Part shown: positions 1-64,000 of the stretch, one piece after another
How positions within the stretch are numbered: the first letter of the stretch is position 1
Layout: the number at the start of each line of letters is the position of its first letter
From: an uncultured Psychroserpens sp.
Lineage (GTDB): Bacteria > Bacteroidota > Bacteroidia > Flavobacteriales > Flavobacteriaceae
Length of the DNA stretch: 64,000 nt
Direction: 5' to 3'
Assembly: GCF_947500255.1 (NCBI RefSeq)
Contig: NZ_CANMRL010000003.1
Location: 1-64,000 of the forward strand
Notes under the pieces: generated by a model
What the model was told of the DNA's origin: nothing
What the model saw: only the letters and a program-made list of their open reading frames with translations
The model's database searches: none
Translations under genes and position numbers: made by a program

Positions 1-1325
1 TAGCTGAACAGAAAGCTAAAGAAGAAGCTGATGCTAAAGCAAGATTATTAGCTGAACAGAAAGCTCAAGAAGAAGCTGATGCTAAAGCAAGATTATTAGC
101 TGAACAGAAAGCTCAAGAAGAAGCTGATGCTAAAGCAAGATTATTAGCTGAACAGAAAGCTCAAGAAGAAGCTGATGCCAAAGCAAGGTTATTAGCTGAA
201 CAGAAAGCTCAAGAAGAAGCTGATGCCAAAGCAAGGTTATTAGCTGAACAGAAAGCTCAAGAAGAAGCTGATGCTAAAGCAAGACTATTAGCTGAACAGA
301 AAGCTAAAGAAGAAGCTGATGCTAAAGCAAGATTATTAGCTGAACAGAAAGCTCAAGAAGAAGCTGATGCTAAAGCAAGGTTATTAGCTGAACAGAAAGC
401 TAAAGAAGAAGCTGATGCCAAAGCAAAAGAGGAGTTAATTACTAACCCTCAAGATGAGCTCGGGAAGTCTATGTATGCATTAGCGCTAGAGACAGAGAAT
501 TCTAAAACAACTCAAAATGAATTATTGAAAAAATTCGATGATATTGTCGCTATTAAGGATAAAGATTTAAAAGATTTAAAAGAAGAAAATGATTTAAGCG
601 AACAAGGTATTGCAGTGACGCCAAAACCATTTAAAAGTATTACTGCCGAAAATAACGCCTTAAATGCAATCAAATCTGATTTAGACGCTGTTATTAAAAA
701 GCGAGGCGAAGACATTGAAAAGCTAAAAGAATTATATGAAGACAAATACGAAGCGGCTACTATAACTAATGATGAAGTGTATTTGTATTACCAAAAAGCA
801 TTAAAACGTCTAGAAACAGAACAATTAAATGCTTTAGAAGCGAAAGTTACATTAGAAACGCGATTAGAAGATATTAAAGTAGCAACCGAGTTTGAAAGAC
901 GACGACGAATCAAACGTGCTGCTTTCGATAATGAAGACGAGCGCTATGCTCAAGATAGAGCGACGTTACAAAACATTAAACAATCTACTGGATTAAGCAG
1001 CACGCCGCTTAAAACTGAAGATTTTGATTTTGGAGAACAGCAAAGTGATAATATTCAAATTCTCGAGAATGTAACCAATGTTGAGAATGGATACTATTTA
1101 ATATTAGCTGTACATAGTGACGTTAAGAAAAGAGATGACTTCTTGAGAAAAGTTGTTGCCTCTGGACGAACAGATATAGACTTTTTCTATGATGTCAACA
1201 CAAGTAAATATTACATTTATTACGATAAGTTTGATTACATAGAGGCTGCAAATGAAGGATTAAAATCAAAAGGAAACAGACCGTATAACGGTAAAATGTC
1301 TATTGCAAAAATTGAGAATAAATAA
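1..1325 (+). CDS. Coiled-coil repeat protein with SPOR-like C-terminus, 5' end outside the window
   Basis: The reading frame is open from the first base, so this is the 3' part of a longer gene (about 440 residues visible). The first 140 residues are near-perfect 16-residue repeats (AEQKAQEEADAKARLL), a charged, heptad-poor alpha-helical coil. A less regular helical region rich in Lys and Glu follows. The last 80 residues (from about base 1075) contain GYYLILAVHSD and KYYIYYDKFD, which resembles the SPOR-like or flavobacterial 'GFYVI..F' fold that can bind peptidoglycan. It stands 75 bp upstream of an SprB-like adhesin and an SprF-like gene. In Flavobacterium johnsoniae the order is sprC-sprD-sprB-sprF, so it occupies the sprD position, but I did not recognise SprD from sequence. 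A methionine at 471 is internal and not the start. The frame is certain; the function is inferred from context. Confidence 0.75.
   Translation, partial: AEQKAKEEADAKARLLAEQKAQEEADAKARLLAEQKAQEEADAKARLLAEQKAQEEADAKARLLAEQKAQEEADAKARLLAEQKAQEEADAKARLLAEQKAKEEADAKARLLAEQKAQEEADAKARLLAEQKAKEEADAKAKEELITNPQDELGKSMYALALETENSKTTQNELLKKFDDIVAIKDKDLKDLKEENDLSEQGIAVTPKPFKSITAENNALNAIKSDLDAVIKKRGEDIEKLKELYEDKYEAATITNDEVYLYYQKALKRLETEQLNALEAKVTLETRLEDIKVATEFERRRRIKRAAFDNEDERYAQDRATLQNIKQSTGLSSTPLKTEDFDFGEQQSDNIQILENVTNVENGYYLILAVHSDVKKRDDFLRKVVASGRTDIDFFYDVNTSKYYIYYDKFDYIEAANEGLKSKGNRPYNGKMSIAKIENK
3..425 (+). repeat. Tandem 48-bp in-frame coding repeat, nine units
   Basis: Nine 48-bp units start at 3, 51, 99, 147, 195, 243, 291, 339 and 387. 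Each encodes 16 residues, and the ninth breaks off after its 13th codon. More copies probably lie upstream of the window. Units differ mainly at codon 6 (Lys in units 1, 7 and 9; Gln in the others) and by silent changes (gct/gcc, aga/agg, tta/cta). Such similarity at the DNA level points to recent slippage or unequal recombination, so copy number may vary between strains. Confidence 0.95.
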
Positions 1326-1400
1326 TAAGTAAGTTATGGCCCAATTCCGAGTTCAGAGATTGCCCTGTCAATGAAAAAGGAATTATAAATTTTAAATATC

Positions 1401-4400
1401 ATGAAAAGACCTACATTTTCTAAAATCACCATCATTGTTTCATTACTATTTTTTGGTCTTATATCATATGCCCAAAATTACGAACCTTTTACACCACGAT
1501 TTAATGAGGATTTAAAAGGAGATATTGTACTTATTGGAAATAATATATTAGGGCCAGACAATAATGCATTCAATGATAATTCTGTATACAATCACAATGT
1601 TAATATGCAATATATTGATATTGATGGTGATGCATCTACTTTTAGTTCGTCAAGTGCGGATCTAGAAATTCCAAATCCAAATTGTTATAGAATTATTTAT
1701 GCTGGTTTATATTGGGGAGCTGTTAATCCAGGAGATGAACCGATTACTGAAGTAAAGCTCAAAGGACCTGTTGGAGGGTATAACGATATACAAGGTACTA
1801 TTATTTATGATGCCAATGGAACGACTGTTGATGGAGGTGATAGTTTTTCTTATGCATGTTTTGCAGATGTAACAGCGATTGTAACAAGTTATGGTTCAGG
1901 AGTTGATTTAGGAACGTATACAGTTGCTAACGTTTCTTCTGGTTTAGGAGAAACAGCAAACTTTGATCCATATAATGGTACTGGACAATCTGCTGGTTGG
2001 TCATTGTTCATAGTCTATGAAGATCCTACACTTCCTGGTAAGTCAATTACTAGTTTTGATGGCTTTAGTGCAATTAGTGTGCCTGGCAACAACCCAACTT
2101 TAGATATTCCAGTTGACGGATTTAGAACGGTCCCTGCTCCTGCTCCAGTTAGAGCAAATTTTGCTTTTGCTACGTTAGAAGGTGATAGTCCTATTTTGGG
2201 AGATCGATTACGACTAAATGGTGTTAGTTTATCGACTGTCGATAGACCTGAAACTAATTTCTTTAATAGTTCGGTAACACGACTTGATGCTACACCTGTA
2301 GATAATAGAGTTCCTAATAGCACCAATACCTTAGGTTTTGATACAGGAACTATTGCGATTCCAAACCCAGGAAATACTGTTATAGCCAACGATGCCACTT
2401 CAGGGGTGATTAGATTAGAAACCAGTGGTGACACTTATTTTCCATACTTTTTTGCCTTCGCTGTTGAGATTATTGAGCCTAATATTGTACTAACTAAAAT
2501 CGTAGAAGACGATGCAGGTAATGACATTGGAGGTCAAACCGTAGGTCTTGGTTCCTCATTAAACTATGTCATTGGTTTTCAAAATACAGGAAATGATAAT
2601 GCTACTAACTTTCAAATTAGAGATATACTTCCAATCAATATTATTTTTAACTACCCTGACGATTTAGTATTACCTCCTGGTGTTACTGTTGCCAGTTATA
2701 ATCCAGTAACACGAGAGATTATATTTGATATTGAAGATTATTTAGTTGAAGAAAATGATCCTGTATATGAAATTCGCATTGAAGTACAAGTGGTTGATTC
2801 TTGTGGTGAATTAGCAGATGCATGCTCAAATATCATTAATAATCAAGCATTCGCTACATATAACGGTTTTTTTAATCCTACGTTCCAAATTACAGATGAT
2901 CCAAGTTTAAATAGCAATACAGGCTGTTTATTATCTCCACAAGCTACTAACTTTTTAGCTGATCTAGATTGTACGTTTATAGAAGATATTATTTTATGTG
3001 GTTCTAGTGTAGAACTAACTGCTGCCAATGGATACGATTCGTATTCTTGGTCAACAAGTCCAACAGGAACACCAGTCATAGGAACAACACAAACAATTAC
3101 TGTTACCAATGTTGGTACTTACTATTCATTTAATACAGCCATCGCACCTTGTCAATCTATTGAGCAGGAATATCATGTAGAACTTTTTGGAGGTAATATT
3201 GAAAATCCGGTAATACCTTATGCAGATGAAGTAGTGACCTGTCCAAATGATGGAAAGTTACTACCAAATATATTTTTATGTGGTGCCAATGATTCTAGGT
3301 TTATTGAAACAAATATCACTAGTGCAACATCAATTATTTGGGAACAATTAGATGAATCTAGTTGTCCTGCTGTAACCGATCCAGATTGTGCTAATGAAGA
3401 TGATACATGTACGTGGAATCAAGTGGGTGATGGACCAGATTTCTTAGCTAATACATCAGGTCAATTTAGGCTAACTATAAATTTCTCAGGTGGTTGTTTT
3501 GTGCAATTTTACTTTAATGTTTATCAGAATTTATTAAATGCCGATGTTATAGCTACAGATATTATTTGTACAACTCCAGGAACAATAACAGTAATTGATG
3601 TACCATCTGGTTATGAGTATAGTCTTGATGATATTAATTATCAAACGAGTAATGTATTTACAGTAAATACTCCGGGATTATATACTGTATACATAAGACA
3701 AATTGGCGTACCAACAAACCCATGTGTATTTACTGTTCCAGATGTTCAAATTAGAGATCGTGATTTTACAGTGTCTACAACAATTCTTCAGCCATTGTGT
3801 AATGGCGATTTAGGAAGTATACAATTGGCCGCTAATGATGTAGATCCACAATATTCATTCTCATTATTTGAAGGTGGCACATTAGTCAATAGCGTTGGGC
3901 CAATTATGGAAAACACATATACATTTGCTAATTTGAATCCTGGAACATATACAGCTACAGTTGAAACTGAAAATGGCTGTATTTATTCTGAAGATGTCAC
4001 TATTGTTGAGCCGCCATTGTTAACGGTTACAGCAGCAATTACAATTCCTTTAACATGTACAGATGGAGAAATTACTGTATATCCTGAAGGCGGGACACCT
4101 CCATATTTCTACTTTGTAAATGGTTCTACAGATTTTCAAACAGTACCAGAAATTGTTGTTACTACGGCAGGAACATATGACATAACTGTAGTTGATTCTA
4201 ATAATTGTAGTGCTAGTACATCAATAATAGTAGATCCGCTACCAGAACCTGAATTCAATATAGTAACAACAGATATATCTTGTTCTGGAGAAACAGGTAG
4301 TATCAATATAAATGTAACTGCAAGTAATGGTTATGCATTAGAATATAGTATAGATGGTGGAGCATCCTTTTTCAATTCACCAGTATTTCCCGGTCTTGCT

Positions 4401-7400
4401 GCAGGCGATTATGATGTTGTAGTACAATATTCTATTGGTGCATCTGTATGTGCCTCAGTACCGCAAACAGTTACTATAATAGCCAATGACGCGATATCTG
4501 GCACTGCCGAATTAGATGCGCCTTACACATGTACATCTAATGGAACAATTATAGTTACAGGTGTTACAGGTGGAGATGGACCATATACATATAGTATTGA
4601 TGGTGTTACATTTCAAGCTAGTAATACGTTTACTGGTTTAACAGATGGAACATATACAATTACTATACAAGACACTAATAATTGTACTGCTATTACAAAT
4701 GAAATAACTATAGACTCATTAAATCCTCCAACAGATTTAATGTTTGACAACTCTCCTATTACATGTCCGTCAAATACAACTACAGTTACCATAACAGGAA
4801 CTACTGGTGGTACTGGAGTTTTAGAATATCAAATTATTGCTCCAGCGGCTAGTGCTACACCATACCAAACATCTAACAGTTTTGCTGGATTAGAACCTGG
4901 AACCTATACATTTCAAGTACGAGATGAAAATGATTGTGTGTATACTGAATCTTATACTATAAATCCAATTCCAACTCCTACAGTAAATGTAGTATTAACT
5001 CAAGATTTAAATTGTACAGTTACACCAGATGCTATTATAACAGGAAACATTACAGGAACAGCTCCATTTACCTATGCGGTATCTATTAATGGTACGGCAT
5101 ATGCATCATTAGGCACTACTGGAACATCATTTACATATACAACAGCAATAGACGGAACATATCAATTTGAAATTACAGATGCCAATGGTTGTATTGCAGA
5201 ATCTAGTGTAATAACAATAGAACCTTTATCGCTTCCTAACTTAAGTGTTGTAGTACAATCTGAACAAATTCTTTGTAATGGAGATTCTAATGGAGCTATA
5301 GATATTACAATCGATACTACGGTAGGGACACCTCCATTTACTATAAATGTGAACAATGATACAACTGGAACAAATTATGGATCTCAAACATCAGGATTAC
5401 CAGCTGGTTCATATACTGTTACTGTTACAGATGCAAATTCTTGTACAGCTAACGAAGTTATTGTCATTAGTGAACCAGATCCTATAGTTGTAGATTATAC
5501 TACAGTAGATATTAGTTGTGGACCAGGTGGTGTATCACAAGGTTCTATAATTATTAACTCTGTTACTGGTGGAACAGCACCTTATAATTATTTTGTTACT
5601 GGAACAAATGGTTATGCCAACTCTGAGCTTAATGCAACAGGCTCTACCTCTGTTAGTTTTGATGTCGTAGATTTTGGATTATATGAAATTAATGTTGTAG
5701 ATGCCAATGGTTGTTCTGTATTAGAACAAGATGTACTGGTTGCCTCCCCTCCAACCGATCTAGATATCTCAGTAACTGCTACTGTAGATTGTCTTACTGG
5801 TGGAGAAGCAGTAGTAAGTGTTGGATCTACCTTAACTAGTTCTGGTCCATTCTTTTTCAGTATATATCAAGGTCCTATTTCAGTATATCCTAATCCGCCA
5901 GGATCATGGATTCCAGAAGATACGCCTGGTAGTGAATCTGCAACATTTACTGGTTTAACTTCTGGTGTTACTTATACGTTTATAGTTTATGACGCCTCAA
6001 CTAATTGTAGTTATTATGAACCAGCGACAACACCAATTCCAACAAATTCAACGTTGACATTGAGTGCAGTTAGTTCAAATAATATTACATGTACTGGAAG
6101 CGATGATGGAAATGTGTCATTTACAATTAATAGTGTCTATGGAACTGCAGTAAACGTCAACTATGAAATTTTTGATGCATTAACCTTAGCATCAACTGGT
6201 ATAACAGGTTCTGGCAGTGTTCCAGCTGGTGGTTCACTTACTGTAACCGATTTAGGACTATTACCTTTTGGTAATTACTTTGTTTCTATTACTGAAACAT
6301 CTGGAGCAAATTCTGGTTGTGGTGTAGTGACTGCGCCTTTCAATATAACTGAATCTGCTATCTTATTGAACTTAGATGTTTCTATAGATCAAAATGCAAA
6401 TTGTAATACAAACTCTGGAGTGATTAGTGCGATTGCACAAGATGGTACTGCTCCATATCAATACCAAATAACTACTACCGCTGCTGCGCCTTTAGCAACA
6501 GATGCTGGTTGGGCTTCAGCAAGTACATTTAACGTAGATGCCGGAAACTATTATGTACATGCTTTAGATGCTTATGGATGTGTTGTTTCAAGTCCTGTTG
6601 TGGTTTTACCAATGGATACGACGCCTGTCATTTCTGCTACAGTTACTAACTTATGTACTGTAACAGAAGGAAATTTTGAAATAGACGTTACTTTAGATAC
6701 TCCAGGTATTGCACCATATAGTTTTAGTATAGATGGTGGCGCTTTTCAGACACAAACAGTTCCATTTACGATATCTAATTTATTCTCCGGAACGCATACA
6801 ATTGAAATACAGGATGTCAACGGATGTGGTAACTTAGTATCAGTTGATATTCAAGCACCATTGACATTGACTCCAAGCATTACAGGATTATCCACATGTA
6901 ACGATGATGATGGCGAAATTACCTTGGTAACAACAGGAGGTTCAGGAACGTATACATACAGTATAAGTCCAAACCCTGCATCCATTAGTTTAAGTGGAGA
7001 TGTGTTTTCTGGTGTGCCATCAGGAGTTTATACAATTACTATTACAGATACTGTAACTTCATGTACAGAAGAAACAACAATATCAATACCAGAAGCTACA
7101 CCTCCATTATTTACGACAACACCAACAGGAGTCACATGTTTTGGGGATAATTCTGGGTCATTTGATATAGACATAAATGGTTATACAGGAACTTATACTT
7201 ATGAAGTATTTGACAGTTTAGGTGCTTCAGTTACTGGAGTGGTAAATGCTAATACATCTACCAATCCATTAACTGTATCAGGAATGTCAGCTGGAACGTT
7301 TTCAGTAGTTATTACTGAAACAGAAAGCCCTTTCTGTTCTGCTAATTCAACTGTAGTTATTGCTTCACCTTCTGAGATCTTGGCATTAACTGCCAATGAA

Positions 7401-9617
7401 ACATCTAATGTAACTTGTGATAACAGTCAAGGAACTATAACTGCTATTGCAACTGGAGGTTGGGGTGATTATGAATATGAATTAACAGGAGATGCTACTG
7501 TGGCGTATTCTTCAAATGGTACCTTTACAGATTTATCTGCAGGAAATTATACAGTAAACGCTAGAGATGCTGAAGGCTGTATTGTATCTGTTGATGTTAC
7601 GCTTACAGAACCAACACCTATAAACGCTACATTTACACCTAATACATCAGTATTGTCATGTTTTGGAGATCAAGATGCATCAATAACGATTACTAATGTT
7701 ACTGGAGGTCAAGGAACAGAATATATTTACACCTTAAATACTATTCTACCTACACCTAGTACATCTGGTCCACAAACGACAAATGTATTTAGCAACTTAG
7801 GAGCAGGAACATACTCTGTTACTATAACTGATAGCTATGAATGTTCTTTAACTTCGATTGATATCGTTATTACTGAACCTACACCTATTCAAGCTAGTTT
7901 AGTCACTGCAACAACTCAAACATGTTTAACTGAATCGACATTGACATTAAGTGCTTCAGGAGGAACTGGTATTTACACCTATAGTAACGACAGTTCTTTC
8001 ACAACTATATTGGGAACATTTAATTCGTCTACTACATTCTCTGTGCCACCTGGTACTTATCAATATTATGTAAGAGATGCTAATGGTTGTATTGCAAATG
8101 TATCTAATGAAATTACTATTGATCCGCTTCCAGATTTAGAGATAAACTTACAATCAACAAATCCAACAATAAATTGTGCAGGTGATAACAATGGATCTAT
8201 CGTAGCAACAGCTCAAGGTGGATTAGGAGATTATGTGTACACTTTAGAAGATACACTTGGTAATACAATTCCAGCAACACAAAATAGTCCTGGGATATTT
8301 ACAGAACTTATCGCCGGAACTTATGTTGTTACCGTTGTAAGTGGTGATTGCAATACAGCTACAGCTCCAATAACTATTACAGAGCCAACTGCTCCACTAG
8401 AAGTCGATTTCGTTGTAAATGATGTGACTTGTAGTGGAAATGATGATGGTGTATTAGAAATAAATGCTACTGGAGGAACAGGAATCATTAAATATGCTAT
8501 TTCACCACAATTAGATCAATTTTTTGAGACCAATATTTTTGAAAATTTAGCCCCTGGTACTTACGATGTTATTGTGCAGGACGTTTTAGGTTGCTATGTC
8601 ACTTTTGATTTTACTATCAATGATCCTCAACAAGTGATTCTTAGTATTGTTCCAGATTCATTATTTGAAGAAACTTGTGAAGGAGAAGGCAATGGTGAAT
8701 TTAGTATTGATATTTCTGGAGGAAGCTTACCATACAGTGTGAGTTTAGATACTTATGATGGTCCATATACCACTGGAGCGGCTGGTCAAACTATTTTTGA
8801 TTTTACCGGATTAGGTGGTGGTGACCATACGGTATACGTGCGTGATGCTCAAGGTTGTGAATCTGAGTGGAATATTACCTTCCCAGAATCGGTGACAATT
8901 AACCCTGTTATAGAAATTGAATACTTATGTGAGAACAATGCACTTACTAACACAGTTACAGTAACCGTAGATGAAAGTATTACTGATCTTTCACAATTAG
9001 ATTACTCTTTAGATGGAGGACCTTACCAAATTAGTAATGTATTTACAGATGTACTACCAGGTACAGATCATTATATCGATGTTAGACATACTAATGGTTG
9101 TATTCAAACAACAGAATTATTTGACATAGAAGACTATGCACCAATATCATTGGTTTTAGTTGAAGGTGATGAGGCTGGAGAGATCATTGCAAATGCTGCC
9201 GGAGGAACTGGTGTGTATCAGTTTACTTTTAATGATGAAGATTATGGTGATACTAACGTATACTATGTAACAGAATCTGGTGTCTATACTGTTGTTGTTA
9301 CAGATAGCGCTGGATGTGAAGCTGTAGCTGTAATTGAATTAGAAATTTTAGGGCCTTGTATTCCTAATTATTTCAGTCCGAATGGTGATGGCGTAACCGA
9401 TACTTGGTCTCCAGGATGTACTGAAGATTTTCCAAACCTAACCTTTGACATTTTTGATAGATACGGTCGTAAAGTTGCAACCTATCGTGTAGGTGAATAC
9501 TGGGACGGAAGATATAATGGAACAGAATTACCAACAGGTGATTATTGGTATGTAGTTAGACCAAATAATCCAGCAGTAGCTAAAGAGTATGTTGGACATT
9601 TTACACTTTACAGGTAA
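1401..9617 (+). CDS. SprB-like giant repeat adhesin with type B T9SS C-terminal domain
   Basis: A 2738-residue secreted protein. Residues 1-24 form a signal peptide ending SYA|Q. Residues 25-370 are a beta-rich N-terminal domain, and about 370-490 resemble a DUF11 module (NYVIGFQNTGN). About 22 beta modules of 70-90 residues follow to residue 2560. Each opens with a Cys-containing strand such as CNGD.NGSI and closes with GTYTVTVTDANGC, as in SprB repeats. The last 88 residues (CIPNYFSPNGDGVTDTW, FDRYGRKV, GRYNGTELPTGDYWY) are the gliding-motility-associated type B sorting domain used for type IX secretion. SprB of F. johnsoniae is a cell-surface adhesin moved along the cell during gliding and is about 6500 residues, so this one is much shorter. 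It is followed after 22 bp by its likely partner SprF. Family membership is clear; orthology to SprB itself is inferred. Confidence 0.88.
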   Translation: MKRPTFSKITIIVSLLFFGLISYAQNYEPFTPRFNEDLKGDIVLIGNNILGPDNNAFNDNSVYNHNVNMQYIDIDGDASTFSSSSADLEIPNPNCYRIIYAGLYWGAVNPGDEPITEVKLKGPVGGYNDIQGTIIYDANGTTVDGGDSFSYACFADVTAIVTSYGSGVDLGTYTVANVSSGLGETANFDPYNGTGQSAGWSLFIVYEDPTLPGKSITSFDGFSAISVPGNNPTLDIPVDGFRTVPAPAPVRANFAFATLEGDSPILGDRLRLNGVSLSTVDRPETNFFNSSVTRLDATPVDNRVPNSTNTLGFDTGTIAIPNPGNTVIANDATSGVIRLETSGDTYFPYFFAFAVEIIEPNIVLTKIVEDDAGNDIGGQTVGLGSSLNYVIGFQNTGNDNATNFQIRDILPINIIFNYPDDLVLPPGVTVASYNPVTREIIFDIEDYLVEENDPVYEIRIEVQVVDSCGELADACSNIINNQAFATYNGFFNPTFQITDDPSLNSNTGCLLSPQATNFLADLDCTFIEDIILCGSSVELTAANGYDSYSWSTSPTGTPVIGTTQTITVTNVGTYYSFNTAIAPCQSIEQEYHVELFGGNIENPVIPYADEVVTCPNDGKLLPNIFLCGANDSRFIETNITSATSIIWEQLDESSCPAVTDPDCANEDDTCTWNQVGDGPDFLANTSGQFRLTINFSGGCFVQFYFNVYQNLLNADVIATDIICTTPGTITVIDVPSGYEYSLDDINYQTSNVFTVNTPGLYTVYIRQIGVPTNPCVFTVPDVQIRDRDFTVSTTILQPLCNGDLGSIQLAANDVDPQYSFSLFEGGTLVNSVGPIMENTYTFANLNPGTYTATVETENGCIYSEDVTIVEPPLLTVTAAITIPLTCTDGEITVYPEGGTPPYFYFVNGSTDFQTVPEIVVTTAGTYDITVVDSNNCSASTSIIVDPLPEPEFNIVTTDISCSGETGSININVTASNGYALEYSIDGGASFFNSPVFPGLAAGDYDVVVQYSIGASVCASVPQTVTIIANDAISGTAELDAPYTCTSNGTIIVTGVTGGDGPYTYSIDGVTFQASNTFTGLTDGTYTITIQDTNNCTAITNEITIDSLNPPTDLMFDNSPITCPSNTTTVTITGTTGGTGVLEYQIIAPAASATPYQTSNSFAGLEPGTYTFQVRDENDCVYTESYTINPIPTPTVNVVLTQDLNCTVTPDAIITGNITGTAPFTYAVSINGTAYASLGTTGTSFTYTTAIDGTYQFEITDANGCIAESSVITIEPLSLPNLSVVVQSEQILCNGDSNGAIDITIDTTVGTPPFTINVNNDTTGTNYGSQTSGLPAGSYTVTVTDANSCTANEVIVISEPDPIVVDYTTVDISCGPGGVSQGSIIINSVTGGTAPYNYFVTGTNGYANSELNATGSTSVSFDVVDFGLYEINVVDANGCSVLEQDVLVASPPTDLDISVTATVDCLTGGEAVVSVGSTLTSSGPFFFSIYQGPISVYPNPPGSWIPEDTPGSESATFTGLTSGVTYTFIVYDASTNCSYYEPATTPIPTNSTLTLSAVSSNNITCTGSDDGNVSFTINSVYGTAVNVNYEIFDALTLASTGITGSGSVPAGGSLTVTDLGLLPFGNYFVSITETSGANSGCGVVTAPFNITESAILLNLDVSIDQNANCNTNSGVISAIAQDGTAPYQYQITTTAAAPLATDAGWASASTFNVDAGNYYVHALDAYGCVVSSPVVVLPMDTTPVISATVTNLCTVTEGNFEIDVTLDTPGIAPYSFSIDGGAFQTQTVPFTISNLFSGTHTIEIQDVNGCGNLVSVDIQAPLTLTPSITGLSTCNDDDGEITLVTTGGSGTYTYSISPNPASISLSGDVFSGVPSGVYTITITDTVTSCTEETTISIPEATPPLFTTTPTGVTCFGDNSGSFDIDINGYTGTYTYEVFDSLGASVTGVVNANTSTNPLTVSGMSAGTFSVVITETESPFCSANSTVVIASPSEILALTANETSNVTCDNSQGTITAIATGGWGDYEYELTGDATVAYSSNGTFTDLSAGNYTVNARDAEGCIVSVDVTLTEPTPINATFTPNTSVLSCFGDQDASITITNVTGGQGTEYIYTLNTILPTPSTSGPQTTNVFSNLGAGTYSVTITDSYECSLTSIDIVITEPTPIQASLVTATTQTCLTESTLTLSASGGTGIYTYSNDSSFTTILGTFNSSTTFSVPPGTYQYYVRDANGCIANVSNEITIDPLPDLEINLQSTNPTINCAGDNNGSIVATAQGGLGDYVYTLEDTLGNTIPATQNSPGIFTELIAGTYVVTVVSGDCNTATAPITITEPTAPLEVDFVVNDVTCSGNDDGVLEINATGGTGIIKYAISPQLDQFFETNIFENLAPGTYDVIVQDVLGCYVTFDFTINDPQQVILSIVPDSLFEETCEGEGNGEFSIDISGGSLPYSVSLDTYDGPYTTGAAGQTIFDFTGLGGGDHTVYVRDAQGCESEWNITFPESVTINPVIEIEYLCENNALTNTVTVTVDESITDLSQLDYSLDGGPYQISNVFTDVLPGTDHYIDVRHTNGCIQTTELFDIEDYAPISLVLVEGDEAGEIIANAAGGTGVYQFTFNDEDYGDTNVYYVTESGVYTVVVTDSAGCEAVAVIELEILGPCIPNYFSPNGDGVTDTWSPGCTEDFPNLTFDIFDRYGRKVATYRVGEYWDGRYNGTELPTGDYWYVVRPNNPAVAKEYVGHFTLYR

Positions 9618-9639
9618 TAGATTTAAAACAATTATTGAA

Positions 9640-10644
9640 ATGAAAAATATCAAACTATATATTCTCTTAATGTTCTGTTCATTTAGTTTTGGACAAGAGC
9701 TAAACTTGCCTGTATGGACTCAATACTTAGCAGATAATGATTTTATTATCTCTCCTACTTATGCAGGAATTGGAGATAATTTAAAAATACGAGCTAACGG
9801 ACTTACGCAATGGGTAGGTATTAAAAATGCACCAGACAATCAAGCTCTGTATGCCGATTTCAGAATTGCTAATCAATCTGGCATTGGTGTATCTATGTAT
9901 AATGACAGAAATGGTAATACACGTCAAAAGGGAGCTAAGTTCTCGTTTGCACATCATATCATTCTAGACTATACATCTAAGCAATATTTTTCATTTGGTA
10001 TGTCATACAATATCAATAGCTTTCGAATTGATATTGAAAACTTTCAGCCTACAGAAGAAATTCCTATTGTAGATCCTAGTATTACTGATGATAGATCAGT
10101 AACCAATCATAATTTTGATGTGGGCTTACTTTACCGTTGGGACCGTTTTTATCTTAGTGTTAATGCAAATAATATATTAGAGAAGAAAATTGATGATTTT
10201 ACGGGTTTTGAACCTAATAATCTTTTAAACTTTCAAGCCTATACTGGATATGTATTTGGTAACAAACGAAATAATAGTGTTGAGTTTGAACCATCAGTAT
10301 TTTTTCAATTGTTTAATAGTGATGGACGTTCTGCAACCGATTTCAATTTTAAATATAGAAAGTTCAATAGATCTGGTGATTACTACTGGGTTGGTGCTTC
10401 ATATCGTTTCTTAAATGATCAATTTTTGAAACCATTAAACTTTGGTCCTATGGCAGGAATCATGAAGAATAGATTATATTTTGCCTACTCATACCAATTG
10501 ACCATTAATGACCTTTCTGGATTTAACTCAGGTACGCATAGTATTACTATAGGATTAGATTTCTTACAAGGCATTAGTAATTGTGCTTGTACAAAAGGTA
10601 CAAGCTATAGAAAGTATAAGAATAATGGTAATAATAGAAACTAA
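9640..10644 (+). CDS. PorP/SprF family type IX secretion membrane protein
   Basis: A 334-residue outer-membrane beta-barrel-like protein of the PorP/SprF family. Family members are needed for secretion or surface attachment of a particular type B-tailed partner, here most likely the SprB-like protein encoded 22 bp upstream. An ATG at 9640 gives a clean signal peptide (MKNIKLYILLMFCSFSFG|Q). An in-frame ATG at 9589 would overlap the adhesin gene and put 17 non-signal residues in front, so I reject it. Family hallmarks are the early LPVWTQYLADNDFIISPTYAGIG segment, GIGVSMYNDRNG, and a C-terminal strand ending in SITIGLDFLQG. A Cys-containing tail (NCACTKGTSYR) follows the last strand. Confidence 0.88.
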   Translation: MKNIKLYILLMFCSFSFGQELNLPVWTQYLADNDFIISPTYAGIGDNLKIRANGLTQWVGIKNAPDNQALYADFRIANQSGIGVSMYNDRNGNTRQKGAKFSFAHHIILDYTSKQYFSFGMSYNINSFRIDIENFQPTEEIPIVDPSITDDRSVTNHNFDVGLLYRWDRFYLSVNANNILEKKIDDFTGFEPNNLLNFQAYTGYVFGNKRNNSVEFEPSVFFQLFNSDGRSATDFNFKYRKFNRSGDYYWVGASYRFLNDQFLKPLNFGPMAGIMKNRLYFAYSYQLTINDLSGFNSGTHSITIGLDFLQGISNCACTKGTSYRKYKNNGNNRN

Positions 10645-10653
10645 ATACCTCTA

Positions 10654-11094
10654 CTAAACTAGCATGTTATTGAAATAACTAATTAGTATCGTTACACTAT
10701 CAACCTGTTCTTGTGTAGGAGTTGCAACTTCAACTGCTGTATCGACAATTGTTTGCCAACCAAGACCAGCCGTAAATACTGGTATTAATTGCATCCACTT
10801 TGGCCTATTTGCATCAAAGGCCTTTCTGTATACCGTTGGAAAAGCAACAATAGATACAATTAAAGCAAATACAACAAAATAATAGTCTTGATATACTTCA
10901 CTAGGAGTACCAAAGTTTCTTGCTTCTTTATAAAACGCATAGAAAGGTTGAATGAGGACACCAGCGAAAAGTGCCAACCATTGAAAAATTGCTTTTGGTC
11001 CAGTTGACGGGTCATTCTCTCCTTGTACATCAGATTTAAAAATTGAAGTGTTCTCTCTATTTCTGTAAAGAGAAAAATAGTTTTGTGAAGCCAT
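10654..11094 (-). CDS. Conserved-type hypothetical membrane protein, 146 residues
   Basis: I do not recognise a family. The protein starts MASQNYFSLYRNREN with a hydrophilic N-terminus of about 35 residues. Three hydrophobic segments follow, at about residues 36-55, 70-88 and 100-118, separated by short charged loops (YKEARN, YRKAFDANRPKW). No signal peptide or catalytic motif is visible. It is convergent with the SprF-like gene, with 9 bp between the stop codons. The 175-bp upstream region to the next gene contains a short inverted repeat (CACTGA/TCAGTG near 11214-11228) and no clear promoter. It is probably an integral inner-membrane protein. Confidence 0.6.
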   Translation of the reverse strand: MASQNYFSLYRNRENTSIFKSDVQGENDPSTGPKAIFQWLALFAGVLIQPFYAFYKEARNFGTPSEVYQDYYFVVFALIVSIVAFPTVYRKAFDANRPKWMQLIPVFTAGLGWQTIVDTAVEVATPTQEQVDSVTILISYFNNMLV

Positions 11095-11269
11095 AATATA
11101 TTGATTTAAGATATTTACATAAACTAATTATAACTCATGTAATAGATACACACGAGTACTGTTTTTGTTGGCCATTACCGACCTTTTAAATTCTTAAATA
11201 GGGAGAGATACAACACTGATTTTCAGTGCTTACTTCAAATATAATGTTTTTTTTATAATTGACGATGGG

Positions 11270-12136
11270 TTAACTAACTTCTAGCTTATACCCCACACCA
11301 TGAACATTGGTGAGCTTTATAGCATCATCATCTTTTAGCTTTTTTCTTAACTTGGAAATATACGTGTCTAAACTTCTTCCAACAAAAACACCATTGTCTT
11401 CCCATACTTTTTTAGTAAGTTCATCACGCTTGATGATTTCATTTGGATGAGCAACAAATATTTCTAAAAGCTCACATTCTTTTTTAGATAAACTAATTTC
11501 TTCTGCTTCTTTGACCAATTTGTTTTGCTCTGGATAAAACCGGAAACGACCTATCGACGTATATTTTTTATGATCATTTTCTGATACTATTTCACGTTTT
11601 CGTTTTGAATAGAAACTATCAATTATGAATAAGATCACAATTGATAATAAAAGATAAAATAAGTTCTTTCTATTAAAAAATGAGGTCACGCGTTTGAAAA
11701 ATGTAACTTCAATGGTATAACATCCATTAGTTAAATAACGTCCATTACACGGTATAATCGTACTTTCCTCTTCCTTGCTCATCTGATAACTATAAGCAAC
11801 TTCTTGATCTAAACACTGTAATACTTCTACTCTATAATGCTTTGGAAGTTGAGATATATTAAGTGTACTATCAATAATGGTCACCAAATTATTTGGTTCA
11901 AATGAAAGTTGCTCATTAAATGATACTTGATACTTATAATCGCTCAATTTTTTTACGGGTAAAATCAATGATGTAGAATCTTGATTGGATAATAATAATT
12001 GATTTCCAACCTCACGTAATGAAATTTTCACACGCTCAGTAAACGCTTCATTTTTCTTATCTGAATTAGATAATATCCATCCAATAATCACTAGGACAAT
12101 TAAAACAGTATAGGTGTAAATTCTTTTCTTGCTCAT
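11270..12136 (-). CDS. Membrane-anchored winged-helix (OmpR/PhoB-type) transcriptional regulator
   Basis: A 288-residue one-component regulator. Residues 6-22 (YTYTVLIVLVIIGWILS) and about 158-176 (NLFYLLLSIVILFIID) are membrane segments enclosing a sensor region of about 130 residues with several cysteines, presumably periplasmic. The cytoplasmic end, about residues 205-285, is a PhoB-type winged helix: LSKKECELLEIFVAHPNEI, RSLDTYISKLRKKLK, NVHGVGYKL. There is no receiver domain, so sensing is likely direct, as in CadC or ToxR, although in those the DNA-binding domain is N-terminal. I chose the ATG at 12136, preceded by AGGAAATT, over the longer frame to 12259, which would run through the divergent promoter region. 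It is divergent from the YceI gene and shares a region with 11-bp direct repeats. Confidence 0.8.
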   Translation of the reverse strand: MSKKRIYTYTVLIVLVIIGWILSNSDKKNEAFTERVKISLREVGNQLLLSNQDSTSLILPVKKLSDYKYQVSFNEQLSFEPNNLVTIIDSTLNISQLPKHYRVEVLQCLDQEVAYSYQMSKEEESTIIPCNGRYLTNGCYTIEVTFFKRVTSFFNRKNLFYLLLSIVILFIIDSFYSKRKREIVSENDHKKYTSIGRFRFYPEQNKLVKEAEEISLSKKECELLEIFVAHPNEIIKRDELTKKVWEDNGVFVGRSLDTYISKLRKKLKDDDAIKLTNVHGVGYKLEVS

Positions 12137-12180
12137 AATTTCCTGTAAATAACATACAATTTCATGACTTTTTGCAACTC

Positions 12181-12213
12181 TTGACACTTCTTTTACACTT
12201 TTTTGACACTTTT
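12181..12213. promoter_or_regulatory. Three 11-bp direct repeats, candidate operator of the winged-helix regulator
   Basis: Three consecutive 11-mers begin at 12181, 12192 and 12203: TTGACACTTCT, TTTACACTTTT and TTGACACTTTT. The shared core ACACTT recurs at exactly 11 bp (12184, 12195, 12206), so all copies lie on one face of the helix. PhoB/OmpR-type winged helices bind 11-bp direct repeats, and this array sits between such a regulator (start 12136) and the divergent YceI gene (start 12265). A TAGTTTTA at 12229-12236 could be the -7 element for the YceI gene, which would place the last repeat over its -33 region. Binding is inferred. Confidence 0.55.
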
Positions 12214-12264
12214 TGCCAAAGCTGCCGATAGTTTTACATCCAGTATTAATCAAAAACAAAACTT

Positions 12265-12843
12265 ATGAAAACTCGTATGTTATTACTTATTACAGCTATT
12301 TGCTCATTATCATTTAGCTACGCTCAACAGAAATTAACTATAGACACATCAAAAAGTGAACTAAAATGGTCTGGTGAGTATACTTTTTATTTTGGAGGAC
12401 ACAACGGAACTATTGATTTTAAAAATGGTCACTTTATAAAAACTGGAGATGCTATTACAGGTGGCGAATTTACTATAGATATGAACAGCATTACATGTGA
12501 CGATATTAAAACTGCAGATGCTAATGAAAGTCTTGTTAATCATTTAAAAGATCCAGACTTTTTTGATGTTGCGAAATTTTCCGAAGCCATACTAAAAATT
12601 ACCAATGTGACGTATCACGATCCTACTCATATGAAGATTTTTGCAGATTTAACCATAAAAGGTATTACATTGCCGATAGAATTTCAAGCTGAAGTTGATT
12701 TCGAAAAAGAACAAATGACCACTAGGTTTAAAATTGATAGAATGCGTTGGGGAATTAACTATAATAGCAAATTGAGAGATGGTGCCATTTCTGATGCTAT
12801 TGGTTTTGAAGTCACACTTAATTTAAAAAAACTAGATGAATGA
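12265..12843 (+). CDS. YceI family periplasmic protein
   Basis: A 192-residue protein with a signal peptide (MKTRMLLLITAICSLSFSYA|Q) and a YceI-type lipocalin-like domain. The family pattern is visible: LTIDTSKSELKWSGEY near the start, GGEFTIDMNSI, LVNHLKDPDFFDVAKF in the middle, then ITNVTYH and LTIKGITLPIEFQAEV, ending with RWGINYNSK and IGFEVTLNL. YceI proteins are soluble periplasmic proteins that bind lipid or polyisoprenoid molecules, and the true ligand is usually unknown. The gene overlaps the next one by 4 bp (ATGA), so the two are co-translated. It is divergent from a membrane-bound regulator, with possible operator repeats between them, so expression probably responds to an envelope signal. 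Confidence 0.88.
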   Translation: MKTRMLLLITAICSLSFSYAQQKLTIDTSKSELKWSGEYTFYFGGHNGTIDFKNGHFIKTGDAITGGEFTIDMNSITCDDIKTADANESLVNHLKDPDFFDVAKFSEAILKITNVTYHDPTHMKIFADLTIKGITLPIEFQAEVDFEKEQMTTRFKIDRMRWGINYNSKLRDGAISDAIGFEVTLNLKKLDE

Positions 12844-13436
12844 AAAAAGCAGTACTGATTATCGGGCTTCTACTCTATTCTTTTTCTATTAATGCTCAAG
12901 AAGAGCAAGAAAAAGGTGTATTTGTATCTGATACGACTTGGTTAAAAGAAATCATAAAATTCCCGCTAGGTTTTGCCCCAGAAATAAAATACGAAGGTTA
13001 TGAAGATCTCAGATTTGCAAAGAAATGGAGAGATAAAGACCATCCAGATTTTTGGTGTTATACTTTCGTATGGCATATTAAAGGCATTCAAAAGTTTACA
13101 GCTAAGGATCTAGAAGAACAAATGGGATTTTATTATGATGGACTAATGAAAGCCGTAAATAAGAAAAAAGATTTTGAAGTCCCTAAAACCACTACTCTCA
13201 TTATAAATACTAAGGGAAATGGTTATGATAATGCCGATTTTGTTGGAAAATTAAATGTTTACGATGCATTCAATACTCAAAAAATGATAACTTTAAATCT
13301 ATTGGCTAAGGTTCATAATTGTGAAGAAAATAATACATCAAATATCAGTTTCAGATTATCACCTCAAGACTTTGAAGGAAATATATGGGAAAAATTTAAA
13401 GATATCGAACTTAGGGATAATGTTTGTGAGGATTGA
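12840..13436 (+). CDS. Hypothetical exported protein, co-translated with YceI gene
   Basis: A 198-residue protein with a signal peptide (MKKAVLIIGLLLYSFSINAQ). I do not recognise a family. The mature part is mixed alpha/beta with aromatic-rich segments (DHPDFWCYTFVWHIKG, EEQMGFYYDGLMKAV, SFRLSPQDFEGNIWEKFKDI). Two cysteines near the C-terminus (HNCEENN, DNVCED) could form a disulfide. The start overlaps the YceI stop by 4 bp, so the products are probably made together in the periplasm and may share a ligand or regulatory signal. No catalytic motif is visible. Confidence 0.65.
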   Translation: MKKAVLIIGLLLYSFSINAQEEQEKGVFVSDTTWLKEIIKFPLGFAPEIKYEGYEDLRFAKKWRDKDHPDFWCYTFVWHIKGIQKFTAKDLEEQMGFYYDGLMKAVNKKKDFEVPKTTTLIINTKGNGYDNADFVGKLNVYDAFNTQKMITLNLLAKVHNCEENNTSNISFRLSPQDFEGNIWEKFKDIELRDNVCED

Positions 13437-13473
13437 TTATATTTATAAAATAATCTCATTAAATATCTAAAAA

Positions 13474-13665
13474 ATGCCAAGTATTCCTTGCCCAAATTGT
13501 CAATCTAGTATTGAATTTGAACTGCATGATGTTTTAAAAGAAAAAGAATTTACATGTCCAAATTGTAAAACCGTTATCACAATGGTATACGAAGACAATA
13601 AACAAGCACTAGATGATGCAACTAAAGCTTTGGACAAGTTGAAAGATGAATTAGATATTGATTAG
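13474..13665 (+). CDS. Small zinc-ribbon protein, 63 residues
   Basis: A short protein with two CPNC knuckles (IPCPNCQSS at residues 4-12 and FTCPNCKTV at about 27-35). This is the layout of a four-cysteine zinc ribbon. The remaining 28 residues are an acidic amphipathic helix (ALDDATKALDKLKDELDID). Similar small 'MJ0042-type' or zinc-ribbon proteins occur in many bacteria without a known function. It lies 37 bp after the YceI operon on the same strand and ends 1 bp before the stop of the convergent next gene. Zinc binding is inferred from the cysteine pattern. Confidence 0.7.
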   Translation: MPSIPCPNCQSSIEFELHDVLKEKEFTCPNCKTVITMVYEDNKQALDDATKALDKLKDELDID

Positions 13666-13666
13666 A

Positions 13667-14143
13667 TTATTTTATACTATTCCAAATATCTAAATACATT
13701 TTCCATGTATTATTTTCTTTTTTCCAAACAATAACATATTTACCTTTCCATGATACCTCTTCTCCACTACTTAGTAAAGTAGTGCCTTCATAAATGCCAT
13801 AATCATAGGCCTCATTGCCTAAAACTTTAATCTCATGCGAAATCACTTTATGATATTTAATACTAACACCTTTTGGTAGCTTCCAGTAGTTAACAATGGC
13901 TTCTGTTCCTTCTAAGATCTCTTTATTATTTGGAAATATCTTCGCATCAGCTGTATACGATGCACCTATCATTTTATAATTAGATGCTTTTATATATTCG
14001 GAAAATGTCTCAGTGTTTTTAAGTATTTGTGCAATGTCGTCTTCATTACCTGTGAAAGTTTGAGCTATAGCAAATTGCATGGTACACATAAGTAGTAGTA
14101 TTGAACATATAGATTTCATAAGATAGGATTTTGATAATTTCAT
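13667..14143 (-). CDS. Exported SnoaL-like/DUF4440 (NTF2-fold) protein
   Basis: A 158-residue protein with a long signal peptide (MKLSKSYLMKSICSILLLMCTMQFAIA|Q). An internal ATG at residue 9 would also give a usable signal. The mature part has the cone-like NTF2 pattern: an N-terminal helix with ILKNTETFSEYIKASN, then YTADAKIFPNNKEILEGTEAI, and strands ending GKYVIVWKKENNTWKMYLDIWNS. This matches DUF4440/SnoaL-like proteins, which range from small enzymes to ligand binders. No active-site assignment is possible. It is convergent with the zinc-ribbon gene and lies 52 bp downstream of the ABC/M1 gene on the same strand, so it may be read through from it. Confidence 0.7.
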   Translation of the reverse strand: MKLSKSYLMKSICSILLLMCTMQFAIAQTFTGNEDDIAQILKNTETFSEYIKASNYKMIGASYTADAKIFPNNKEILEGTEAIVNYWKLPKGVSIKYHKVISHEIKVLGNEAYDYGIYEGTTLLSSGEEVSWKGKYVIVWKKENNTWKMYLDIWNSIK

Positions 14144-14195
14144 TGTGTTATGATTTATGAGGTTTAGACTCAGGAGCTAAAGATAATAAATGCAC

Positions 14196-17100
14196 TTAGT
14201 TTTCGAACAATTCTGTAATAATGTGCTTTTTATCTTCAGGTGTTACACGTTTAAAGTAATCAATAAGATCTTTACTTGTAGCGTATCTATCGCTTTGTGT
14301 TTTCAATTTTCCATCAATTGTATTCCAATCTTCAATGAAATACTTTAAAGCAAGATTTACTTTATCCTCTCCAATTTCATTTTGAAATTTGTACATATTG
14401 ATAGCGCCTTTCGCGTAGTAAACATAGTCTTGATTTTCCACATCAACAAGAGAAGGCTCTTCAATTTTTTCTTGCTGTTGACCCTTTTTGTACGTTTCTT
14501 TCTGAAACTCTAAAAATTGAGCTACTTTATCTTCGGAATAATGATTTTTGAGAACCATTAAAGCGGCATATTGTGATAAGCTCTCTAAAATAAAATGCCT
14601 CCCTTTTACATTAGCTGCTTCTACTTGCATACCAAACCATTGATGTGCAATTTCATGTGCTGTTATATAAAAAGCCATGTCTACATCTTTTTCGTCATCA
14701 ATATCAAGTACGAATCCTATAGACTCAGAAAATGGCACAGTTCCAGGAAATGACTGCGCAAATTGTGCATAGCGTGGAAATTCCATGATGCGCAACTGAT
14801 TATATTGATACGGACTGAAATTTGTACTATAATAATCTAATGATGCTCTCATTGAAGACATCATGCGGTCTAAATTATGCACATGTGTTTTATGATAATA
14901 TATTTCTAGGTCTATAGGCTTTGTGATCGAATCTGATTTGAGTATCCATGTGTCTTTTTTCAATTCATATTGAGCAGAAACGATAGCATAAAAATTAATC
15001 ATTGAAATATCCATTTTATAATGAAAATAGTTTCGATTGTTTTTGGTCCATTGCTTCAATAAATTTCCAGGTGCAACTGCTTTTTGGTCTTTATCAGTAC
15101 CAAGAATCATTTCAAAATGAATCCCGTTAGAATCGCCACCAGATCTCGCATTTACTAGTTCATCTAAATTATCTCGATCTGACTTATTTGGTCGAACTGG
15201 CAAATTATATGCATTGCGTTCTTCATTGTCGGTCAGTTCATATTTTCTGTTATAGCCTATAGTTGGGAAATGTGCATTATCAAAGAACGTTCCGTTAGCA
15301 ATAATATTTTCGTTTGAGCTACCTAATTCAAAACCCTTGGTTTCAAAGCTTTGCTTAAAATTCATTTTCAAAGATTCACCTGGCTGTAAGGCGTTATCCA
15401 ATTTATAAATGTGATAATCATAAACTTCATATGTATTGTCAACTATAAACTTACTTTCAAAAGTTACATACTCTAAAGTTGTGTTATTTTCTATTTGCTT
15501 TTGAATATGAATTTCGGTGATTGGCTTTGTAGTTTCGTTTTTTAACATGTAATAACCTTCAGCAGTATAATGCCTCTGTATAGGGTATAGCTCTACCTTT
15601 AAGTTGACGTCTGTTATTTTTGGTTGTAGTAAATATTCATAAGCCTTTAATGTTTTTTCATAAGAAACCCTGAAATCTACAGCTTCCGAATTGGTCCAAT
15701 ACGTGTTTAAAATATTCGTGTTGTAAAAGATAAAGCCACCCAGTATAATGAAGATAGTTGCAATACTTCCACTCAATTTTAAAAATGGCTTACTAGTTCT
15801 ATATCTAGCGCCTTTCAATCGCTTAGTAAATTTCATTTCCTTTCCTCGCACAGAAATCAATGACGCAGTAATTAACAGAAGTAATACAAATAAAAACCAA
15901 TAAGTTTTAATAAACATATACGGCTTTAAAAAATGTCCATAGCCATTCATATCAGAATAACTTCCAAGAGCACTTCCTCCAAATAGAAATAAATCATGAT
16001 CAAATCCAAATACACCTAGAGTAGCAATACATATAAATAACAAAATGGTAAGTATTATTCCAATAAATTTATGATTAACTACTATCTGTAAAAAGAATGA
16101 AAGCCCAGTGTATAAAGTTAAAAATGGCAAGACTTCTAAAAAAAAGCCATTAAAGTAAACATGAAATTCATAATTGTAATAACCATTTAACGTTTGAAAT
16201 AAAACACCAGATATAATTAAAGCAATTATTAAAACAATATAGACTAGATTAAGTCCAATAAATTTACTAAGTAAATTTATAAAGCTTGACATTGATGTTG
16301 CATCATAGATTAAATTTAGTTTCACATCTCTTTCTTTCCATATGAGTTCTCCAGAATAAAACATTAAAATGATTATAAAAAAGTAGATTGATGTTTCTTG
16401 AAGTTCTTCAACAATAAAGTACGTTGTTGGATAACTATCTACGCCATAAACAGTACCAAGGCTAACAGAATTAATTAAAATGATTATCATTCCACAAATC
16501 AATATGGCCCAAAATGATGGCTGCTTAAAAATATTTATAAAATAAAACCAAGAAAAGTGCCTTAGTTGCAACCATTTCGAAGAAGTATTATGCTGTGTTT
16601 TAGTATCAGGTATTGAGACAGATGCATTATCATAATCAACGGAAAAACTTGAAGCATTAGCAGATTTGTTTTTATATCGTCTATTTTTCACAACATTATA
16701 GTTGAACTTTTTGTAACCAAATAATAAAATAACAACTCCTAGTAAAGCCCAAAATAATTTATTGTAAAGTAGAACACTAATAAAAGGAATAGGCTGTGTA
16801 CTTTTTTCTAAAGCTGTCCATGAATCTGTAACTAATGATAATGTTGTTAATGAAAACGGATCTAAAATTGCTTGTATTGTATCATTTGTAATGGATTTAG
16901 TGAGCATAAATATTACAAAAAATATAATTCCTTGTGTGTAAACTACTACCAACTTTCTGCTCAGTGCTCCACTAATAAAAAATAAAGAAGCTCCAAAAAA
17001 CAAAATAGGTAAAGTGACTAATACGAATGGCTTCAGATAAGTAATAAAGTTGAATGCTAGTAGATCTTCAGGCTTGTGCCAAGGCATAAATTCACCTAAA

Positions 17101-17468
17101 GCCATTCCAAATAAAATGCCTGAAAACACAAAAAGTAAAACAGTAAATGATCCTAAGAATCGACCTAATAAATAGTCTTTTTTCGTAACAGGTGTAGAAA
17201 ATATTAACGAATCTATCTGATATTCAAAGTCTCTTAATACAGAAACACCCATGATCATCGAGGCCAAGATCATAAATATTCCAGTAATAGCTCCCATAGC
17301 TTTAGCAATCACTATTGGAGAGTTTTTTTTCAGAATCCCCAATTCTATACCTTGAAAAATAAATTCTGCACCTACAGTCGAAAAAAGAAATAAGAAGAAG
17401 AAGAAAATATAGGTATCTGCTCGTTTTATTCGATACTGAATTTCAAATTTAAATACGTTATACCACAT
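14196..17468 (-). CDS. ABC-2 type permease fused to M1 family aminopeptidase
   Basis: A 1090-residue fusion. The first 580 residues hold two sets of about six membrane helices each (ABC-2 permease halves, separated by a hydrophilic linker at about 260-305). A last helix near 565-585 leads into an extracytoplasmic M1 peptidase domain. The zinc motif is HEIAHQW at residues 938-944, with the third ligand Glu962 in LESLSQYAAL. The spacing is one residue longer than in standard M1 enzymes, as also seen in other bacteroidotal permease-M1 fusions. It probably cleaves or binds peptides while an ATPase (17471-18361, 2 bp upstream) drives export or sensing. The substrate is unknown. A divergent LytS/LytTR system suggests control by that pair. 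Confidence 0.85.
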   Translation of the reverse strand: MWYNVFKFEIQYRIKRADTYIFFFFLFLFSTVGAEFIFQGIELGILKKNSPIVIAKAMGAITGIFMILASMIMGVSVLRDFEYQIDSLIFSTPVTKKDYLLGRFLGSFTVLLFVFSGILFGMALGEFMPWHKPEDLLAFNFITYLKPFVLVTLPILFFGASLFFISGALSRKLVVVYTQGIIFFVIFMLTKSITNDTIQAILDPFSLTTLSLVTDSWTALEKSTQPIPFISVLLYNKLFWALLGVVILLFGYKKFNYNVVKNRRYKNKSANASSFSVDYDNASVSIPDTKTQHNTSSKWLQLRHFSWFYFINIFKQPSFWAILICGMIIILINSVSLGTVYGVDSYPTTYFIVEELQETSIYFFIIILMFYSGELIWKERDVKLNLIYDATSMSSFINLLSKFIGLNLVYIVLIIALIISGVLFQTLNGYYNYEFHVYFNGFFLEVLPFLTLYTGLSFFLQIVVNHKFIGIILTILLFICIATLGVFGFDHDLFLFGGSALGSYSDMNGYGHFLKPYMFIKTYWFLFVLLLLITASLISVRGKEMKFTKRLKGARYRTSKPFLKLSGSIATIFIILGGFIFYNTNILNTYWTNSEAVDFRVSYEKTLKAYEYLLQPKITDVNLKVELYPIQRHYTAEGYYMLKNETTKPITEIHIQKQIENNTTLEYVTFESKFIVDNTYEVYDYHIYKLDNALQPGESLKMNFKQSFETKGFELGSSNENIIANGTFFDNAHFPTIGYNRKYELTDNEERNAYNLPVRPNKSDRDNLDELVNARSGGDSNGIHFEMILGTDKDQKAVAPGNLLKQWTKNNRNYFHYKMDISMINFYAIVSAQYELKKDTWILKSDSITKPIDLEIYYHKTHVHNLDRMMSSMRASLDYYSTNFSPYQYNQLRIMEFPRYAQFAQSFPGTVPFSESIGFVLDIDDEKDVDMAFYITAHEIAHQWFGMQVEAANVKGRHFILESLSQYAALMVLKNHYSEDKVAQFLEFQKETYKKGQQQEKIEEPSLVDVENQDYVYYAKGAINMYKFQNEIGEDKVNLALKYFIEDWNTIDGKLKTQSDRYATSKDLIDYFKRVTPEDKKHIITELFEN

Positions 17469-17470
17469 GA

Positions 17471-18361
17471 TTATACTGTTTTTTGGTTAGTGTTATTTTG
17501 AAAAATTTGAGAGAAGTATACATCTTCTAAATCAGCATCTATAAGAGAAAAACCATTTCCAGGGTTTGTATTACTTAGAATATGAATGATTGGTTTTCCA
17601 AGGAATAACTTCTCACTTATTACTTTATAGTTTTGCTTATAAATTTCTAACTCCGATTTTGTAATTGTCTTTTGATAGACTTTACCTTTTAGATCTTCAA
17701 TTATCTTTATCGGATTGCCTTTTAGAGATACTTGACCTTGATTAATAATGGCCATATTTGTACACAATTCTTTAACATCTTCAACGATATGCGTAGATAA
17801 AATAACAATGGTTTGTTCTCCCAATTCGCTAAGCACATTGTAAAAGCGATTTCTTTCAACTGGATCTAAACCTGCAGTTGGCTCGTCTACTATGAGCAGT
17901 TTAGGATTGTTAAGCAATGCTTGTGCAATCCCAAAACGTTGTTTCATGCCTCCAGAATAACCGCTTAATTTTTGTTTTCTAACCTCATAAAGATTTGTTT
18001 TATGAAGTAATGCCTTGACAAGATCTTTACGTTCATTTTTATTAGAAATTCCTTTTAGTACTGCAAAATGATTAAGCAAAACTTCAGCAGATATTTTGGG
18101 ATACAAACCAAACTGCTGTGGTAAATATCCCAATACCTGTCGTAACTCATTTTTTTGATGCATTACATCAATATCGTCTAAAAAGATAGTCCCCTTATCT
18201 GCCTCTTGCAATGTTGCAATTGTTCGCATTAAAGTTGATTTACCTGCTCCATTTGGCCCAAGCAAACCAAACATTCCTTTTGGTATGTCTAAAGAAATAT
18301 TCTGCAAGGCATTAACACCATTCGAATATGTTTTTGATAGATTGTCAATAATGAGTTTCAT
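17471..18361 (-). CDS. ABC transporter ATP-binding protein
   Basis: A 296-residue ATPase with all core motifs: Walker A GPNGAGKST (residues 35-43), Q-loop region YLPQQFGLYP, signature LSGYSGGMKQR, Walker B LLIVDEPTAGLDP, and switch histidine in ILSTHIVED. The C-terminal 80 residues are an extra domain typical of ABC-2 exporters. It lies 2 bp before the permease-M1 fusion and forms an operon with it; together they should make a complete transporter (two ATPases and a permease). The ATG at 18361 follows a TAGGTTTG -7 element (18389-18396) by a suitable leader of about 22 nt. Confidence 0.92.
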   Translation of the reverse strand: MKLIIDNLSKTYSNGVNALQNISLDIPKGMFGLLGPNGAGKSTLMRTIATLQEADKGTIFLDDIDVMHQKNELRQVLGYLPQQFGLYPKISAEVLLNHFAVLKGISNKNERKDLVKALLHKTNLYEVRKQKLSGYSGGMKQRFGIAQALLNNPKLLIVDEPTAGLDPVERNRFYNVLSELGEQTIVILSTHIVEDVKELCTNMAIINQGQVSLKGNPIKIIEDLKGKVYQKTITKSELEIYKQNYKVISEKLFLGKPIIHILSNTNPGNGFSLIDADLEDVYFSQIFQNNTNQKTV

Positions 18362-18388
18362 ACTGTTAGTTTTTTAATTGATTTGGAG

Positions 18389-18396
18389 CAAACCTA
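18389..18396 (-). promoter_or_regulatory. Predicted -7 promoter element for the ABC/M1 operon
   Basis: TAGGTTTG on the minus strand matches the Bacteroidota consensus TAnnTTTG and would start transcription about 22 nt before the ATPase ATG. A TTTG on the same strand (complement of 18413-18416) could be the -33 box, though the 16-bp spacer is short. Confidence 0.4.
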
Positions 18397-18497
18397 TTCA
18401 TGAGGTATTACACAAAAAAGGAATTGGGATATAAAACCACTTAGTAGTGATATAAGGACTATGGTGTAGTATGAAGGTGTTTTATAACGGTTAGATA

Positions 18498-18527
18498 ATA
18501 GTTTGTCACATACCTCAAACTGTTTGT
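18498..18527. promoter_or_regulatory. Two LytTR-type half-sites 21 bp apart
   Basis: ATAGTTTGT (18498-18506) and ACTGTTTGT (18519-18527) each match 8 of 9 positions of the LytTR consensus [TA][AC][CA]GTTN[AG][TG]. Their starts are 21 bp apart, two helical turns, as for AgrA-type sites. GTTTGTCA is exactly repeated. The pair ends 42 bp before the LytS ATG and lies upstream of the divergent ABC operon, so the LytTR regulator encoded here could control either or both. This is a prediction from pattern only. Confidence 0.5.
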
Positions 18528-18569
18528 CAACTTATTTGTTCGAGGATTATTATTTAGTTAATATTGACT

Positions 18570-19364
18570 ATGAAATTTAAAATACCTAAACATAAAAAAC
18601 CACTTATTAGACGTCTGTATAGGATGGTATTGATAGTGACTGGAATTATTATTATAATCTTTAATGATGCTTTTGGTGACGACGAACCGTTTGTAATTTT
18701 TGGTTTGTTCTATTTCCTTCTGTTATTTCTTAGTATAATCTATTGGTTGTTAAAACAGATAAAATCTGTTATAAGACTGAAAAATGAAAAAGCAAAAACC
18801 GAACTCATGCATTTAAAGAGTCAGGTGAATCCACATTTCTTCTTCAATATGCTAAATAATCTATATGGCTTAGTAGATAAAGATTCTAAAAAAGCACAAG
18901 AATTGATATTAAAGTTATCAGATATGATGCGTTATAGTATCTATGAAGGCCAAAAAGACACTGTGTTACTTTCCGAAGAAATAGACTATTTAAAAAATTA
19001 TATTGAGCTTCATAAGATGCGTTACCATAAAACCATAGATATACAATTTAATGTTGATATTGATGATAATGATTATCAAATTATGCCATTGTTATTTATT
19101 ATACTTTTAGAAAACGCATTTAAACATGGTGTGGAAAATTTAAGAGAGAATGCTTATGTTTACATTACTATGTCTGCAAAACATAAGCAAGTCCATTTTG
19201 ACATAAAGAATAATTTTGATTCAACCCTTGAAAATGAACAAGAAGGTATCGGGTTAGAAAATCTAAAAAGGCGTTTAGAATTAGTATATCCAAAGCAACA
19301 TGACTTACTTATTTCTAAGACTAATGACATTTTTAATGCCCAACTTACAATTTCTAAACTATGA
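18570..19364 (+). CDS. LytS-type sensor histidine kinase (His_kinase family)
   Basis: A 264-residue kinase. Two membrane helices (about residues 17-32 and 42-64) are followed by the LytS-type phosphoacceptor motif QVNPHFFFN with His89, then DMMRYSIYEG. An ATPase domain follows with PLLFIILLENAFKHGV (N box) and GIGLENLKRRLELVYP (G box). There is almost no extracytoplasmic loop, so sensing probably happens in or at the membrane. The ATG at 18570 is used; a TTG 6 bp earlier would add only two residues. The stop overlaps the start of the LytTR regulator by 4 bp, so they form a two-component pair. It is divergent from the ABC/M1 operon, its likely target. Confidence 0.9.
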   Translation: MKFKIPKHKKPLIRRLYRMVLIVTGIIIIIFNDAFGDDEPFVIFGLFYFLLLFLSIIYWLLKQIKSVIRLKNEKAKTELMHLKSQVNPHFFFNMLNNLYGLVDKDSKKAQELILKLSDMMRYSIYEGQKDTVLLSEEIDYLKNYIELHKMRYHKTIDIQFNVDIDDNDYQIMPLLFIILLENAFKHGVENLRENAYVYITMSAKHKQVHFDIKNNFDSTLENEQEGIGLENLKRRLELVYPKQHDLLISKTNDIFNAQLTISKL

Positions 19365-20059
19365 TTACATATATCATTATTGATGACGAACATATTGCAC
19401 ATGATATCATAAAAGGCTATTGTGATATGTTGCCTAATATGAAACATATGACAGATTGCTATGACGCAATAGAAGCCCTAGATTATTTAAGCAATCAATC
19501 TGTAGATCTTATTTTTTTAGATCTCAATATGCCGAAATTGAAAGGTTTTGAATTTTTAAAGACACTAAAATCGCCTCCAAAAGTTATTGTAACAACTGCC
19601 TATAGCGAGTTTGCTTTAGAAGGTTATGAGCTTAACATTATAGATTATCTATTAAAACCATTTGGATTTGAACGTTTTTTAAAGGCTATTAATAAGGTGG
19701 TTGGATCAGATATAAATAGTAAGCATTCGTCAATGCCAGAAAATACATCAACTATAAATCAAATCTTTTTAAGACAAAACAAAAGTTATATTCAAATTGA
19801 TATTCCTAGTATTTTATTTATCGAAGCTTCAGGGAATTATACCAAAGTAGTTACAACTAATGATACCATTACGATAAGGGAAAAAATTTCTGAAATGTTA
19901 GTATCCTTGCCTACTGATGTTTTTTTACAAGTACATAAATCATTTGCTGTAGCTAAAACACATATTACCAGTATAGAAGGTAATAGAATACATATACAAG
20001 ACTATATTGTTCCTATTGGGAAAATGTATAAAATGAACGTCAACGAGTTATTGAAGTAA
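19361..20059 (+). CDS. LytTR family response regulator
   Basis: A 232-residue protein. The receiver domain covers residues 1-118, with acidic pocket D8/D9, phosphoacceptor Asp54 in FLDLNMPKL, and the Thr/Lys switch in VTTAYSEFALEGY and LLKPFGFERF. The C-terminal LytTR DNA-binding domain, about residues 130-232, has IFLRQNKSYIQIDIPSILFIEASGNYTKV and FLQVHKSFAVA. It is translationally coupled to the LytS kinase upstream (4-bp overlap). Two half-sites of LytTR type lie just before the kinase gene. The stop codons of this gene and the convergent DUF4251 gene are 1 bp apart, with no room for a separate terminator. Confidence 0.92.
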   Translation: MITYIIIDDEHIAHDIIKGYCDMLPNMKHMTDCYDAIEALDYLSNQSVDLIFLDLNMPKLKGFEFLKTLKSPPKVIVTTAYSEFALEGYELNIIDYLLKPFGFERFLKAINKVVGSDINSKHSSMPENTSTINQIFLRQNKSYIQIDIPSILFIEASGNYTKVVTTNDTITIREKISEMLVSLPTDVFLQVHKSFAVAKTHITSIEGNRIHIQDYIVPIGKMYKMNVNELLK

Positions 20060-20060
20060 A

Positions 20061-20606
20061 CTATTCTGAAATGGCCACTACTTTTCCTGAATATCGTATA
20101 GGAAAGCGCTTGGCACCTTGTAACATAATTTCACTTTTTAAACTAGGAAATAAGGTAACGATAACATTAAAGTTTTCGTTATGACTCTTTGCCGAAAACT
20201 TGATGATATACGAATTATTATCTTTTTTGGTAACCTTATAATCTTTGATAGTGTTTTTAAACTCTATACTACCATTACCTGACCTATCGGTTACCATTTG
20301 ACGTTCCCCAAAATAAGGCAAATACGAATCGATATTATCATTTGATAACCTGAAGTGGTTAGGATTACCTATCAAACTAAAACGTCCAGCATTAGCGTCT
20401 CCAGGAGCTAACAAGCCAGAGTTTTGAAGAGCCAATAAGCCACTTGAAGCTTGAGGATAAGCCCAATCTGATTTAATTTCAAAAGATTTCCCAGCAACCA
20501 AAGCATCTAAAGTTTCTATTTGCTCTGGAGTAGCACTAGACTTTGTAGAACTACACGATAGTAAAAAACAGCTTACCATCAATACAATTATATATTTAGC
20601 TTTCAT
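20061..20606 (-). CDS. DUF4251 family lipoprotein
   Basis: A 181-residue lipoprotein of the DUF4251 family, common in Bacteroidota and of unknown function. The signal peptide ends in a lipobox (VSCFLLSC|SS). I chose the ATG at 20606 because it gives a standard lipoprotein signal, while the frame extends to 20669 with another hydrophobic stretch. Family features are GKSFEIKSDWAYPQ, the central SYLPYFGERQM, and the C-terminal FNVIVTLFPSLKSEIMLQGAKRFPIRYSGKV. It probably sits at the inner face of the outer membrane. The DEAD-box helicase gene is 64 bp upstream on the same strand. Confidence 0.8.
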   Translation of the reverse strand: MKAKYIIVLMVSCFLLSCSSTKSSATPEQIETLDALVAGKSFEIKSDWAYPQASSGLLALQNSGLLAPGDANAGRFSLIGNPNHFRLSNDNIDSYLPYFGERQMVTDRSGNGSIEFKNTIKDYKVTKKDNNSYIIKFSAKSHNENFNVIVTLFPSLKSEIMLQGAKRFPIRYSGKVVAISE

Positions 20607-20670
20607 AGCAACAATATTTAGTGCTATTAAGATACGAATAAAGCAGCGTATATACTTGCTTTTTAACATT

Positions 20671-21792
20671 TTATAAAGTCATTTGCTTGAACTTAATGCC
20701 CAAATCTTTTTGAATACCTTGAATATTTTGCTCTTCTCCTGAAATTATAAGTGCAATTGACGCTCCAGTTTTACCAGCCCTAGCTGTTCTTCCACTTCGG
20801 TGTGTATAATACTCTAATTGATCTGGTAATTGATGATGAATAACAAATGCTAAATTATTTACGTCTATACCTCTTGCCGAAACATCAGTTGATACCAAAT
20901 ATTGTAACGATTGATTTTTAAAGGCGCGCATCACTTTATCGCGTTCCTTTTGTTGCATATCACCTTGTAGTGCATCTACAGAGAATCCTTCAGCTTTTAA
21001 TACTCCTGTAAGTTGATTAGTTCCTGCTTTGGTTCTACAAAAAATAATACCTCTATCATTATCAAATTTATCTAATAATCTGGTAATTATATTTGCTTTT
21101 TCCTTAATTGAAGTCACAATATAGTGATGAGAGATGTTTGCATTTACAATGCTATTTCTATCAATCTCTACACGAACGGCATCATCAGACATGTACGTTC
21201 TTATAATTTTTTGGATCTCATCAGGCATCGTTGCAGAGAATAACCATGTATGTCGAGTACCAGTCGTGTATTTTAAGATTTTATTCAAATCTTGTTTAAA
21301 TCCCATACTCAACATTTCATCTGCTTCATCTAACACTAAGGTTTCAATATGCTTTATATTTACGTCTCCTCGTTCTATAAAATCTAGTAAACGCCCAGGT
21401 GTTGCCACAATAATATGAGTTGTACGTTGCAAACGCTTAATTTGAATGTCCATTTTCTCACCACCATACACCCCTTCTGCAAAAATTTTCGCATCACAAT
21501 ACTTAGTAAACTTAAATAACTGCTTTTGTATTTGTTGTACCAATTCTCGTGTAGGTGCCAAAATCAAAGCTTGTACGTGATCCTTTTTCGGATTTATATT
21601 TTCAAGGATAGGCAAGCCATATGCTGCCGTTTTACCTGTTCCTGTTTGAGCTAAACCAATAAAATCGGTATCGTTCTTCAGTAACACAGGAATCGCTTCT
21701 TCTTGTATTTGCGTTGGTGCTTTAATATGAAGTTCCTTTAATCCTTTAATGAAAGGCTTAGAAACCCCTAAGTCGAAAAATGTCTTATCCAT
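20671..21792 (-). CDS. DEAD/DEAH-box ATP-dependent RNA helicase
   Basis: A 373-residue helicase with the full motif set: Q motif (APTQIQEEAIP), motif I AQTGTGKT, Ia PTRELVQQ, II DEAD, III SAT, IV IIFCRT, V STDVSARGIDV and VI HRSGRTAR. The protein stops soon after the second RecA domain, without the basic tail found in RNA-chaperone or ribosome-specific relatives such as DbpA, so its RNA target is unclear. The ATG at 21792 (MDKTFFDLGVSKPFIKG) is preferred to an upstream in-frame codon at 21813 because a -7 promoter element overlaps the longer version. Likely roles are ribosome assembly or mRNA turnover. Confidence 0.9.
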   Translation of the reverse strand: MDKTFFDLGVSKPFIKGLKELHIKAPTQIQEEAIPVLLKNDTDFIGLAQTGTGKTAAYGLPILENINPKKDHVQALILAPTRELVQQIQKQLFKFTKYCDAKIFAEGVYGGEKMDIQIKRLQRTTHIIVATPGRLLDFIERGDVNIKHIETLVLDEADEMLSMGFKQDLNKILKYTTGTRHTWLFSATMPDEIQKIIRTYMSDDAVRVEIDRNSIVNANISHHYIVTSIKEKANIITRLLDKFDNDRGIIFCRTKAGTNQLTGVLKAEGFSVDALQGDMQQKERDKVMRAFKNQSLQYLVSTDVSARGIDVNNLAFVIHHQLPDQLEYYTHRSGRTARAGKTGASIALIISGEEQNIQGIQKDLGIKFKQMTL

Positions 21793-21810
21793 AATCAAAT
21801 TAATATGGCG

Positions 21811-21818
21811 CAAAGGTA
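21811..21818 (-). promoter_or_regulatory. Predicted -7 promoter element for the DEAD-box helicase
   Basis: TACCTTTG on the minus strand fits TAnnTTTG and would give a leader of about 14 nt before the ATG at 21792. This also argues against the longer start at 21813. No clear -33 box is visible. Confidence 0.4.
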
Positions 21819-21867
21819 TTGTTATTCTACAAGCTTTCAGAATTAATATTCGTAATTTCGAATCTCA

Positions 21868-22680
21868 ATGCAAATGGAGTCAAATCATATTCAAAATCTG
21901 TATCAAGCTTGCTGTAAAACCCCTTTACTTTGGAAAGGCAATGCTGTTTTAGATTTAATGCAATTAGAATTTCCTACTGATCAACATTCTATATTTCTTC
22001 GGAAATTGGAACGGCAACTTAGGCTTGGGCAATTAGCTGAACAATTTGTGTTTAATGCACTGGAACTTTGTGACACCATTGAATTATTAGCTGAAAATAT
22101 TCAAATTCAGAAAGGAAAACAAACGCTTGGCGAATTAGACGTTCTGATGACCTTAGATAAACAACCCATCCATCTAGAGATTGTCTATAAATTTTATGTT
22201 TATGATGCCGCTGCTGGTCCATCTGAAATAGAGCAATGGATTGGCCCAAATAGAAAAGACAGTCTATCCGAAAAGCTAAAGAAACTAGGTGATAAACAAT
22301 TACCGCTACTCTACTCTAACAATTGTAAAAATACATTAGCACAATTAAATTTAGATCACTTAAACTTTGAACAACACATTCTATTTAAAGCACAGCTCTT
22401 TATGCCTTATCAGCAAGTTGTCAATTTTGAACACCTCAATGAAGCCTGTGTTTATGGGTTCTACATCAATGTAATTCAATTAGAAGAATTTACGGATTGT
22501 CAATTCTATGTACCAGCAAAGATCGATTGGTTTCTCAATCCCAATGATAATGTTGATTGGTTGAATTATTCTAGCTTCAAAATGGCAGTAAACGTTTATC
22601 TAGAAAATAAACAATCGCCTTTGTTTTGGATGAAAAACAAAACAGATGAATTAACTAAAGGATTTTTGGTGTGGTGGTAA
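21868..22680 (+). CDS. DUF1853 family protein
   Basis: A 270-residue protein matching DUF1853, a family with a nuclease-like core and no proven function. Visible segments are LGQLAEQFVFNALEL, LLAENIQIQKGKQTLGELDVLM, and LEIVYKFYVYD. The GELD...LEIVYKF arrangement (Glu, Asp, then Glu-x-x-x-Lys) resembles a PD-(D/E)XK core, which is an inference. The family hallmark GPNRKDSLSEKLKKL follows. There is no signal peptide, so it should be cytoplasmic. It is divergent from the DEAD-box gene by 75 bp and convergent with bshA across a hairpin terminator. Confidence 0.8.
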   Translation: MQMESNHIQNLYQACCKTPLLWKGNAVLDLMQLEFPTDQHSIFLRKLERQLRLGQLAEQFVFNALELCDTIELLAENIQIQKGKQTLGELDVLMTLDKQPIHLEIVYKFYVYDAAAGPSEIEQWIGPNRKDSLSEKLKKLGDKQLPLLYSNNCKNTLAQLNLDHLNFEQHILFKAQLFMPYQQVVNFEHLNEACVYGFYINVIQLEEFTDCQFYVPAKIDWFLNPNDNVDWLNYSSFKMAVNVYLENKQSPLFWMKNKTDELTKGFLVWW

Positions 22681-22715
22681 TAATTTGCCAATCTGTTTTT
22701 CAGTTTTAGCCCTAA

Positions 22716-22738
22716 AAAATACTTAACACTAGTATTTT
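22716..22738. terminator. Hairpin between convergent DUF1853 and bshA genes
   Basis: AAAATACT (22716-22723) pairs perfectly with AGTATTTT (22731-22738) across a 7-nt loop. The A and T ends provide T-runs in both directions, fitting a bidirectional terminator for the two genes that meet here. The stem is AT-rich, so strength is uncertain. Confidence 0.45.
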
Positions 22739-22749
22739 GATTGGTGTCA

Positions 22750-23886
22750 TTACAATATCAAGCACTTTTTCAAAGTGTCTTCATAAATTGCCTCATATTG
22801 TGGTACGATCTCATGAATTCCAAATTTCTTAGAAACAGCTTTAGCATTAGATTTAAATGTTGTCAAACGTTGCTCATCAGTCAAAATATGAAGAGCATTC
22901 TTAGACATGTCATCTACATCATTTATAGGACTTAAATATCCAGAAACACCATGCTCATTCACTTCAGGGATTCCACCAGTATTACTTGATATCACTGGCA
23001 CACCAGATGCCATAGCTTCAAGTGCCGATAATCCAAAGCTCTCTGTTAGCGATGGCAATAAGAATAGATCACTAAAACAAAGTATTTTATCAATTTCATG
23101 ACTATTTCCGAAGAATACAACTTTATCACTAATTCCCAATTCCTCACATAAACGCTCTGCTGGTTCACGTTCTGGTCCTTCCCCAACCATCATCAATTTC
23201 GCCGGAATCTCTTTTTGAATGTTGTAAAACACCTTGATGACATCGGGAATTTGTTTGACTTCTCTAAAATTACTAATATGCGTGATAATCTTCTCTTCAT
23301 CTTTAGCCATCATGGCTCGCTGGCAATCGGTAAAATTAGGTTCATGTTTTGCCAAATCAATAAAATTTGGTACTACATTGATGTCTTTCTTTATATCAAA
23401 CAAGCGCAACGTATCATCTTTTAAACTTTGAGATACAGAAGTAACAGCATCAGATTTGTTGATACTGAAAGTTACTGCTGGTTTGTAAAACGGATGGCTA
23501 CCAACTAGTGTAATATCTGTCCCGTGTAAAGTTGTTACTATAGGAACATAAATACCTTCCTCTTGTAGCATTTTTTTAGCCATATAAGCAGCATAAGCAT
23601 GTGGAATAGCATAATGTACATGTAATACTTCTATTTTATGAAGTTTAACCATATCTACCAGTTTGCTAGATAAAGCCAACTCATATGGTTGATACAAAAA
23701 CAATGGGTATTCTGGCACATTTACTTCATGATAGTGCACATTATTACTTAACAACTCTAACCGAACAGGCTGACTGTAAGTAATGAAATGGATTTCATGG
23801 CCACGCTTAGATAATTCTAATCCTAATTCTGTTGCTACAACTCCACTGCCTCCAAATGTTGGGTAACAAACTATTCCTATTCGCAT
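22750..23886 (-). CDS. bshA: N-acetyl-alpha-D-glucosaminyl L-malate synthase (bacillithiol pathway)
   Basis: A 378-residue GT4 glycosyltransferase. The N-terminal Rossmann domain starts with MRIGIVCYPTFGGSGVVATELG, diagnostic of BshA, and has HVHYAIPHAYAAYMAKKML and VTTLHGTDITLVGSHP. The C-terminal domain has the nucleotide-sugar motif LLPSLTESFGLSALEAMASGVPVIS with the GT4 E-x7-E signature. It joins UDP-GlcNAc to L-malate, the first step in making bacillithiol, a low-molecular-weight thiol used by many Bacteroidota. No bshB or bshC gene is present in the window. It follows the GH3/beta-lactamase gene by 12 bp on the same strand. Confidence 0.92.
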   Translation of the reverse strand: MRIGIVCYPTFGGSGVVATELGLELSKRGHEIHFITYSQPVRLELLSNNVHYHEVNVPEYPLFLYQPYELALSSKLVDMVKLHKIEVLHVHYAIPHAYAAYMAKKMLQEEGIYVPIVTTLHGTDITLVGSHPFYKPAVTFSINKSDAVTSVSQSLKDDTLRLFDIKKDINVVPNFIDLAKHEPNFTDCQRAMMAKDEEKIITHISNFREVKQIPDVIKVFYNIQKEIPAKLMMVGEGPEREPAERLCEELGISDKVVFFGNSHEIDKILCFSDLFLLPSLTESFGLSALEAMASGVPVISSNTGGIPEVNEHGVSGYLSPINDVDDMSKNALHILTDEQRLTTFKSNAKAVSKKFGIHEIVPQYEAIYEDTLKKCLIL

Positions 23887-23898
23887 ATATTTGTATCT

Positions 23899-26853
23899 CT
23901 ATTTTTTGTGCTCAGCGATATCATTTTCAGAGTCATCATCAATAATAGCCTCATAGATCAAACGCTGTATTTCTGTTCTTATATTTTCTCTTAACAATAA
24001 ATTCTTTCCAGCTTTTGGATAAGTTCTATTGGCTAAGAATATGTAAATAATTTCTTCTTCAGGATCTGCCCAAGCATAGGTTCCTGTAAATCCAGAGTGT
24101 CCAAAACTTGTCATCGACACACAACCACATGTTGGCCCTTCGTCTCCTAGCTGTGGTTTGTCGAAACCTACACCTCTCCTTACATTTTTATGACAAAAAT
24201 GACAGGTATTAAATTTATTAACAGTTTCAGATTTTAAATAGCGCTTACCACCATAATACCCTTTCTGAAGGTACATTTGCATGATTTTGGCAACGTCATT
24301 GGCATTACTAAAAACACCTGCATGACCACCTACACCATTTTGCATAGCTGCTCCCATATCATGAACATATCCATGTACTTCTTGAAAACGAAAGTAGTCA
24401 TCAACTTCTGTAGGAATGATATTCTTGTCACTAAACTTGGTAGATGGATTATAAGTTGTATAATTTGCTCCTAGTGATTGATAGAAATGTTGTTGTGCCA
24501 ATTCATCTAATGGTTTATCATAATAGCCTTCAATATATTTTTTAAGAATATAATATGGTAAATCACTGTAACGGTAACGCAATGAAGATAATAACTCAGT
24601 CTCCACAATAATTTTTTGGATAGAATCTGGGTAATCATGTCTTAAATACATGTTCTCTGCCACCTTAATATTGAATCTTGGTGATGATGTTCTTCTGTAA
24701 TATTTAGTTAGTGGTTTTTTTGTAACCGAATCTAAAGTAGATACATAAAAAGGTACCCAAGGACGTAGTTGCGCATAGTGCGATAGCATTTGCTTAATGG
24801 TTACATTCTTTTTATTAGAAGAACTATATTCTGGAAGTATACGAGATAGCTTTGTGTTTAAAGACAAAGCCTTCTTTTCTTCAAGCTCCATTAAAAGTGG
24901 TAAGGTTGCTAAAATTTTTGTCAAAGAAGCTACATCATATAAATCTTCAAATTTGACTTTTTCCTTTCCTTTGTATGTATGTTTACCAAAGTTCTTATTG
25001 TAAATAACTTTTCCCTTTCTGGCTACCAACAACTGAATTCCTGGCGTCATCTTATTATTAACTGCATAATTAGCAACAGAGTCTAAGCGCTTGAGTCTAT
25101 CTGTACTCATTCCAACGCGCTCTGGCAAACCATAACTTAATGATGAAATAGAACTGTAAGTAATACCATCACCAACCTTAAAATGATCTCCAAGAGATAC
25201 TGGAATTGTTCCTTTGGACGGAATCGCACCAAAAATTAGTTGTGCAGATTTTTGCTGAGCGATAGCACTGTTCTGATAGCTCATAACAATCCCTTCAATA
25301 TTTTCTATACTAGATAGATCAATAAGAGAATACGGTCGTGCGAAAACATCTAAAACTACTGTATTGGTTCTAGCGATCTCATATAACCAAACTAACTCTT
25401 TGTCTTTGAATTTATAACCTTGCCACGGATTTTGATTTTTCTTATGAAAACCAACAATAACCGTATTATAATTTTGAAGTTTTGTCATAAGTTCATCTAG
25501 CTTTTCGGCTTTAACCTTATGAACCTTAGTATACTTTTTAAGCTCGTCATAAAATGTAGAACCTGTATCATCTCCTAGTTCTACATAAGCAATTTTTTTA
25601 GTTTCAAGATTACGAAGCGGTAATAGATCAGATTTGTTTTTTAATACTGTGATGGCTCCTTCGAATAATTCTTCATATAGTACATCATCTTGCAATCTGT
25701 TGAGATCTTTTACTAAAGTTGTAGTGCCAATAGGTTGATAATGATCTAAACCAACTTTATATTTAGCCATTAAAATCTTTTTTACAGAATGTGCTAAGCG
25801 TTCTTCAGTGACGTCTTTATCATTATAAGCCTTAATGATTTTTGCAATGGCTTTTGGTACATCTTCAGAAATAAGTAAAACATCATTTCCAGCTTGAAAA
25901 GCAGCGAGATCTATGTCACCAGGCGTACTGTAGTTAGAAACTCCTTTCATTTCAAGAGCATCAGTAAAAATAAGTCCTTTAAATCCCAAGGAATCTTTTA
26001 GTATATCTGACACAATATGAGTAGACAATGACGATGGAAATCCGTCACGTGGTTCTAAACTAGGTACATTTAAATGTGCAACCATAACACTAGATAAGCC
26101 TTCTTTTATAAGTTGTTTATAAGGATATAATTCAATAGAATCTATACGCTTTTCATTGAAATTGATTGTTGGAAGTGTTTTGTGAGAATCACTATCTGTA
26201 TCGCCATGACCAGGGAAATGTTTTGCATTAGCTAATACACCTGCATCTTGCATACCCTTCATAAATGCCGAAGCCTTTGCTGTAACATTATCTCTGTCTT
26301 CTCCAAACGAACGATTACCTATAATAGGGTTCTTAGGATTCGTATTGATATCAACAACAGGAGCAAAATTAAAATGCACGCCAATACGCTTACAATGCTC
26401 TCCAATATGGTAGCCTGTACGTTCAACAAGCTTGTTATCTTCTATAGCACCGAGTGTCATGTTCCATGGAAACGCGTAAGTAGAATCCAAACGCATACTT
26501 AATCCCCATTCTGCATCCATACCAATTAATAAAGGTGTTTTAGAGATTGCTTGGTATAAGTTGTTTAGTTTAGCTTGACGTATTGGACCACCAGTAGAAA
26601 ATATCAATCCTCCAATATGATTATTATTGATCAATTTAGCGATTTCAGCTTCATTACTTTTATTGTTATTAGAAAACGCACGAACCATAAACAATTGTCC
26701 AACTTTTTCTTTCAAACTCATACTGTTGTAAATACTATCCACCCATTTCTGTTGGGCTTCTAAGTTTTCATGTGCTAACGGATGGCCTGCATTTTGAGAG
26801 AACGTAGGCAACACGATTGAAAAAATACAAATGAGGGACAATATATAACGCAT
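23899..26853 (-). CDS. Glycoside hydrolase family 3 fused to a beta-lactamase-type serine hydrolase
   Basis: A 984-residue exported protein (signal peptide ending PTFS|Q). Residues 35-370 are a GH3 domain of NagZ type: KHFPGHGDTDSDSHKTLP contains the Asp-His dyad loop specific to beta-N-acetylglucosaminidases, and FTDALEMKGV follows. Residues 375-585 form a GH3 C-terminal domain. Residues 600-970 are a class C beta-lactamase/DD-peptidase-like domain with the SxxK motif S643-L-T-K646. It probably trims peptidoglycan fragments in the periplasm, with sugar and peptide activities in one chain. This fusion is known in Bacteroidota. A pair of cysteines (CHFCH, residues about 895) suggests metal or disulfide binding. 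Confidence 0.87.
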   Translation of the reverse strand: MRYILSLICIFSIVLPTFSQNAGHPLAHENLEAQQKWVDSIYNSMSLKEKVGQLFMVRAFSNNNKSNEAEIAKLINNNHIGGLIFSTGGPIRQAKLNNLYQAISKTPLLIGMDAEWGLSMRLDSTYAFPWNMTLGAIEDNKLVERTGYHIGEHCKRIGVHFNFAPVVDINTNPKNPIIGNRSFGEDRDNVTAKASAFMKGMQDAGVLANAKHFPGHGDTDSDSHKTLPTINFNEKRIDSIELYPYKQLIKEGLSSVMVAHLNVPSLEPRDGFPSSLSTHIVSDILKDSLGFKGLIFTDALEMKGVSNYSTPGDIDLAAFQAGNDVLLISEDVPKAIAKIIKAYNDKDVTEERLAHSVKKILMAKYKVGLDHYQPIGTTTLVKDLNRLQDDVLYEELFEGAITVLKNKSDLLPLRNLETKKIAYVELGDDTGSTFYDELKKYTKVHKVKAEKLDELMTKLQNYNTVIVGFHKKNQNPWQGYKFKDKELVWLYEIARTNTVVLDVFARPYSLIDLSSIENIEGIVMSYQNSAIAQQKSAQLIFGAIPSKGTIPVSLGDHFKVGDGITYSSISSLSYGLPERVGMSTDRLKRLDSVANYAVNNKMTPGIQLLVARKGKVIYNKNFGKHTYKGKEKVKFEDLYDVASLTKILATLPLLMELEEKKALSLNTKLSRILPEYSSSNKKNVTIKQMLSHYAQLRPWVPFYVSTLDSVTKKPLTKYYRRTSSPRFNIKVAENMYLRHDYPDSIQKIIVETELLSSLRYRYSDLPYYILKKYIEGYYDKPLDELAQQHFYQSLGANYTTYNPSTKFSDKNIIPTEVDDYFRFQEVHGYVHDMGAAMQNGVGGHAGVFSNANDVAKIMQMYLQKGYYGGKRYLKSETVNKFNTCHFCHKNVRRGVGFDKPQLGDEGPTCGCVSMTSFGHSGFTGTYAWADPEEEIIYIFLANRTYPKAGKNLLLRENIRTEIQRLIYEAIIDDDSENDIAEHKK

Positions 26854-26982
26854 AAACTAAAGGTCTTTTGATTTGTTCTTAATTAGAACTAAAAACTATG
26901 CCAAAATAGTATTTTAGTATTAAGTATAAAAGACTTTAAGATAGATTTATAAAGAAGGTTGTGAACAAATGGAAACATCATC

Positions 26983-27001
26983 ACTCACTTGAGAAGTGAG
27001 T
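26983..27001. other. Perfect 8-bp hairpin in the serB/GH3 gap
   Basis: ACTCACTT (26983-26990) and AAGTGAGT (26994-27001) form a perfect stem with a 3-nt loop, 19 bp after the serB stop. No T-run follows on the minus strand, so this is not a standard terminator. It might be an RNA processing or attenuation element within the minus-strand operon. Confidence 0.35.
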
Positions 27002-27019
27002 AGAATTGATTTATGATAC

Positions 27020-28243
27020 TTAATCTATTAAATCTATATGTCTATCATGGTATCCTAAAAGATATAGCACACCATCTAAACCAATACTAGATATAGAGTT
27101 TTGTGCATTATCCTTTACTTTCGGTTTGGCATGAAATGCTATTCCTAATCCTGCCAAATTTAACATTGGTAAATCGTTAGCTCCATCGCCAACAGCAATA
27201 GTCTGACCAATATCTATGCCTTCTTTTTTTGCAATTTCTTTAAGGTAATCTGCCTTTTTATTACCATCAACAATATCTCCAATATAACCACCTGTTAACT
27301 TACCATCTTTAATTTCAAGCTGATTGGCATATACATAGTCCATACCGAGTTCTTCTTTTAAATAGTTACCAAAATAGGTAAAGCCTCCTGAGAGGATAGC
27401 AGTTTTAAATCCATAACTTCTTAAGGTATCTATCAATCGTTTGGCTCCTTTGGTAATTGGTAGATTAACTGCAACATCATGCAGCACCTCTTCACTTAAT
27501 CCTTTTAGAAGTTTCATTCGTTTTTTGAAACTTTCATTAAAATCTATTTCACCTTGCATGGCAGATTCTGTGATGGCTTTTACTTCGTCACCTACACCAG
27601 CAAGTTCTGCTAATTTGTCAATAACTTCAGTTTGAATAAGTGTAGAATCCATATCAAAACACACCAAACGCCTATTTCTTCTAAAGATATTATCTTCTTG
27701 AAATGCTATATCAACATCCATGTCTGTGGATATCTCCATGAACTTTTCGGTAAATTCCAATTTACAATCAATTTTTCCTCGAATGGACAATTCTATAGAA
27801 GCTCGTGGATATTCTTCTTCTCTTACAAGAGACGTTCGTCCTGTAAGTCGTTTTATGGCATCAATATTAAGGTTTCTATCAGATATAACTTGAGTGACCT
27901 TTGATATTTGTTCTGCTGTTAAGCGCTCACCTAAAATTGTAATGATATAGCGGTCTTTCCCTTGTAGTTTTACCCAGTTTTCATAATCTTCAGATGAAAT
28001 CGGAGTGAATTTAGCTGTCACACCCAGCTCATAAGCTTTAAAAAGCAAATCTTTTAATACAGAAGCCGAATTATTTCCAGATTCAATTTCAAATAAAAAA
28101 CCTAATGATAATGTATCATGTATGTTTGCCTGACCTATATCAAGTACTTTTGCCCCATAATTTGATAAAACACTAGTTAAGCTAGAGGTTAATCCTGGTT
28201 TATCTTGTCCTGAAATGTTTAGTAAAAAAATGTCTTTCGCCAT
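27020..28243 (-). CDS. serB: Phosphoserine phosphatase with N-terminal ACT domains
   Basis: A 407-residue enzyme for the last step of serine synthesis (O-phosphoserine to serine and phosphate). Two ACT-type regulatory segments fill about residues 4-80 and 97-180 (LNISGQDKPGLTSSLTSVL; IITILGERLTAEQIS). The HAD phosphatase domain begins at RRLVCFDMDSTLI, with nucleophile Asp197 and acid/base Asp199. It continues with AILSGGFTYF and GDGANDLPMLNLAGLGIAFHAKP. The length and architecture fit the long, ACT-containing SerB type. A conserved hypothetical gene lies 17 bp upstream in the same direction. Confidence 0.93.
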   Translation of the reverse strand: MAKDIFLLNISGQDKPGLTSSLTSVLSNYGAKVLDIGQANIHDTLSLGFLFEIESGNNSASVLKDLLFKAYELGVTAKFTPISSEDYENWVKLQGKDRYIITILGERLTAEQISKVTQVISDRNLNIDAIKRLTGRTSLVREEEYPRASIELSIRGKIDCKLEFTEKFMEISTDMDVDIAFQEDNIFRRNRRLVCFDMDSTLIQTEVIDKLAELAGVGDEVKAITESAMQGEIDFNESFKKRMKLLKGLSEEVLHDVAVNLPITKGAKRLIDTLRSYGFKTAILSGGFTYFGNYLKEELGMDYVYANQLEIKDGKLTGGYIGDIVDGNKKADYLKEIAKKEGIDIGQTIAVGDGANDLPMLNLAGLGIAFHAKPKVKDNAQNSISSIGLDGVLYLLGYHDRHIDLID

Positions 28244-28260
28244 ACGTCAACTACAACTGG

Positions 28261-28746
28261 TTAATTTAAAAATCTGTTGTGCCAACTCTCACTAGCAGGT
28301 ACTTCCCAATTTTCTTTAAACTCAGCAATATTAGTAACGAGATTATTAAAAACAATGGTTTTTTTCGAAACAGCTTTGTCTTTTACCATCTTTTTGAAGT
28401 CTAAAAGCGACTTATAAGCTACATATTCTCCTTGCTTATAAGACACATTCATTTTGTCCATTAAATCTACATTATAGTCTTTTTCCAATTGTTGAATAAA
28501 ATGTACAGAAGCATCAATACTACATCCGGTAGCACTATTCAAGTTTTGATTTAAAGCTATAACTATAAAACGCTTGTATTCAATTGTATATCCAGATTTC
28601 AAATCACTACCATGAGCAGTCCAGTTATCAATAAATATATCGAGTTTTTCTTTTATTTCTGAAAGCTCATCATCAGTGAATGATCTATTGGCTTGGTAAA
28701 TCCAAACGCGAGATTCATCAGGAAGTGTATTAAAATCAACTAGCAT
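28261..28746 (-). CDS. Conserved Bacteroidota protein often labelled 'ABC transporter ATPase'
   Basis: A 161-residue soluble protein starting MLVDFNTLPDESRVWIYQANR. I recognise it as a family widespread in Bacteroidota that databases often name 'ABC transporter ATPase'. There is no Walker A, signature or Walker B motif here, so that name is not supported. Visible features are FTDDELSEIKEKLDIFIDNWTAHGSDLKSGY, RFIVIALNQNLNSATGCSIDASVHFIQQLE (a conserved Cys in a GCSID context) and the C-terminal WEVPASESWHNRFL. The function is unknown. A TAnnTTTG element 22 bp upstream suggests that it can be transcribed with serB from its own promoter. Confidence 0.72.
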   Translation of the reverse strand: MLVDFNTLPDESRVWIYQANRSFTDDELSEIKEKLDIFIDNWTAHGSDLKSGYTIEYKRFIVIALNQNLNSATGCSIDASVHFIQQLEKDYNVDLMDKMNVSYKQGEYVAYKSLLDFKKMVKDKAVSKKTIVFNNLVTNIAEFKENWEVPASESWHNRFLN

Positions 28747-28767
28747 CTTTTATTTTTTTTCTGAGGA

Positions 28768-28775
28768 CAAAAATA
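28768..28775 (-). promoter_or_regulatory. Predicted -7 promoter element before the 161-residue gene and serB
   Basis: TATTTTTG on the minus strand matches TAnnTTTG and lies between the PH-domain gene stop and the ATG at 28746, giving a leader of about 16 nt. No convincing -33 box is visible. Confidence 0.35.
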
Positions 28776-28780
28776 CAATA

Positions 28781-30280
28781 TTACATCCAATCTTTGTCTT
28801 GTGATTCTACTTTATACAATAAGAAATCATATATGGATTTAGCTTCACTTTCTTTAATATAAGGTATCTTAACAGACTTTGATGCTGTTGAGATAATAAC
28901 AGATGTAATTTGTCTTCGTTTTTGAAATATGGTTTGTTTTAGCTTTACAGCTTGAATTTTATGGATTTCTAGAATATTGGTGGTTGTATCTATAACTCCT
29001 CCTCCAATAGTGACAAATTCATCATCAATCTTATAATACGCCTTTTTAAAACCATAATACACATATAATATGGCTAAAGGAACAAGAATAAGATTTATCC
29101 ACCATACATTACTTCCAAAGATTAAATGCGCAATACCATTAGCAATGACAGCTGTTATCAGCATATCAAGTCCCAAAATCCGCTTATAATAGTAAGCTGG
29201 CTTATACGCTTCTAAGTGACTAGTATAATTCTCTAATAGCTTATCTATTAAATGATTTACTTGGTTTTTTTCCAAAGCTATAATCACAAAATTCTTTTTT
29301 TGCTTTGCATTCACCATGGCTTGTTTAACCGACATCGTATGTAATCCAAAATATTGCTTAAGACGATTGGTTTTGATAACTATATTTTGAATCCTACTTG
29401 GCGTTAAGCTTAATGATATCTTATTAAACAGACCCTTATTAATTTCAATGGTTTTTTGATTTTCAACCACTTGTAAATTAAAATTAGTAATAAATGTTTT
29501 TATTACTGAAAACACTAATGAAAATAAAATTGCAAGAACGACTATAAACAGATTGGTCAAAAAAATACCAAATAATGTGGCTTCATCTAATTGTATTACC
29601 CCTTCAATACGCTCCCTAATCTTTAGATCTTTAATGTAATCTTTGAATTCATAATACAATCCAAACACAAAGGACGCTATAATAGCAAAGCTTTTTAAAT
29701 GATTTTGAGATACACCTTCAAGCAATAATCGTTTAGGAGATACTTTAAAAAACACCGTTTTTTGCTCATTAACCAAAGTCGAGTCACTATCTGCATTTGC
29801 TTCATTTTTATTGAAGAGCTCTTTCTTAAGAAGTAATGCTGTTGATTTGTCTAAGGCACTAATTTCAATTTCAGATTTATTATCACCAGCAGTTTCTATA
29901 TTTAATGATACTACATTTATAAGTTGCTGTAGAAAGTTTTGTTTCACATAAACATTTTGAATTTTTGATTTTGGAATAATCGTATTATCCTTATTGAAAA
30001 TTCCTGTAGACAAATGAAAATCATCTTTACTAATATGAAATCTGAAATTCAAGTACTTTAAAATAGCAAAGAGCAATAGAACAATTAAAATCCCTGCTAC
30101 TATTAAAATTATAATTGTAGGACTTAAACTTGCAAAGGTCTTCTTCTTCATTAATGAGAGTCCCAGAGCTAAGAATAAAACAAAGAATTTTTTAAAAAAC
30201 TTAAAGGTATTAAACCCAAAAATAATGATGATACCTTTAGCCGACTGACGAGCTGGTTGAGAAAAATCACTGATTTCCAT
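28781..30280 (-). CDS. Bacterial PH domain (YdbT/DUF304-type) membrane protein
   Basis: A 499-residue protein with several hydrophobic pairs and three bPH2 (DUF304) domains. Each has an ISKDDFHLSTGIFNKDNTIIPKSKIQNV-like core: one around residue 90, one with INKGLFNKISLSLTPSRIQNIVIKT near 290, and one with VTIGGGVIDTTTNILEIHKIQAV near 430. This matches YdbT of Bacillus. The start is taken as the ATG at 30280 (MEISDFSQPARQS); a GTG at 30292 would add four residues. It overlaps the partner gene upstream by 14 bp. The pair is thought to work in the membrane, but the biochemical role is not known. Confidence 0.8.
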   Translation of the reverse strand: MEISDFSQPARQSAKGIIIIFGFNTFKFFKKFFVLFLALGLSLMKKKTFASLSPTIIILIVAGILIVLLLFAILKYLNFRFHISKDDFHLSTGIFNKDNTIIPKSKIQNVYVKQNFLQQLINVVSLNIETAGDNKSEIEISALDKSTALLLKKELFNKNEANADSDSTLVNEQKTVFFKVSPKRLLLEGVSQNHLKSFAIIASFVFGLYYEFKDYIKDLKIRERIEGVIQLDEATLFGIFLTNLFIVVLAILFSLVFSVIKTFITNFNLQVVENQKTIEINKGLFNKISLSLTPSRIQNIVIKTNRLKQYFGLHTMSVKQAMVNAKQKKNFVIIALEKNQVNHLIDKLLENYTSHLEAYKPAYYYKRILGLDMLITAVIANGIAHLIFGSNVWWINLILVPLAILYVYYGFKKAYYKIDDEFVTIGGGVIDTTTNILEIHKIQAVKLKQTIFQKRRQITSVIISTASKSVKIPYIKESEAKSIYDFLLYKVESQDKDWM

Positions 30281-30785
30281 TGATTCTAACACTTATATAG
30301 TCGTTTATCTGCTTTGCTTCTTCATGCGGAAGTCCTTTTATACTTAAATCACTCCCAGATTCTCCAGCAGTATAGAGATTAAGTGCTGCAAGATTAAATT
30401 GCCTAGCCAACCAACTTCGGGATTCTTCAATATGCTGAATTCTTGAAATTGGCACTGTTGTAATTGAGTTAACAATTAACCCGCTTGCATATATAACATC
30501 GTGGTCTCTAATAGCGTATTTACGCTTTTTAAACGCTAGAATTGCAATAACAAAATTGATTAAGCAAAACACCATAACTATTGAAAATATAAACCAGAAA
30601 TTATCTTGAAAAGCTTCTCTTTCAATAAATAGTTTCCCAACAATCAACACTCCTAAAAAAGCAGCACACATTGCTAGTTTATTCAAAATTATAATCTTTA
30701 AATACCGTTTGGAAATTGGCTTTAACTTAACATCTTCGAGCTTCGGTAAGGCATCATTGAATATTTGAGAGTTCGTAAAGCTCAT
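30267..30785 (-). CDS. Bacterial PH domain (YdbS-type) membrane protein
   Basis: A 172-residue protein with two membrane helices (about residues 33-50 and 62-80: AMCAAFLGVLIVGKLF and NFWFIFSIVMVFCLINFVIAILAF) followed by one bPH2 domain. The domain is marked by IRDHDVIYASGLIVNSITTVPISRIQHIEESRSWLARQFNLAALNLYTAGESGSDLSI. The 'SRIQHIE' helix and 'TAGESG' turn are typical of YdbS/DUF304. It overlaps the larger YdbT-type gene, so the two are translationally coupled, as is usual for this pair in Gram-positive bacteria. Confidence 0.82.
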   Translation of the reverse strand: MSFTNSQIFNDALPKLEDVKLKPISKRYLKIIILNKLAMCAAFLGVLIVGKLFIEREAFQDNFWFIFSIVMVFCLINFVIAILAFKKRKYAIRDHDVIYASGLIVNSITTVPISRIQHIEESRSWLARQFNLAALNLYTAGESGSDLSIKGLPHEEAKQINDYISVRINGNQ

Positions 30786-30792
30786 AAAATAG

Positions 30793-30990
30793 TTATTTTT
30801 TTTGCTGCTTCTTCAACGCTCTATAGGTTAAGAAGCCATACATAACAACAGCAAAAGGAAAGTAAAAAGCCATTCTTCCCCATTCAAAACCTCTACCTAA
30901 GAGATAATCGAATACGGTTACAATTCCACAAAATACTAATCCGCCAATTAATGCAGCAACAACAACACGTTTTTTATTTATTTCAGCCAT
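30793..30990 (-). CDS. Small two-helix membrane protein, 65 residues
   Basis: A short protein with hydrophobic segments at about residues 8-28 (VVVAALIGGLVFCGIVTVFDYLL) and 38-55 (RMAFYFPFAVVMYGFLTY), ending in a basic tail (RALKKQQKK). I do not recognise a family. It sits tightly between the Fe-S protein (3 bp) and the YdbS-type gene (7 bp) on the same strand. This spacing supports it as a real gene rather than a chance frame. Function unknown. Confidence 0.65.
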   Translation of the reverse strand: MAEINKKRVVVAALIGGLVFCGIVTVFDYLLGRGFEWGRMAFYFPFAVVMYGFLTYRALKKQQKK

Positions 30991-30993
30991 AGG

Positions 30994-31785
30994 TTATAGG
31001 TCTTGGGCATTAGCAATAAGTTCAGCGATATCCATAACTGCAATATCATTTTCTTTTTCTTTATTCTTTACGCCATCAGTCATCATTGTGTTACAAAATG
31101 GACAACCAGCAGCTATAATCTGAGGCTTTGTTTCTAGAGCTTGTTCCGTTCTTTCGATATTCACGTCTTTATTTCCTTTTTCAGGCTCTTTAAACATCTG
31201 CGCACCTCCCGCTCCACAACATAAACCTCTTGATTTACAGCTTTTCATTTCTACAAGCTCGGCATCTAATTTACGTATTAGATCACGAGGAGCTTCATAA
31301 ACTTGATTAGCACGACCTAAATAACATGGATCGTGAAATGTAATGCGTTTGCCTTTATATTGTCCGCCTTCTATGGTTAGACGACCTTCGGCGAGCAGCG
31401 ATTTTAAAAACTGTGTATGATGCATTACTTCATAATTACCTCCTAATTCTGGGTATTCATTTTTAATCGTATTAAAACAATGCGGACATGTAGTTACAAT
31501 TTTCTTTATTTCATAAGCATTCATGACCTCAATATTGGTCACAGCCTGCATTTGAAACAAAAATTCATTACCTGAACGCTTGGCAGGATCTCCTGTGCAA
31601 CTTTCTTCTGTTCCTAATACTGCAAACTCAACATTTGCCTTATTGAGTAGTTTTACAAATGCCTTTGTTATTTTTTTTGCTCTATCGTCAAAGCTTCCAG
31701 CACATCCAACCCAAAACAATACTTCAGGTTGCTTTCCCGCTGCCATAAATTCTGCCATTGTTGGCACTTTGAGTAATTCGCTCAT
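30994..31785 (-). CDS. (Fe-S)-binding protein with CCG domains (LldE/HdrB-like)
   Basis: A 263-residue cysteine-rich protein. Two CCG-type motifs bind a non-standard Fe-S cluster: ITTCPHCFNTIKNEY with FHDPCYLGRANQVYEAPRDLI, and CKSRGLCCGAGGAQMF with AAGCPFCNTMMTDGVK. It resembles the electron-transfer subunit of lactate utilisation (LldE) and heterodisulfide reductase HdrB. The membrane partner with two 4Fe-4S centres lies two genes upstream at 32205-33512. Together they probably form an Fe-S oxidoreductase of the respiratory chain, with electron donor and acceptor not known from sequence. Confidence 0.87.
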   Translation of the reverse strand: MSELLKVPTMAEFMAAGKQPEVLFWVGCAGSFDDRAKKITKAFVKLLNKANVEFAVLGTEESCTGDPAKRSGNEFLFQMQAVTNIEVMNAYEIKKIVTTCPHCFNTIKNEYPELGGNYEVMHHTQFLKSLLAEGRLTIEGGQYKGKRITFHDPCYLGRANQVYEAPRDLIRKLDAELVEMKSCKSRGLCCGAGGAQMFKEPEKGNKDVNIERTEQALETKPQIIAAGCPFCNTMMTDGVKNKEKENDIAVMDIAELIANAQDL

Positions 31786-31863
31786 AAACTTTATATTTTT
31801 GAGAACTGATGACTAATACTTATATAAACCTATAACTTTTACTTAATCTGAAAACAGTTCTAC

Positions 31864-32202
31864 TTAATGTTCTTTAATTTCAGCAAAATCTTTTTTTGCT
31901 ATTCTTATATAAATGGCCAATTTTTTTTGACCTTCTTTTAATCTATTTTTCGGATCTAAACGTTCTAGAAATGTTCTGCGTTTTGCTTCCTCTCCAATAA
32001 TTTGCTTTTGATAATCTGTACAATAATCACACAACACTTTTAAAAGCTTAATCTCTTTAACTTCATTATTCCGATATTCTATAAGTGTATACGATTTAAT
32101 TTGTAACGAGTCTTTAGTATAAGATTGCGCACTTAATAGTGTACTATAAAAACAAAGTATAGCTGTAAGAATGTATTTATATTTCCACACAAAAACACTC
32201 AT
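31864..32202 (-). CDS. Small exported hypothetical protein inserted between Fe-S genes
   Basis: A 112-residue protein with a signal peptide (MSVFVWKYKYILTAILCFYSTLLSAQ). I do not recognise a family. The mature part has the segment IEYRNNEVKEIKLLKVLCDYCTDYQKQIIGEEAKRRT, with a CDYC pair that could be a redox or metal site, then a basic helical C-terminus. It begins 2 bp after the stop of the 4Fe-4S protein. A 78-bp gap separates it from the other Fe-S gene, so the operon is probably continuous. Its presence inside an otherwise conserved pair suggests a link to that complex. Confidence 0.6.
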   Translation of the reverse strand: MSVFVWKYKYILTAILCFYSTLLSAQSYTKDSLQIKSYTLIEYRNNEVKEIKLLKVLCDYCTDYQKQIIGEEAKRRTFLERLDPKNRLKEGQKKLAIYIRIAKKDFAEIKEH

Positions 32203-32204
32203 GT

Positions 32205-33512
32205 TTATTCATCTTTCCAGTTTAAACGATCCATTTGATTGTATGGCCATGGCGCTCCGTTATTCTCTATATTGGTCATCATATTGTTGAGCTCCATTGG
32301 TGCAGCACTTTGCTCCATTACAAGGTATTGGCGCATTTGCATAATGATATTCAAGGGGTCGATACTTACTGGACAAGCTTCAACACAAGCATTACAGCTA
32401 GTACAAGCCCAAAGCTCTTCGTTGGTAATATAATCGCCGAGTAATTGCTTACCGTCATCTTTAAATTCACCTTTGTTTGCATCTATGTTTTTTCCTACTT
32501 CCTCAAGACGATCACGAGTGTCCATCATAATTTTACGAGGTGATAATTTCTTTCCTGTTTGGTTGGCAGGGCACTCACTAGTACAACGTCCGCATTCTGT
32601 GCACGTATAAGCATTAAGCAAATTAACCCAACTCAGATCCTTAACATCGCTTGCTCCAAATTTGGCAGGAACAGCAGTCTCTGCTCCTTCAGGAGGTGCC
32701 GCAAATGGATCAACATTTGGATCCATCATCATTTTTACTTCTTTAGTTACAGCTTCATTATTCTCAAATTGCCCTTTTGGTGTTAATTTTCCGTAGTAGG
32801 TATTTGGGAATGCTAAAAGAATATGTAAATGTTTAGAAAAGTATAAGTAATTTAAGAATATAAGAATTCCAAGTATATGTAGCCACCACGCAGTTCTTTC
32901 AATAAGATGAATACTGTGTTCTGAAAAATTGCTAAACCAAGGTGTTATGTGCTGACTGATAATATTTCCAGAATCCATAGCCTGAAATTTTAAATCGGTG
33001 GCATTCATAACCAAAAACAAGGTCATTAGTACCATTTCAAAATAAAGAATCATATTACCATCGTTCTTAGGCCAACCTTTCATTTCAGAGCTTAAAAATC
33101 GTTTAAGTTTAATGACATTTCGACGCAACCAGAACACAATAACAGATACAAAAACCAACACAGCTAGAATCTCAAAAGTCCCGATGAGGAATCCATATAT
33201 AGCTCCAGCAGAAGAAAATATACGATGCTTACCTGTTAATCCGTCAATAATAATTTCTAGAACTTCAATATTGATCACAACAAAGCCAACATAAACGATG
33301 ACATGAAGTAATCCTGCAATTGGGCGTTTTACCATTTTACTTTGCCCAAGTGCAATCATGGTCATGTTCTTCCATCGTTGTGACTTATTATCACTAACAT
33401 CAACATCGCGACCAAGTTTGATGTTTCTCATTAGTTTTTTAACATTTCTTGCAAAATATCCTATGCCAGCAATAAGTGCTATAGCAAATAATATTTGTGG
33501 TAAGTAGTCCAT
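32205..33512 (-). CDS. Membrane 4Fe-4S dicluster oxidoreductase (HdrC/NarI-like)
   Basis: A 435-residue protein. About six membrane helices occupy residues 5-250, including histidine-bearing segments (HVIVYVGFVVINIEVLEI, WWLHILGILIFLNYLYFSKHLHI) that may bind heme. The C-terminal half carries two 4Fe-4S motifs, CTECGRCTSECPANQTGKK and CTSCNACVEACPVSIDP. It probably passes electrons between a quinone or heme and the CCG-domain partner encoded two genes away (30994-31785). The order MCE protein, this gene, CCG protein is common in flavobacteria. The start at 33512 lies 7 bp after the MCE stop. Confidence 0.85.
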   Translation of the reverse strand: MDYLPQILFAIALIAGIGYFARNVKKLMRNIKLGRDVDVSDNKSQRWKNMTMIALGQSKMVKRPIAGLLHVIVYVGFVVINIEVLEIIIDGLTGKHRIFSSAGAIYGFLIGTFEILAVLVFVSVIVFWLRRNVIKLKRFLSSEMKGWPKNDGNMILYFEMVLMTLFLVMNATDLKFQAMDSGNIISQHITPWFSNFSEHSIHLIERTAWWLHILGILIFLNYLYFSKHLHILLAFPNTYYGKLTPKGQFENNEAVTKEVKMMMDPNVDPFAAPPEGAETAVPAKFGASDVKDLSWVNLLNAYTCTECGRCTSECPANQTGKKLSPRKIMMDTRDRLEEVGKNIDANKGEFKDDGKQLLGDYITNEELWACTSCNACVEACPVSIDPLNIIMQMRQYLVMEQSAAPMELNNMMTNIENNGAPWPYNQMDRLNWKDE

Positions 33513-33519
33513 ATTATGG

Positions 33520-34461
33520 TTAGTTTTTTTGGTCTTCGCTAGGCGGTGTGTATGGTATTTCTTTTTTCGACAGAATACGTCTGTAGCGTGCAGGATGCAA
33601 TTTAATATCTCTTAAGAGCTCTTCCATTTCTTTTGATGCAGCCTCAAGATTATCATACAAGCCTTCATCTTTTAATAGCTTACCTATAGTACCATCACCA
33701 TTTTGAATACTTGTCATTAGCGTATTAACAGAAGATAAAGTCTCATCCAATTTGGCAACAGTTTCTGAGAACTTGACATTTTTTAAATCTGAAGTAATAA
33801 CAGACAAGCTTTTTGTTATAGAATCAAAATTTGTCAATACAGCAGCAATCTTATCATCATTTTTATCGACTAAAGCACTAATAGAATAAGCGACCGATTT
33901 GAATGATTTCATCGTTGCATTAAGCTCCTTTATGGCGTTTTTGATACCATCTTCAGATTCGTCTTCAACAAGATTATTTAGACTTACTAGAAGTGTATCT
34001 GCCGATTTCAATGTAGAACCAAGGCTTCCACTTACGCCTTCAAAATTATCTGTTAGATTTTGAACCAAGCCTTCTTTAATTTCAGATTGAAGGAAATCTC
34101 CAGGTTTAGCTATTTCTCCTTCTTGACTGATAATAACTGCAAGTGCATTACCACCCATAATTCCAGTTTGATACAATCTAATTTTACTTTGCTTAGAGAA
34201 TGTTAATTTGTCATCTACTGTAAATGCAACTCTGGTTTTACCTGTATCAAAATCATAAGAGATCTTTTTAATTTTGCCTACAGAATTACCTCTAACAGTC
34301 ACTGGAGACGACGTACTTAATGCATTATAATCAAACTCTGTATAATAGGTATTGGGAGACTCGAAAAGGTTTTCACCTTTAAGATAATTGAATAAAAATA
34401 TCAATAATATAATACCCGAAAGTACGAGTACAGCTGTTTTTACTTCTCTTGAAATTTTCAA
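33520..34461 (-). CDS. MlaD/MCE family lipid-transport protein
   Basis: A 313-residue protein anchored by one N-terminal helix (KTAVLVLSGIILLIFLFNYLKG), followed by an MCE domain at about residues 38-118 (YYTEFDYNALSTSSPVTVRGNSVGKIKKISYD, IRLYQTGIMGGNALAVIIS). A long helical C-terminal region probably forms a tube or stalk. MCE proteins carry phospholipids between inner and outer membranes with an MlaFE transporter, but no mlaE or mlaF gene is present here. Its neighbours are a cell-wall amidase and LptD. A TAnnTTTG element at 34484-34491 lies just upstream. Confidence 0.87.
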   Translation of the reverse strand: MKISREVKTAVLVLSGIILLIFLFNYLKGENLFESPNTYYTEFDYNALSTSSPVTVRGNSVGKIKKISYDFDTGKTRVAFTVDDKLTFSKQSKIRLYQTGIMGGNALAVIISQEGEIAKPGDFLQSEIKEGLVQNLTDNFEGVSGSLGSTLKSADTLLVSLNNLVEDESEDGIKNAIKELNATMKSFKSVAYSISALVDKNDDKIAAVLTNFDSITKSLSVITSDLKNVKFSETVAKLDETLSSVNTLMTSIQNGDGTIGKLLKDEGLYDNLEAASKEMEELLRDIKLHPARYRRILSKKEIPYTPPSEDQKN

Positions 34462-34483
34462 AATTTACAATTTTGGGTTAAAA

Positions 34484-34491
34484 CAAAATTA
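34484..34491 (-). promoter_or_regulatory. Predicted -7 promoter element for the MlaD-type gene
   Basis: TAATTTTG on the minus strand matches TAnnTTTG in the 54-bp gap after the amidase gene, with a leader of about 17 nt to the ATG at 34461. It would allow the MCE and Fe-S genes to be expressed apart from the amidase. Confidence 0.35.
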
Positions 34492-34515
34492 GTGATAAAT
34501 ATATAAAGAATGTTT

Positions 34516-35622
34516 CTAATTAGATGCAGATTTTAATGCTTCGGAAACATCTATTTTGTTTCCATCTTTATAAGCGACTACAAAACAGTCTGCATAACCT
34601 TTTGCTTTGGCCTCAGACTGAAATTGCTTTATCTTACTATAGTCTGAAGTATATCCATAAAAATACTTGTAAATATTACCCACTTTCTCTCTAGAAATTT
34701 CTGGCAATCCTTTAAAATTATAAGACTTTGGCGCTAATTCTTTTGAGCTTGCTGCAATTTGAACCTTAAACACCACATTATCGACAATTTGTGGTTCTAC
34801 TTCTGTTGTTGTGCTAGTGTCTTGATATATATTTTCACCAACATTAAGATCTAGTTGCTTTTTGTAATCTAAAATGGCATCTGTAATAGACTTAGACATT
34901 TTTGATTGTCCAGTTTTAGAGTTTAAATAAGATCCTTCTTTTTTATAAGTTAAAAAACCTGTTTCTACTAAAACACTTGGCATATATGTATTGTGTAATA
35001 CCCAAAACCCAGCTTGTTTCACACCTCTACTCTTTCGTTTTTGTTGTGATTTGAAATTGTCTTCTATATATCTAGCCAATCTAATACTTTGGTCTAAATA
35101 GTCTTCTTGTAAAAGACTTAAAGTGATAAACGATTCTGGCGAATTAGGATCAAATCCTTCATAATGCTGTTCATAATCAGCTTCTAAGAAAATTACTTCG
35201 TTCTCCTTTTTTGCAATTTCAAAATTACGCTGATTCGCGTGAAGCCCTAAAACAAATGTTTCAGTTCCATTGGCAGAAGAATTATGAGCATTACAATGTA
35301 CTGATACAAATAAATCGGCATCTGCGTCATTAGCAATTTTTGCGCGACCTCTCAAGGTTACGAAAACATCCTTCTTTCTTGTGTAGATAACTTTAATGTC
35401 ATCATTTTTCTCCAAGGCTTTACCTATTTGAAGAATAATCTTTAAAGCTATATCTTTTTCCTTATAACCACTACCCAAGTTTCCAGAATCATGACCTCCA
35501 TGACCTGCATCTAAAACGACCACAAATTTATCTGGATCTTTTTGAAGTGCGTGAGCAGATGTTAAAATACTGGTAAATAAAAAGGCTACCAATACGAATA
35601 TATAATGTGTTATCGTTTTCAT
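34516..35622 (-). CDS. N-acetylmuramoyl-L-alanine amidase with SPOR-like C-terminus
   Basis: A 368-residue exported enzyme (signal peptide ending near TSAHA). The amidase_3 domain spans residues 33-250: VVLDAGHGGHDSG with zinc ligand His41, Glu55 in GYKEKD, and His109 in FVSVHCNAH. The catalytic Glu is in VLVETGFLTY. It cuts the bond between MurNAc and the stem peptide during cell division or wall turnover. Residues 270-360 resemble a SPOR domain (VVFKVQIAASS, EKVGNIYKYFYGYTSDYSKI), which targets denuded glycan at division sites. It is divergent from lptD by 123 bp. Confidence 0.9.
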   Translation of the reverse strand: MKTITHYIFVLVAFLFTSILTSAHALQKDPDKFVVVLDAGHGGHDSGNLGSGYKEKDIALKIILQIGKALEKNDDIKVIYTRKKDVFVTLRGRAKIANDADADLFVSVHCNAHNSSANGTETFVLGLHANQRNFEIAKKENEVIFLEADYEQHYEGFDPNSPESFITLSLLQEDYLDQSIRLARYIEDNFKSQQKRKSRGVKQAGFWVLHNTYMPSVLVETGFLTYKKEGSYLNSKTGQSKMSKSITDAILDYKKQLDLNVGENIYQDTSTTTEVEPQIVDNVVFKVQIAASSKELAPKSYNFKGLPEISREKVGNIYKYFYGYTSDYSKIKQFQSEAKAKGYADCFVVAYKDGNKIDVSEALKSASN

Positions 35623-35740
35623 ACGTGTTTAACGTTTAATCAACTCGGTTTATTTTAAGTCTTCAAACACCTAGGTTTGATAAGCTTTGAATACTTTTGA
35701 TAAATTAATTGAATTATAAATTAATCATAAAAAATATATG

Positions 35741-35748
35741 TAATTTTG
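35741..35748 (+). promoter_or_regulatory. TAATTTTG match overlapping the putative lptD start
   Basis: This perfect TAnnTTTG match covers the TTG (35746) that begins the longest lptD frame. If it is the true -7 element, transcription would begin near 35753 and translation must start later, for example at the TTG at 35797. No good -33 box sits at the expected distance, so chance is possible in AT-rich DNA. Confidence 0.3.
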
Positions 35749-38517
35749 GCAATTCAAAAACCGAGCCATACTTTAGCAAAAATACATTTAAAAGCATTGC
35801 GTACAAAAAGCTTACACATACTTTTTACCCTAAGTTTTACCATGTTTATTAACATGTTTTGCTTTGCACAAGAGTTGCCAAATACGAAGGACCCTATAAA
35901 ACCAAAAACTGAAAAAGATACAGTTACGGTTTCTGTAGACACTTTATTGTCAAAACCACTTAATATTAAGGAACAGGATAGTGTGAAAAATGATTCAGTT
36001 CCAAAGAAAAAAGAAGTCCTTGCTGGTATTGTAAATTATAAAGCCAAAGACTACGTAAGGCTTAATCAAAGAGAAAACAGAACAACGCTTTATAACGAAG
36101 CAGAAGTGAACTACACAGACATGAATATCAAAGCTGGTATCATTGTCATTGATCATACAAAAAATTTGGTTTATGCTGGACGACTAAAAGATTCAGCTGG
36201 TGTATACACACAAGCCCCTGTATTCACTCAAGGTCAGAGTGTTGTTGAGGCCGATTCTATCATATCGAATACTGTCACAAGAAAGGCCAAAATATTTAAT
36301 TCTAAAACCGAATATGGCGAAGGCACAATAATAGCCGAAGAAACAAAACGGGAAAATGATTCTATACTTTTTATAAAAAATGGAAAGTTTACTACTTCAG
36401 AAAATTTAGACGATCCAGAATATTATTTTCTAATGCGAATAGCAAAAGTTGTTCCTGGTGTAAAAGTAGTGACAGGTGTGACCAATTTATTTATCTATGA
36501 TGTCCCTACTCCTATTGGATTGCCTTTTGCCTATTTCCCAATGACCAAAAAGCAAACGTCTGGTGTTATCATGCCAACTCCTGGTCAAGATCTTGGTAAT
36601 GACAGAGGTTATTTTTTGCAAAATGGTGGTTACTATTTTGCCATAAGTGACTATCTAGATTTAGCTGTTTTGGGAGATTATTATACCAATGGTAGTTATG
36701 GTTTGCGTTTAGAAAGTAATTATGCCTTGCGCTATAAATTTAGAGGGACTCTAAGTTTTAGATTTGAAAACCTAATCAACAGTGAACGCGGTTTTCCAGA
36801 CTTTGCAAAATCTACCATTTATAACATCAGATGGTCTCACAATCAAGATGCAAAAGCAAATCCCAACTCGCGCTTTTCGGCATCGGTAAACTTAGGTAGT
36901 AGTCAGTATTACAGACAATCTATTAATCAGCTTAATTTATCAAATACTCAAAATAACACCTTAGCATCATCGATTTCATACTCAAAAACGTTTTCAGGAG
37001 AACCTCAAGTGAATATGAACGTTACTGCAACACATTCTCAAAACACTAACACAGAGCAAATTAATATGACTTTGCCAACCATTCAGGCTAGTGTTAGTCG
37101 TGTATTTCCTTTTGCACCAAAAGCAGGTACAAAAAAGGGAATTATCCAAAATATAAACTTGCAATATAATGTACGAGGTGAAAACAGAATACAAACAACA
37201 GATTCATTATTCTTTAAATCTGAAATGTTCGATGATGCACGTGTAGGCGCTGTACATTCTATACCTGTATCGACCAACTTTAAAGTGTTTAAGTATTTTA
37301 GCATGAGTGCAAATGCTAATTTTGAAGAGAACTGGACACTTAATACGATCAATCGATTCTATGACCAAGAGAATGACGAGATTGTAACTGAAGATCTCAA
37401 CCAATTTGATCGTTTTCTAACCTATAATTTTAGCGCGAGTATCGGAACTACTATATATGGAATGTTTGGGAAAGAAGGCAGTACATCAAAAATTCAACAG
37501 GTTAGACATGTCATTCGCCCTTCGATAAGTTATAATATCAATCCGGCTTTTGATCAGTATTATGACACTTTTGAGATTGTAGATGCAGATGGAACTACTG
37601 CTGGAGAAGTGCAAAGAGAGCAATTCACAAGGTTTGAAGGCGCTTTATTTGGTGTGCCTAACAGGACCTTTTCTAGTTCTATGGGAATTTCGGTAGGTAA
37701 TAACTTTGAAGCCAAAGTAAGAGATCGCGATAGTACAGCAACAGAACCTAAAAAGATTAAGCTACTAAATAACCTTAATTTTTCTACGTCTTATAATTTT
37801 GCTGGCGATTCGTTGCAATGGAGTCCATTAAGAGTTTCTGGTGGAACCACCATCTTAAAAGATAAGATGAATATTAACTTTGGAATGGTATTAGATCCAT
37901 ATGCTTTGGATAATAACAATCGAAAAATTGATAAATTCAATATTGACAATGGTGGGAGTTTATTTCGTTTAACATCAGCCAACCTTAACATTAGCTACTC
38001 GCTTTCTAGTAAAGAATTTGAAGGTGAAGATGGTGACGAAGATGATCGTGCTATTCAAGAATCTTTGCGTAGTGGTGGACGAGCAGATGATTTATTTGGT
38101 AAACCTCAAGATTTTGCCGATCAACGATTAACTGACGTAGATCGCTCAGATAAAAAGAAGGAACCTTCAGAATTTTACAATTATAAAATCCCCTGGAGTC
38201 TCCGCTTGGCTTACGCTGTGAATTATACCAATTCGGCTAGGCAAAATAGAATCTCGAACAATTCCCTGATGTTCTCAGGTGATATCGAACTATCTCCACG
38301 TTGGGCAGTTGGCGCATCCTCAGGTTATGATTTTGTAAACAAAGGGTTTACACAAACACAATTACGCTTTGAGCGTGATCTATTAAGTTGGCGAATGAAC
38401 TTTACTTGGGTTCCGTTTGGACAATACAACTCATGGAATTTCTTTATAGGTATACGATCGAATCTACTTAAAGATCTTAAGTATGATAAGCGTAGACAAC
38501 GAGATCAACAATTATAA
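35746..38517 (+). CDS. lptD: LptD-type LPS assembly outer-membrane protein
   Basis: A 923-residue outer-membrane protein of the bacteroidotal LptD family that inserts LPS into the outer leaflet. The N-terminal OstA/LptA-like domain (about residues 85-270) has YNEAEVNYTDMNIKAGIIVIDHTKN and VVEADSIISNTVTRKAKIFNSKTEYGEG. A long beta-barrel follows, with FAYFPMTKKQTSGVIMPTPGQDLGNDRGYFLQNGGYYFAISDYLDLAVLGDYYTNGSYG. The C-terminal third is barrel strands. No ATG is available near the signal peptide. A TTG at 35746 gives the full frame, while a TTG at 35797 gives a compact signal (MRTKSLHILFTLSF...FA|Q). RidA follows after 17 bp. Confidence 0.87.
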   Translation: MAIQKPSHTLAKIHLKALRTKSLHILFTLSFTMFINMFCFAQELPNTKDPIKPKTEKDTVTVSVDTLLSKPLNIKEQDSVKNDSVPKKKEVLAGIVNYKAKDYVRLNQRENRTTLYNEAEVNYTDMNIKAGIIVIDHTKNLVYAGRLKDSAGVYTQAPVFTQGQSVVEADSIISNTVTRKAKIFNSKTEYGEGTIIAEETKRENDSILFIKNGKFTTSENLDDPEYYFLMRIAKVVPGVKVVTGVTNLFIYDVPTPIGLPFAYFPMTKKQTSGVIMPTPGQDLGNDRGYFLQNGGYYFAISDYLDLAVLGDYYTNGSYGLRLESNYALRYKFRGTLSFRFENLINSERGFPDFAKSTIYNIRWSHNQDAKANPNSRFSASVNLGSSQYYRQSINQLNLSNTQNNTLASSISYSKTFSGEPQVNMNVTATHSQNTNTEQINMTLPTIQASVSRVFPFAPKAGTKKGIIQNINLQYNVRGENRIQTTDSLFFKSEMFDDARVGAVHSIPVSTNFKVFKYFSMSANANFEENWTLNTINRFYDQENDEIVTEDLNQFDRFLTYNFSASIGTTIYGMFGKEGSTSKIQQVRHVIRPSISYNINPAFDQYYDTFEIVDADGTTAGEVQREQFTRFEGALFGVPNRTFSSSMGISVGNNFEAKVRDRDSTATEPKKIKLLNNLNFSTSYNFAGDSLQWSPLRVSGGTTILKDKMNINFGMVLDPYALDNNNRKIDKFNIDNGGSLFRLTSANLNISYSLSSKEFEGEDGDEDDRAIQESLRSGGRADDLFGKPQDFADQRLTDVDRSDKKKEPSEFYNYKIPWSLRLAYAVNYTNSARQNRISNNSLMFSGDIELSPRWAVGASSGYDFVNKGFTQTQLRFERDLLSWRMNFTWVPFGQYNSWNFFIGIRSNLLKDLKYDKRRQRDQQL

Positions 38518-38534
38518 CATAAAACCAACATATT

Positions 38535-38915
38535 ATGAAAACTATAATAAATACACCAAATGCTCCAGCACCAATTGGGCCTTATAATCAAGCTGTTTTA
38601 ACAGGAAACACCTTATATACTTCAGGTCAAATCGCTATTGATGTGACTACTGGTGAATTGGTTTTAGATTCTATCTCTGCAGAAACAGAACAAGTGATGC
38701 AAAATTTAAAAGCGGTATTAGATGCAGCAGAAATGACTTTTGACAATGTCATAAAAACTTCAATATTTATAAGTGATATGCATAATTTTTCTCAAATTAA
38801 TGAAGTCTATGCCAAATATTTTGATGTCAATACTGCACCTGCACGTGAAACCGTAGAAGTGGCTAATTTGCCTAAGTTCGTTAATGTTGAAATTAGCATG
38901 ATTGCAGTGAGATAA
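38535..38915 (+). CDS. ridA: RidA family reactive intermediate deaminase
   Basis: A 126-residue protein of the RidA/YjgF family, which hydrolyses reactive enamine/imine intermediates to ketoacids and ammonia. Visible hallmarks are NAPAPIGPYNQAV near the N-terminus, LYTSGQIAID, EQVMQNLKAVLDAAEMTFDNVIKTSIFISDM, and the C-terminal PARETVEVANLPKFVNVEISMIAV with the conserved Arg that binds the substrate carboxylate. Length is normal. It is 17 bp after lptD on the same strand, an association I have seen in other flavobacteria; no functional link is evident. Confidence 0.93.
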   Translation: MKTIINTPNAPAPIGPYNQAVLTGNTLYTSGQIAIDVTTGELVLDSISAETEQVMQNLKAVLDAAEMTFDNVIKTSIFISDMHNFSQINEVYAKYFDVNTAPARETVEVANLPKFVNVEISMIAVR

Positions 38916-38990
38916 ACTGTTTTAAAAGTTATAAACAATCATTTCTTAAAAACTTCAATACCAAAGTGTTTAACAATGTCTTCATCCTTT

Positions 38991-38998
38991 TAAATTTG
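38991..38998 (+). promoter_or_regulatory. Predicted -7 promoter element for the PpiC/rsmE operon
   Basis: TAAATTTG is a perfect TAnnTTTG match with a leader of about 20 nt to the ATG at 39026. A weak TGTTT lies 20 bp upstream as a possible -33 box. Confidence 0.45.
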
Positions 38999-39025
38999 AA
39001 GCATTAAATAATACATCCTATAACT

Positions 39026-39664
39026 ATGTTTAAATTCTTACTATCTACTTTAATTTTTCTATCGGCTTCAATTGCCTTTGCTCAAGATAATTTCGAAAAA
39101 TCTTTAGATTCTGTTCAAACACTAGATGATGTCACTATATTTTTTGAGAAGAATAAGAAAGCTAAAGGGAAAGTGATTGTTTTTAATAAAGTAAAGCACC
39201 ACACACGTATGGCCGAAGCTATATTTGGAATGCGCGTTGGAGCTAAAAAATCGTTCTCAGATGCTCCTCAAAAAACATATTATAAAGTTATTGAGAAGTA
39301 TAAAATACCTTATTATAAAGTAAGCGTGGTGTTTTTAGACGGAAACAAAAAATCTATTGAAGAGATTAACGCGATACGAAAAAAAGTGATTGCTAAATAT
39401 CATGAAGGTTATATGTTTACTGACTTAGCGTCACAATACTCTATGGACGAAACTGCTAAACGTGGCGGCGACATGGGCTGGTTTAAGGAAGGGGATCTAC
39501 ATCCAGAATTTGAAAAACCAATCGTTAATGGGAATTATGTAGCAGACGATATATTCACCATTGATATTCCAGAGATTAAGGCCTATTATGTTGTTGTTAT
39601 GACGCAAGAACAACAGCTTATCGATGAAGTTAAAGTCTTAAAAGTTACCGAACCAAGAAAATAA
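39026..39664 (+). CDS. Parvulin/PpiC-type peptidyl-prolyl isomerase
   Basis: A 212-residue exported protein (signal MFKFLLSTLIFLSASIAFA|Q). The C-terminal half fits a PpiC rotamase: IEEINAIRKKVIAKYHEGYMFTDLASQYSMDETAKRGGDMGWFKEGDLHPEFEKPI. The aromatic and acidic residues of the parvulin active site lie around GGDMGWF. The N-terminal 100 residues are a separate part with GKVIVFNKVKHHTRMAEAIFGMRVG, whose role is unknown. It should act as a periplasmic foldase. It overlaps rsmE by one base (TAATG), so they are co-translated. Confidence 0.85.
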   Translation: MFKFLLSTLIFLSASIAFAQDNFEKSLDSVQTLDDVTIFFEKNKKAKGKVIVFNKVKHHTRMAEAIFGMRVGAKKSFSDAPQKTYYKVIEKYKIPYYKVSVVFLDGNKKSIEEINAIRKKVIAKYHEGYMFTDLASQYSMDETAKRGGDMGWFKEGDLHPEFEKPIVNGNYVADDIFTIDIPEIKAYYVVVMTQEQQLIDEVKVLKVTEPRK

Positions 39665-40371
39665 TGCAACTCTTTTACAATCAAGATTTATCACAAGGCG
39701 ATTCTGAAATACGTTTTTCTAAGGAAGAAAGTAGACATATTGTAAAAGTATTGCGTAAATCGGTAGGTGACACATTACATATCACCAACGGTAAAGGGTA
39801 TTTGTTTACTGCTGAAATCAGTCTTTCCGATATTAAAAATTGTATTGCATTAATTCAATCTTGTGAGTTGCAACCAAAAAGAGAGTACACCCTGCATCTA
39901 GCTGTTGCGCCTACCAAAATGAACGATCGTTACGAGTGGTTTTTAGAAAAAGCTACTGAAATTGGTATAGACAGTATCACTCCTGTTTTTTGTGATAATA
40001 GCGAACGACGTGTTATAAAACCAGAACGTTTTGAAAAAATAATACAATCTGCAATGAAGCAATCTTTAAGTTGCTATGCACCAATTCTTCATGATGCTAT
40101 TTCGTTTAAAGAGTTTATTGCTAAAAATTTTAAAGGACAACGGTTTATTGCGCACTGCGAGGATACAGATAGAACGGCTTTGAAACATGTACTAAAAACC
40201 AATGAGCATGTTACTATTTTAATTGGTCCTGAAGGTGATTTTAGCACAAATGAAATTGAGTTTGCTTTACAAAACAAATTTACTCCTGTTGCACTTGGCT
40301 CTACAAGGTTACGTACAGAAACAGCAGCTATAGTAGCCTGTCATTCGGTTGCTTTTTATAATGAACTATAA
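39664..40371 (+). CDS. rsmE: 16S rRNA (uracil1498-N3)-methyltransferase
   Basis: A 235-residue SPOUT-fold methylase that modifies U1498 of 16S rRNA using S-adenosylmethionine. The PUA-like N-terminus has SKEESRHIVKVLRKSVGDTLHITNGKGYLFTAEIS. The SPOUT knot has HLAVAPTKMNDRYEWFLEKATEIGIDSITPVFCDNSERR, IGPEGDFSTNEIEFA and ALGSTRLRTETAAIVACH. These are standard RsmE motifs. It is coupled to the upstream isomerase gene (one-base overlap). Its last bases overlap the convergent DUF1223 gene by 6 bp. Confidence 0.94.
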   Translation: MQLFYNQDLSQGDSEIRFSKEESRHIVKVLRKSVGDTLHITNGKGYLFTAEISLSDIKNCIALIQSCELQPKREYTLHLAVAPTKMNDRYEWFLEKATEIGIDSITPVFCDNSERRVIKPERFEKIIQSAMKQSLSCYAPILHDAISFKEFIAKNFKGQRFIAHCEDTDRTALKHVLKTNEHVTILIGPEGDFSTNEIEFALQNKFTPVALGSTRLRTETAAIVACHSVAFYNEL

Positions 40372-41094
40372 GTTTACCTGACTCGCACCAAGAATATCTA
40401 AATCAGTATTTTGTATAATAAAAACAAGTTTTATTTTATCTGTTTTATTTACAAGATTCGGAATGGTCAATTGATGAGTTCCCGTAGCACTTTTTAAATT
40501 CAGTTTATCCTCTAATACGACGATATTTGAATTTTTTAGTGTTCTATTTCTGTTTTCACCACGAGCGATTTTAGTAATGCGTTCTTCAATAACCAAAGCC
40601 ACACGCAACACTTTATTTTTAATACTTCCAACAATGCTATACTCAAAACTTATATTGTCTTGTGAGTTAACTATAGATGTAACATCTATTTTGTTTTTTG
40701 ACGCAATTGACGCATAAGCCTTTAATTTGTTTTTCATCACAACTTCATTAGAACCAACAAAATGCTCCTTTCCGTTCACCACGACTTGAGGTGTATAAAT
40801 AGTGCTGCTATTAAATTTTCGGCTATACGAACGTTGCTTATCACTAAAAGATTCTTTACTAAACGGATCTTTCCAGCCTATATAATTCCAATAATCAACA
40901 TGATATGACAAGGCTATCACGCTATTTTTATCATCTCTATCTTGAATTGCTGTTAAAAGCTTATCGGCTGGCGGGCAACTAGAACAACCTTGAGATGTAA
41001 ATAATTCTAATACAGTAACAGGCGGATAGGTTTCTACTTTTTCCGTAGAAAAAAGTAATGGTATCATAAATAACGTTAAAAGGATATGTTTCAT
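40366..41094 (-). CDS. DUF1223 family thioredoxin-fold exported protein
   Basis: A 242-residue protein (signal MKHILLTLFMIPLLFSTEKV). It belongs to DUF1223: LELFTSQGCSSCPPADKLL carries a CSSC redox-like motif, followed by VIALSYHVDYWNYIGWKDPFSKESFSDKQRSYSRKF and IYTPQVVVNGKEHFVGS. These are family hallmarks, with a thioredoxin-like fold predicted. Its redox partner and substrate are not known. It overlaps the rsmE end by 6 bp, tail to tail, and is divergent from the DUF4159 gene by 25 bp, so the two share a very short promoter region. Confidence 0.85.
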   Translation of the reverse strand: MKHILLTLFMIPLLFSTEKVETYPPVTVLELFTSQGCSSCPPADKLLTAIQDRDDKNSVIALSYHVDYWNYIGWKDPFSKESFSDKQRSYSRKFNSSTIYTPQVVVNGKEHFVGSNEVVMKNKLKAYASIASKNKIDVTSIVNSQDNISFEYSIVGSIKNKVLRVALVIEERITKIARGENRNRTLKNSNIVVLEDKLNLKSATGTHQLTIPNLVNKTDKIKLVFIIQNTDLDILGASQVNL

Positions 41095-41119
41095 AGCGCT
41101 TATTTTTTATTTTTGAGAT

Positions 41120-41791
41120 ATGAAGTTTAGTTCGCAACATTTAAGAAATCTTACAGTGCTATTAATACTTATGATAAGTTTAACAGCTTTTACAGCTAGT
41201 GCTCAGGATTTAGCCATAGTTAAGTATAAAGGTGGAGGAGATTGGTATAGCAACCCTACAGCATTACCAAATTTAATCGAATTCTGTAATGACAATATCA
41301 AAACACAGATGAATGAAAAGCCACAAGTTGTTGAAGTTGGTAGTGTTGATATTTTTCAGTTCCCGCTCTTACATATGACAGGTCATGGAAACATATTCTT
41401 GACAGACGAGGATGCTGAAAATTTAAACAAATACTTAGTTTCTGGAGGCTTTCTTCATATCGATGACAATTACGGAATGGAACCATACATAAAAAAAGAG
41501 CTTAAAAAAGTGTTCCCTAATCAGGAGTTGATAGAATTACCAAAAGATCACGAAATATTTAATATTGCCTATAAATTTCCTGAAGGCTTACCAAAAATTC
41601 ATGAGCATGATGGCAAACGACCACAAGCTTTAGGACTTTTTCATGAAAGTAGATTAGTATTATTGTTTACTTTCGAAAGTGATCTTGGTGATGGATGGGA
41701 AGATCCTGAAGTGCACAACGATCCCGAAGATGTTAGAGAAAAAGCACTTAAAATGGGAGCTAATATTGTCAAATATGCCTTTGAGAACTAA
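41120..41791 (+). CDS. DUF4159 domain exported protein
   Basis: A 223-residue protein with a signal peptide (LTVLLILMISLTAFTASA|Q). The DUF4159 domain is visible in AIVKYKGGGDWYSNPTALPNLIEFCN, PLLHMTGHGNIFLTDEDAENLNKYLVSGGFLHIDDNYGMEPYIKKELKKVFPNQELIELPKDHEIF. It resembles a glutamine-amidotransferase-like fold of unknown function in many Bacteroidota. The order rsmE, DUF4159, TrmH-type methylase is common in flavobacteria. Its stop overlaps the next small frame by one base. Confidence 0.82.
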   Translation: MKFSSQHLRNLTVLLILMISLTAFTASAQDLAIVKYKGGGDWYSNPTALPNLIEFCNDNIKTQMNEKPQVVEVGSVDIFQFPLLHMTGHGNIFLTDEDAENLNKYLVSGGFLHIDDNYGMEPYIKKELKKVFPNQELIELPKDHEIFNIAYKFPEGLPKIHEHDGKRPQALGLFHESRLVLLFTFESDLGDGWEDPEVHNDPEDVREKALKMGANIVKYAFEN

Positions 41792-41994
41792 TGCTTATGT
41801 ACACAAAGAACATTGTTTTTAAAGGTTTAACTGCGTTAATGATTGTGGTTTTTTTAAGAATGCCTTTGAGCCAAATTAACAGCCATACTTATACAGTTGG
41901 AGTTTCGAATGGTCGCGATTGGAACTGTGTAATGTGCTGCTTAGAAAATACTCGCTTAGAATTTATTGAGTTAAAAGAGTTTAACTCCAATTAG
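41791..41994 (+). CDS. Possible small membrane or exported protein, 67 residues
   Basis: This frame starts at the ATG overlapping the DUF4159 stop (TAATG) and ends 10 bp before the TrmH-type gene, so it fills the gap in the operon. It has a hydrophobic N-terminus (IVFKGLTALMIVVFLRMPL) and a CVMCC cluster near residue 50. No family is recognised and no homologue was checked. The tight spacing supports a real gene; a chance frame is possible. Confidence 0.4.
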   Translation: MLMYTKNIVFKGLTALMIVVFLRMPLSQINSHTYTVGVSNGRDWNCVMCCLENTRLEFIELKEFNSN

Positions 41995-42004
41995 ACTCGA
42001 ATAT

Positions 42005-42505
42005 ATGCAGCTCGACCACTACTCTACACATTTTAACAAACGCAACTTTCCAATTACTTTAGTTTGTGAGCATGTTACAAATGCACCAAACATTGGTAGC
42101 TTATTTAGGACTGCTGATGCATTTGGTATTGAGCAGATTATTTTTTGTGGTGAGCACATACCATTAGGTCGAAAAATGATGAAAACGTCTAGAGCGACTG
42201 AGAAATCGGTTAAATATGAGGTAAAAGCAAATGCTTCAGATGTAGTTTTATCATTAAAAAATAGCGGCTATTTTATCGTTGCCCTTGAGATTACTACAAA
42301 TAGTAAAGCTTTGGTAGATTATATATTTCCGAAAGACACACCTATCGCATTGGTTATAGGAGATGAAAACTTTGGCGTTTCGGAAGCAATTTTGAATACT
42401 TGTGATGCGACAATTCACATAGATATGTATGGTCAAAATAGTAGTATGAATGTTGTACAAGCCACTAGCATCACTTTGTATGAAATTACAAGGCAACTTA
42501 AATAA
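42005..42505 (+). CDS. TrmH family RNA 2'-O-methyltransferase
   Basis: A 166-residue SPOUT-class methylase. Motif 1 is NAPNIGSLFRTADAFGIEQIIFCGEH, motif 2 is ALVIGDENFGVSEAIL, and motif 3 is IDMYGQNSSMNVVQATSITLYEI. These are SpoU/TrmH signatures with the catalytic Arg in SLFRTAD and the conserved Glu and Asn. The protein is the catalytic domain only, as in TrmL-like enzymes, so tRNA is a likely substrate, though the exact nucleotide cannot be read. The AI-2E-type membrane gene follows 34 bp later. Confidence 0.88.
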   Translation: MQLDHYSTHFNKRNFPITLVCEHVTNAPNIGSLFRTADAFGIEQIIFCGEHIPLGRKMMKTSRATEKSVKYEVKANASDVVLSLKNSGYFIVALEITTNSKALVDYIFPKDTPIALVIGDENFGVSEAILNTCDATIHIDMYGQNSSMNVVQATSITLYEITRQLK

Positions 42506-42539
42506 AGTCTTTATATATTTATAAAGTAAAATCAATCAA

Positions 42540-43628
42540 ATGAATTCTAGAACTATTGCAAATGGTATCCTAAGAGCAGTTGGCATTGTAGTAGCTGTTG
42601 CGCTTGTACTTTACTTCCTGTACAAAATTCAATCAGTAATCGTATATATTCTCATTGCAGCTGTTATTTCACTTATCGGAAGACCTATCGTTATTTTTTT
42701 AAGACGACGATTAAAGTTTAGAAATACAATAGCTGTTGTTGTGACTATGCTTTTTCTTGTCGGGATTTTTGTGGGCGTTATCGGACTTTTAATTCCGCTT
42801 CTTGTCGAGCAAGGACAAAACTTATCACTACTTGATATTACTGCTTTGCAAGAAAACATAGAAGAGCTCTATAGATCTGGAATTGCATATTTAGAACTCA
42901 ATCACATAGACGCTGAACAAGCTATAAAAGAATCCAAAGTTTTATCCAATTTAGATTATAGCGTCATTCCAAATTTTTTAAACAGTATTGTCTCTGGTTT
43001 AGGAAGTTTTAGCATAGGCTTGATGTCTGTTTTATTTATTGCATTTTTCTTTTTAAAGGATAGTAACTTATTTCAAAAAGGCATTTTAACATTTGTGCCA
43101 AATCAAAAGGAATCAAAGACTAAACGTTCATTTACAAAGATCTCAGATTTATTGTCGCGTTATTTTGTTGGACTCTTTTTTCAAATTTTAATATTGTTTG
43201 TGATTTATACTATTGGGCTATTAATCATAGGTGTTAAGAATGCTGTAGTAATTGCGTTTTTATGTGCTCTCATTAACTTAATTCCATATCTAGGTCCTTT
43301 AATTGGAGCCATTCTAATGTTGTTTTTAGTAATGACTAATAACTTAGGTGACAGTTTTAATGATATCATTTTACCAAAAATTATTTACACTATGATTATT
43401 ATTGCGGTTGCCCAATTAGTTGATAACTTCTTTAGTCAACCTTATATTTTTTCAAAAAGTGTAAAATCACATCCTCTAGAAATATTCTTGATTATCATTA
43501 TTGCTGGTTTACTTTTTGGTGTTGTAGGAATGATTGTGGCTGTACCATCATACACAGCCATTAAAGTTATTTTAAAAGAGTTTTTATCAGATAATAAAAT
43601 GGTGAAAAAATTAACTCAAGGTTTATAA
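42540..43628 (+). CDS. AI-2E/PerM family transporter
   Basis: A 362-residue membrane protein with about seven or eight helices. It begins with a paired helix region (GIVVAVALVLYFLYKIQSVIVYILIAAVISLIGRPIVIFLRRR), has a soluble loop at about residues 95-140, then KDSNLFQKGILTFVPNQKESK. The family signature ALINLIPYLGPLIGAILMLFL is clear, and VDNFFSQPYIFSKSVKSHPLEIFLIIIIAGLLFGVVGMIVAVPSYTAIKVIL follows. The family includes exporters of autoinducer-2 and Na+/H+ antiporter-like proteins, so the substrate cannot be told. It is followed after 7 bp by a methyltransferase gene. Confidence 0.85.
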   Translation: MNSRTIANGILRAVGIVVAVALVLYFLYKIQSVIVYILIAAVISLIGRPIVIFLRRRLKFRNTIAVVVTMLFLVGIFVGVIGLLIPLLVEQGQNLSLLDITALQENIEELYRSGIAYLELNHIDAEQAIKESKVLSNLDYSVIPNFLNSIVSGLGSFSIGLMSVLFIAFFFLKDSNLFQKGILTFVPNQKESKTKRSFTKISDLLSRYFVGLFFQILILFVIYTIGLLIIGVKNAVVIAFLCALINLIPYLGPLIGAILMLFLVMTNNLGDSFNDIILPKIIYTMIIIAVAQLVDNFFSQPYIFSKSVKSHPLEIFLIIIIAGLLFGVVGMIVAVPSYTAIKVILKEFLSDNKMVKKLTQGL

Positions 43629-43635
43629 TTAGCAA

Positions 43636-44817
43636 TTGAATATTAAAGTTTTAAATACTGAAATTCAAGATTTTATCACCAAAAATCTAACAACAGAAGC
43701 AACTAAGATTCTTTTAAAGGGTACTAATTTCGAACAGGTCACTACTCGTGAGATTATTGAACAAATTCAAGCCAAGACAAAGTGCAAAAAAAAACTCCCC
43801 ACTTGGTTTTCTAAGAAAGGTATTTATTTCCCCAACAAACTCAATATCGAACAAACATCTTCAGAAATTACTGCACTGTATAAGTCACTGTTGTTTTCTG
43901 GACAGTCGATTATAGACATTACTGGCGGATTTGGTGTAGATTGTTTTTACTTTTCGAAGCGGTTTAATGAAGTTACACACTGTGAGATCGATACATCATT
44001 ATCAAGCATTGTTGAGCATAATTATATGCAATTAGGTGTTACAAATGTAACTACTGTTCCCTTAGATGGCATGGAGTATTTGAAAGCTAACTCATTCCAT
44101 TATGATTGGATATATGTTGACCCTTCACGTAGGCATGACAGTAAAGGCAAAGTGTTTTTTCTGAAGGATTGCTTACCAAATATCCCAGAACATTTAGAGA
44201 CTTTATTTGATTATAGCAGTACTATTGCGATTAAAACATCTCCTTTATTAGATATTTCAGTAGGAATAAATGAGCTTAAGCATGTCAAAGATATTCATGT
44301 TGTAGCTGTAAAGAATGAAGTAAAAGAGTTAATATGGATACTAGAAAACGGTTTTAATAGTCAAATAACTATCAAAACCGCTAATATAATAGAAGGATAT
44401 AAAGATACCTTTTCGTTTAAACTAAATAACGAATCACAAGCCAATATTACTTATGAACTACCATTAAGGTATCTTTTTGAGCCTAATTCGTCAATTTTAA
44501 AATCTGGAGGTTTTAACAGTTTAGCAGAACATCTAAAAGTTTCAAAGCTACACCAGCATTCCCATTTGTATACCAGTAATGATTTGATTCAATTTCCCGG
44601 ACGTTCTTTTAAAGTTGAAAACGTAATCGATTACAACAAAAAAAGACTAAAGTCGTTAAAAATCTCCCAAGCAAATATTACCACTAGAAATTTTTCAGAA
44701 ACAGTGCAACAACTCCGTAAAAAATATCGCATAAAAGATGGAGGAAACACCTATCTCTTTTTTACTACGAATTATCTGAACGAAAAAATTGTAATTGTTT
44801 GCTCAAAAGCAGATTAA
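43636..44817 (+). CDS. Class I SAM-dependent methyltransferase with THUMP-like domain
   Basis: A 393-residue protein. A helical N-terminal part (NTEIQDFITKNLTTEATKILLKG) is followed by a methyltransferase core: SIIDITGGFGVDCFYFSKRF (SAM site), CEIDTSLSSIVEHNY and WIYVDPSRRHDSKGKVFFLKDCLPNI. The C-terminus carries a THUMP-like domain with YELPLRYLFEPNSSILKSGGFNSLAEHLKVSKLHQHSHLYTS. The DPSRR motif is typical of this family, thought to act on RNA. The start is a TTG at 43636, since the first ATG is far inside; a TTG start is likely here. It ends tail to tail with the next gene (4-bp overlap). Confidence 0.83.
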   Translation: MNIKVLNTEIQDFITKNLTTEATKILLKGTNFEQVTTREIIEQIQAKTKCKKKLPTWFSKKGIYFPNKLNIEQTSSEITALYKSLLFSGQSIIDITGGFGVDCFYFSKRFNEVTHCEIDTSLSSIVEHNYMQLGVTNVTTVPLDGMEYLKANSFHYDWIYVDPSRRHDSKGKVFFLKDCLPNIPEHLETLFDYSSTIAIKTSPLLDISVGINELKHVKDIHVVAVKNEVKELIWILENGFNSQITIKTANIIEGYKDTFSFKLNNESQANITYELPLRYLFEPNSSILKSGGFNSLAEHLKVSKLHQHSHLYTSNDLIQFPGRSFKVENVIDYNKKRLKSLKISQANITTRNFSETVQQLRKKYRIKDGGNTYLFFTTNYLNEKIVIVCSKAD

Positions 44818-45236
44818 AGATTTTGTGGTGTACTACTTGTAAGATAATTATCCACATCAACTTCCATATCAAAACTCATGCACTGATCCATAGTATACAC
44901 AACTTTTTCATCACTAATTCCAGTTGTGTTCTTTGATACATTAAAAATAATATCGTCTGCAGAAAAAGTCAAAAACCCAGAAGCATCACCTGGAGCAAGA
45001 TTAGAAACTGTATGCAACAAAGTTCCATCTATATTAGCAATTTGTAAAGTAATAGAGACTGTACCGTTGTTAGTTATCCTAGCTTGAGGATCTTGATTTG
45101 AACAAGGATCTTGAGTATTTTGATTCTCCAGAATTAAGTTATCAAACTGGTCGCTTTCAATTGATTCTACAGAACAATTAAAGCATGTAGTCATAACAAT
45201 TGCACATGCAATTGCATTTTTAAGTAGGTTTTTCAT
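44814..45236 (-). CDS. Hypothetical secreted protein or lipoprotein
   Basis: A 140-residue protein. The ATG at 45236 gives MKNLLKNAIACAIVMTTCFNC, a secretion signal with a possible weak lipobox cysteine; a longer frame to 45293 runs through the promoter. The mature part is Asn/Asp/Thr-rich, beta-like (ARITNNGTVSITLQIANIDGTLLHTVSNLAPGDASGF) and ends with DVDNYLTSSTPQNL. No family is recognised. A TAnnTTTG element at 45264-45271 supports the start. Confidence 0.65.
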   Translation of the reverse strand: MKNLLKNAIACAIVMTTCFNCSVESIESDQFDNLILENQNTQDPCSNQDPQARITNNGTVSITLQIANIDGTLLHTVSNLAPGDASGFLTFSADDIIFNVSKNTTGISDEKVVYTMDQCMSFDMEVDVDNYLTSSTPQNL

Positions 45237-45263
45237 CGATTTGGGGTTTAATGAAATATAAGA

Positions 45264-45271
45264 CAAAGGTA
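45264..45271 (-). promoter_or_regulatory. Predicted -7 promoter element for the 44814-45236 gene
   Basis: TACCTTTG on the minus strand matches TAnnTTTG and gives a leader of about 22 nt to the ATG at 45236. It argues that the shorter start is the true one. Confidence 0.4.
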
Positions 45272-45425
45272 ATTTTAAAATCCACAAAACCAAACTATTT
45301 TATCGTTTAAATGATAAAAATATTCGATTAAGTGTGTTTTTAAAGATGAAATATCGACGAACGACACCTTAAATTAAGTTGTAATTATGAATAAAAAAGA
45401 CATTGTTTAGGTCTATAAAACAAGA

Positions 45426-45453
45426 AATCCCTTCCAAACTAATGAAAGGGATT
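45426..45453 (-). terminator. Ancestral terminator hairpin next to the left att repeat
   Basis: AATCCCTT (45426-45433) pairs with AAGGGATT (45446-45453) around a 12-nt loop; read leftward, a T-rich stretch follows. It lies just outside the left copy of the tRNA-Arg 3' sequence. Before the insertion it would have stood directly downstream of the tRNA-Arg gene, so it was probably that operon's terminator. Confidence 0.5.
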
Positions 45454-45455
45454 CT

Positions 45456-45501
45456 GTGAGCCCTGAAGGATTCGAACCTTCGACCGCCTCCTTAGAAGGG
45501 A
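45456..45501 (-). pseudogene. Left att repeat: orphan 3' half of tRNA-Arg
   Basis: The 46 bp match the real gene at 48664-48709 base for base, covering the T arm, variable region and 3' side of the anticodon arm. At 45502 the match stops (TTTAGAATAA instead of GGTGCTCTAT), so the D arm and 5' acceptor are missing and no tRNA can fold. It is the left attachment site of the island. Confidence 0.9.
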
Positions 45502-45764
45502 TTTAGAATAAATTTTAACTTATTAATAATCAATGTATTACCTTTAGTTTAAATTGATAAATACAAAATAAATACATTTTTTTGTAAGTTATATCTTACA
45601 AATAGTTTTATTCTCAATTATATTAAAAAATAGAAAAGCTAATATTTGTCATGATTTTCAAAATTTGTAATAATTTTCTACATTTTTTTTGTAGATTTAA
45701 CATAATTCTTCCCTATAGTATAATTAATTCAATTGACGTTTTTTAATTCGAATGTGTTCTTTTT
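45502..45764. other. AT-rich left end of the island with TGTA/TACA inverted repeats
   Basis: No gene is seen in this 263-bp stretch. It contains three short palindromic sites: TACA-T6-TGTA at 45573-45586, TTTGTAAG/CTTACAAA at 45581-45602 (6-bp loop), and TACA-T7-TGTA at 45679-45693. The TACATTTT half-site is also repeated at the right end of the island. They could bind a recombinase or the regulator of the DUF3800 promoter. No clear TAnnTTTG element precedes the gene. Confidence 0.45.
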
Positions 45765-46502
45765 ATGAGATACTTTGTATTTATTGATGAAACTGGCGAA
45801 GCCAACATTAATAATTTAGATCCTAGATATAACATTTTTGCTCTTTGCGGTGTAGTGTTTCGGGAAGATCATTATAACAGATTTGACACAGAATTAAAAG
45901 ATTTAAAAAGAAAGCTTTTTGGCAATGAAGATGTGATACTTCATTCATATACCATGCGTAAAAATAAGGGAGCGTTTAAAGTCTTTCAAGATAAAAAAGT
46001 ATTAAATGAATTCTATAATGGTATTGAGAAGATTTTCACACAACATACATATAAAGTTATTTCATGCATAGTCAATAAAGAAGAATATAAAAAGAAATAC
46101 CCTCTTCATAATTTCGCATATGAAGATGCATTAAAGTTTTTATGTGAAAGATCTATTTCTAGCATTGGAGAGAATAATAAAAAACAGACGCTACATTTTT
46201 GTTTGGAAAAAAGAGGTAATAGAAAAGATAGAGATTTGAAAAAATTGTACACAAAAATTGTCCGTTATGGAACAGATTATAAATCAACTGACGATTTTAA
46301 AGTATGTCATCCAAATTTGTTTTTTAGAGCAAAAAATCAAAATATAAACGGCTTGCAACTTGCAGATTTATGCGCTTATCCAATAGCAAGAAAAGTATTG
46401 TCACCTGAAAGGAGTCAGCCAACATATGATTTATTTGAAAATAAAATATACCGCAGTCGGTATGGAGAAAAAAGAGGATATGGATTGAAATTTTTCCCCT
46501 AA
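45765..46502 (+). CDS. DUF3800 family protein, island cargo
   Basis: A 245-residue cytoplasmic protein. The DUF3800 pattern is visible: RYFVFIDETGEAN at the N-terminus (Asp8, Glu9), YNIFALCGVVF, HFCLEKRGNRKDR (Glu148) and INGLQLADLCAYPIARKV (Asp201). These spaced acidic residues are reminiscent of an RNase H-like nuclease, which is an inference and not an established activity. DUF3800 genes are often found on mobile elements and near defence genes. This is the first gene of the island, 264 bp from the left repeat. The next gene follows on the same strand after 89 bp. Confidence 0.82.
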   Translation: MRYFVFIDETGEANINNLDPRYNIFALCGVVFREDHYNRFDTELKDLKRKLFGNEDVILHSYTMRKNKGAFKVFQDKKVLNEFYNGIEKIFTQHTYKVISCIVNKEEYKKKYPLHNFAYEDALKFLCERSISSIGENNKKQTLHFCLEKRGNRKDRDLKKLYTKIVRYGTDYKSTDDFKVCHPNLFFRAKNQNINGLQLADLCAYPIARKVLSPERSQPTYDLFENKIYRSRYGEKRGYGLKFFP

Positions 46503-46591
46503 ACACGGTGAAACCTTAAATTTAAAAAACTTAAGGCTTCCCAGCGGCGGGACATACGTCCAACTCACTATATTACAAATTTACAAAAATT
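46503..46591 (+). other. Structured 89-bp spacer between DUF3800 and beta-family genes
   Basis: CCTTAA (46514-46519) and TTAAGG (46531-46536) form a hairpin, and a GC-rich run follows (CTTCCCAGCGGCGGGACATA, from 46538) with a second small stem TCCC/GGGA. Its GC content stands out from the AT-rich surroundings. It could be an attenuator, a terminator of DUF3800 or part of a small RNA. No T-run follows the GC-rich stem, so the role is open. Confidence 0.35.
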
Positions 46592-47656
46592 ATGAAAAAC
46601 TACTATCCAATATTAGTATCAAAAAATGGAGAAATCGGAGCTTTACAACATCTAGAGCAGCATGTCAAAGATGAAATATGTCCAATAATAGAAGTGATTA
46701 ATAGTACTCTAATAAAATTTAAGACAGACAAAGCCACTGGCGTTGAGACAATGTCGTACTCAGACAAATTTGAAAGGTTCTTACGCACTCATTGGAATTT
46801 TTTTAATAATCAGATCATACTAGACTTTTCTCTTTTTGTTGAGTGGGATAATCATATAGATTTTTTAAGAGATACTCTAATTAGATTATTAAACTCAGGT
46901 GTAAACATAATACCGTCAGTACAAACTAACTCTACTCAATCATACAAGAACTTGATTAGAGAGTTGGTTGGTAATTATAATTGCAATTTATGCTTTCGTT
47001 TTTCTAATTCAAGTGGAGGTTTTGTCCACATGGACAATGACATCGCAAATCTTATAGGTGAATTTAGAATTGAATTAAATAATTTGATAATTCTAACAGA
47101 TCTTGGTCAAATTGATTCAGGAAATTATAATACAATTGGATCTTCTGCAGGTGTCGTTTTGCAAAATTTAAATTATGACTTGAATCAATTTGAATCTGTT
47201 ATTCTAGCTTCATCTTCATTTCCAGCTGGTTTAGGAGGTTTTGAAAGCTCAGAAGAAGCTCACACAATTGTTAGATATGAGTGGAGCTTATTTAATAATA
47301 TAGCTAGAGGCAATTTAGATATGATTAAATATGGAGACTATGGAACTAAGACGGCAATATTTGAAGATGTAAATTATATGGGCTCAATTAGCTTAAAATA
47401 TAGCACTTCACAAGAGTATGTTATCTATAGAGGTTTAAGAACTGTTGATCACCATCTTGGGCATAAACAATTTATAAGTCACTCGAGGAAACTAATTGAC
47501 TCAGCATATTTTAGCGGTAACGCATTTAGTTGGGGAGATTTACGATATTTTGAAATCAGTCAACAAGATTTACAAAACGGAAGCCCTGGAAATTCAATGC
47601 AATGGGTACAGTTTAGCCAAAATCATCACATAACACTCATGCATAGTATTCTTTAA
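46592..47656 (+). CDS. Beta family (sce7725-like) protein, island cargo
   Basis: A 354-residue protein beginning MKNYYPILVSKNGEIGALQHLEQHVKDEICPIIEVI. This matches the start of the phage T4 beta-protein-like family and the sce7725 family (YYP.L..K..E..AL...). The rest has barrel-like alternation (FLRTHWNFFNNQIILDFSLFVEW, VNIIPSVQTNS, NLIILTDLGQI, SVILASSSFPAGLGGF) and ends with GNSMQWVQFSQNHHITLMHSIL. The biochemical role is unknown. Its end overlaps the end of the convergent sce7726-like gene by 20 bp. The sce7725/sce7726 pair is named for adjacent genes in Sorangium cellulosum, so finding both together supports a joint function. Confidence 0.8.
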   Translation: MKNYYPILVSKNGEIGALQHLEQHVKDEICPIIEVINSTLIKFKTDKATGVETMSYSDKFERFLRTHWNFFNNQIILDFSLFVEWDNHIDFLRDTLIRLLNSGVNIIPSVQTNSTQSYKNLIRELVGNYNCNLCFRFSNSSGGFVHMDNDIANLIGEFRIELNNLIILTDLGQIDSGNYNTIGSSAGVVLQNLNYDLNQFESVILASSSFPAGLGGFESSEEAHTIVRYEWSLFNNIARGNLDMIKYGDYGTKTAIFEDVNYMGSISLKYSTSQEYVIYRGLRTVDHHLGHKQFISHSRKLIDSAYFSGNAFSWGDLRYFEISQQDLQNGSPGNSMQWVQFSQNHHITLMHSIL

Positions 47657-48212
47657 GTTTCCAATCAACTCTTTTCTTTAGAGTTTCACGGACAATTTTA
47701 GAAAGTTTTCTAGTTGGTATTTTACAGCCTAATAATTCACTTAACTTCCATACAGTATCTTTTTTTCTAAAAGATATTTCTTGAGATTTTAAGATGTTCT
47801 CAATTTCTTCTCTCCATAGCAATTTGGCAAGAAAAAAACCTTCTTTGTTTTTGTTAATATATGGCTTACGAATTGTTTCAATTCTAAATCCGACAGACGT
47901 TTCAACACATACTTGTAATCCAACCCATTCAGGTAACATTTTAAGGATTTTTTCATGATGTTTATTTTCCGTAACTACAGTTAAATAATCAAAAACTTTT
48001 GAATAACCTTCTATTTGATGAGGTAGTCTAATGAGGTTATCTCTTGAGCTTTTTATTTCATAGCCATGTAAATGTCCATTTAAAACCGCTATATCAATTC
48101 TCGACTTTGTAATTGGAATATTAAGTTCATCAACAATTTTAGAATCAGAATCTACAATAAATTTTTTAAGGGTAGTATCTCTTAATAGTTTACGGATATC
48201 AAAATCTCTCAT
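47637..48212 (-). CDS. sce7726-like protein with PD-(D/E)XK nuclease-type motif
   Basis: A 191-residue protein beginning MRDFDIRKLLRDTTLKKFI, typical of the sce7726 family. Glu29, Asp40 (RIDIAVLNG) and Glu52-x-Lys54 (GYEIKSSRDNL) with a following HQIEGY segment form a PD-(D/E)XK-type site, as in restriction endonucleases and Holliday-junction resolvases. Activity is inferred. The C-terminal half is basic and helical (KIPTRKLSKIVRETLKKRVDWKLKEY), possibly nucleic-acid binding. It is transcribed toward the beta-family gene and overlaps it by 20 bp. The 450 bp upstream reach the tRNA repeat and hold no other gene. Confidence 0.82.
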   Translation of the reverse strand: MRDFDIRKLLRDTTLKKFIVDSDSKIVDELNIPITKSRIDIAVLNGHLHGYEIKSSRDNLIRLPHQIEGYSKVFDYLTVVTENKHHEKILKMLPEWVGLQVCVETSVGFRIETIRKPYINKNKEGFFLAKLLWREEIENILKSQEISFRKKDTVWKLSELLGCKIPTRKLSKIVRETLKKRVDWKLKEYYA

Positions 48213-48633
48213 AATTTTTTATTTGATTAACGCAAAAAAAGTTGGGACTTGCTCAATCGATAAATAAAATGTAGTCATTAATATAAGGATTTTTTCAACA
48301 TGAATATCAAAACTCAAATTCTTTAGCAAACATAATAAAAAAAACAGACTCACTCATAACTTCTATTGCAACAATAAAAGTTAATCTTATCATTGCGAAT
48401 ACTTTTTTACAATCAGGGTCCAAAAATTAAATCTTACTTGTTATTCAATTAAAACTAATCTAAATACTCTAATACATTTTACATACATTTTACACCATCG
48501 ACCGCTTCTAGTTTTTTATAACTCAAAATGCTTATTATCAATGTCTTATATTTTTCTGTGTATGTAAAAAATGTATGTAAAATGTATTTTTTTTGTGAAA
48601 AATATTAAGGAAATAAAAATCATTAAAAACATA
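48213..48633. other. Gene-free AT-rich right end of the island
   Basis: I see no open reading frame with a plausible start, no recognisable integrase fragment and no tRNA here. The main content is a large inverted repeat (48471-48588), listed separately. The promoter of the sce7726-like gene must lie in the first part, but no TAnnTTTG element is evident on the minus strand. Confidence 0.5.
48471..48588. repeat. 21-bp inverted repeat built from 11-bp units near the right att site
   Basis: Bases 48471-48491 match the reverse complement of 48568-48588 exactly over 21 bp, with 76 bp between. The left arm is two tandem copies of TACATTTTACA (48473, 48484). The right arm holds TGTAAAATGTA at 48576 and a variant with two extra bases at 48563. 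The loop contains TCGACCGCTTC (48498-48508), close to the tRNA-Arg repeat core. The position 75-190 bp from the core repeat fits arm-type sites of tyrosine recombinases. Confidence 0.7.
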
Positions 48634-48661
48634 AAAGCCGCACTATCACTAGTGCGGCTTT
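48634..48661 (-). terminator. Element-borne terminator hairpin after tRNA-Arg
   Basis: AAAGCCGCACT (48634-48644) and AGTGCGGCTTT (48651-48661) form a perfect 11-bp stem with a 6-nt loop, followed on the minus strand by CTTTTATGTTTTT. It starts 4 bp past the tRNA-Arg 3' end and is inside the inserted element, so the element supplies a strong terminator in place of the one pushed away to 45426-45453. Confidence 0.75.
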
Positions 48662-48663
48662 AA

Positions 48664-48709
48664 GTGAGCCCTGAAGGATTCGAACCTTCGACCGCCTCCT
48701 TAGAAGGGA
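48664..48709 (-). repeat. Right att repeat, inside the intact tRNA-Arg gene
   Basis: The same 46 bp as at 45456-45501 (direct orientation). It overlaps the 3' half of the tRNA, from just past the discriminator base to the 3' side of the anticodon loop, and includes the TCT anticodon region. Recombination within these 46 bp leaves the tRNA intact on this side. Confidence 0.9.
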
Positions 48710-48738
48710 GGTGCTCTATCCAGCTGAGCTAAGAGCCC
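48665..48738 (-). tRNA. tRNA-Arg (anticodon TCT)
   Basis: The minus strand folds to a complete cloverleaf: acceptor GGGCTCT/AGGGCTC with two G-U pairs, D arm AGCTCAGCTGGATAGAGC, anticodon stem CCTCC/GGAGG with loop CTTCTAA (anticodon TCT), T arm GAAGG-TTCGAAT-CCTTC, discriminator A. The CCA end is not encoded. It follows tRNA-Pro by 9 bp in a common transcript and is the integration target of the island. Confidence 0.95.
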
Positions 48739-48747
48739 TAATAAAAG

Positions 48748-48822
48748 TCGGGGTGGCAGGATTCGAACCTGCGACCTCCGCGTCCCAAACGCGGCGCGAT
48801 AACCGGGCTACGCTACACCCCG
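48748..48822 (-). tRNA. tRNA-Pro (anticodon TGG)
   Basis: The minus strand has acceptor CGGGGTG/CACCCCG, anticodon stem CCGCG/CGCGG with loop TTTGGGA (anticodon TGG), and T arm GCAGG-TTCGAAT-CCTGC, discriminator A, no encoded CCA. It is the first gene of a two-tRNA operon with tRNA-Arg. Confidence 0.95.
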
Positions 48823-48881
48823 AAAACGGTTATCAGCTTTTTGAAGCTTTAAATTAATAATTTCTCCAAAAATTCGAGGTG

Positions 48882-48889
48882 CAAATATA
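48882..48889 (-). promoter_or_regulatory. Predicted -7 promoter element of the tRNA-Pro/tRNA-Arg operon
   Basis: TATATTTG on the minus strand matches TAnnTTTG perfectly, 60 bp before the 5' end of tRNA-Pro. A GTTATC some 22 bp further upstream is a weak -33 candidate. Confidence 0.5.
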
Positions 48890-48949
48890 TATCTTTTCTT
48901 TAAAAATTGATAACTTTTATTATTAAATTTAAGCATAAAATTTAATTTA

Positions 48950-50053
48950 ATGAAATTTGTAAGACAATCTCTATTCTTTATTAGTTTTCTAAGTCTATAT
49001 GCATGTGCTCAAGACAAAAACCCCGTCAATACTGAACATTCTTATGAACTTGTTGTTTCTGAACTAAATAACCCTTGGGGATTCACTTTTTTACCAGATG
49101 GCTCAATGTTGATTAATGAAAAAGCTGGTGAAATTATTCATTTCAAAAATGGAAAGAAAATAACTATCAAAAATGTACCTCAAGTTTATAATCGAGGTCA
49201 AGGAGGATTATTAGACATTAAATTACATCCTAAATATGAAAGTAACGGTTGGATTTATATCACATATGCTTCTTCCGAAGGCACTGATAGAGGTGGTAAC
49301 ACTGCACTTATGCGTGCGCAGCTTAAAGACAATGCTTTAATAAATAAAGAGGTGCTCTACAAAGCAACTCCAAATACGACTAGAGGTCAGCATTTTGGAT
49401 CCAGAATTGTTTTTGATGATAGTGGTTATTTATATTTTACCATAGGTGAACGTGGTAATCGAGATGTAAATCCACAGGATATTACTCGTGATGGCGGTAA
49501 AGTATATCGCTTACATGATGACGGCTCTATACCAGATGATAATCCCTTTATTAATGACGAAAATGCAAAAACTGCCATTTATTCTTACGGACATCGAAAT
49601 CCGCAAGGTATGGCCATTCATCCAGAAACAAGAGAGATTTGGACACATGAGCATGGCCCCAAAGGTGGTGATGAAATAAATATTATAAGTGCAGGCAAAA
49701 ACTATGGTTGGCCAGTAATTACCTATGGAGTTAATTATTCAGGTACAAGAATTACTAAGGAAACAGAACGAAAAGGCATGGAACAGCCTTTACATTATTG
49801 GACACCATCTATTGCTCCAAGTGGTATGGAGTTTATCTCAAGTGATAAATATAAAGGCTGGAAAGGGAATTTATTGGTTGGTTCACTAAAGTTTCAGTAT
49901 TTAGATAATTGCTATATCGAAGATGATAAAGTTATTAGACAAGAACGCCTTTTAGATGGTTTAGGTAGAGTTCGTTCAATTAATCAAGGACCAGATGGTT
50001 ATATATATGTAGGAATAGAAAACTTAGGAATTGTAAAACTTAAAAAAGAATAA
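48950..50053 (+). CDS. PQQ-type soluble aldose sugar dehydrogenase
   Basis: A 367-residue exported protein, probably a lipoprotein (signal ending SLYAC|AQ). It fits the glucose/sorbosone dehydrogenase (YliI/Asd) beta-propeller: NNPWGFTFLPDGSMLINEKAGEI, GQGGLLDIKLHPKYESNGWIYITYASSEG, GQHFGSRIVFDDSGYLYFTIGERGNRD, YSYGHRNPQGMAIHPETREIWTHEHGPKGGDEIN, LVGSLKFQYL. These carry the conserved His and Arg/Lys of the PQQ and calcium site. It oxidises sugars to lactones in the periplasm. The cytochrome c gene begins right after its stop codon, a likely electron acceptor. Confidence 0.88.
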   Translation: MKFVRQSLFFISFLSLYACAQDKNPVNTEHSYELVVSELNNPWGFTFLPDGSMLINEKAGEIIHFKNGKKITIKNVPQVYNRGQGGLLDIKLHPKYESNGWIYITYASSEGTDRGGNTALMRAQLKDNALINKEVLYKATPNTTRGQHFGSRIVFDDSGYLYFTIGERGNRDVNPQDITRDGGKVYRLHDDGSIPDDNPFINDENAKTAIYSYGHRNPQGMAIHPETREIWTHEHGPKGGDEINIISAGKNYGWPVITYGVNYSGTRITKETERKGMEQPLHYWTPSIAPSGMEFISSDKYKGWKGNLLVGSLKFQYLDNCYIEDDKVIRQERLLDGLGRVRSINQGPDGYIYVGIENLGIVKLKKE

Positions 50054-50512
50054 ATGAAAAGAATCTCGGCAATCACATTAATGCTTCTACTTGCTTTTGT
50101 TGCGTGTAATTCTTCTGAAAAAAAAGAAGAAGTCACAAAGAAGAAAAGTGCAAAAGAAGTTAAGGAAAAACAAAACCCTGAACTTGTAGCAAGTATGAAA
50201 CGCGGAAAGGATGTATACACCAATTTTTGTGTTAGTTGTCATTTGCCAAATGGCAAGGGCGTAATCAACACCTTTCCTCCTCTTGCTAAATCAGATTATT
50301 TAATGAATAATCGTATAGAAAGCATCAAATCTATTAAGTATGGACAATCAGGAGAGATTACTGTGAATGGTGTAAAATACAATGGTGTTATGACACCTTT
50401 AGGACTTGAAGACAATGAAGTTGCCGATGTTATGAATTATATTACGAACAGTTGGGGAAATACAAATGACGAGTTGATAACTGAAAAAGAAGTTTCAGAA
50501 ATTGAGCAATGA
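50054..50512 (+). CDS. Cytochrome c lipoprotein
   Basis: A 152-residue protein with a lipoprotein signal (LLLAFVAC|NSS), a Lys/Glu-rich linker, and one c-type heme site CVSCHLPNGKG. The axial Met is likely in GVMTPLGLEDNEVADVMNYITNSWGN. It starts at the base following the dehydrogenase stop codon, so the two are translated together. It probably accepts electrons from the sugar dehydrogenase and passes them to the respiratory chain. Confidence 0.9.
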   Translation: MKRISAITLMLLLAFVACNSSEKKEEVTKKKSAKEVKEKQNPELVASMKRGKDVYTNFCVSCHLPNGKGVINTFPPLAKSDYLMNNRIESIKSIKYGQSGEITVNGVKYNGVMTPLGLEDNEVADVMNYITNSWGNTNDELITEKEVSEIEQ

Positions 50513-50529
50513 TTTTCTATCATAATTGT

Positions 50530-50537
50530 TAAATTTG
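50530..50537 (+). promoter_or_regulatory. Predicted -7 promoter element for udk
   Basis: TAAATTTG matches TAnnTTTG and gives a leader of about 20 nt to the uridine kinase ATG at 50564. The nearest TTG upstream is 25 bp away, longer than ideal. Confidence 0.45.
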
Positions 50538-50563
50538 TCCAACAAAAAAATCAGTCATTATTT

Positions 50564-51172
50564 ATGCTCATTATAGGAATTGCTGGAGGAACAGGATGTG
50601 GAAAAACAACTGTTGTAAATCAAATACTTAACGAATTACCTGAAGGAGAAGTCGGTGTTATTTCTCAGGACTCCTATTATAAAGACACATCCCATTTGAG
50701 TTATGAGGAACGTGTGAAAATTAATTTTGATCACCCACGTTCTATAGATTTTGAATTATTGGAAGTACATTTAAAACAATTGAGAGAGGGACAAGCTATA
50801 GACCAGCCTGTATATTCTTTTGTAAAGCATAACAGAACAGGAGATGTTATTAAAACAAATCCACGTAAAGTAATGATTGTAGAAGGCATTTTAATTCTTA
50901 CAAATCCCGAATTACGCGATATGTTTGATATTAAGATTTTTGTGCATGCCGATAGTGATGAACGCCTAATACGACGTTTAAAGCGTGATATTTCAGAACG
51001 AGGACGAGATATCGATGAAGTGCTTAGTAGATACCAAACAACACTTAAGCCTATGCATCAACAGTTTATAGAACCCATGAAAGAATATGCAGATATTATA
51101 ATTCCAAACAACAAATACAACACAGTTGCAGTTGATATAGTGAAAACTATTATCAACGAAAAATTAAATTAA
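50564..51172 (+). CDS. udk: Uridine kinase
   Basis: A 202-residue enzyme phosphorylating uridine and cytidine with ATP or GTP in pyrimidine salvage. Walker A is GIAGGTGCGKTT at residues 5-16. Other hallmarks are ISQDSYYKDTSHLSYEERVKINFDHPRSIDFELL, QPVYSFVKHNRTGD, VMIVEGILILTNPELRDMFDIKIFVHADSDERLIRRLKRDISERGRDIDEVLSRYQ. The length is normal for bacterial Udk. Its stop codon shares one base with the start of the FtsB/DivIC gene. Confidence 0.95.
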   Translation: MLIIGIAGGTGCGKTTVVNQILNELPEGEVGVISQDSYYKDTSHLSYEERVKINFDHPRSIDFELLEVHLKQLREGQAIDQPVYSFVKHNRTGDVIKTNPRKVMIVEGILILTNPELRDMFDIKIFVHADSDERLIRRLKRDISERGRDIDEVLSRYQTTLKPMHQQFIEPMKEYADIIIPNNKYNTVAVDIVKTIINEKLN

Positions 51173-51477
51173 TGCTAAAATATCTTAAAAATATATATGC
51201 CATCGTCTTTGTCGTTTTTGCGATATGGATGTTGTTTATTGATTCTAATTCATTAATCATTCATAGAGAACTAAATAAAGATATGAATGATTTAAATGAT
51301 GAAAAGGAATATTATAAAAGTGGAATAGAAAAAGACAATAAAGCCATTAAAGAGTTAAGTACAGAGGAAGGCGTAGAAAAACTAGCTCGTGAAAAATACT
51401 ATATGAAGAAAGAAAATGAAGATATCTACATAATTGAATATGAAGACAGCCTAAAACTCGAGAAGTACGATGAGTAA
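51172..51477 (+). CDS. Septum formation initiator (FtsB/DivIC) family protein
   Basis: A 101-residue single-pass membrane protein: helix at residues 7-24 (NIYAIVFVVFAIWMLFID), then a coiled coil at 30-65 (LIIHRELNKDMNDLNDEKEYYKSGIEKDNKAIKEL), then EGVEKLAREKYYMKKENEDIYII, which is the conserved 'LAREKYYM' tail of the family. It probably joins the FtsL/FtsQ-type divisome complex. The gene overlaps udk by one base and the mutA-type gene by 8 bp, so it sits in a tightly packed operon. Confidence 0.9.
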   Translation: MLKYLKNIYAIVFVVFAIWMLFIDSNSLIIHRELNKDMNDLNDEKEYYKSGIEKDNKAIKELSTEEGVEKLAREKYYMKKENEDIYIIEYEDSLKLEKYDE

Positions 51478-52831
51478 AACATTATTTAGCAATTTTTCTA
51501 AAGTTTCTTCAAAACAGTGGAAACAAAAAATTCAAGCCGATTTAAAAGGAGCAGATTATAACGAATCTCTAATTTGGAATACCAATGAAGGCATAGATGT
51601 CAAACCCTTTTATCACGCAGATGAATTCGATAATTTGCCTTTTATGTCAGATGCTAAAGCTAGCGAATTTAAGATTGGCCAGTCTATTTTTGTAGCACAT
51701 ACTGGAAAATCAAATACTAAAGCGGTTGATGCTATTTCAAGAGGCGCAGAAACTATTGAATTTGTAATTCCTACCGAAGATACGTCTATTTTAAACCTAT
51801 TAAAAGATATAGATTCCTCTTCTACTCCAATAACGATTACGCCTCAGTTTTTATCTTCAGAATTTATAGCGAAAATGCCTTCAGTAAAAAATAGTGATGT
51901 TCAAGTTGACATTATTGGTCATCTCGCGAGAACAGGGAATTGGTATCATAGCTTAAAAGAAGATCACAACCATTTTGAAATGGTAGTAAAACAAACAAAT
52001 ACAATTAGTATTAATGTTGACCTCTACCAAAACGCTGGCGCTAATATGACTCAGCAATTAGCTTATGCAATCGCCCATATTAATGAGTATTTTAATCATT
52101 TTGACAGCAAATTAAATACAACTCAAAAGCAATCGCTAAAAGTGATTTTTAATGTATCTGTTGGTACCAATTATTTTTTTGAAATTGCAAAATTGAGAGC
52201 ATTGCGTTCATTATATAGTACCTTAGCACAAGAGTATACTATAAATCAAGAATGTTTGATTAAAGTAACACCTACAAAGCGAAATAAGACTATTTATGAT
52301 TACAATACTAATATGCTACGCACGACAACTGAATGCATGAGTGCTGTTTTAGGTGGCGCTAATGTTATTACCAATTTACCTTATGATGCAATTTATCATA
52401 AAAACAATGAATTTGGTGATCGCATCTCACGTAATCAATTATTGGTTTTAAAACATGAGAGCTATTTTGATAAGGTCGATAATCCTGCTGATGGTGCTTA
52501 TTATATTGAAAGTTTAACAACTCAATTAAGTGATAAGGCTTTAGCGTTATTCAAAGATATTGAAGCAAATGGCGGATTCTTAAACCAGCTCAAAGAAGGT
52601 ATTATTCAAAAGAAAATTAAAGAAAGTGCCTCTAAAGAACAAAACCAATTTGATGCTGGAGATCATGTGTTATTAGGAACTAATAAACATCCGAATCCGC
52701 ATGATACAATGAAAAATGACTTAGAGTTATATCCATTTGTAAAAACCAACCCTGTGAAAACGTTGATCGAACCAATTATAGAAAAACGTCTTGCAGAAAC
52801 CATAGAACAAGAACGACTTAAAACCGAATAA
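51470..52831 (+). CDS. mutA: Methylmalonyl-CoA mutase small (beta) subunit
   Basis: A 453-residue protein of the MutA type. It begins FSNFSKVSSKQWKQKIQADLKGADYNESLIWNTNEGIDVKPFYHADE, as in the small subunit, and has FEIAKLRALRSLYSTLAQE, TTTECMSAVLGGANVITNLPYDAIYHKNNEFGDRISRNQ and DGAYYIESLTTQLSDKALALF. It lacks the DGHDRGA cobalamin loop, which is found in MutB. The chain is shorter than other MutA proteins because the inactive cobalamin-binding domain is absent, as in other flavobacterial forms. It pairs with the large subunit encoded at 54096. Confidence 0.9.
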   Translation: MSKTLFSNFSKVSSKQWKQKIQADLKGADYNESLIWNTNEGIDVKPFYHADEFDNLPFMSDAKASEFKIGQSIFVAHTGKSNTKAVDAISRGAETIEFVIPTEDTSILNLLKDIDSSSTPITITPQFLSSEFIAKMPSVKNSDVQVDIIGHLARTGNWYHSLKEDHNHFEMVVKQTNTISINVDLYQNAGANMTQQLAYAIAHINEYFNHFDSKLNTTQKQSLKVIFNVSVGTNYFFEIAKLRALRSLYSTLAQEYTINQECLIKVTPTKRNKTIYDYNTNMLRTTTECMSAVLGGANVITNLPYDAIYHKNNEFGDRISRNQLLVLKHESYFDKVDNPADGAYYIESLTTQLSDKALALFKDIEANGGFLNQLKEGIIQKKIKESASKEQNQFDAGDHVLLGTNKHPNPHDTMKNDLELYPFVKTNPVKTLIEPIIEKRLAETIEQERLKTE

Positions 52832-52842
52832 AAATCAAAAAC

Positions 52843-53490
52843 ATGAAGTTAAGATTAACACTATTGGCACTATGCTTTTGCCTGTTCAACTGTAAAGAAG
52901 AGACAACAAAAAAAGTAGACTTTGAATACAAATATCCAAGCGTTGAAAATATATTAGATTGTGACAATGTGGATACCGATTTACTAAGAGAAGCTTTTCA
53001 TTCTTTTGAAAATGATTTGGTCAACTTTTACACACCTGGTAGCCCTGTCTACTCTCGTGCCTATAGTATGTTTGTGAGTCAAGCATCTAATAATAAAGTT
53101 GATTATCATAAAATGACATCTGAACACTCTAAAAAAGTGTTAGAAGCCTTAAAACAACAAGAAAGTTTATGGCGACCAGCAGTAGATGCTTTTGGCAGCA
53201 GAGTCAATTATGAACATCCATTTTTTGCATGTGTTGGAGATAATATAAAAGATGAACCTTTACAAAAAACATTTAGTGCTTTGCTTCAAACCAATAGTAT
53301 GAGTTTACGCATGTTAGGTGAAGAGTTGAAGCGTAAAACGTTTGGAATGAAAGATGATAAATATTTGGCAACTTACATCGCTTTAGAGTTTTTCTACGGA
53401 AAAATATATGATATTGATTTTAGTAAAGCACCTGAAAAAGTAGAGGCAAATACACGTGAACACTCTTCTCATGATGGGCATAATCACTAG
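52843..53490 (+). CDS. Lipoprotein with His-rich C-terminal tail
   Basis: A 215-residue lipoprotein (signal LLALCFCLFNC|KEE). I do not recognise a family. It is mostly helical: SVENILDCDNVDTDLLREAFHSFENDL, YSRAYSMFVSQASNNKVDYHKMTSEHSKKVLEAL, LRMLGEELKRKTFG. The last residues HSSHDGHNH form a likely metal-binding tail. The gene lies 11 bp after mutA and is followed after 3 bp by another lipoprotein gene, then mutB. Why lipoproteins interrupt the mutase pair is unknown. Confidence 0.65.
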   Translation: MKLRLTLLALCFCLFNCKEETTKKVDFEYKYPSVENILDCDNVDTDLLREAFHSFENDLVNFYTPGSPVYSRAYSMFVSQASNNKVDYHKMTSEHSKKVLEALKQQESLWRPAVDAFGSRVNYEHPFFACVGDNIKDEPLQKTFSALLQTNSMSLRMLGEELKRKTFGMKDDKYLATYIALEFFYGKIYDIDFSKAPEKVEANTREHSSHDGHNH

Positions 53491-53493
53491 TTG

Positions 53494-54096
53494 ATGAAAA
53501 TTAAACTAGCTTTTGCTATATGTATTTTTACTGTTTTAGCATGTAAAGATGAAGCCAACAAAAGAGATGATGTTCCTGGTGAATATTTTGAATTAGAACA
53601 TGATAATATTGACATCTATTTGCCATCTTATTTTCAGGAATTTTCAGAAGACGCTTACGGTGAATTAATTGAAAGCTTTCCAGATTCTGAAGAAAAGAGA
53701 ATAGAAAAAAGACGATTTGATTTTTTAAAATATTCAAAAGGAAGTATCTATTATTTTAGAGATATCGCATCGTCAACATTAATTAGTGTGAAAGTTTCAG
53801 ATTTTTTGCCTTTCTCAAGAGAAGAATCAGCTATGCTAGCGTCAATGCTATCTCAATCATGTAGTGATTATGCTGAGGCTGTAGGCTTGAATTGTGAGCG
53901 ACTAAATGCTGGTTATTCAGGAAATGTAAAGACAAAAGTATTTAAATCTAGTTTTAGAATGAATGATGGACAAGGACGTAGTAGCTATAATACCATCTAT
54001 ATCATTTCATCAAATTATAAAACATTTGCAATGAATATATATTCAACTGCGAACAAAAACTATAATGCTTATATTGAAAAAATAGTTGTGAAATAA
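53494..54096 (+). CDS. Hypothetical lipoprotein between mutA and mutB
   Basis: A 200-residue lipoprotein ([20 protein letters not shown]). A TTG immediately before the ATG is not needed, so I use the ATG at 53494. No family is recognised. The mature protein has alternating beta-like segments ([78 protein letters not shown]). The stop overlaps the mutB start (TAATG), showing co-translation with the large subunit. Localisation at the envelope makes a direct part in mutase activity unlikely. Confidence 0.62.
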
Positions 54097-56213
54097 TGCG
54101 TAAAAACCTTCAACATATTACAATAGATCGTAAAACGATTCATAAACCTGTTCCTAAAAACACTTTTCAAACTGCAGAGGATATCGAGGTTAAATCCTCT
54201 TATTCTAAAGACGATATTGAAAATCTTGAGCATTTAAACTTCGTTGCTGGTTTAGCACCTAACCTACGTGGACCTTACTCGACTATGTATGTGCGCAGAC
54301 CTTGGACCATTCGTCAATATGCTGGTTTTTCGACAGCTGAGGATAGTAATGCGTTCTATAGAAGAAACCTAGCCGCTGGTCAAAAAGGGCTCTCTGTAGC
54401 TTTCGATCTCGCTACACATAGAGGATATGATTCTGATCATGAACGCGTTGTTGGTGATGTTGGTAAAGCTGGTGTAGCTATAGATTCGGTTGAGGATATG
54501 AAGATTCTATTCGATCAAATTCCACTTGATAAAATGTCGGTATCTATGACCATGAATGGCGCTGTACTACCCATAATGGCTTTTTATATAGTGGCTGCTG
54601 AAGAGCAAGGCGTTTCTCCAGAGCAATTGGCTGGAACAATTCAAAATGATATTCTCAAAGAGTTTATGGTGCGTAATACTTATATCTATCCGCCTACACC
54701 TTCAATGAAGATTATTTCAGATATTTTTGAATTCACAAGTCAAAACATGCCCAAATTTAATAGCATTAGTATTTCTGGATATCATATGCAAGAGGCTGGA
54801 GCTACTTGTGATATTGAGTTGGCTTATACATTGGCTGACGGATTAGAATACATCAAGAAAGGACTTGAAGCTGGAATGGATATAGACACTTTTGCGCCTC
54901 GATTATCCTTCTTTTGGGCTATAGGAATGAATCACTTTATGGAGATTGCAAAGATGCGTGCTGCTCGAATGCTCTGGGCAAAACTAGTGAGTCAATTCAA
55001 TCCTAAAAACCAAAAATCTTTAGCTTTACGAACACATTGCCAAACCTCTGGATGGAGTTTAACAGAACAAGATCCGTTTAATAATGTGGCTCGAACTACA
55101 ATAGAGGCTGCTGCTGCTGCTTTTGGCGGTACACAGAGTTTACATACCAATGCTTTAGATGAAGCCATAGCACTACCAACCGATTTTTCGGCACGTATTG
55201 CAAGAAACACACAAATCTTTTTACAAGAGGAAACTGGAATTACTAAAACTGTCGATCCTTGGGCTGGAAGTTATTATATCGAAAAACTCACTCATGATAT
55301 TGCTCAGAAAGCCTGGTCTTTAATTGAGGAAGTTGAAGAACTTGGTGGAATGACAAAGGCTATTGAAGCTGGTATTCCTAAATTAAGAATTGAAGAAGCT
55401 GCTGCACGTAAGCAAGCTCGTATCGATTCTGGACAAGACATTATTGTTGGAGTCAATAAATTTAGATTGGAAGAAGAAGATCCAATTTCAACTTTAGAAG
55501 TGGATAATCAAACAGTTAGAAACGGACAAATTAAACGTTTAGAGCAAATCAAATCCACAAGAAATACCGAAGCAGTACACCAAGCGCTATCAAAATTAAC
55601 CGATGCAGCTCGCTCAGGCAAAGAGAATTTATTAGCTTTAGCAGTAGATGCAGCGAGAGAACGTGCTACATTAGGTGAAATTAGTGATGCACTAGAAGCA
55701 GAATTTGGACGATATAAAGCACAAATAAAATCATTTTCAGGCGTGTATAGTAAAGAAATTAAAGACGACGAAAGCTTTAAAAAAGCTAGAGAATTAGCCG
55801 ATGCTTTTGCAGAACAAGACGGCCGAAGACCAAGAATAATGATTGCCAAAATGGGGCAAGATGGTCATGATCGTGGAGCTAAAGTTGTAGCCACTGGATA
55901 TGCAGATGTTGGTTTTGATGTAGATATTGGTCCGCTGTTTCAAACACCAAAAGAAGCGGCAAAACAAGCTGTAGAAAACGATGTTCATATTTTAGGCGTA
56001 TCTTCCTTAGCAGCAGGTCATAAGACATTAGTACCTCAAGTAATACAAGAACTTAAAAATTATGGACGTGAAGACATCATGGTTATTGTTGGAGGCGTGA
56101 TTCCTAAGCAAGATTATCAATATTTATTTGATGCTGGTGCTGTTGCTGTATTTGGTCCAGGCACCAAAATTAGTGATGCTGCCATTAAGATATTAGATAT
56201 TCTAATTGATTAA
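54096..56213 (+). CDS. mutB: Methylmalonyl-CoA mutase large (alpha) subunit
   Basis: A 705-residue B12 enzyme converting succinyl-CoA and (R)-methylmalonyl-CoA. Residues 1-555 are the catalytic barrel: [113 protein letters not shown]-like [20 protein letters not shown]. The cobalamin domain has GQDGHDRGA with the B12 ligand His591, then [16 protein letters not shown] and [10 protein letters not shown]. It pairs with the small subunit at 51470-52831. Used in propionate or branched-chain metabolism. Confidence 0.95.
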
Positions 56214-56233
56214 ATTATCGAAATATGATATAA

Positions 56234-56593
56234 ATGAAAAACATAGATAAAACCACGCGACTTGCTAATTACATAATCGATATGCTTGTTGTTTATCTTT
56301 TGTTTTTTGTGTTTACTATATTCGAGAATAGCTACGGCGTTAATTATTTGGCATTCTATAGTATTATGTTTACCTATTATTTCATGTTTGAATTGACAAC
56401 TCATCAAACCTTAGGTAAAATGATGACCAAAACTAGAGTCATCTATAATGATGGTACCAAACCAAATGTTATTAGGATTTTAATTCGTTCGATATCAAGA
56501 GTATTGCCTTTTGATGCACTTTCCTATATGTTTGGTTATGAATTAGGAATGCATGACTTATTCTCAAGTACTAAACTCATTAAAGCTAAATGA
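56234..56593 (+). CDS. RDD family membrane protein
   Basis: A 119-residue protein with about three membrane helices (LANYIIDMLVVYLLFFVFTI, YGVNYLAFYSIMFTYYFMFEL and a C-terminal hydrophobic part). The RDD pattern is visible as TTRLANYIIDMLVVYLLF near the start and GKMMTKTRVIYNDGTKPNVIRILIRSISRVLPFDALSYMF. RDD proteins are putative transporters, some Na+/H+ antiporters, of uncertain role. It overlaps the next gene by 4 bp and starts 20 bp after mutB. Confidence 0.78.
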   Translation: MKNIDKTTRLANYIIDMLVVYLLFFVFTIFENSYGVNYLAFYSIMFTYYFMFELTTHQTLGKMMTKTRVIYNDGTKPNVIRILIRSISRVLPFDALSYMFGYELGMHDLFSSTKLIKAK

Positions 56594-57099
56594 GAACAGG
56601 TAAAATTCAAATACAAGATACTGCAAAAATGTCTAAGGCACTTAACAGAAACAACTACATCCTTTATATTGTTATTGTTGTTTTTGCCATAATAAATATA
56701 GATCTGTTTAGCTCACAACCACGATTTTTAGTTACGCAAGGCCTATTTTGGAAAGGTGCAACCATCATATTTCAAGTGCTATTTATTTTGAGTTTAGTTC
56801 AATGGGATTTAAAGAAAAAGAAAATTATCAGCATTCTCTCTAATGGCATGATTGTTAAAGGCCAACTCATATACAGTGATGTCATAAAACCTAATAAAAC
56901 ATCTTCTTTTAATCTGCATCTTTTTGAATATGAAGTTTCTGGTAAAATCTACGACATCGAATTTAAAAACAACAGCAAACAGGTAAAATCAAATTACATC
57001 ATTTATAAAATAAACCAACCTGAGAAGGCTATTGTATTTGACGATTTAAATATGAGTTTAAAACAATTAGTAGTATCTAAATTAGAATCAATAGTGTAA
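56590..57099 (+). CDS. Hypothetical two-helix membrane protein
   Basis: A 169-residue protein with membrane segments at about residues 22-38 (YILYIVIVVFAIINIDLF) and 55-70 (ATIIFQVLFILSLVQW). A beta-rich soluble domain follows (ILSNGMIVKGQLIYSDVIKPNKTSSFNLHLFEYEVSGKIYDIEFKNNSKQ). The soluble part resembles small bPH- or SH3-like domains of DUF3592-type proteins, but I am not confident. It is translationally coupled to the RDD gene by a 4-bp overlap. Function unknown. Confidence 0.6.
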   Translation: MRTGKIQIQDTAKMSKALNRNNYILYIVIVVFAIINIDLFSSQPRFLVTQGLFWKGATIIFQVLFILSLVQWDLKKKKIISILSNGMIVKGQLIYSDVIKPNKTSSFNLHLFEYEVSGKIYDIEFKNNSKQVKSNYIIYKINQPEKAIVFDDLNMSLKQLVVSKLESIV

Positions 57100-57146
57100 C
57101 TTTTTTGTGCTATGCTAGTCTAACTGACGCAATCAATCAAAAAAAC

Positions 57147-57878
57147 ATGGGTTCAGACACCAGCTCCTCTTCTAATCATACGATGATCAAACCTCATAAA
57201 GCTGTTCCCTTTACAGGCATACTTTTAGATTTGATTATCTATATTTCTGTGATGTTTTTGATACGAGAGTTAGCATTTCCCAATGTTAATTTTTTGGTAA
57301 ATGGTCTATCCTGGTCATTTACAACATTAGCAATAGCGTCATGGCGAATGCACGCAAGAGGAATATCATGGTATGATTTAGGCTTACGTAAACCTAAGAA
57401 TATCAAAAAAATGTTGTTGACGACCATCTTGATTTTAGTGTCAACCGTTGTGTCTCTATTACTATTTAATATCATAAAAGATCAAATTCCATTTTTTGCT
57501 TCACCTGAAACTGCTTCGGTTGAAGAAACTACATCAAAGTTTGGCAATCTAAAGGATAATTGGCCATTGTTTTTCACAATTATTATAGCAGTATTAATTG
57601 AATCTACACTTGAAGAGTTATTGGATCGAGGTTTTTTAATGAATTGGTTTGAAAAACTATTTTCTAAAACGACTATAGCTACCATTTTAGCAGTACTTCT
57701 ACAAGCTGTAATATTTGGGTTTAGACATAGTTATGATCTCTCCGAACGTTCCATTACTGTTGGTATCATTGGATTAATAATGGGTATTGCTTATTATGTT
57801 TCTGGACGAAATTTATGGGCATTAATTATTGCACATTGTATTCTAAATACACTTTCAATGGTTGATCGAGTTTTATAG
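57147..57878 (+). CDS. CPBP family intramembrane glutamic endopeptidase
   Basis: A 243-residue membrane protein with several helices. The CPBP/Abi motifs are in place: EELLDRGFLMNW (the EExxxRG motif), AVIFGFRHSYD (FxxxH), and LWALIIAHCILNTLS with the HxxxN. These residues make the intramembrane active site. Some family members process prenylated proteins or act in bacteriocin immunity. I chose the ATG at 57147; a TTG at 57105 would add a short, unlikely segment. It lies in a run of membrane genes with the RDD protein upstream. Confidence 0.82.
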   Translation: MGSDTSSSSNHTMIKPHKAVPFTGILLDLIIYISVMFLIRELAFPNVNFLVNGLSWSFTTLAIASWRMHARGISWYDLGLRKPKNIKKMLLTTILILVSTVVSLLLFNIIKDQIPFFASPETASVEETTSKFGNLKDNWPLFFTIIIAVLIESTLEELLDRGFLMNWFEKLFSKTTIATILAVLLQAVIFGFRHSYDLSERSITVGIIGLIMGIAYYVSGRNLWALIIAHCILNTLSMVDRVL

Positions 57879-57939
57879 AATAATAACTAAAGCAATCCAT
57901 TTCTCTCAAATATTATGAAACAAATTGCGTTGTGTCTTT

Positions 57940-58764
57940 ATGAAATTTGAACGACGTCAACTACTTCTAAATTACATTTTCATTTCTTGTTTAATTATTC
58001 TGGTTTTAAACGACCATGTCTTAAAATGGGAATTTTCTAATTGGTTCACTGGTAAACTATCAGATATTGTTGGTATGATCATTCTTCCTGTTCTAATTAC
58101 GTTTTTCAATCCGAAGCATGTTAAATTCAACTTGTTCCTATCTGCAGTTCTCTTTATGTTTTGGAAATCGTCATTATCTACGAGTGCTATTGATTTTTAT
58201 AACCAATACGCATTCATAAAAACCTCAAGAGTAGTAGATTATACAGATTATATCGCCTTATTCATGTTGCCTCTCGCCTATTATCTGATCATTAAGATTC
58301 AAAAAGAATCGGCTTTTGTCATTAATACCAAATTACATTCAGCAATCATCCTACTCCCAACACTTTTTATTTTGATCTCTGAGACGCCTCCAAGAAACTA
58401 TTATTTAACGGCTAACAATAGTAACTTTGTATGCCATAATTGCGATGTTACTTTGAGGTTATCACAACAACAAATTTTAGAAAAACTCCATAAATTCGAC
58501 ATCAAGCAGGATACAATTAACTCTCCTATTATTCCTTACAGGTATAGACAAGATAGCCTCATTTATTATAGAATAAAGGAATTTATCATTGAGAATGATA
58601 CTTTACATAATGTCCAATTGTCTATGATAAAAACTAAAAATGGAAAAACTAAAGTCCATTTTAATGGTTTTGAATATCGCCAGCCTATTTCCAATGAAAA
58701 TATGGAGCGCAGATTAAGACGTTACTTTAGAAAATCTGTAAAGCGGTATTTAAAAACCTTATGA
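57940..58764 (+). CDS. Hypothetical multi-helix membrane protein
   Basis: A 274-residue protein. About four to five hydrophobic segments fill the first 150 residues (LLLNYIFISCLIILVLNDH, KLSDIVGMIILPVLITFF, YIALFMLPLAYYLIIK, SAIILLPTLFILIS). A soluble C-terminal half has a CHNC pair (FVCHNCDVTLRLSQQQIL). FSNWFTGKLSDIVGMIILPVL is a distinctive segment seen in uncharacterised bacteroidotal proteins. The ATG at 57940 is chosen over an upstream TTG at 57925. Function unknown. Confidence 0.6.
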   Translation: MKFERRQLLLNYIFISCLIILVLNDHVLKWEFSNWFTGKLSDIVGMIILPVLITFFNPKHVKFNLFLSAVLFMFWKSSLSTSAIDFYNQYAFIKTSRVVDYTDYIALFMLPLAYYLIIKIQKESAFVINTKLHSAIILLPTLFILISETPPRNYYLTANNSNFVCHNCDVTLRLSQQQILEKLHKFDIKQDTINSPIIPYRYRQDSLIYYRIKEFIIENDTLHNVQLSMIKTKNGKTKVHFNGFEYRQPISNENMERRLRRYFRKSVKRYLKTL

Positions 58765-58948
58765 GATTATTAATTTCGCATCCTCCTGTGTTTGGCCTGC
58801 GTTAAAACCTGTTAAACTTCACAAAATCAAAACGTTCTTTATTATCTTCGGAAAATAATTAAGAATTTTAGTACAAAATTAATTAATTCAACTAAAAACT
58901 TAGTTATATTTATACATTCAAATTTTTAAATCAATTAAACTCAAACAC

Positions 58949-61798
58949 ATGAATCTAAAACCATCAAGAAAAATCATGCTTAGCATGTTTATGGTATTCT
59001 TTATGTCTATGGTTTCTTTTGCACAGGAAACCACAATGGAACAAAAAGAAATCTCCCCTTCGGATCCTATTCCAATGAATCCAGATGTAAAAACAGGCGT
59101 GCTTAGTAATGGCCTCACCTATTACATTCAAAACAATGGAAAACCTGAAGACAAAGTAGAATTACGTCTAGCTATAAAAGCTGGGTCTATATTAGAAACG
59201 GAAGATCAGAAAGGTCTAGCTCACTTTATGGAGCATATGAACTTCAACGGAACCACGAATTTTAAAAAAAATGAACTCGTTGATTATCTACAAAGTATTG
59301 GTGTAGAATTTGGAGCAGATCTAAATGCTTATACTGGTTTTGATCAAACGGTTTACATCTTACCTATTCCTAGTGATGATCCAGAAAAATTAGATAAAGG
59401 ATTTCAAATATTACAAGACTGGGCTGGTGGTGCTTTGCTTACCGCTGAAGACATAGACGAAGAGCGAGGTGTTGTGATTGAAGAATATCGTACACGATTA
59501 GGTGCCTCAACGAGAATGCAATCGAAATACTTAGACAAAATTGCATATAAATCTCAATATGCAGATCGTTTACCTATTGGTACAAAGGAGAATCTAGAAA
59601 ACTTTAAATATGAAAGCTTAAGAAACTTTCAAAAAGATTGGTATCGCCCAAATCTAATGGCAGTTATTGCTGTTGGAGATTTGGATGTAGAGACTCTTGA
59701 AAAAAAGATTAAAGATAATTTTAGTGGTCTAGAAAACCCTAAAAACCCAAAGCCTAGACAAGAGTTTGGTTCTGAAAACCATGAAGGCACATTTGTCGCT
59801 ATCGAATGGGACGAAGAAGCAACTGGAAGCCAGGTGCAAATCTATTACAAAGACAAAGGCGAAGTTAAAAAAACCAGAACTGTAAAGGATTACAGAGATA
59901 ATATGGTTGAAGGTTTATTCACTCAAATGATTAATAACCGACTTAGAGAATACAGTAACAAGCCAAATCCACCATTTATTTTCGGATTTTCATTTCATGG
60001 TGGTATCATAGGAAATAAAGAAGCCTATCAATCTATCGCGCAGACTAACGAAACTGGTCAATTAGAAGCTTTAAAAACACTTTTAGAAGAAAATGAACGT
60101 GTGAAGCGTTTTGGATTTAATGCATCAGAATTAGAGCGTGCTAAAAAGGATTACTTTGCTAGAACAGAGCGTTCTTATAAAGATAGAGATAAACAAGAAT
60201 CTGGACGAATTGTAGGTCGTTATATTCAAAATTTCTTACAGGAAAGCCCAATGCCTGGTGCAGAATGGACATACAACTATGTAAAGTCACAATTACCTAC
60301 AATAAAGCTTGAAGAAGTAAACGGATTGATTAAAGATTTCTTACATGACGATAATCGCTTAGTAGTACTTACTGGTCCGAAAAAAGACGGATTAACAAAA
60401 GTAACCGAAAAAGAAGTTATTGATTTATTAGATAGCGTTAAAAATGCAGAGCTGAAAGGATATGAAGACGAAGAAGTGCGTTCAGAATTAATGGCTAACA
60501 AACCTGCTAAAGGAAGCATTAGTAATGTTACTGTTAATAACAAAGGGAAATTAAACGAAACAACAACCATGACCTTGAGTAATGGTGCAAAAGTAACGTA
60601 CAAGAAAACGGATTTTAAAAATGATGAAATCTTATTTGAGGCCTTTAGCTATGGTGGCACATCCTTATATTCGAATGATGTTTTAAAGCAAACAGCGAGT
60701 GCAAATGGAGGATTAACTGAAGCTGGTATTGACGGACTTTCAAAAAATGACATGACAAAAGTGATGTCTGGTAAAATTGCAAACGTTAGACCTTACATTG
60801 GAGGTTTAGACGAAGGTATGAGAGGTTCTACAACACCAAAAGATTTGGAAACCATGTTCCAGATGGTACATTTATATTTTACAAAACTAGATAAAGATCC
60901 TGAAGCATTTGCATCATTCATTAGTAAACAAAAAGCATTTTTAGGTAACATTTTATCTAATCCTAATGTTTCATTTTCAATCGCTTTAGGTGAGTTCTTG
61001 AATGAAGGAAATCCGAGATATACAGGTTTTCCAACTCCTGAAAGACTAGACAAAGCCAATTATGATCTTGCTTATGAAAAATATAAGGAACGTTTTGCAA
61101 ATGCTGGTGATTTCAATTTTTATTTCGTTGGAAATATTGATGAAAGTAAAATTGCAGAATTAGCCGAAACCTATATCGCATCTTTACCTGGAACTTCAGA
61201 GAGAGAAACGTATAACGTGTCTTCTTTTAGACCAAAATCTGGAGCTCAAGAATTCACATACAGAAAAGGTACAGAGCCAAAGAGTCAAGTTAATCTTGTC
61301 TTTAGAGGTGAAACCAAATATGATGTTAATGAAGCAAGAGCAATGAATGCTTTAGGCGAAATCTTGAGTATTAAGCTTATTGAAAAATTAAGAGAAGAAG
61401 AAGGTGGTGTTTATGGCGCTGGTGCCAGAGGAGCAATACGTAAAATTCCTTATGGAAATTTCAACTTTAGTATCTCCTTTCCTTGTGCTCCTGAAAATGC
61501 CGAAAAACTCGCGGCAGCTTCTATAGCTGAACTTCAGAAAATTATTGATAATGGTCCTGAAGCAACAGATCTCGATAAGGTGAAAAAGGCTTTGTTGTTA
61601 ACGAGAAAAGAACAACTAGAGCAAAATCGTTTCTGGTTATCTGCTATTAAAAATGCAGATTACAACAAATCAGATTTAGATAATGTTGTGAATTATGATG
61701 CTAATGTAAATGCCTTAACAACAGAAGATATTCATAATGTTGCTAAGAAATACTTACAAGATGGTTATTTGAAAGCGATTTTATTACCAGAAGAATAA
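58949..61798 (+). CDS. M16 family zinc metallopeptidase (PqqL-like)
   Basis: A 949-residue exported peptidase (signal MLSMFMVFFMSMVSFA|Q). The N-terminal active half has the inverted zinc motif HFMEH at residues 92-96 (His92, Glu95, His96) in LAHFMEHMNFNGTTNF, and a distal Glu in ERGVVIEEYRTRLG. Two further inactive M16 halves fill the rest, with GGVYGAGARGAIRKIPYGNFNFSISFPCAPENAEKL near the end. The two-half architecture fits a clamshell peptidase that digests small unfolded peptides in the periplasm. It is followed by a strong terminator. Confidence 0.88.
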   Translation: MNLKPSRKIMLSMFMVFFMSMVSFAQETTMEQKEISPSDPIPMNPDVKTGVLSNGLTYYIQNNGKPEDKVELRLAIKAGSILETEDQKGLAHFMEHMNFNGTTNFKKNELVDYLQSIGVEFGADLNAYTGFDQTVYILPIPSDDPEKLDKGFQILQDWAGGALLTAEDIDEERGVVIEEYRTRLGASTRMQSKYLDKIAYKSQYADRLPIGTKENLENFKYESLRNFQKDWYRPNLMAVIAVGDLDVETLEKKIKDNFSGLENPKNPKPRQEFGSENHEGTFVAIEWDEEATGSQVQIYYKDKGEVKKTRTVKDYRDNMVEGLFTQMINNRLREYSNKPNPPFIFGFSFHGGIIGNKEAYQSIAQTNETGQLEALKTLLEENERVKRFGFNASELERAKKDYFARTERSYKDRDKQESGRIVGRYIQNFLQESPMPGAEWTYNYVKSQLPTIKLEEVNGLIKDFLHDDNRLVVLTGPKKDGLTKVTEKEVIDLLDSVKNAELKGYEDEEVRSELMANKPAKGSISNVTVNNKGKLNETTTMTLSNGAKVTYKKTDFKNDEILFEAFSYGGTSLYSNDVLKQTASANGGLTEAGIDGLSKNDMTKVMSGKIANVRPYIGGLDEGMRGSTTPKDLETMFQMVHLYFTKLDKDPEAFASFISKQKAFLGNILSNPNVSFSIALGEFLNEGNPRYTGFPTPERLDKANYDLAYEKYKERFANAGDFNFYFVGNIDESKIAELAETYIASLPGTSERETYNVSSFRPKSGAQEFTYRKGTEPKSQVNLVFRGETKYDVNEARAMNALGEILSIKLIEKLREEEGGVYGAGARGAIRKIPYGNFNFSISFPCAPENAEKLAAASIAELQKIIDNGPEATDLDKVKKALLLTRKEQLEQNRFWLSAIKNADYNKSDLDNVVNYDANVNALTTEDIHNVAKKYLQDGYLKAILLPEE

Positions 61799-61820
61799 TA
61801 TCGCCTTACTCTATAAATCA

Positions 61821-61844
61821 AAAGCAGCCTGAATAGGCTGCTTT
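61821..61844 (+). terminator. Rho-independent terminator after the M16 gene
   Basis: AAAGCAGCCT (61821-61830) and AGGCTGCTTT (61835-61844) form a perfect 10-bp stem with a 4-nt loop (GAAT), followed by a T-run. It ends 46 bp after the M16 stop codon. Confidence 0.88.
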
Positions 61845-61998
61845 TTTTATAACCAATCAGCTTCATTTCTAAACAAATAGACACCTCTGCATATATTGCA
61901 GTACTGTTAACAACTTCCATTTCCAAAACTCGTAAATAATCGTATTTTTACAGTTGAAGAAAGTATAAAAACTTCAGTAAATAAAACCAAATCATTTA

Positions 61999-62763
61999 AT
62001 GGGTAAAATCATTGCAATTGCCAATCAAAAAGGAGGTGTTGGAAAAACAACGACTTCTGTAAATTTAGCAGCATCATTAGGAGTTCTAGAAAAAAAAGTC
62101 TTGCTTATCGACGCAGATCCGCAGGCTAATGCAACTTCAGGACTTGGTATTGATGTCGAACAAGTTGAGATTGGAACCTACCAGTTATTAGAGCATACGG
62201 CATCGGCCGAAGAATGCATTATAGAAACCGATTCACCTAATGTAGATATTATACCTGCTCATATCGACTTAGTTGCTATTGAAATTGAGCTAGTAGATAA
62301 AGATGAACGCGAATATATGCTCAGAAAGGCTGTATCGCATTTAAAATCATCTTATGATTACATTTTAATCGACTGTGCTCCTTCTCTGGGATTATTAACT
62401 TTAAATGCGCTTACTGCGTCAGATTCTGTTATTATTCCTATTCAGTGTGAATATTTTGCACTCGAAGGTTTAGGAAAATTATTGAATACTGTGAAAAGTG
62501 TTCAAAAAATTCATAATACCGAGTTAGATATTGAAGGAATGCTACTTACAATGTTTGATCAACGACTACGTTTATCAAATCAGGTAGTAGAAGAAGTACA
62601 AAAGCATTTTAGTGATATGGTTTTTGAAACCATTATTCAAAGAAATGTAAGACTAGGCGAAGCACCAAGCTATGGAGAAAGTATCATTAAATATGATGTG
62701 AGTAGTAAAGGTGCTACAAATTATTTAAGTTTAGCAAAAGAAATAATAAACAAGAACTCATAA
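61999..62763 (+). CDS. parA: Chromosome partitioning ATPase ParA
   Basis: A 254-residue ParA of the chromosomal (Soj) type. The deviant Walker A is KGGVGKTT at residues 11-18, with LLIDADPQANATSGLG, IDCAPSLGLLTLNALTASDSVIIPIQCEYFALEGL, and FDQRLRLSNQVVEEV. It lacks the N-terminal extension of plasmid ParA proteins, so it should be the chromosomal form. The stop overlaps the parB start (TAATG). A 200-bp gap upstream holds the M16 terminator and no parS-like site that I can see. Confidence 0.94.
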   Translation: MGKIIAIANQKGGVGKTTTSVNLAASLGVLEKKVLLIDADPQANATSGLGIDVEQVEIGTYQLLEHTASAEECIIETDSPNVDIIPAHIDLVAIEIELVDKDEREYMLRKAVSHLKSSYDYILIDCAPSLGLLTLNALTASDSVIIPIQCEYFALEGLGKLLNTVKSVQKIHNTELDIEGMLLTMFDQRLRLSNQVVEEVQKHFSDMVFETIIQRNVRLGEAPSYGESIIKYDVSSKGATNYLSLAKEIINKNS

Positions 62764-63662
62764 TGGCGAAGGCAACAAAAAAACAAGCATTAGGTAGAGG
62801 TTTATCTGCATTGTTGAAAGATCCTTCTAATGATATAAAATCTGCAAATGATAAAAATGCAGATACTATTATTGGCAATATTGTAGAACTAGATATAGAG
62901 GCCATTGAAATTAATCCGTTTCAACCACGTACCAATTTCAATGAAGAAACCTTACGTGAATTAGCATCATCTATAAAAGAGTTGGGTGTTATACAACCAA
63001 TTACAGTTAGAAAATTGGAATTCAATAAATTTCAATTGGTATCTGGAGAACGTCGTTTTAGAGCTTCAAAATTAATTGGTTTAAAAACTATTCCTGCCTA
63101 CATACGTATTGCCAATGACCAAGAGTCGTTAGAAATGGCTCTGGTGGAAAATATTCAACGCCAAGATTTAGATCCTATTGAAATTGCACTTTCCTATCAG
63201 CGATTAATTGATGAGATTGCTTTAACGCAAGAACAAATGAGTGAGCGTGTAGGAAAAAAGCGTTCTACGATAGCTAACTATTTACGATTGTTAAAATTAG
63301 ATCCAATCATTCAAACTGGTATGCGCGACGGGTTTATTTCTATGGGTCATGGTCGTGCGATAATCAATATTGAGGATCAAAATGTTCAGTTAGATATCTA
63401 TGAAAAGATCATTACTGATAAATTATCTGTTAGAGCTACTGAAGCCCTAGTTAAAAATTACCACAACCCAACAGCCAAAAAACCTTCTGAAAGCCAAGAA
63501 CTACCTAAATTTGTTAAAAAAGGCATAAAAGAATTTTCAGAATACTTTGGCCACAAAATTGGCGTTAAACTATCTAAGAATGGTAAAGGTCAAATAACAA
63601 TTCCGTTCCATTCTGAAGAAGATTTCAATCGTATTAAAAAACTAGTGCAACGTGCTAAATAA
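62763..63662 (+). CDS. parB: Chromosome partitioning protein ParB
   Basis: A 299-residue protein. N-terminal Arg-finger region KKQALGRGLSALL, CTPase/nuclease-like domain with IEINPFQPRTNFNEETLRELASSIKELGVIQPITVR and GERRFRASKLIGLKTIPAYI, then HTH EQMSERVGKKRSTIANYLRLLKLDP and HGRAII. These are ParB/Spo0J motifs for parS binding and CTP-dependent sliding. The last 11 bases are shared with the start of a DUF5683 gene. It forms the usual parA-parB pair. Confidence 0.94.
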   Translation: MAKATKKQALGRGLSALLKDPSNDIKSANDKNADTIIGNIVELDIEAIEINPFQPRTNFNEETLRELASSIKELGVIQPITVRKLEFNKFQLVSGERRFRASKLIGLKTIPAYIRIANDQESLEMALVENIQRQDLDPIEIALSYQRLIDEIALTQEQMSERVGKKRSTIANYLRLLKLDPIIQTGMRDGFISMGHGRAIINIEDQNVQLDIYEKIITDKLSVRATEALVKNYHNPTAKKPSESQELPKFVKKGIKEFSEYFGHKIGVKLSKNGKGQITIPFHSEEDFNRIKKLVQRAK

Positions 63663-64000
63663 ATTAGTCTACAGCTTATTTTTTTCTCTTTTTTTCAGTG
63701 GTGTGATTTTCGCTCAAGAAAATAAAAAAACTGAAGACATTAATTCTGATTTAGTAGTTGTCAAAGATTCTATTAAAACGAAAAGAGAGCCTCTTAATGT
63801 TTTAGCTCCTTCAAAAGCTGCGTTTTATTCTGCTATTCTTCCTGGTTTGGGACAAGCCTACAACAAAAAGTATTGGAAAATCCCAATAGCTTACGCTTTG
63901 ATTGGTACGCCATTATATTTATATATCAAAAACGATAAAGACTATAACTTATATCGTGATGCCTATAAAAGACGTTTGGCTGGGTTTGGTCAAGGTTCTG
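63652..64000 (+). CDS. DUF5683 domain protein, 3' end outside the window
   Basis: The frame opens with a GTG at 63652 inside the end of parB and reads VLNKLVYSLFFSLFFSGVIFA|Q, a good signal peptide. The first 116 codons include APSKAAFYSAILPGLGQAYNKKYWKIPIAYALIGTPLYLYI, matching the DUF5683 membrane domain. In flavobacteria this gene is usually found after parAB and before dapB. It has no ATG before base 64000 in this frame, so GTG is the likely start. The gene continues past the window. Confidence 0.78.
   Translation, partial: MLNKLVYSLFFSLFFSGVIFAQENKKTEDINSDLVVVKDSIKTKREPLNVLAPSKAAFYSAILPGLGQAYNKKYWKIPIAYALIGTPLYLYIKNDKDYNLYRDAYKRRLAGFGQGS

What the first reader, a model, noticed from the sequence alone, without database searches (positions are those of the whole stretch)
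45456..48709. Integrase-less 3.2-kb island between two copies of a tRNA-Arg 3' end
A 46-bp direct repeat (45456-45501 and 48664-48709) consists of tRNA-Arg(TCT) sequence. One copy is in the intact tRNA; the other is an orphan. Between them are only three genes and no recombinase. Elements in tRNA genes normally carry their own integrase, so this one would have to depend on an integrase acting in trans, like a satellite. It may represent a minimal class of mobile unit.
Basis: partly seen in the sequence, partly recalled or inferred. Interest (0 to 1): 0.85.

Follow-up and report, generated by a model that had tools for sequence, protein, structure and literature searches.

The report
Integrase-less defence island in tRNA gene
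A 3.2-kb block of three probable anti-phage genes sits between two copies of a tRNA gene's end without any enzyme of its own to insert it, and related genomes hold similar integrase-less blocks with other genes, which suggests small cassettes that may borrow an integrase from other mobile elements.

Summary
In detail: an exact 46-bp repeat, one copy in an intact tRNA-Arg(TCT), flanks 3.16 kb with three genes and no recombinase. The site looks empty in 8 of 19 assessable congeners. The cargo is DUF3800 plus a convergent beta/sce7726 pair related to phage P4 beta and cII, without gop. The genome has three PF00589 matches, none in the island, and no other copy of its arm-like repeats, so it looks stranded now.

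It is not a one-off. Two congeners have integrase-less islands with other cargo at the same tRNA. G720, of another family, has the same three genes, integrase-less, at tRNA-Ala. In G720's genus I found five units in four genomes at two tRNAs: a small putative HTH gene beside the tRNA, TGTCACA arm repeats near the distal core, no integrase, variable and mostly defence-like cargo. The eight exact arm-pair matches in 19 genomes lie in units, beside tRNA-Ser or its orphan end, or beside one integrase, the candidate helper.

Best reading: att-flanked hitcher units integrated in trans. The main rival, integrase loss, is real: G924 has an equally small DUF3800 island with its integrase.

The parts
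45426..45453 (-). native tRNA terminator hairpin, now beyond the orphan copy
   Evidence: sequence; the same hairpin beside the tRNA in the nearest relative G005
45456..45501 (-). orphan tRNA-Arg 3' part (attL-like); anticodon-loop sequence TTAGAAG at 45492-45498
   Evidence: exact 46-bp repeat; role as crossover site is inference
45502..48663 (.). integrase-less island, 3,162 bp
   Evidence: the site looks empty in 8 of 19 assessable congeners; lowest-GC stretch
45520..45534 (+). end motif TTATTAATAATCAAT, shared with one change with the G010 island at a similar distance from the core
   Evidence: weak statistics, 10 of 300 shuffles reach it
45765..46502 (+). DUF3800 protein, 245 aa (a paper reports an RNase-H fold for the domain)
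   Evidence: PF12686 E 3.7e-15; passage of PMC10910872
46592..47656 (+). beta protein, 354 aa (P4 beta / PD-lambda-2 C relative)
   Evidence: PF14350 E 5.3e-48; PADLOC PD-Lambda-2_C 2.2e-39 and beta 4.6e-13
47637..48212 (-). sce7726 family protein, 191 aa (P4 cII relative), convergent with and overlapping beta by 20 bp
   Evidence: NF033832 E 1.6e-49; PADLOC cll 1.8e-34; conserved D ... E-x-K in alignment A3, its nuclease reading is recalled
48471..48491 (-). arm-like tandem repeat (TACATTTTACA twice, 11-bp period)
   Evidence: perfect 21-bp inverted repeat with 48568-48588; positions; no copy elsewhere in the own genome
48498..48511 (+). core-like relic TCGACCGCTTCTAG between the two arm repeats (unexplained)
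   Evidence: sequence; resemblance by eye, not tested
48568..48588 (+). second arm-like repeat, inverted to the first
48634..48661 (-). island-borne terminator hairpin that now follows the tRNA
   Evidence: sequence; differs from the native hairpin; a GCCGC-type hairpin at the same place in the G010 island
48664..48738 (-). intact tRNA-Arg(TCT); its 3' 46 bp (48664-48709) are the attR-like copy
   Evidence: ARAGORN and Rfam

Best explanation
The island is a non-autonomous, att-flanked insertion. A circular form carrying the tRNA 3' half, its own terminator and arm-type sites was recombined at the anticodon loop of tRNA-Arg(TCT) by a tyrosine recombinase supplied in trans by another mobile element, so that the tRNA stays intact and its old 3' end becomes the orphan. 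It belongs with a wider set of integrase-less tRNA-nested hitcher units in Bacteroidota that carry small, exchangeable, often anti-phage modules. Its cargo, DUF3800 + beta + sce7726, probably acts as an abortive-infection-type defence. Shown: anatomy, empty site, absence of a recombinase gene, recurrence with other cargo and at other tRNAs. Inferred: crossover point, trans-acting integrase, circular form, defence activity.
For: Exact repeat, intact tRNA, exchanged terminator. Empty-looking site in 8 of 19 assessable congeners; the joined flanks align end to end with the three that I aligned, G007, G009, G013. No integrase in the island and three PF00589 genes in the genome, which I read from their ORFs as XerD, XerC and an IntI-like protein; the same search finds further, lower-scoring integrases (open frames of 408-426 aa) in G005 and G010, a control of its reach. 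Other cargo at the same tRNA: carbonic anhydrase in G010, two amidohydrolases in G011. The same three genes (DUF3800 42 %, sce7726 44 %, beta 32 % identical) between 18-bp tRNA-Ala 3'-end copies 3,183 bp apart in G720. In G720's genus 4 of 18 tRNA-Ala loci hold such units and one of these genomes has a fifth at tRNA-Ser; each has a related small putative HTH protein at the tRNA-proximal end, no integrase that I could find, and TGTCACA arms 118-156 bp (all five) and 70-87 bp (four of five) from the distal core. Of the 8 exact arm pairs in 19 genomes, 3 are in those units, 3 lie by tRNA-Ser or its orphan 3' end, and 2 lie just upstream of one integrase gene in G1143.
Against: The window genome has no evident helper and no further site with its arm repeats; 22 congeners gave one 3-mismatch match, against three matches of the reversed control in the 23 genomes. 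The window island lacks the HTH gene and the TGTCACA arms of the well-defined units, so it joins them by cargo and anatomy only. G924, of the same class, has a DUF3800 island of about 3.3 kb between tRNA-Ser 3'-end copies (15 nt) that keeps its integrase, and G568 has a 6.9-kb one at tRNA-Cys: small autonomous parents exist. The end motif shared with G010 is statistically weak (10 of 300 shuffles), with G720 not significant (36 of 300), with G011 absent (300 of 300). With up to one mismatch the arm pattern is hardly above its control (24 against 17). In 39 informative family loci I saw no integrase-less island with the full repeat, but integrase hits in three. No excision was observed.
Confidence: 0.5

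Rival explanations
1. Decay: an ordinary integrase-bearing island integrated in the tRNA and later lost its integrase by deletion, leaving attL, attR and the cargo (a CIME in the strict sense). It is a stranded relic, not a hitcher.
For: G924 has an equally small island at tRNA-Ser with integrase, one unknown gene and DUF3800; G568 has a DUF3800 island with integrase and terminal arm repeats at tRNA-Cys. Integrase-bearing islands occur at the same tRNA-Arg in the family (G093, 7.6 kb, repeat of at least 18 nt; integrase hits near the tRNA in G258 and G081). G720 has two partial PF00589 matches elsewhere, one below the cut-off. No helper in the window genome.
Against: Loss would have to have happened in each of the three islands of the window's genus and in each of the five units of G720's genus, which stay compact and keep ordered arms and an open HTH gene; the same three genes are integrase-less at two different tRNAs. 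No partial integrase match in the window genome.
Confidence: 0.35
2. Insertion by homologous or nuclease-provoked recombination at the tRNA 3' end, perhaps connected with the GIY-YIG mini-units that duplicate tRNA 3' parts at the same genes.
For: GIY-YIG units with tRNA-like copies and terminators sit at the same tRNA-Arg in G005, G014, G021 (and a GIY-YIG-like ORF without a copy in G017; PF01541 confirmed for G014 and G021), and GIY-YIG hits lie near tRNA-Ala in 6 of 18 genomes of G720's genus; in G155 an insert of about 1.8 kb interrupts such a unit.
Against: The islands contain no GIY-YIG gene that I saw; their repeats end at the anticodon loop or in the T arm, as with site-specific integrases (recalled), and the G720-type units keep integrase-type arm sites at nearly fixed distance.
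Confidence: 0.1
3. The IntI-like recombinase of the genus (375 aa) inserts such cassettes at tRNA hairpins.
For: PF00589 hits of like size occur in all three genus genomes searched (own, G005, G010); only the window's ORF was read.
Against: No link to the islands was seen, and G720-type units have phage-type arm sites. Not tested further.
Confidence: 0.05

Closest known systems
[quoted passage not shown] passage of PMC5704250)
   Same: att-flanked, no integrase, in a tRNA 3' end
   Different: CIMEs are described there as decayed ICEs or IMEs that can move after accretion with another element; here small units recur with different cargo, some with a conserved putative HTH gene and ordered arms
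Hitcher elements such as MITEs and CALINs (passages of PMC11389934)
   Same: lack the recombinase and depend on one in trans
   Different: here the ends are tRNA att sites of a tyrosine integrase type, not transposase or attC sites; the passages I saw name no such class
gop-beta-cII anti-phage module of satellite P4 (passages of PMC9122126; P4 record)
   Same: beta and cII relatives, convergent as in P4
   Different: no gop; DUF3800 stands beside the pair; no capsid or replication genes
PD-lambda-2 (passages of PMC9519451)
   Same: the beta protein matches its component C best in PADLOC
   Different: no match to components A and B among the three proteins
Integrase-bearing tRNA islands of Bacteroidota (G924, G568, G093)
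   Same: tRNA 3'-end repeat; in G924 and G568 also a DUF3800 gene, in G924 nearly the same size
   Different: they carry their own integrase

Membership tests
CIME | attL and attR flank the element | tested here: met
   46-bp exact repeat, one copy in the intact tRNA
CIME | no integration or conjugation genes | tested here: met
   three genes, none of such a family
CIME | descended from a decayed ICE or IME | tested here: inconclusive
   no integrase remnant in the island; parent not found, though small integrase-bearing DUF3800 islands exist
gop-beta-cII system | beta and cII relatives present and adjacent | tested here: met
   convergent also in E. coli records and P4
gop-beta-cII system | gop present | tested here: not met
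   no PADLOC match for the DUF3800 protein; no further island ORF of 50 aa or more that I take for a gene
PD-lambda-2 | three components A, B, C | tested here: not met
   only the C-like beta matched
P4-like satellite | own integrase, replication and capsid-control genes | tested here: not met
   against the P4 record
Unit family of G720's genus (HTH + TGTCACA arms) | putative HTH gene at the tRNA-proximal end | tested here: not met
   no such ORF in the window island; present in all five units
Unit family of G720's genus (HTH + TGTCACA arms) | tandem arm repeats near one end | tested here: inconclusive
   the window has tandem 11-bp repeats of another sequence 76-96 and 173-193 bp from the repeat, on the tRNA-proximal side
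Mobile element (any) | excision or transfer demonstrated | not testable with these tools
   needs culture

The most novel reading that the evidence does not exclude
A class of minimal defence satellites that I found nowhere described: integrase-less units of about 2.4-3.3 kb in tRNA 3' ends that keep only an ordered attP with arm sites, their own tRNA terminator, a small putative HTH protein (perhaps an excision factor or a sensor of the helper) and one exchangeable anti-phage module, and that are integrated and excised wholly by the integrase of a co-resident element; the window island is a reduced cousin at tRNA-Arg.
Probability: 0.42. Interest if true: 0.8.

Novelty: new variant of a known kind. 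Interest (0 to 1): 0.64.

Why it matters
Island finders that start from an integrase gene cannot see such units. If they are real hitchers, they would explain how small defence modules move between tRNA sites without any mobility gene, and they would make the use of integrases in trans directly testable: arms, cores, the putative HTH protein and a candidate helper integrase are named here.

Tried and rejected
Viral contigs: beta protein gave nothing; the beta alignment was too diverse to search; DUF3800 and the HTH alignment gave no relative; sce7726 gave three hits at 31-34 % identity over part of the protein, not followed. PHROGs had no match for the five HTH proteins.

Helper in G010 and G005: their lower-scoring integrases have no tRNA within the fetched 19.5 kb and lack close matches to the arm motifs tried, so I rejected them as cognate. 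A shared end motif as proof of one family was weakened by shuffles; I keep it as a hint. A pattern of tRNA core plus end motif hit one record in genome contigs, that of G010.

RNA families: in the island and its edges nothing reached a gathering score except the two tRNAs, and no DUF3800-type RNA was found in nine related loci; 46500-46595 folds moderately (z -2.4). Single-sequence structure models of sce7726 and beta were poor (mean pLDDT 37.9 and 43.5) and were not searched. PDB sequence searches: none for beta; four hits for sce7726, all designed SAKe chains over at most 18 residues, which I take for chance; one weak hit (E 0.64) for DUF3800.

L101 (G892) has the same three genes in the same order beside a tRNA of unclear type and a tRNA-like fragment, but I found no second flanking repeat: not counted as a unit. 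L075 and L077 have beta and sce7726 and no tRNA in the fetched stretch. L078 has beta, a tRNA-Lys and an integrase-like ORF, no clear tRNA repeat.

Literature: searches returned no paper; some searches returned lists. I opened passages only, of PMC9122126, PMC5704250, PMC9519451, PMC10910872 and PMC11389934. I saw no integrase-less tRNA defence units in these listings and passages; that is all that 'nowhere described' rests on.

Full report
Observation. The 46-bp repeat is exact and is found nowhere else in the 4.0-Mb genome. One copy is the 3' part of an intact tRNA-Arg(TCT), the other is an orphan. Between them lie DUF3800, a beta protein and an sce7726 protein, the last two convergent and overlapping by 20 bp. 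None of the three matched a recombinase family, and PF00589 in six frames finds three genes in the genome, none in the island; from their ORFs I read them as XerD, XerC and an IntI-like protein (names recalled). The same search finds additional integrases in G005 and G010 at E 1e-13 to 1e-16, so it reaches such types.

Ends. The repeat runs from the tRNA 3' end to three bases past the anticodon loop, as with tyrosine integrases that cross over in that loop (recalled, not tested). The native terminator hairpin (45426-45453) now lies beyond the orphan copy; the tRNA is followed by a different hairpin (48634-48661) brought by the island. In the nearest relative G005 the native hairpin is beside the tRNA. 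Tandem 11-bp arm-like repeats lie at 48471-48491 and, inverted, at 48568-48588; no copy exists elsewhere in the genome, and 22 congeners gave one match with three mismatches, against three matches of the reversed control in the 23 genomes.

Empty site. Of 23 genomes of the genus (own included), three could not be assessed (G002, G008, G018). Of the other 20, that is the window and 19 congeners, eight look empty by a gap of 129-187 bp between flanking gene match and tRNA (G004, G006, G007, G009, G012, G013, G015, G016), three have integrase-less tRNA-flanked islands (window, G010, G011), four have GIY-YIG ORFs (G005, G014, G021 with tRNA-like copies, G017 without) and five have other inserts in which I found no tRNA repeat (G001, G003, G019, G020, G022). 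The window's joined flanks align end to end with G009, G013 and G007, the three that I aligned.

Same site, other cargo. G010 has a 1.45-kb island with one beta-carbonic anhydrase between tRNA-Arg copies (38 of 40 bases). By its contig length it is Flavobacteriales bacterium 33_180_T64. G011 has 4.4 kb with a 172-aa ORF and two amidohydrolases between 32-nt copies (31 of 32). I found no integrase in either. In the family search 47 of 397 genomes matched the tRNA pattern and only the window's had two copies on one contig. I fetched 40 of the 44 matching genomes outside the genus (39 informative, one stretch being 554 bp long): integrase hits in three (G093, G258, G081), GIY-YIG hits in two (G058, G155), one clear integrase-bearing island (G093), and in G155 two tRNA-like copies of a GIY-YIG array.

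Same cargo, other site. The beta protein is rare: 2 of 397 family genomes and 4 of 395 phylum genomes, own included. In G720, a genome of another family in the class, DUF3800, sce7726 and beta (42, 44 and 32 % identical) lie with a small putative HTH gene between an intact tRNA-Ala(GGC) and an 18-nt copy of its 3' end, 3,183 bp apart, without an integrase ORF. A terminator-like hairpin again lies beyond the orphan copy. A third three-gene locus, in G892, lacks a clear second repeat.

Results on the other side. Of 11 genomes with a close DUF3800 among 395 of the class, nine beyond the window and G720 were fetched. Two have integrase-bearing islands: G568, 6.9 kb at tRNA-Cys, with arm repeats at both ends; and G924, about 3.3 kb at tRNA-Ser, with a 15-nt copy of the tRNA 3' end, a PF00589 integrase of 388 aa, a 232-aa ORF and DUF3800. 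G924 shows that an autonomous island of the same size and related cargo exists, so one deletion could make an integrase-less one.

A family of units. I then looked at tRNA-Ala in G720's genus: 18 of 19 genomes matched, and all 18 loci were examined. Four hold units: G720, G1144, G1142, G1130. A fifth unit is at tRNA-Ser(GCT) in G1130. All five have a related protein of 103-131 aa next to the tRNA (28-36 % identity to the G720 copy, 19 invariant columns). Calling it HTH rests on a sub-threshold PF13443 match in two of the five (20.5 bits, cut-off 22); the other three had none. The orphan 3' ends share 10-21 exact bases with the tRNA (G720 18, G1144 21, G1142 15, G1130-Ala 10, G1130-Ser 15); G1130-Ala, which differs at one further base, is the weakest. 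Unit lengths are 2.4-3.3 kb. TGTCACA lies 118-156 bp from the distal core in all five and also at 70-87 bp in four. Cargo: G720 as above; G1144 PADLOC PDC-M19A/B; G1142 PDC-M11A/B with an AAA protein; G1130-Ala AbiH and an NYN protein (HEC-09); G1130-Ser a 388-aa protein with only weak DUF5677 and PDC-S05 similarity. The PDC names are PADLOC labels; I take them as candidate systems. The BLAST test for integrases used five reference integrases and could miss other types; the units' main ORFs were also scanned with Pfam, except the G720 DUF3800, sce7726 and beta copies, known from alignment.

Helper. TGTCACA-N5-TGTCACA was sought in the 19 genomes. With up to one mismatch there are 24 matches against 17 of the reversed control, so inexact matches mean little. 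Of the eight exact ones, three lie in units from which the pattern was taken (G720, G1142, G1144); three lie beside tRNA-Ser(GCT) (G1129, G1132) or its orphan 3' end (G1130); and two lie 24 and 243 bp upstream of the start of one integrase gene in G1143 (DUF6538 + PF00589, 426 aa). The tool gives no separate control for exact matches; my own arithmetic expects under one by chance. The G1143 element has relaxase-like ORFs by my reading. No tRNA lies within its 19 kb, so its own target is unknown, and activity on the units is untested.

Function. gop-beta-cII protects E. [quoted passage not shown] A paper reports an RNase-H fold for DUF3800 (passage of PMC10910872). The sce7726 alignment shows conserved D and E-x-K, which I take as PD-(D/E)XK-like; that is recalled, not tested. 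Defence is likely but not shown, and the system is not a member of gop-beta-cII because gop is missing.

Weighing. Ordered arms, the conserved small gene, exchangeable cargo and a candidate integrase favour hitching in trans for the G720-type units. For the window island itself decay after insertion stays a close rival: it lacks the HTH gene, its genome lacks a helper, and G924 shows a possible kind of parent.

Noticed in passing
tRNA-Arg loci of G005, G014, G021 (L024, L030, L034) and tRNA-Ala locus of G1141 (L135, L195): Mini-units of about 350 bp: a GIY-YIG ORF between the tRNA and a tRNA-like copy whose anticodon arm is replaced by a palindromic hairpin, in tandem in G014 and G021. Two literature searches listed nothing that I recognised on them.
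   Followed up: partly
L172 (G155), about 0.1-2.6 kb beyond the tRNA-Arg: A GIY-YIG array interrupted by about 1.8 kb with a probable toxin-antitoxin pair (by eye) and a 243-aa ORF.
   Followed up: no
L205, L206, L208: tRNA-Ser(GCT) followed by a terminator and an arm pair (one mismatch in L205) but no cargo: a scar, or the remains of a unit.
   Followed up: no
L109 6156-9553 (G924): A very small integrase-bearing island at tRNA-Ser: integrase, a 232-aa ORF and DUF3800.
   Followed up: partly
window 48498-48511: Core-like TCGACCGCTTCTAG followed by an end-like motif between two inverted arm repeats: possibly a relic of a second att site inside the island.
   Followed up: no
L101 4684-4768 and 10591-10675: 85-nt inverted repeat (85 %) flanking a transposase-like ORF, a tRNA and the three-gene module in G892.
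   Followed up: no
L068, L116, L117: PF00589 hits of like size (IntI-like by reading L068) in the three genus genomes searched; role unknown.
   Followed up: no
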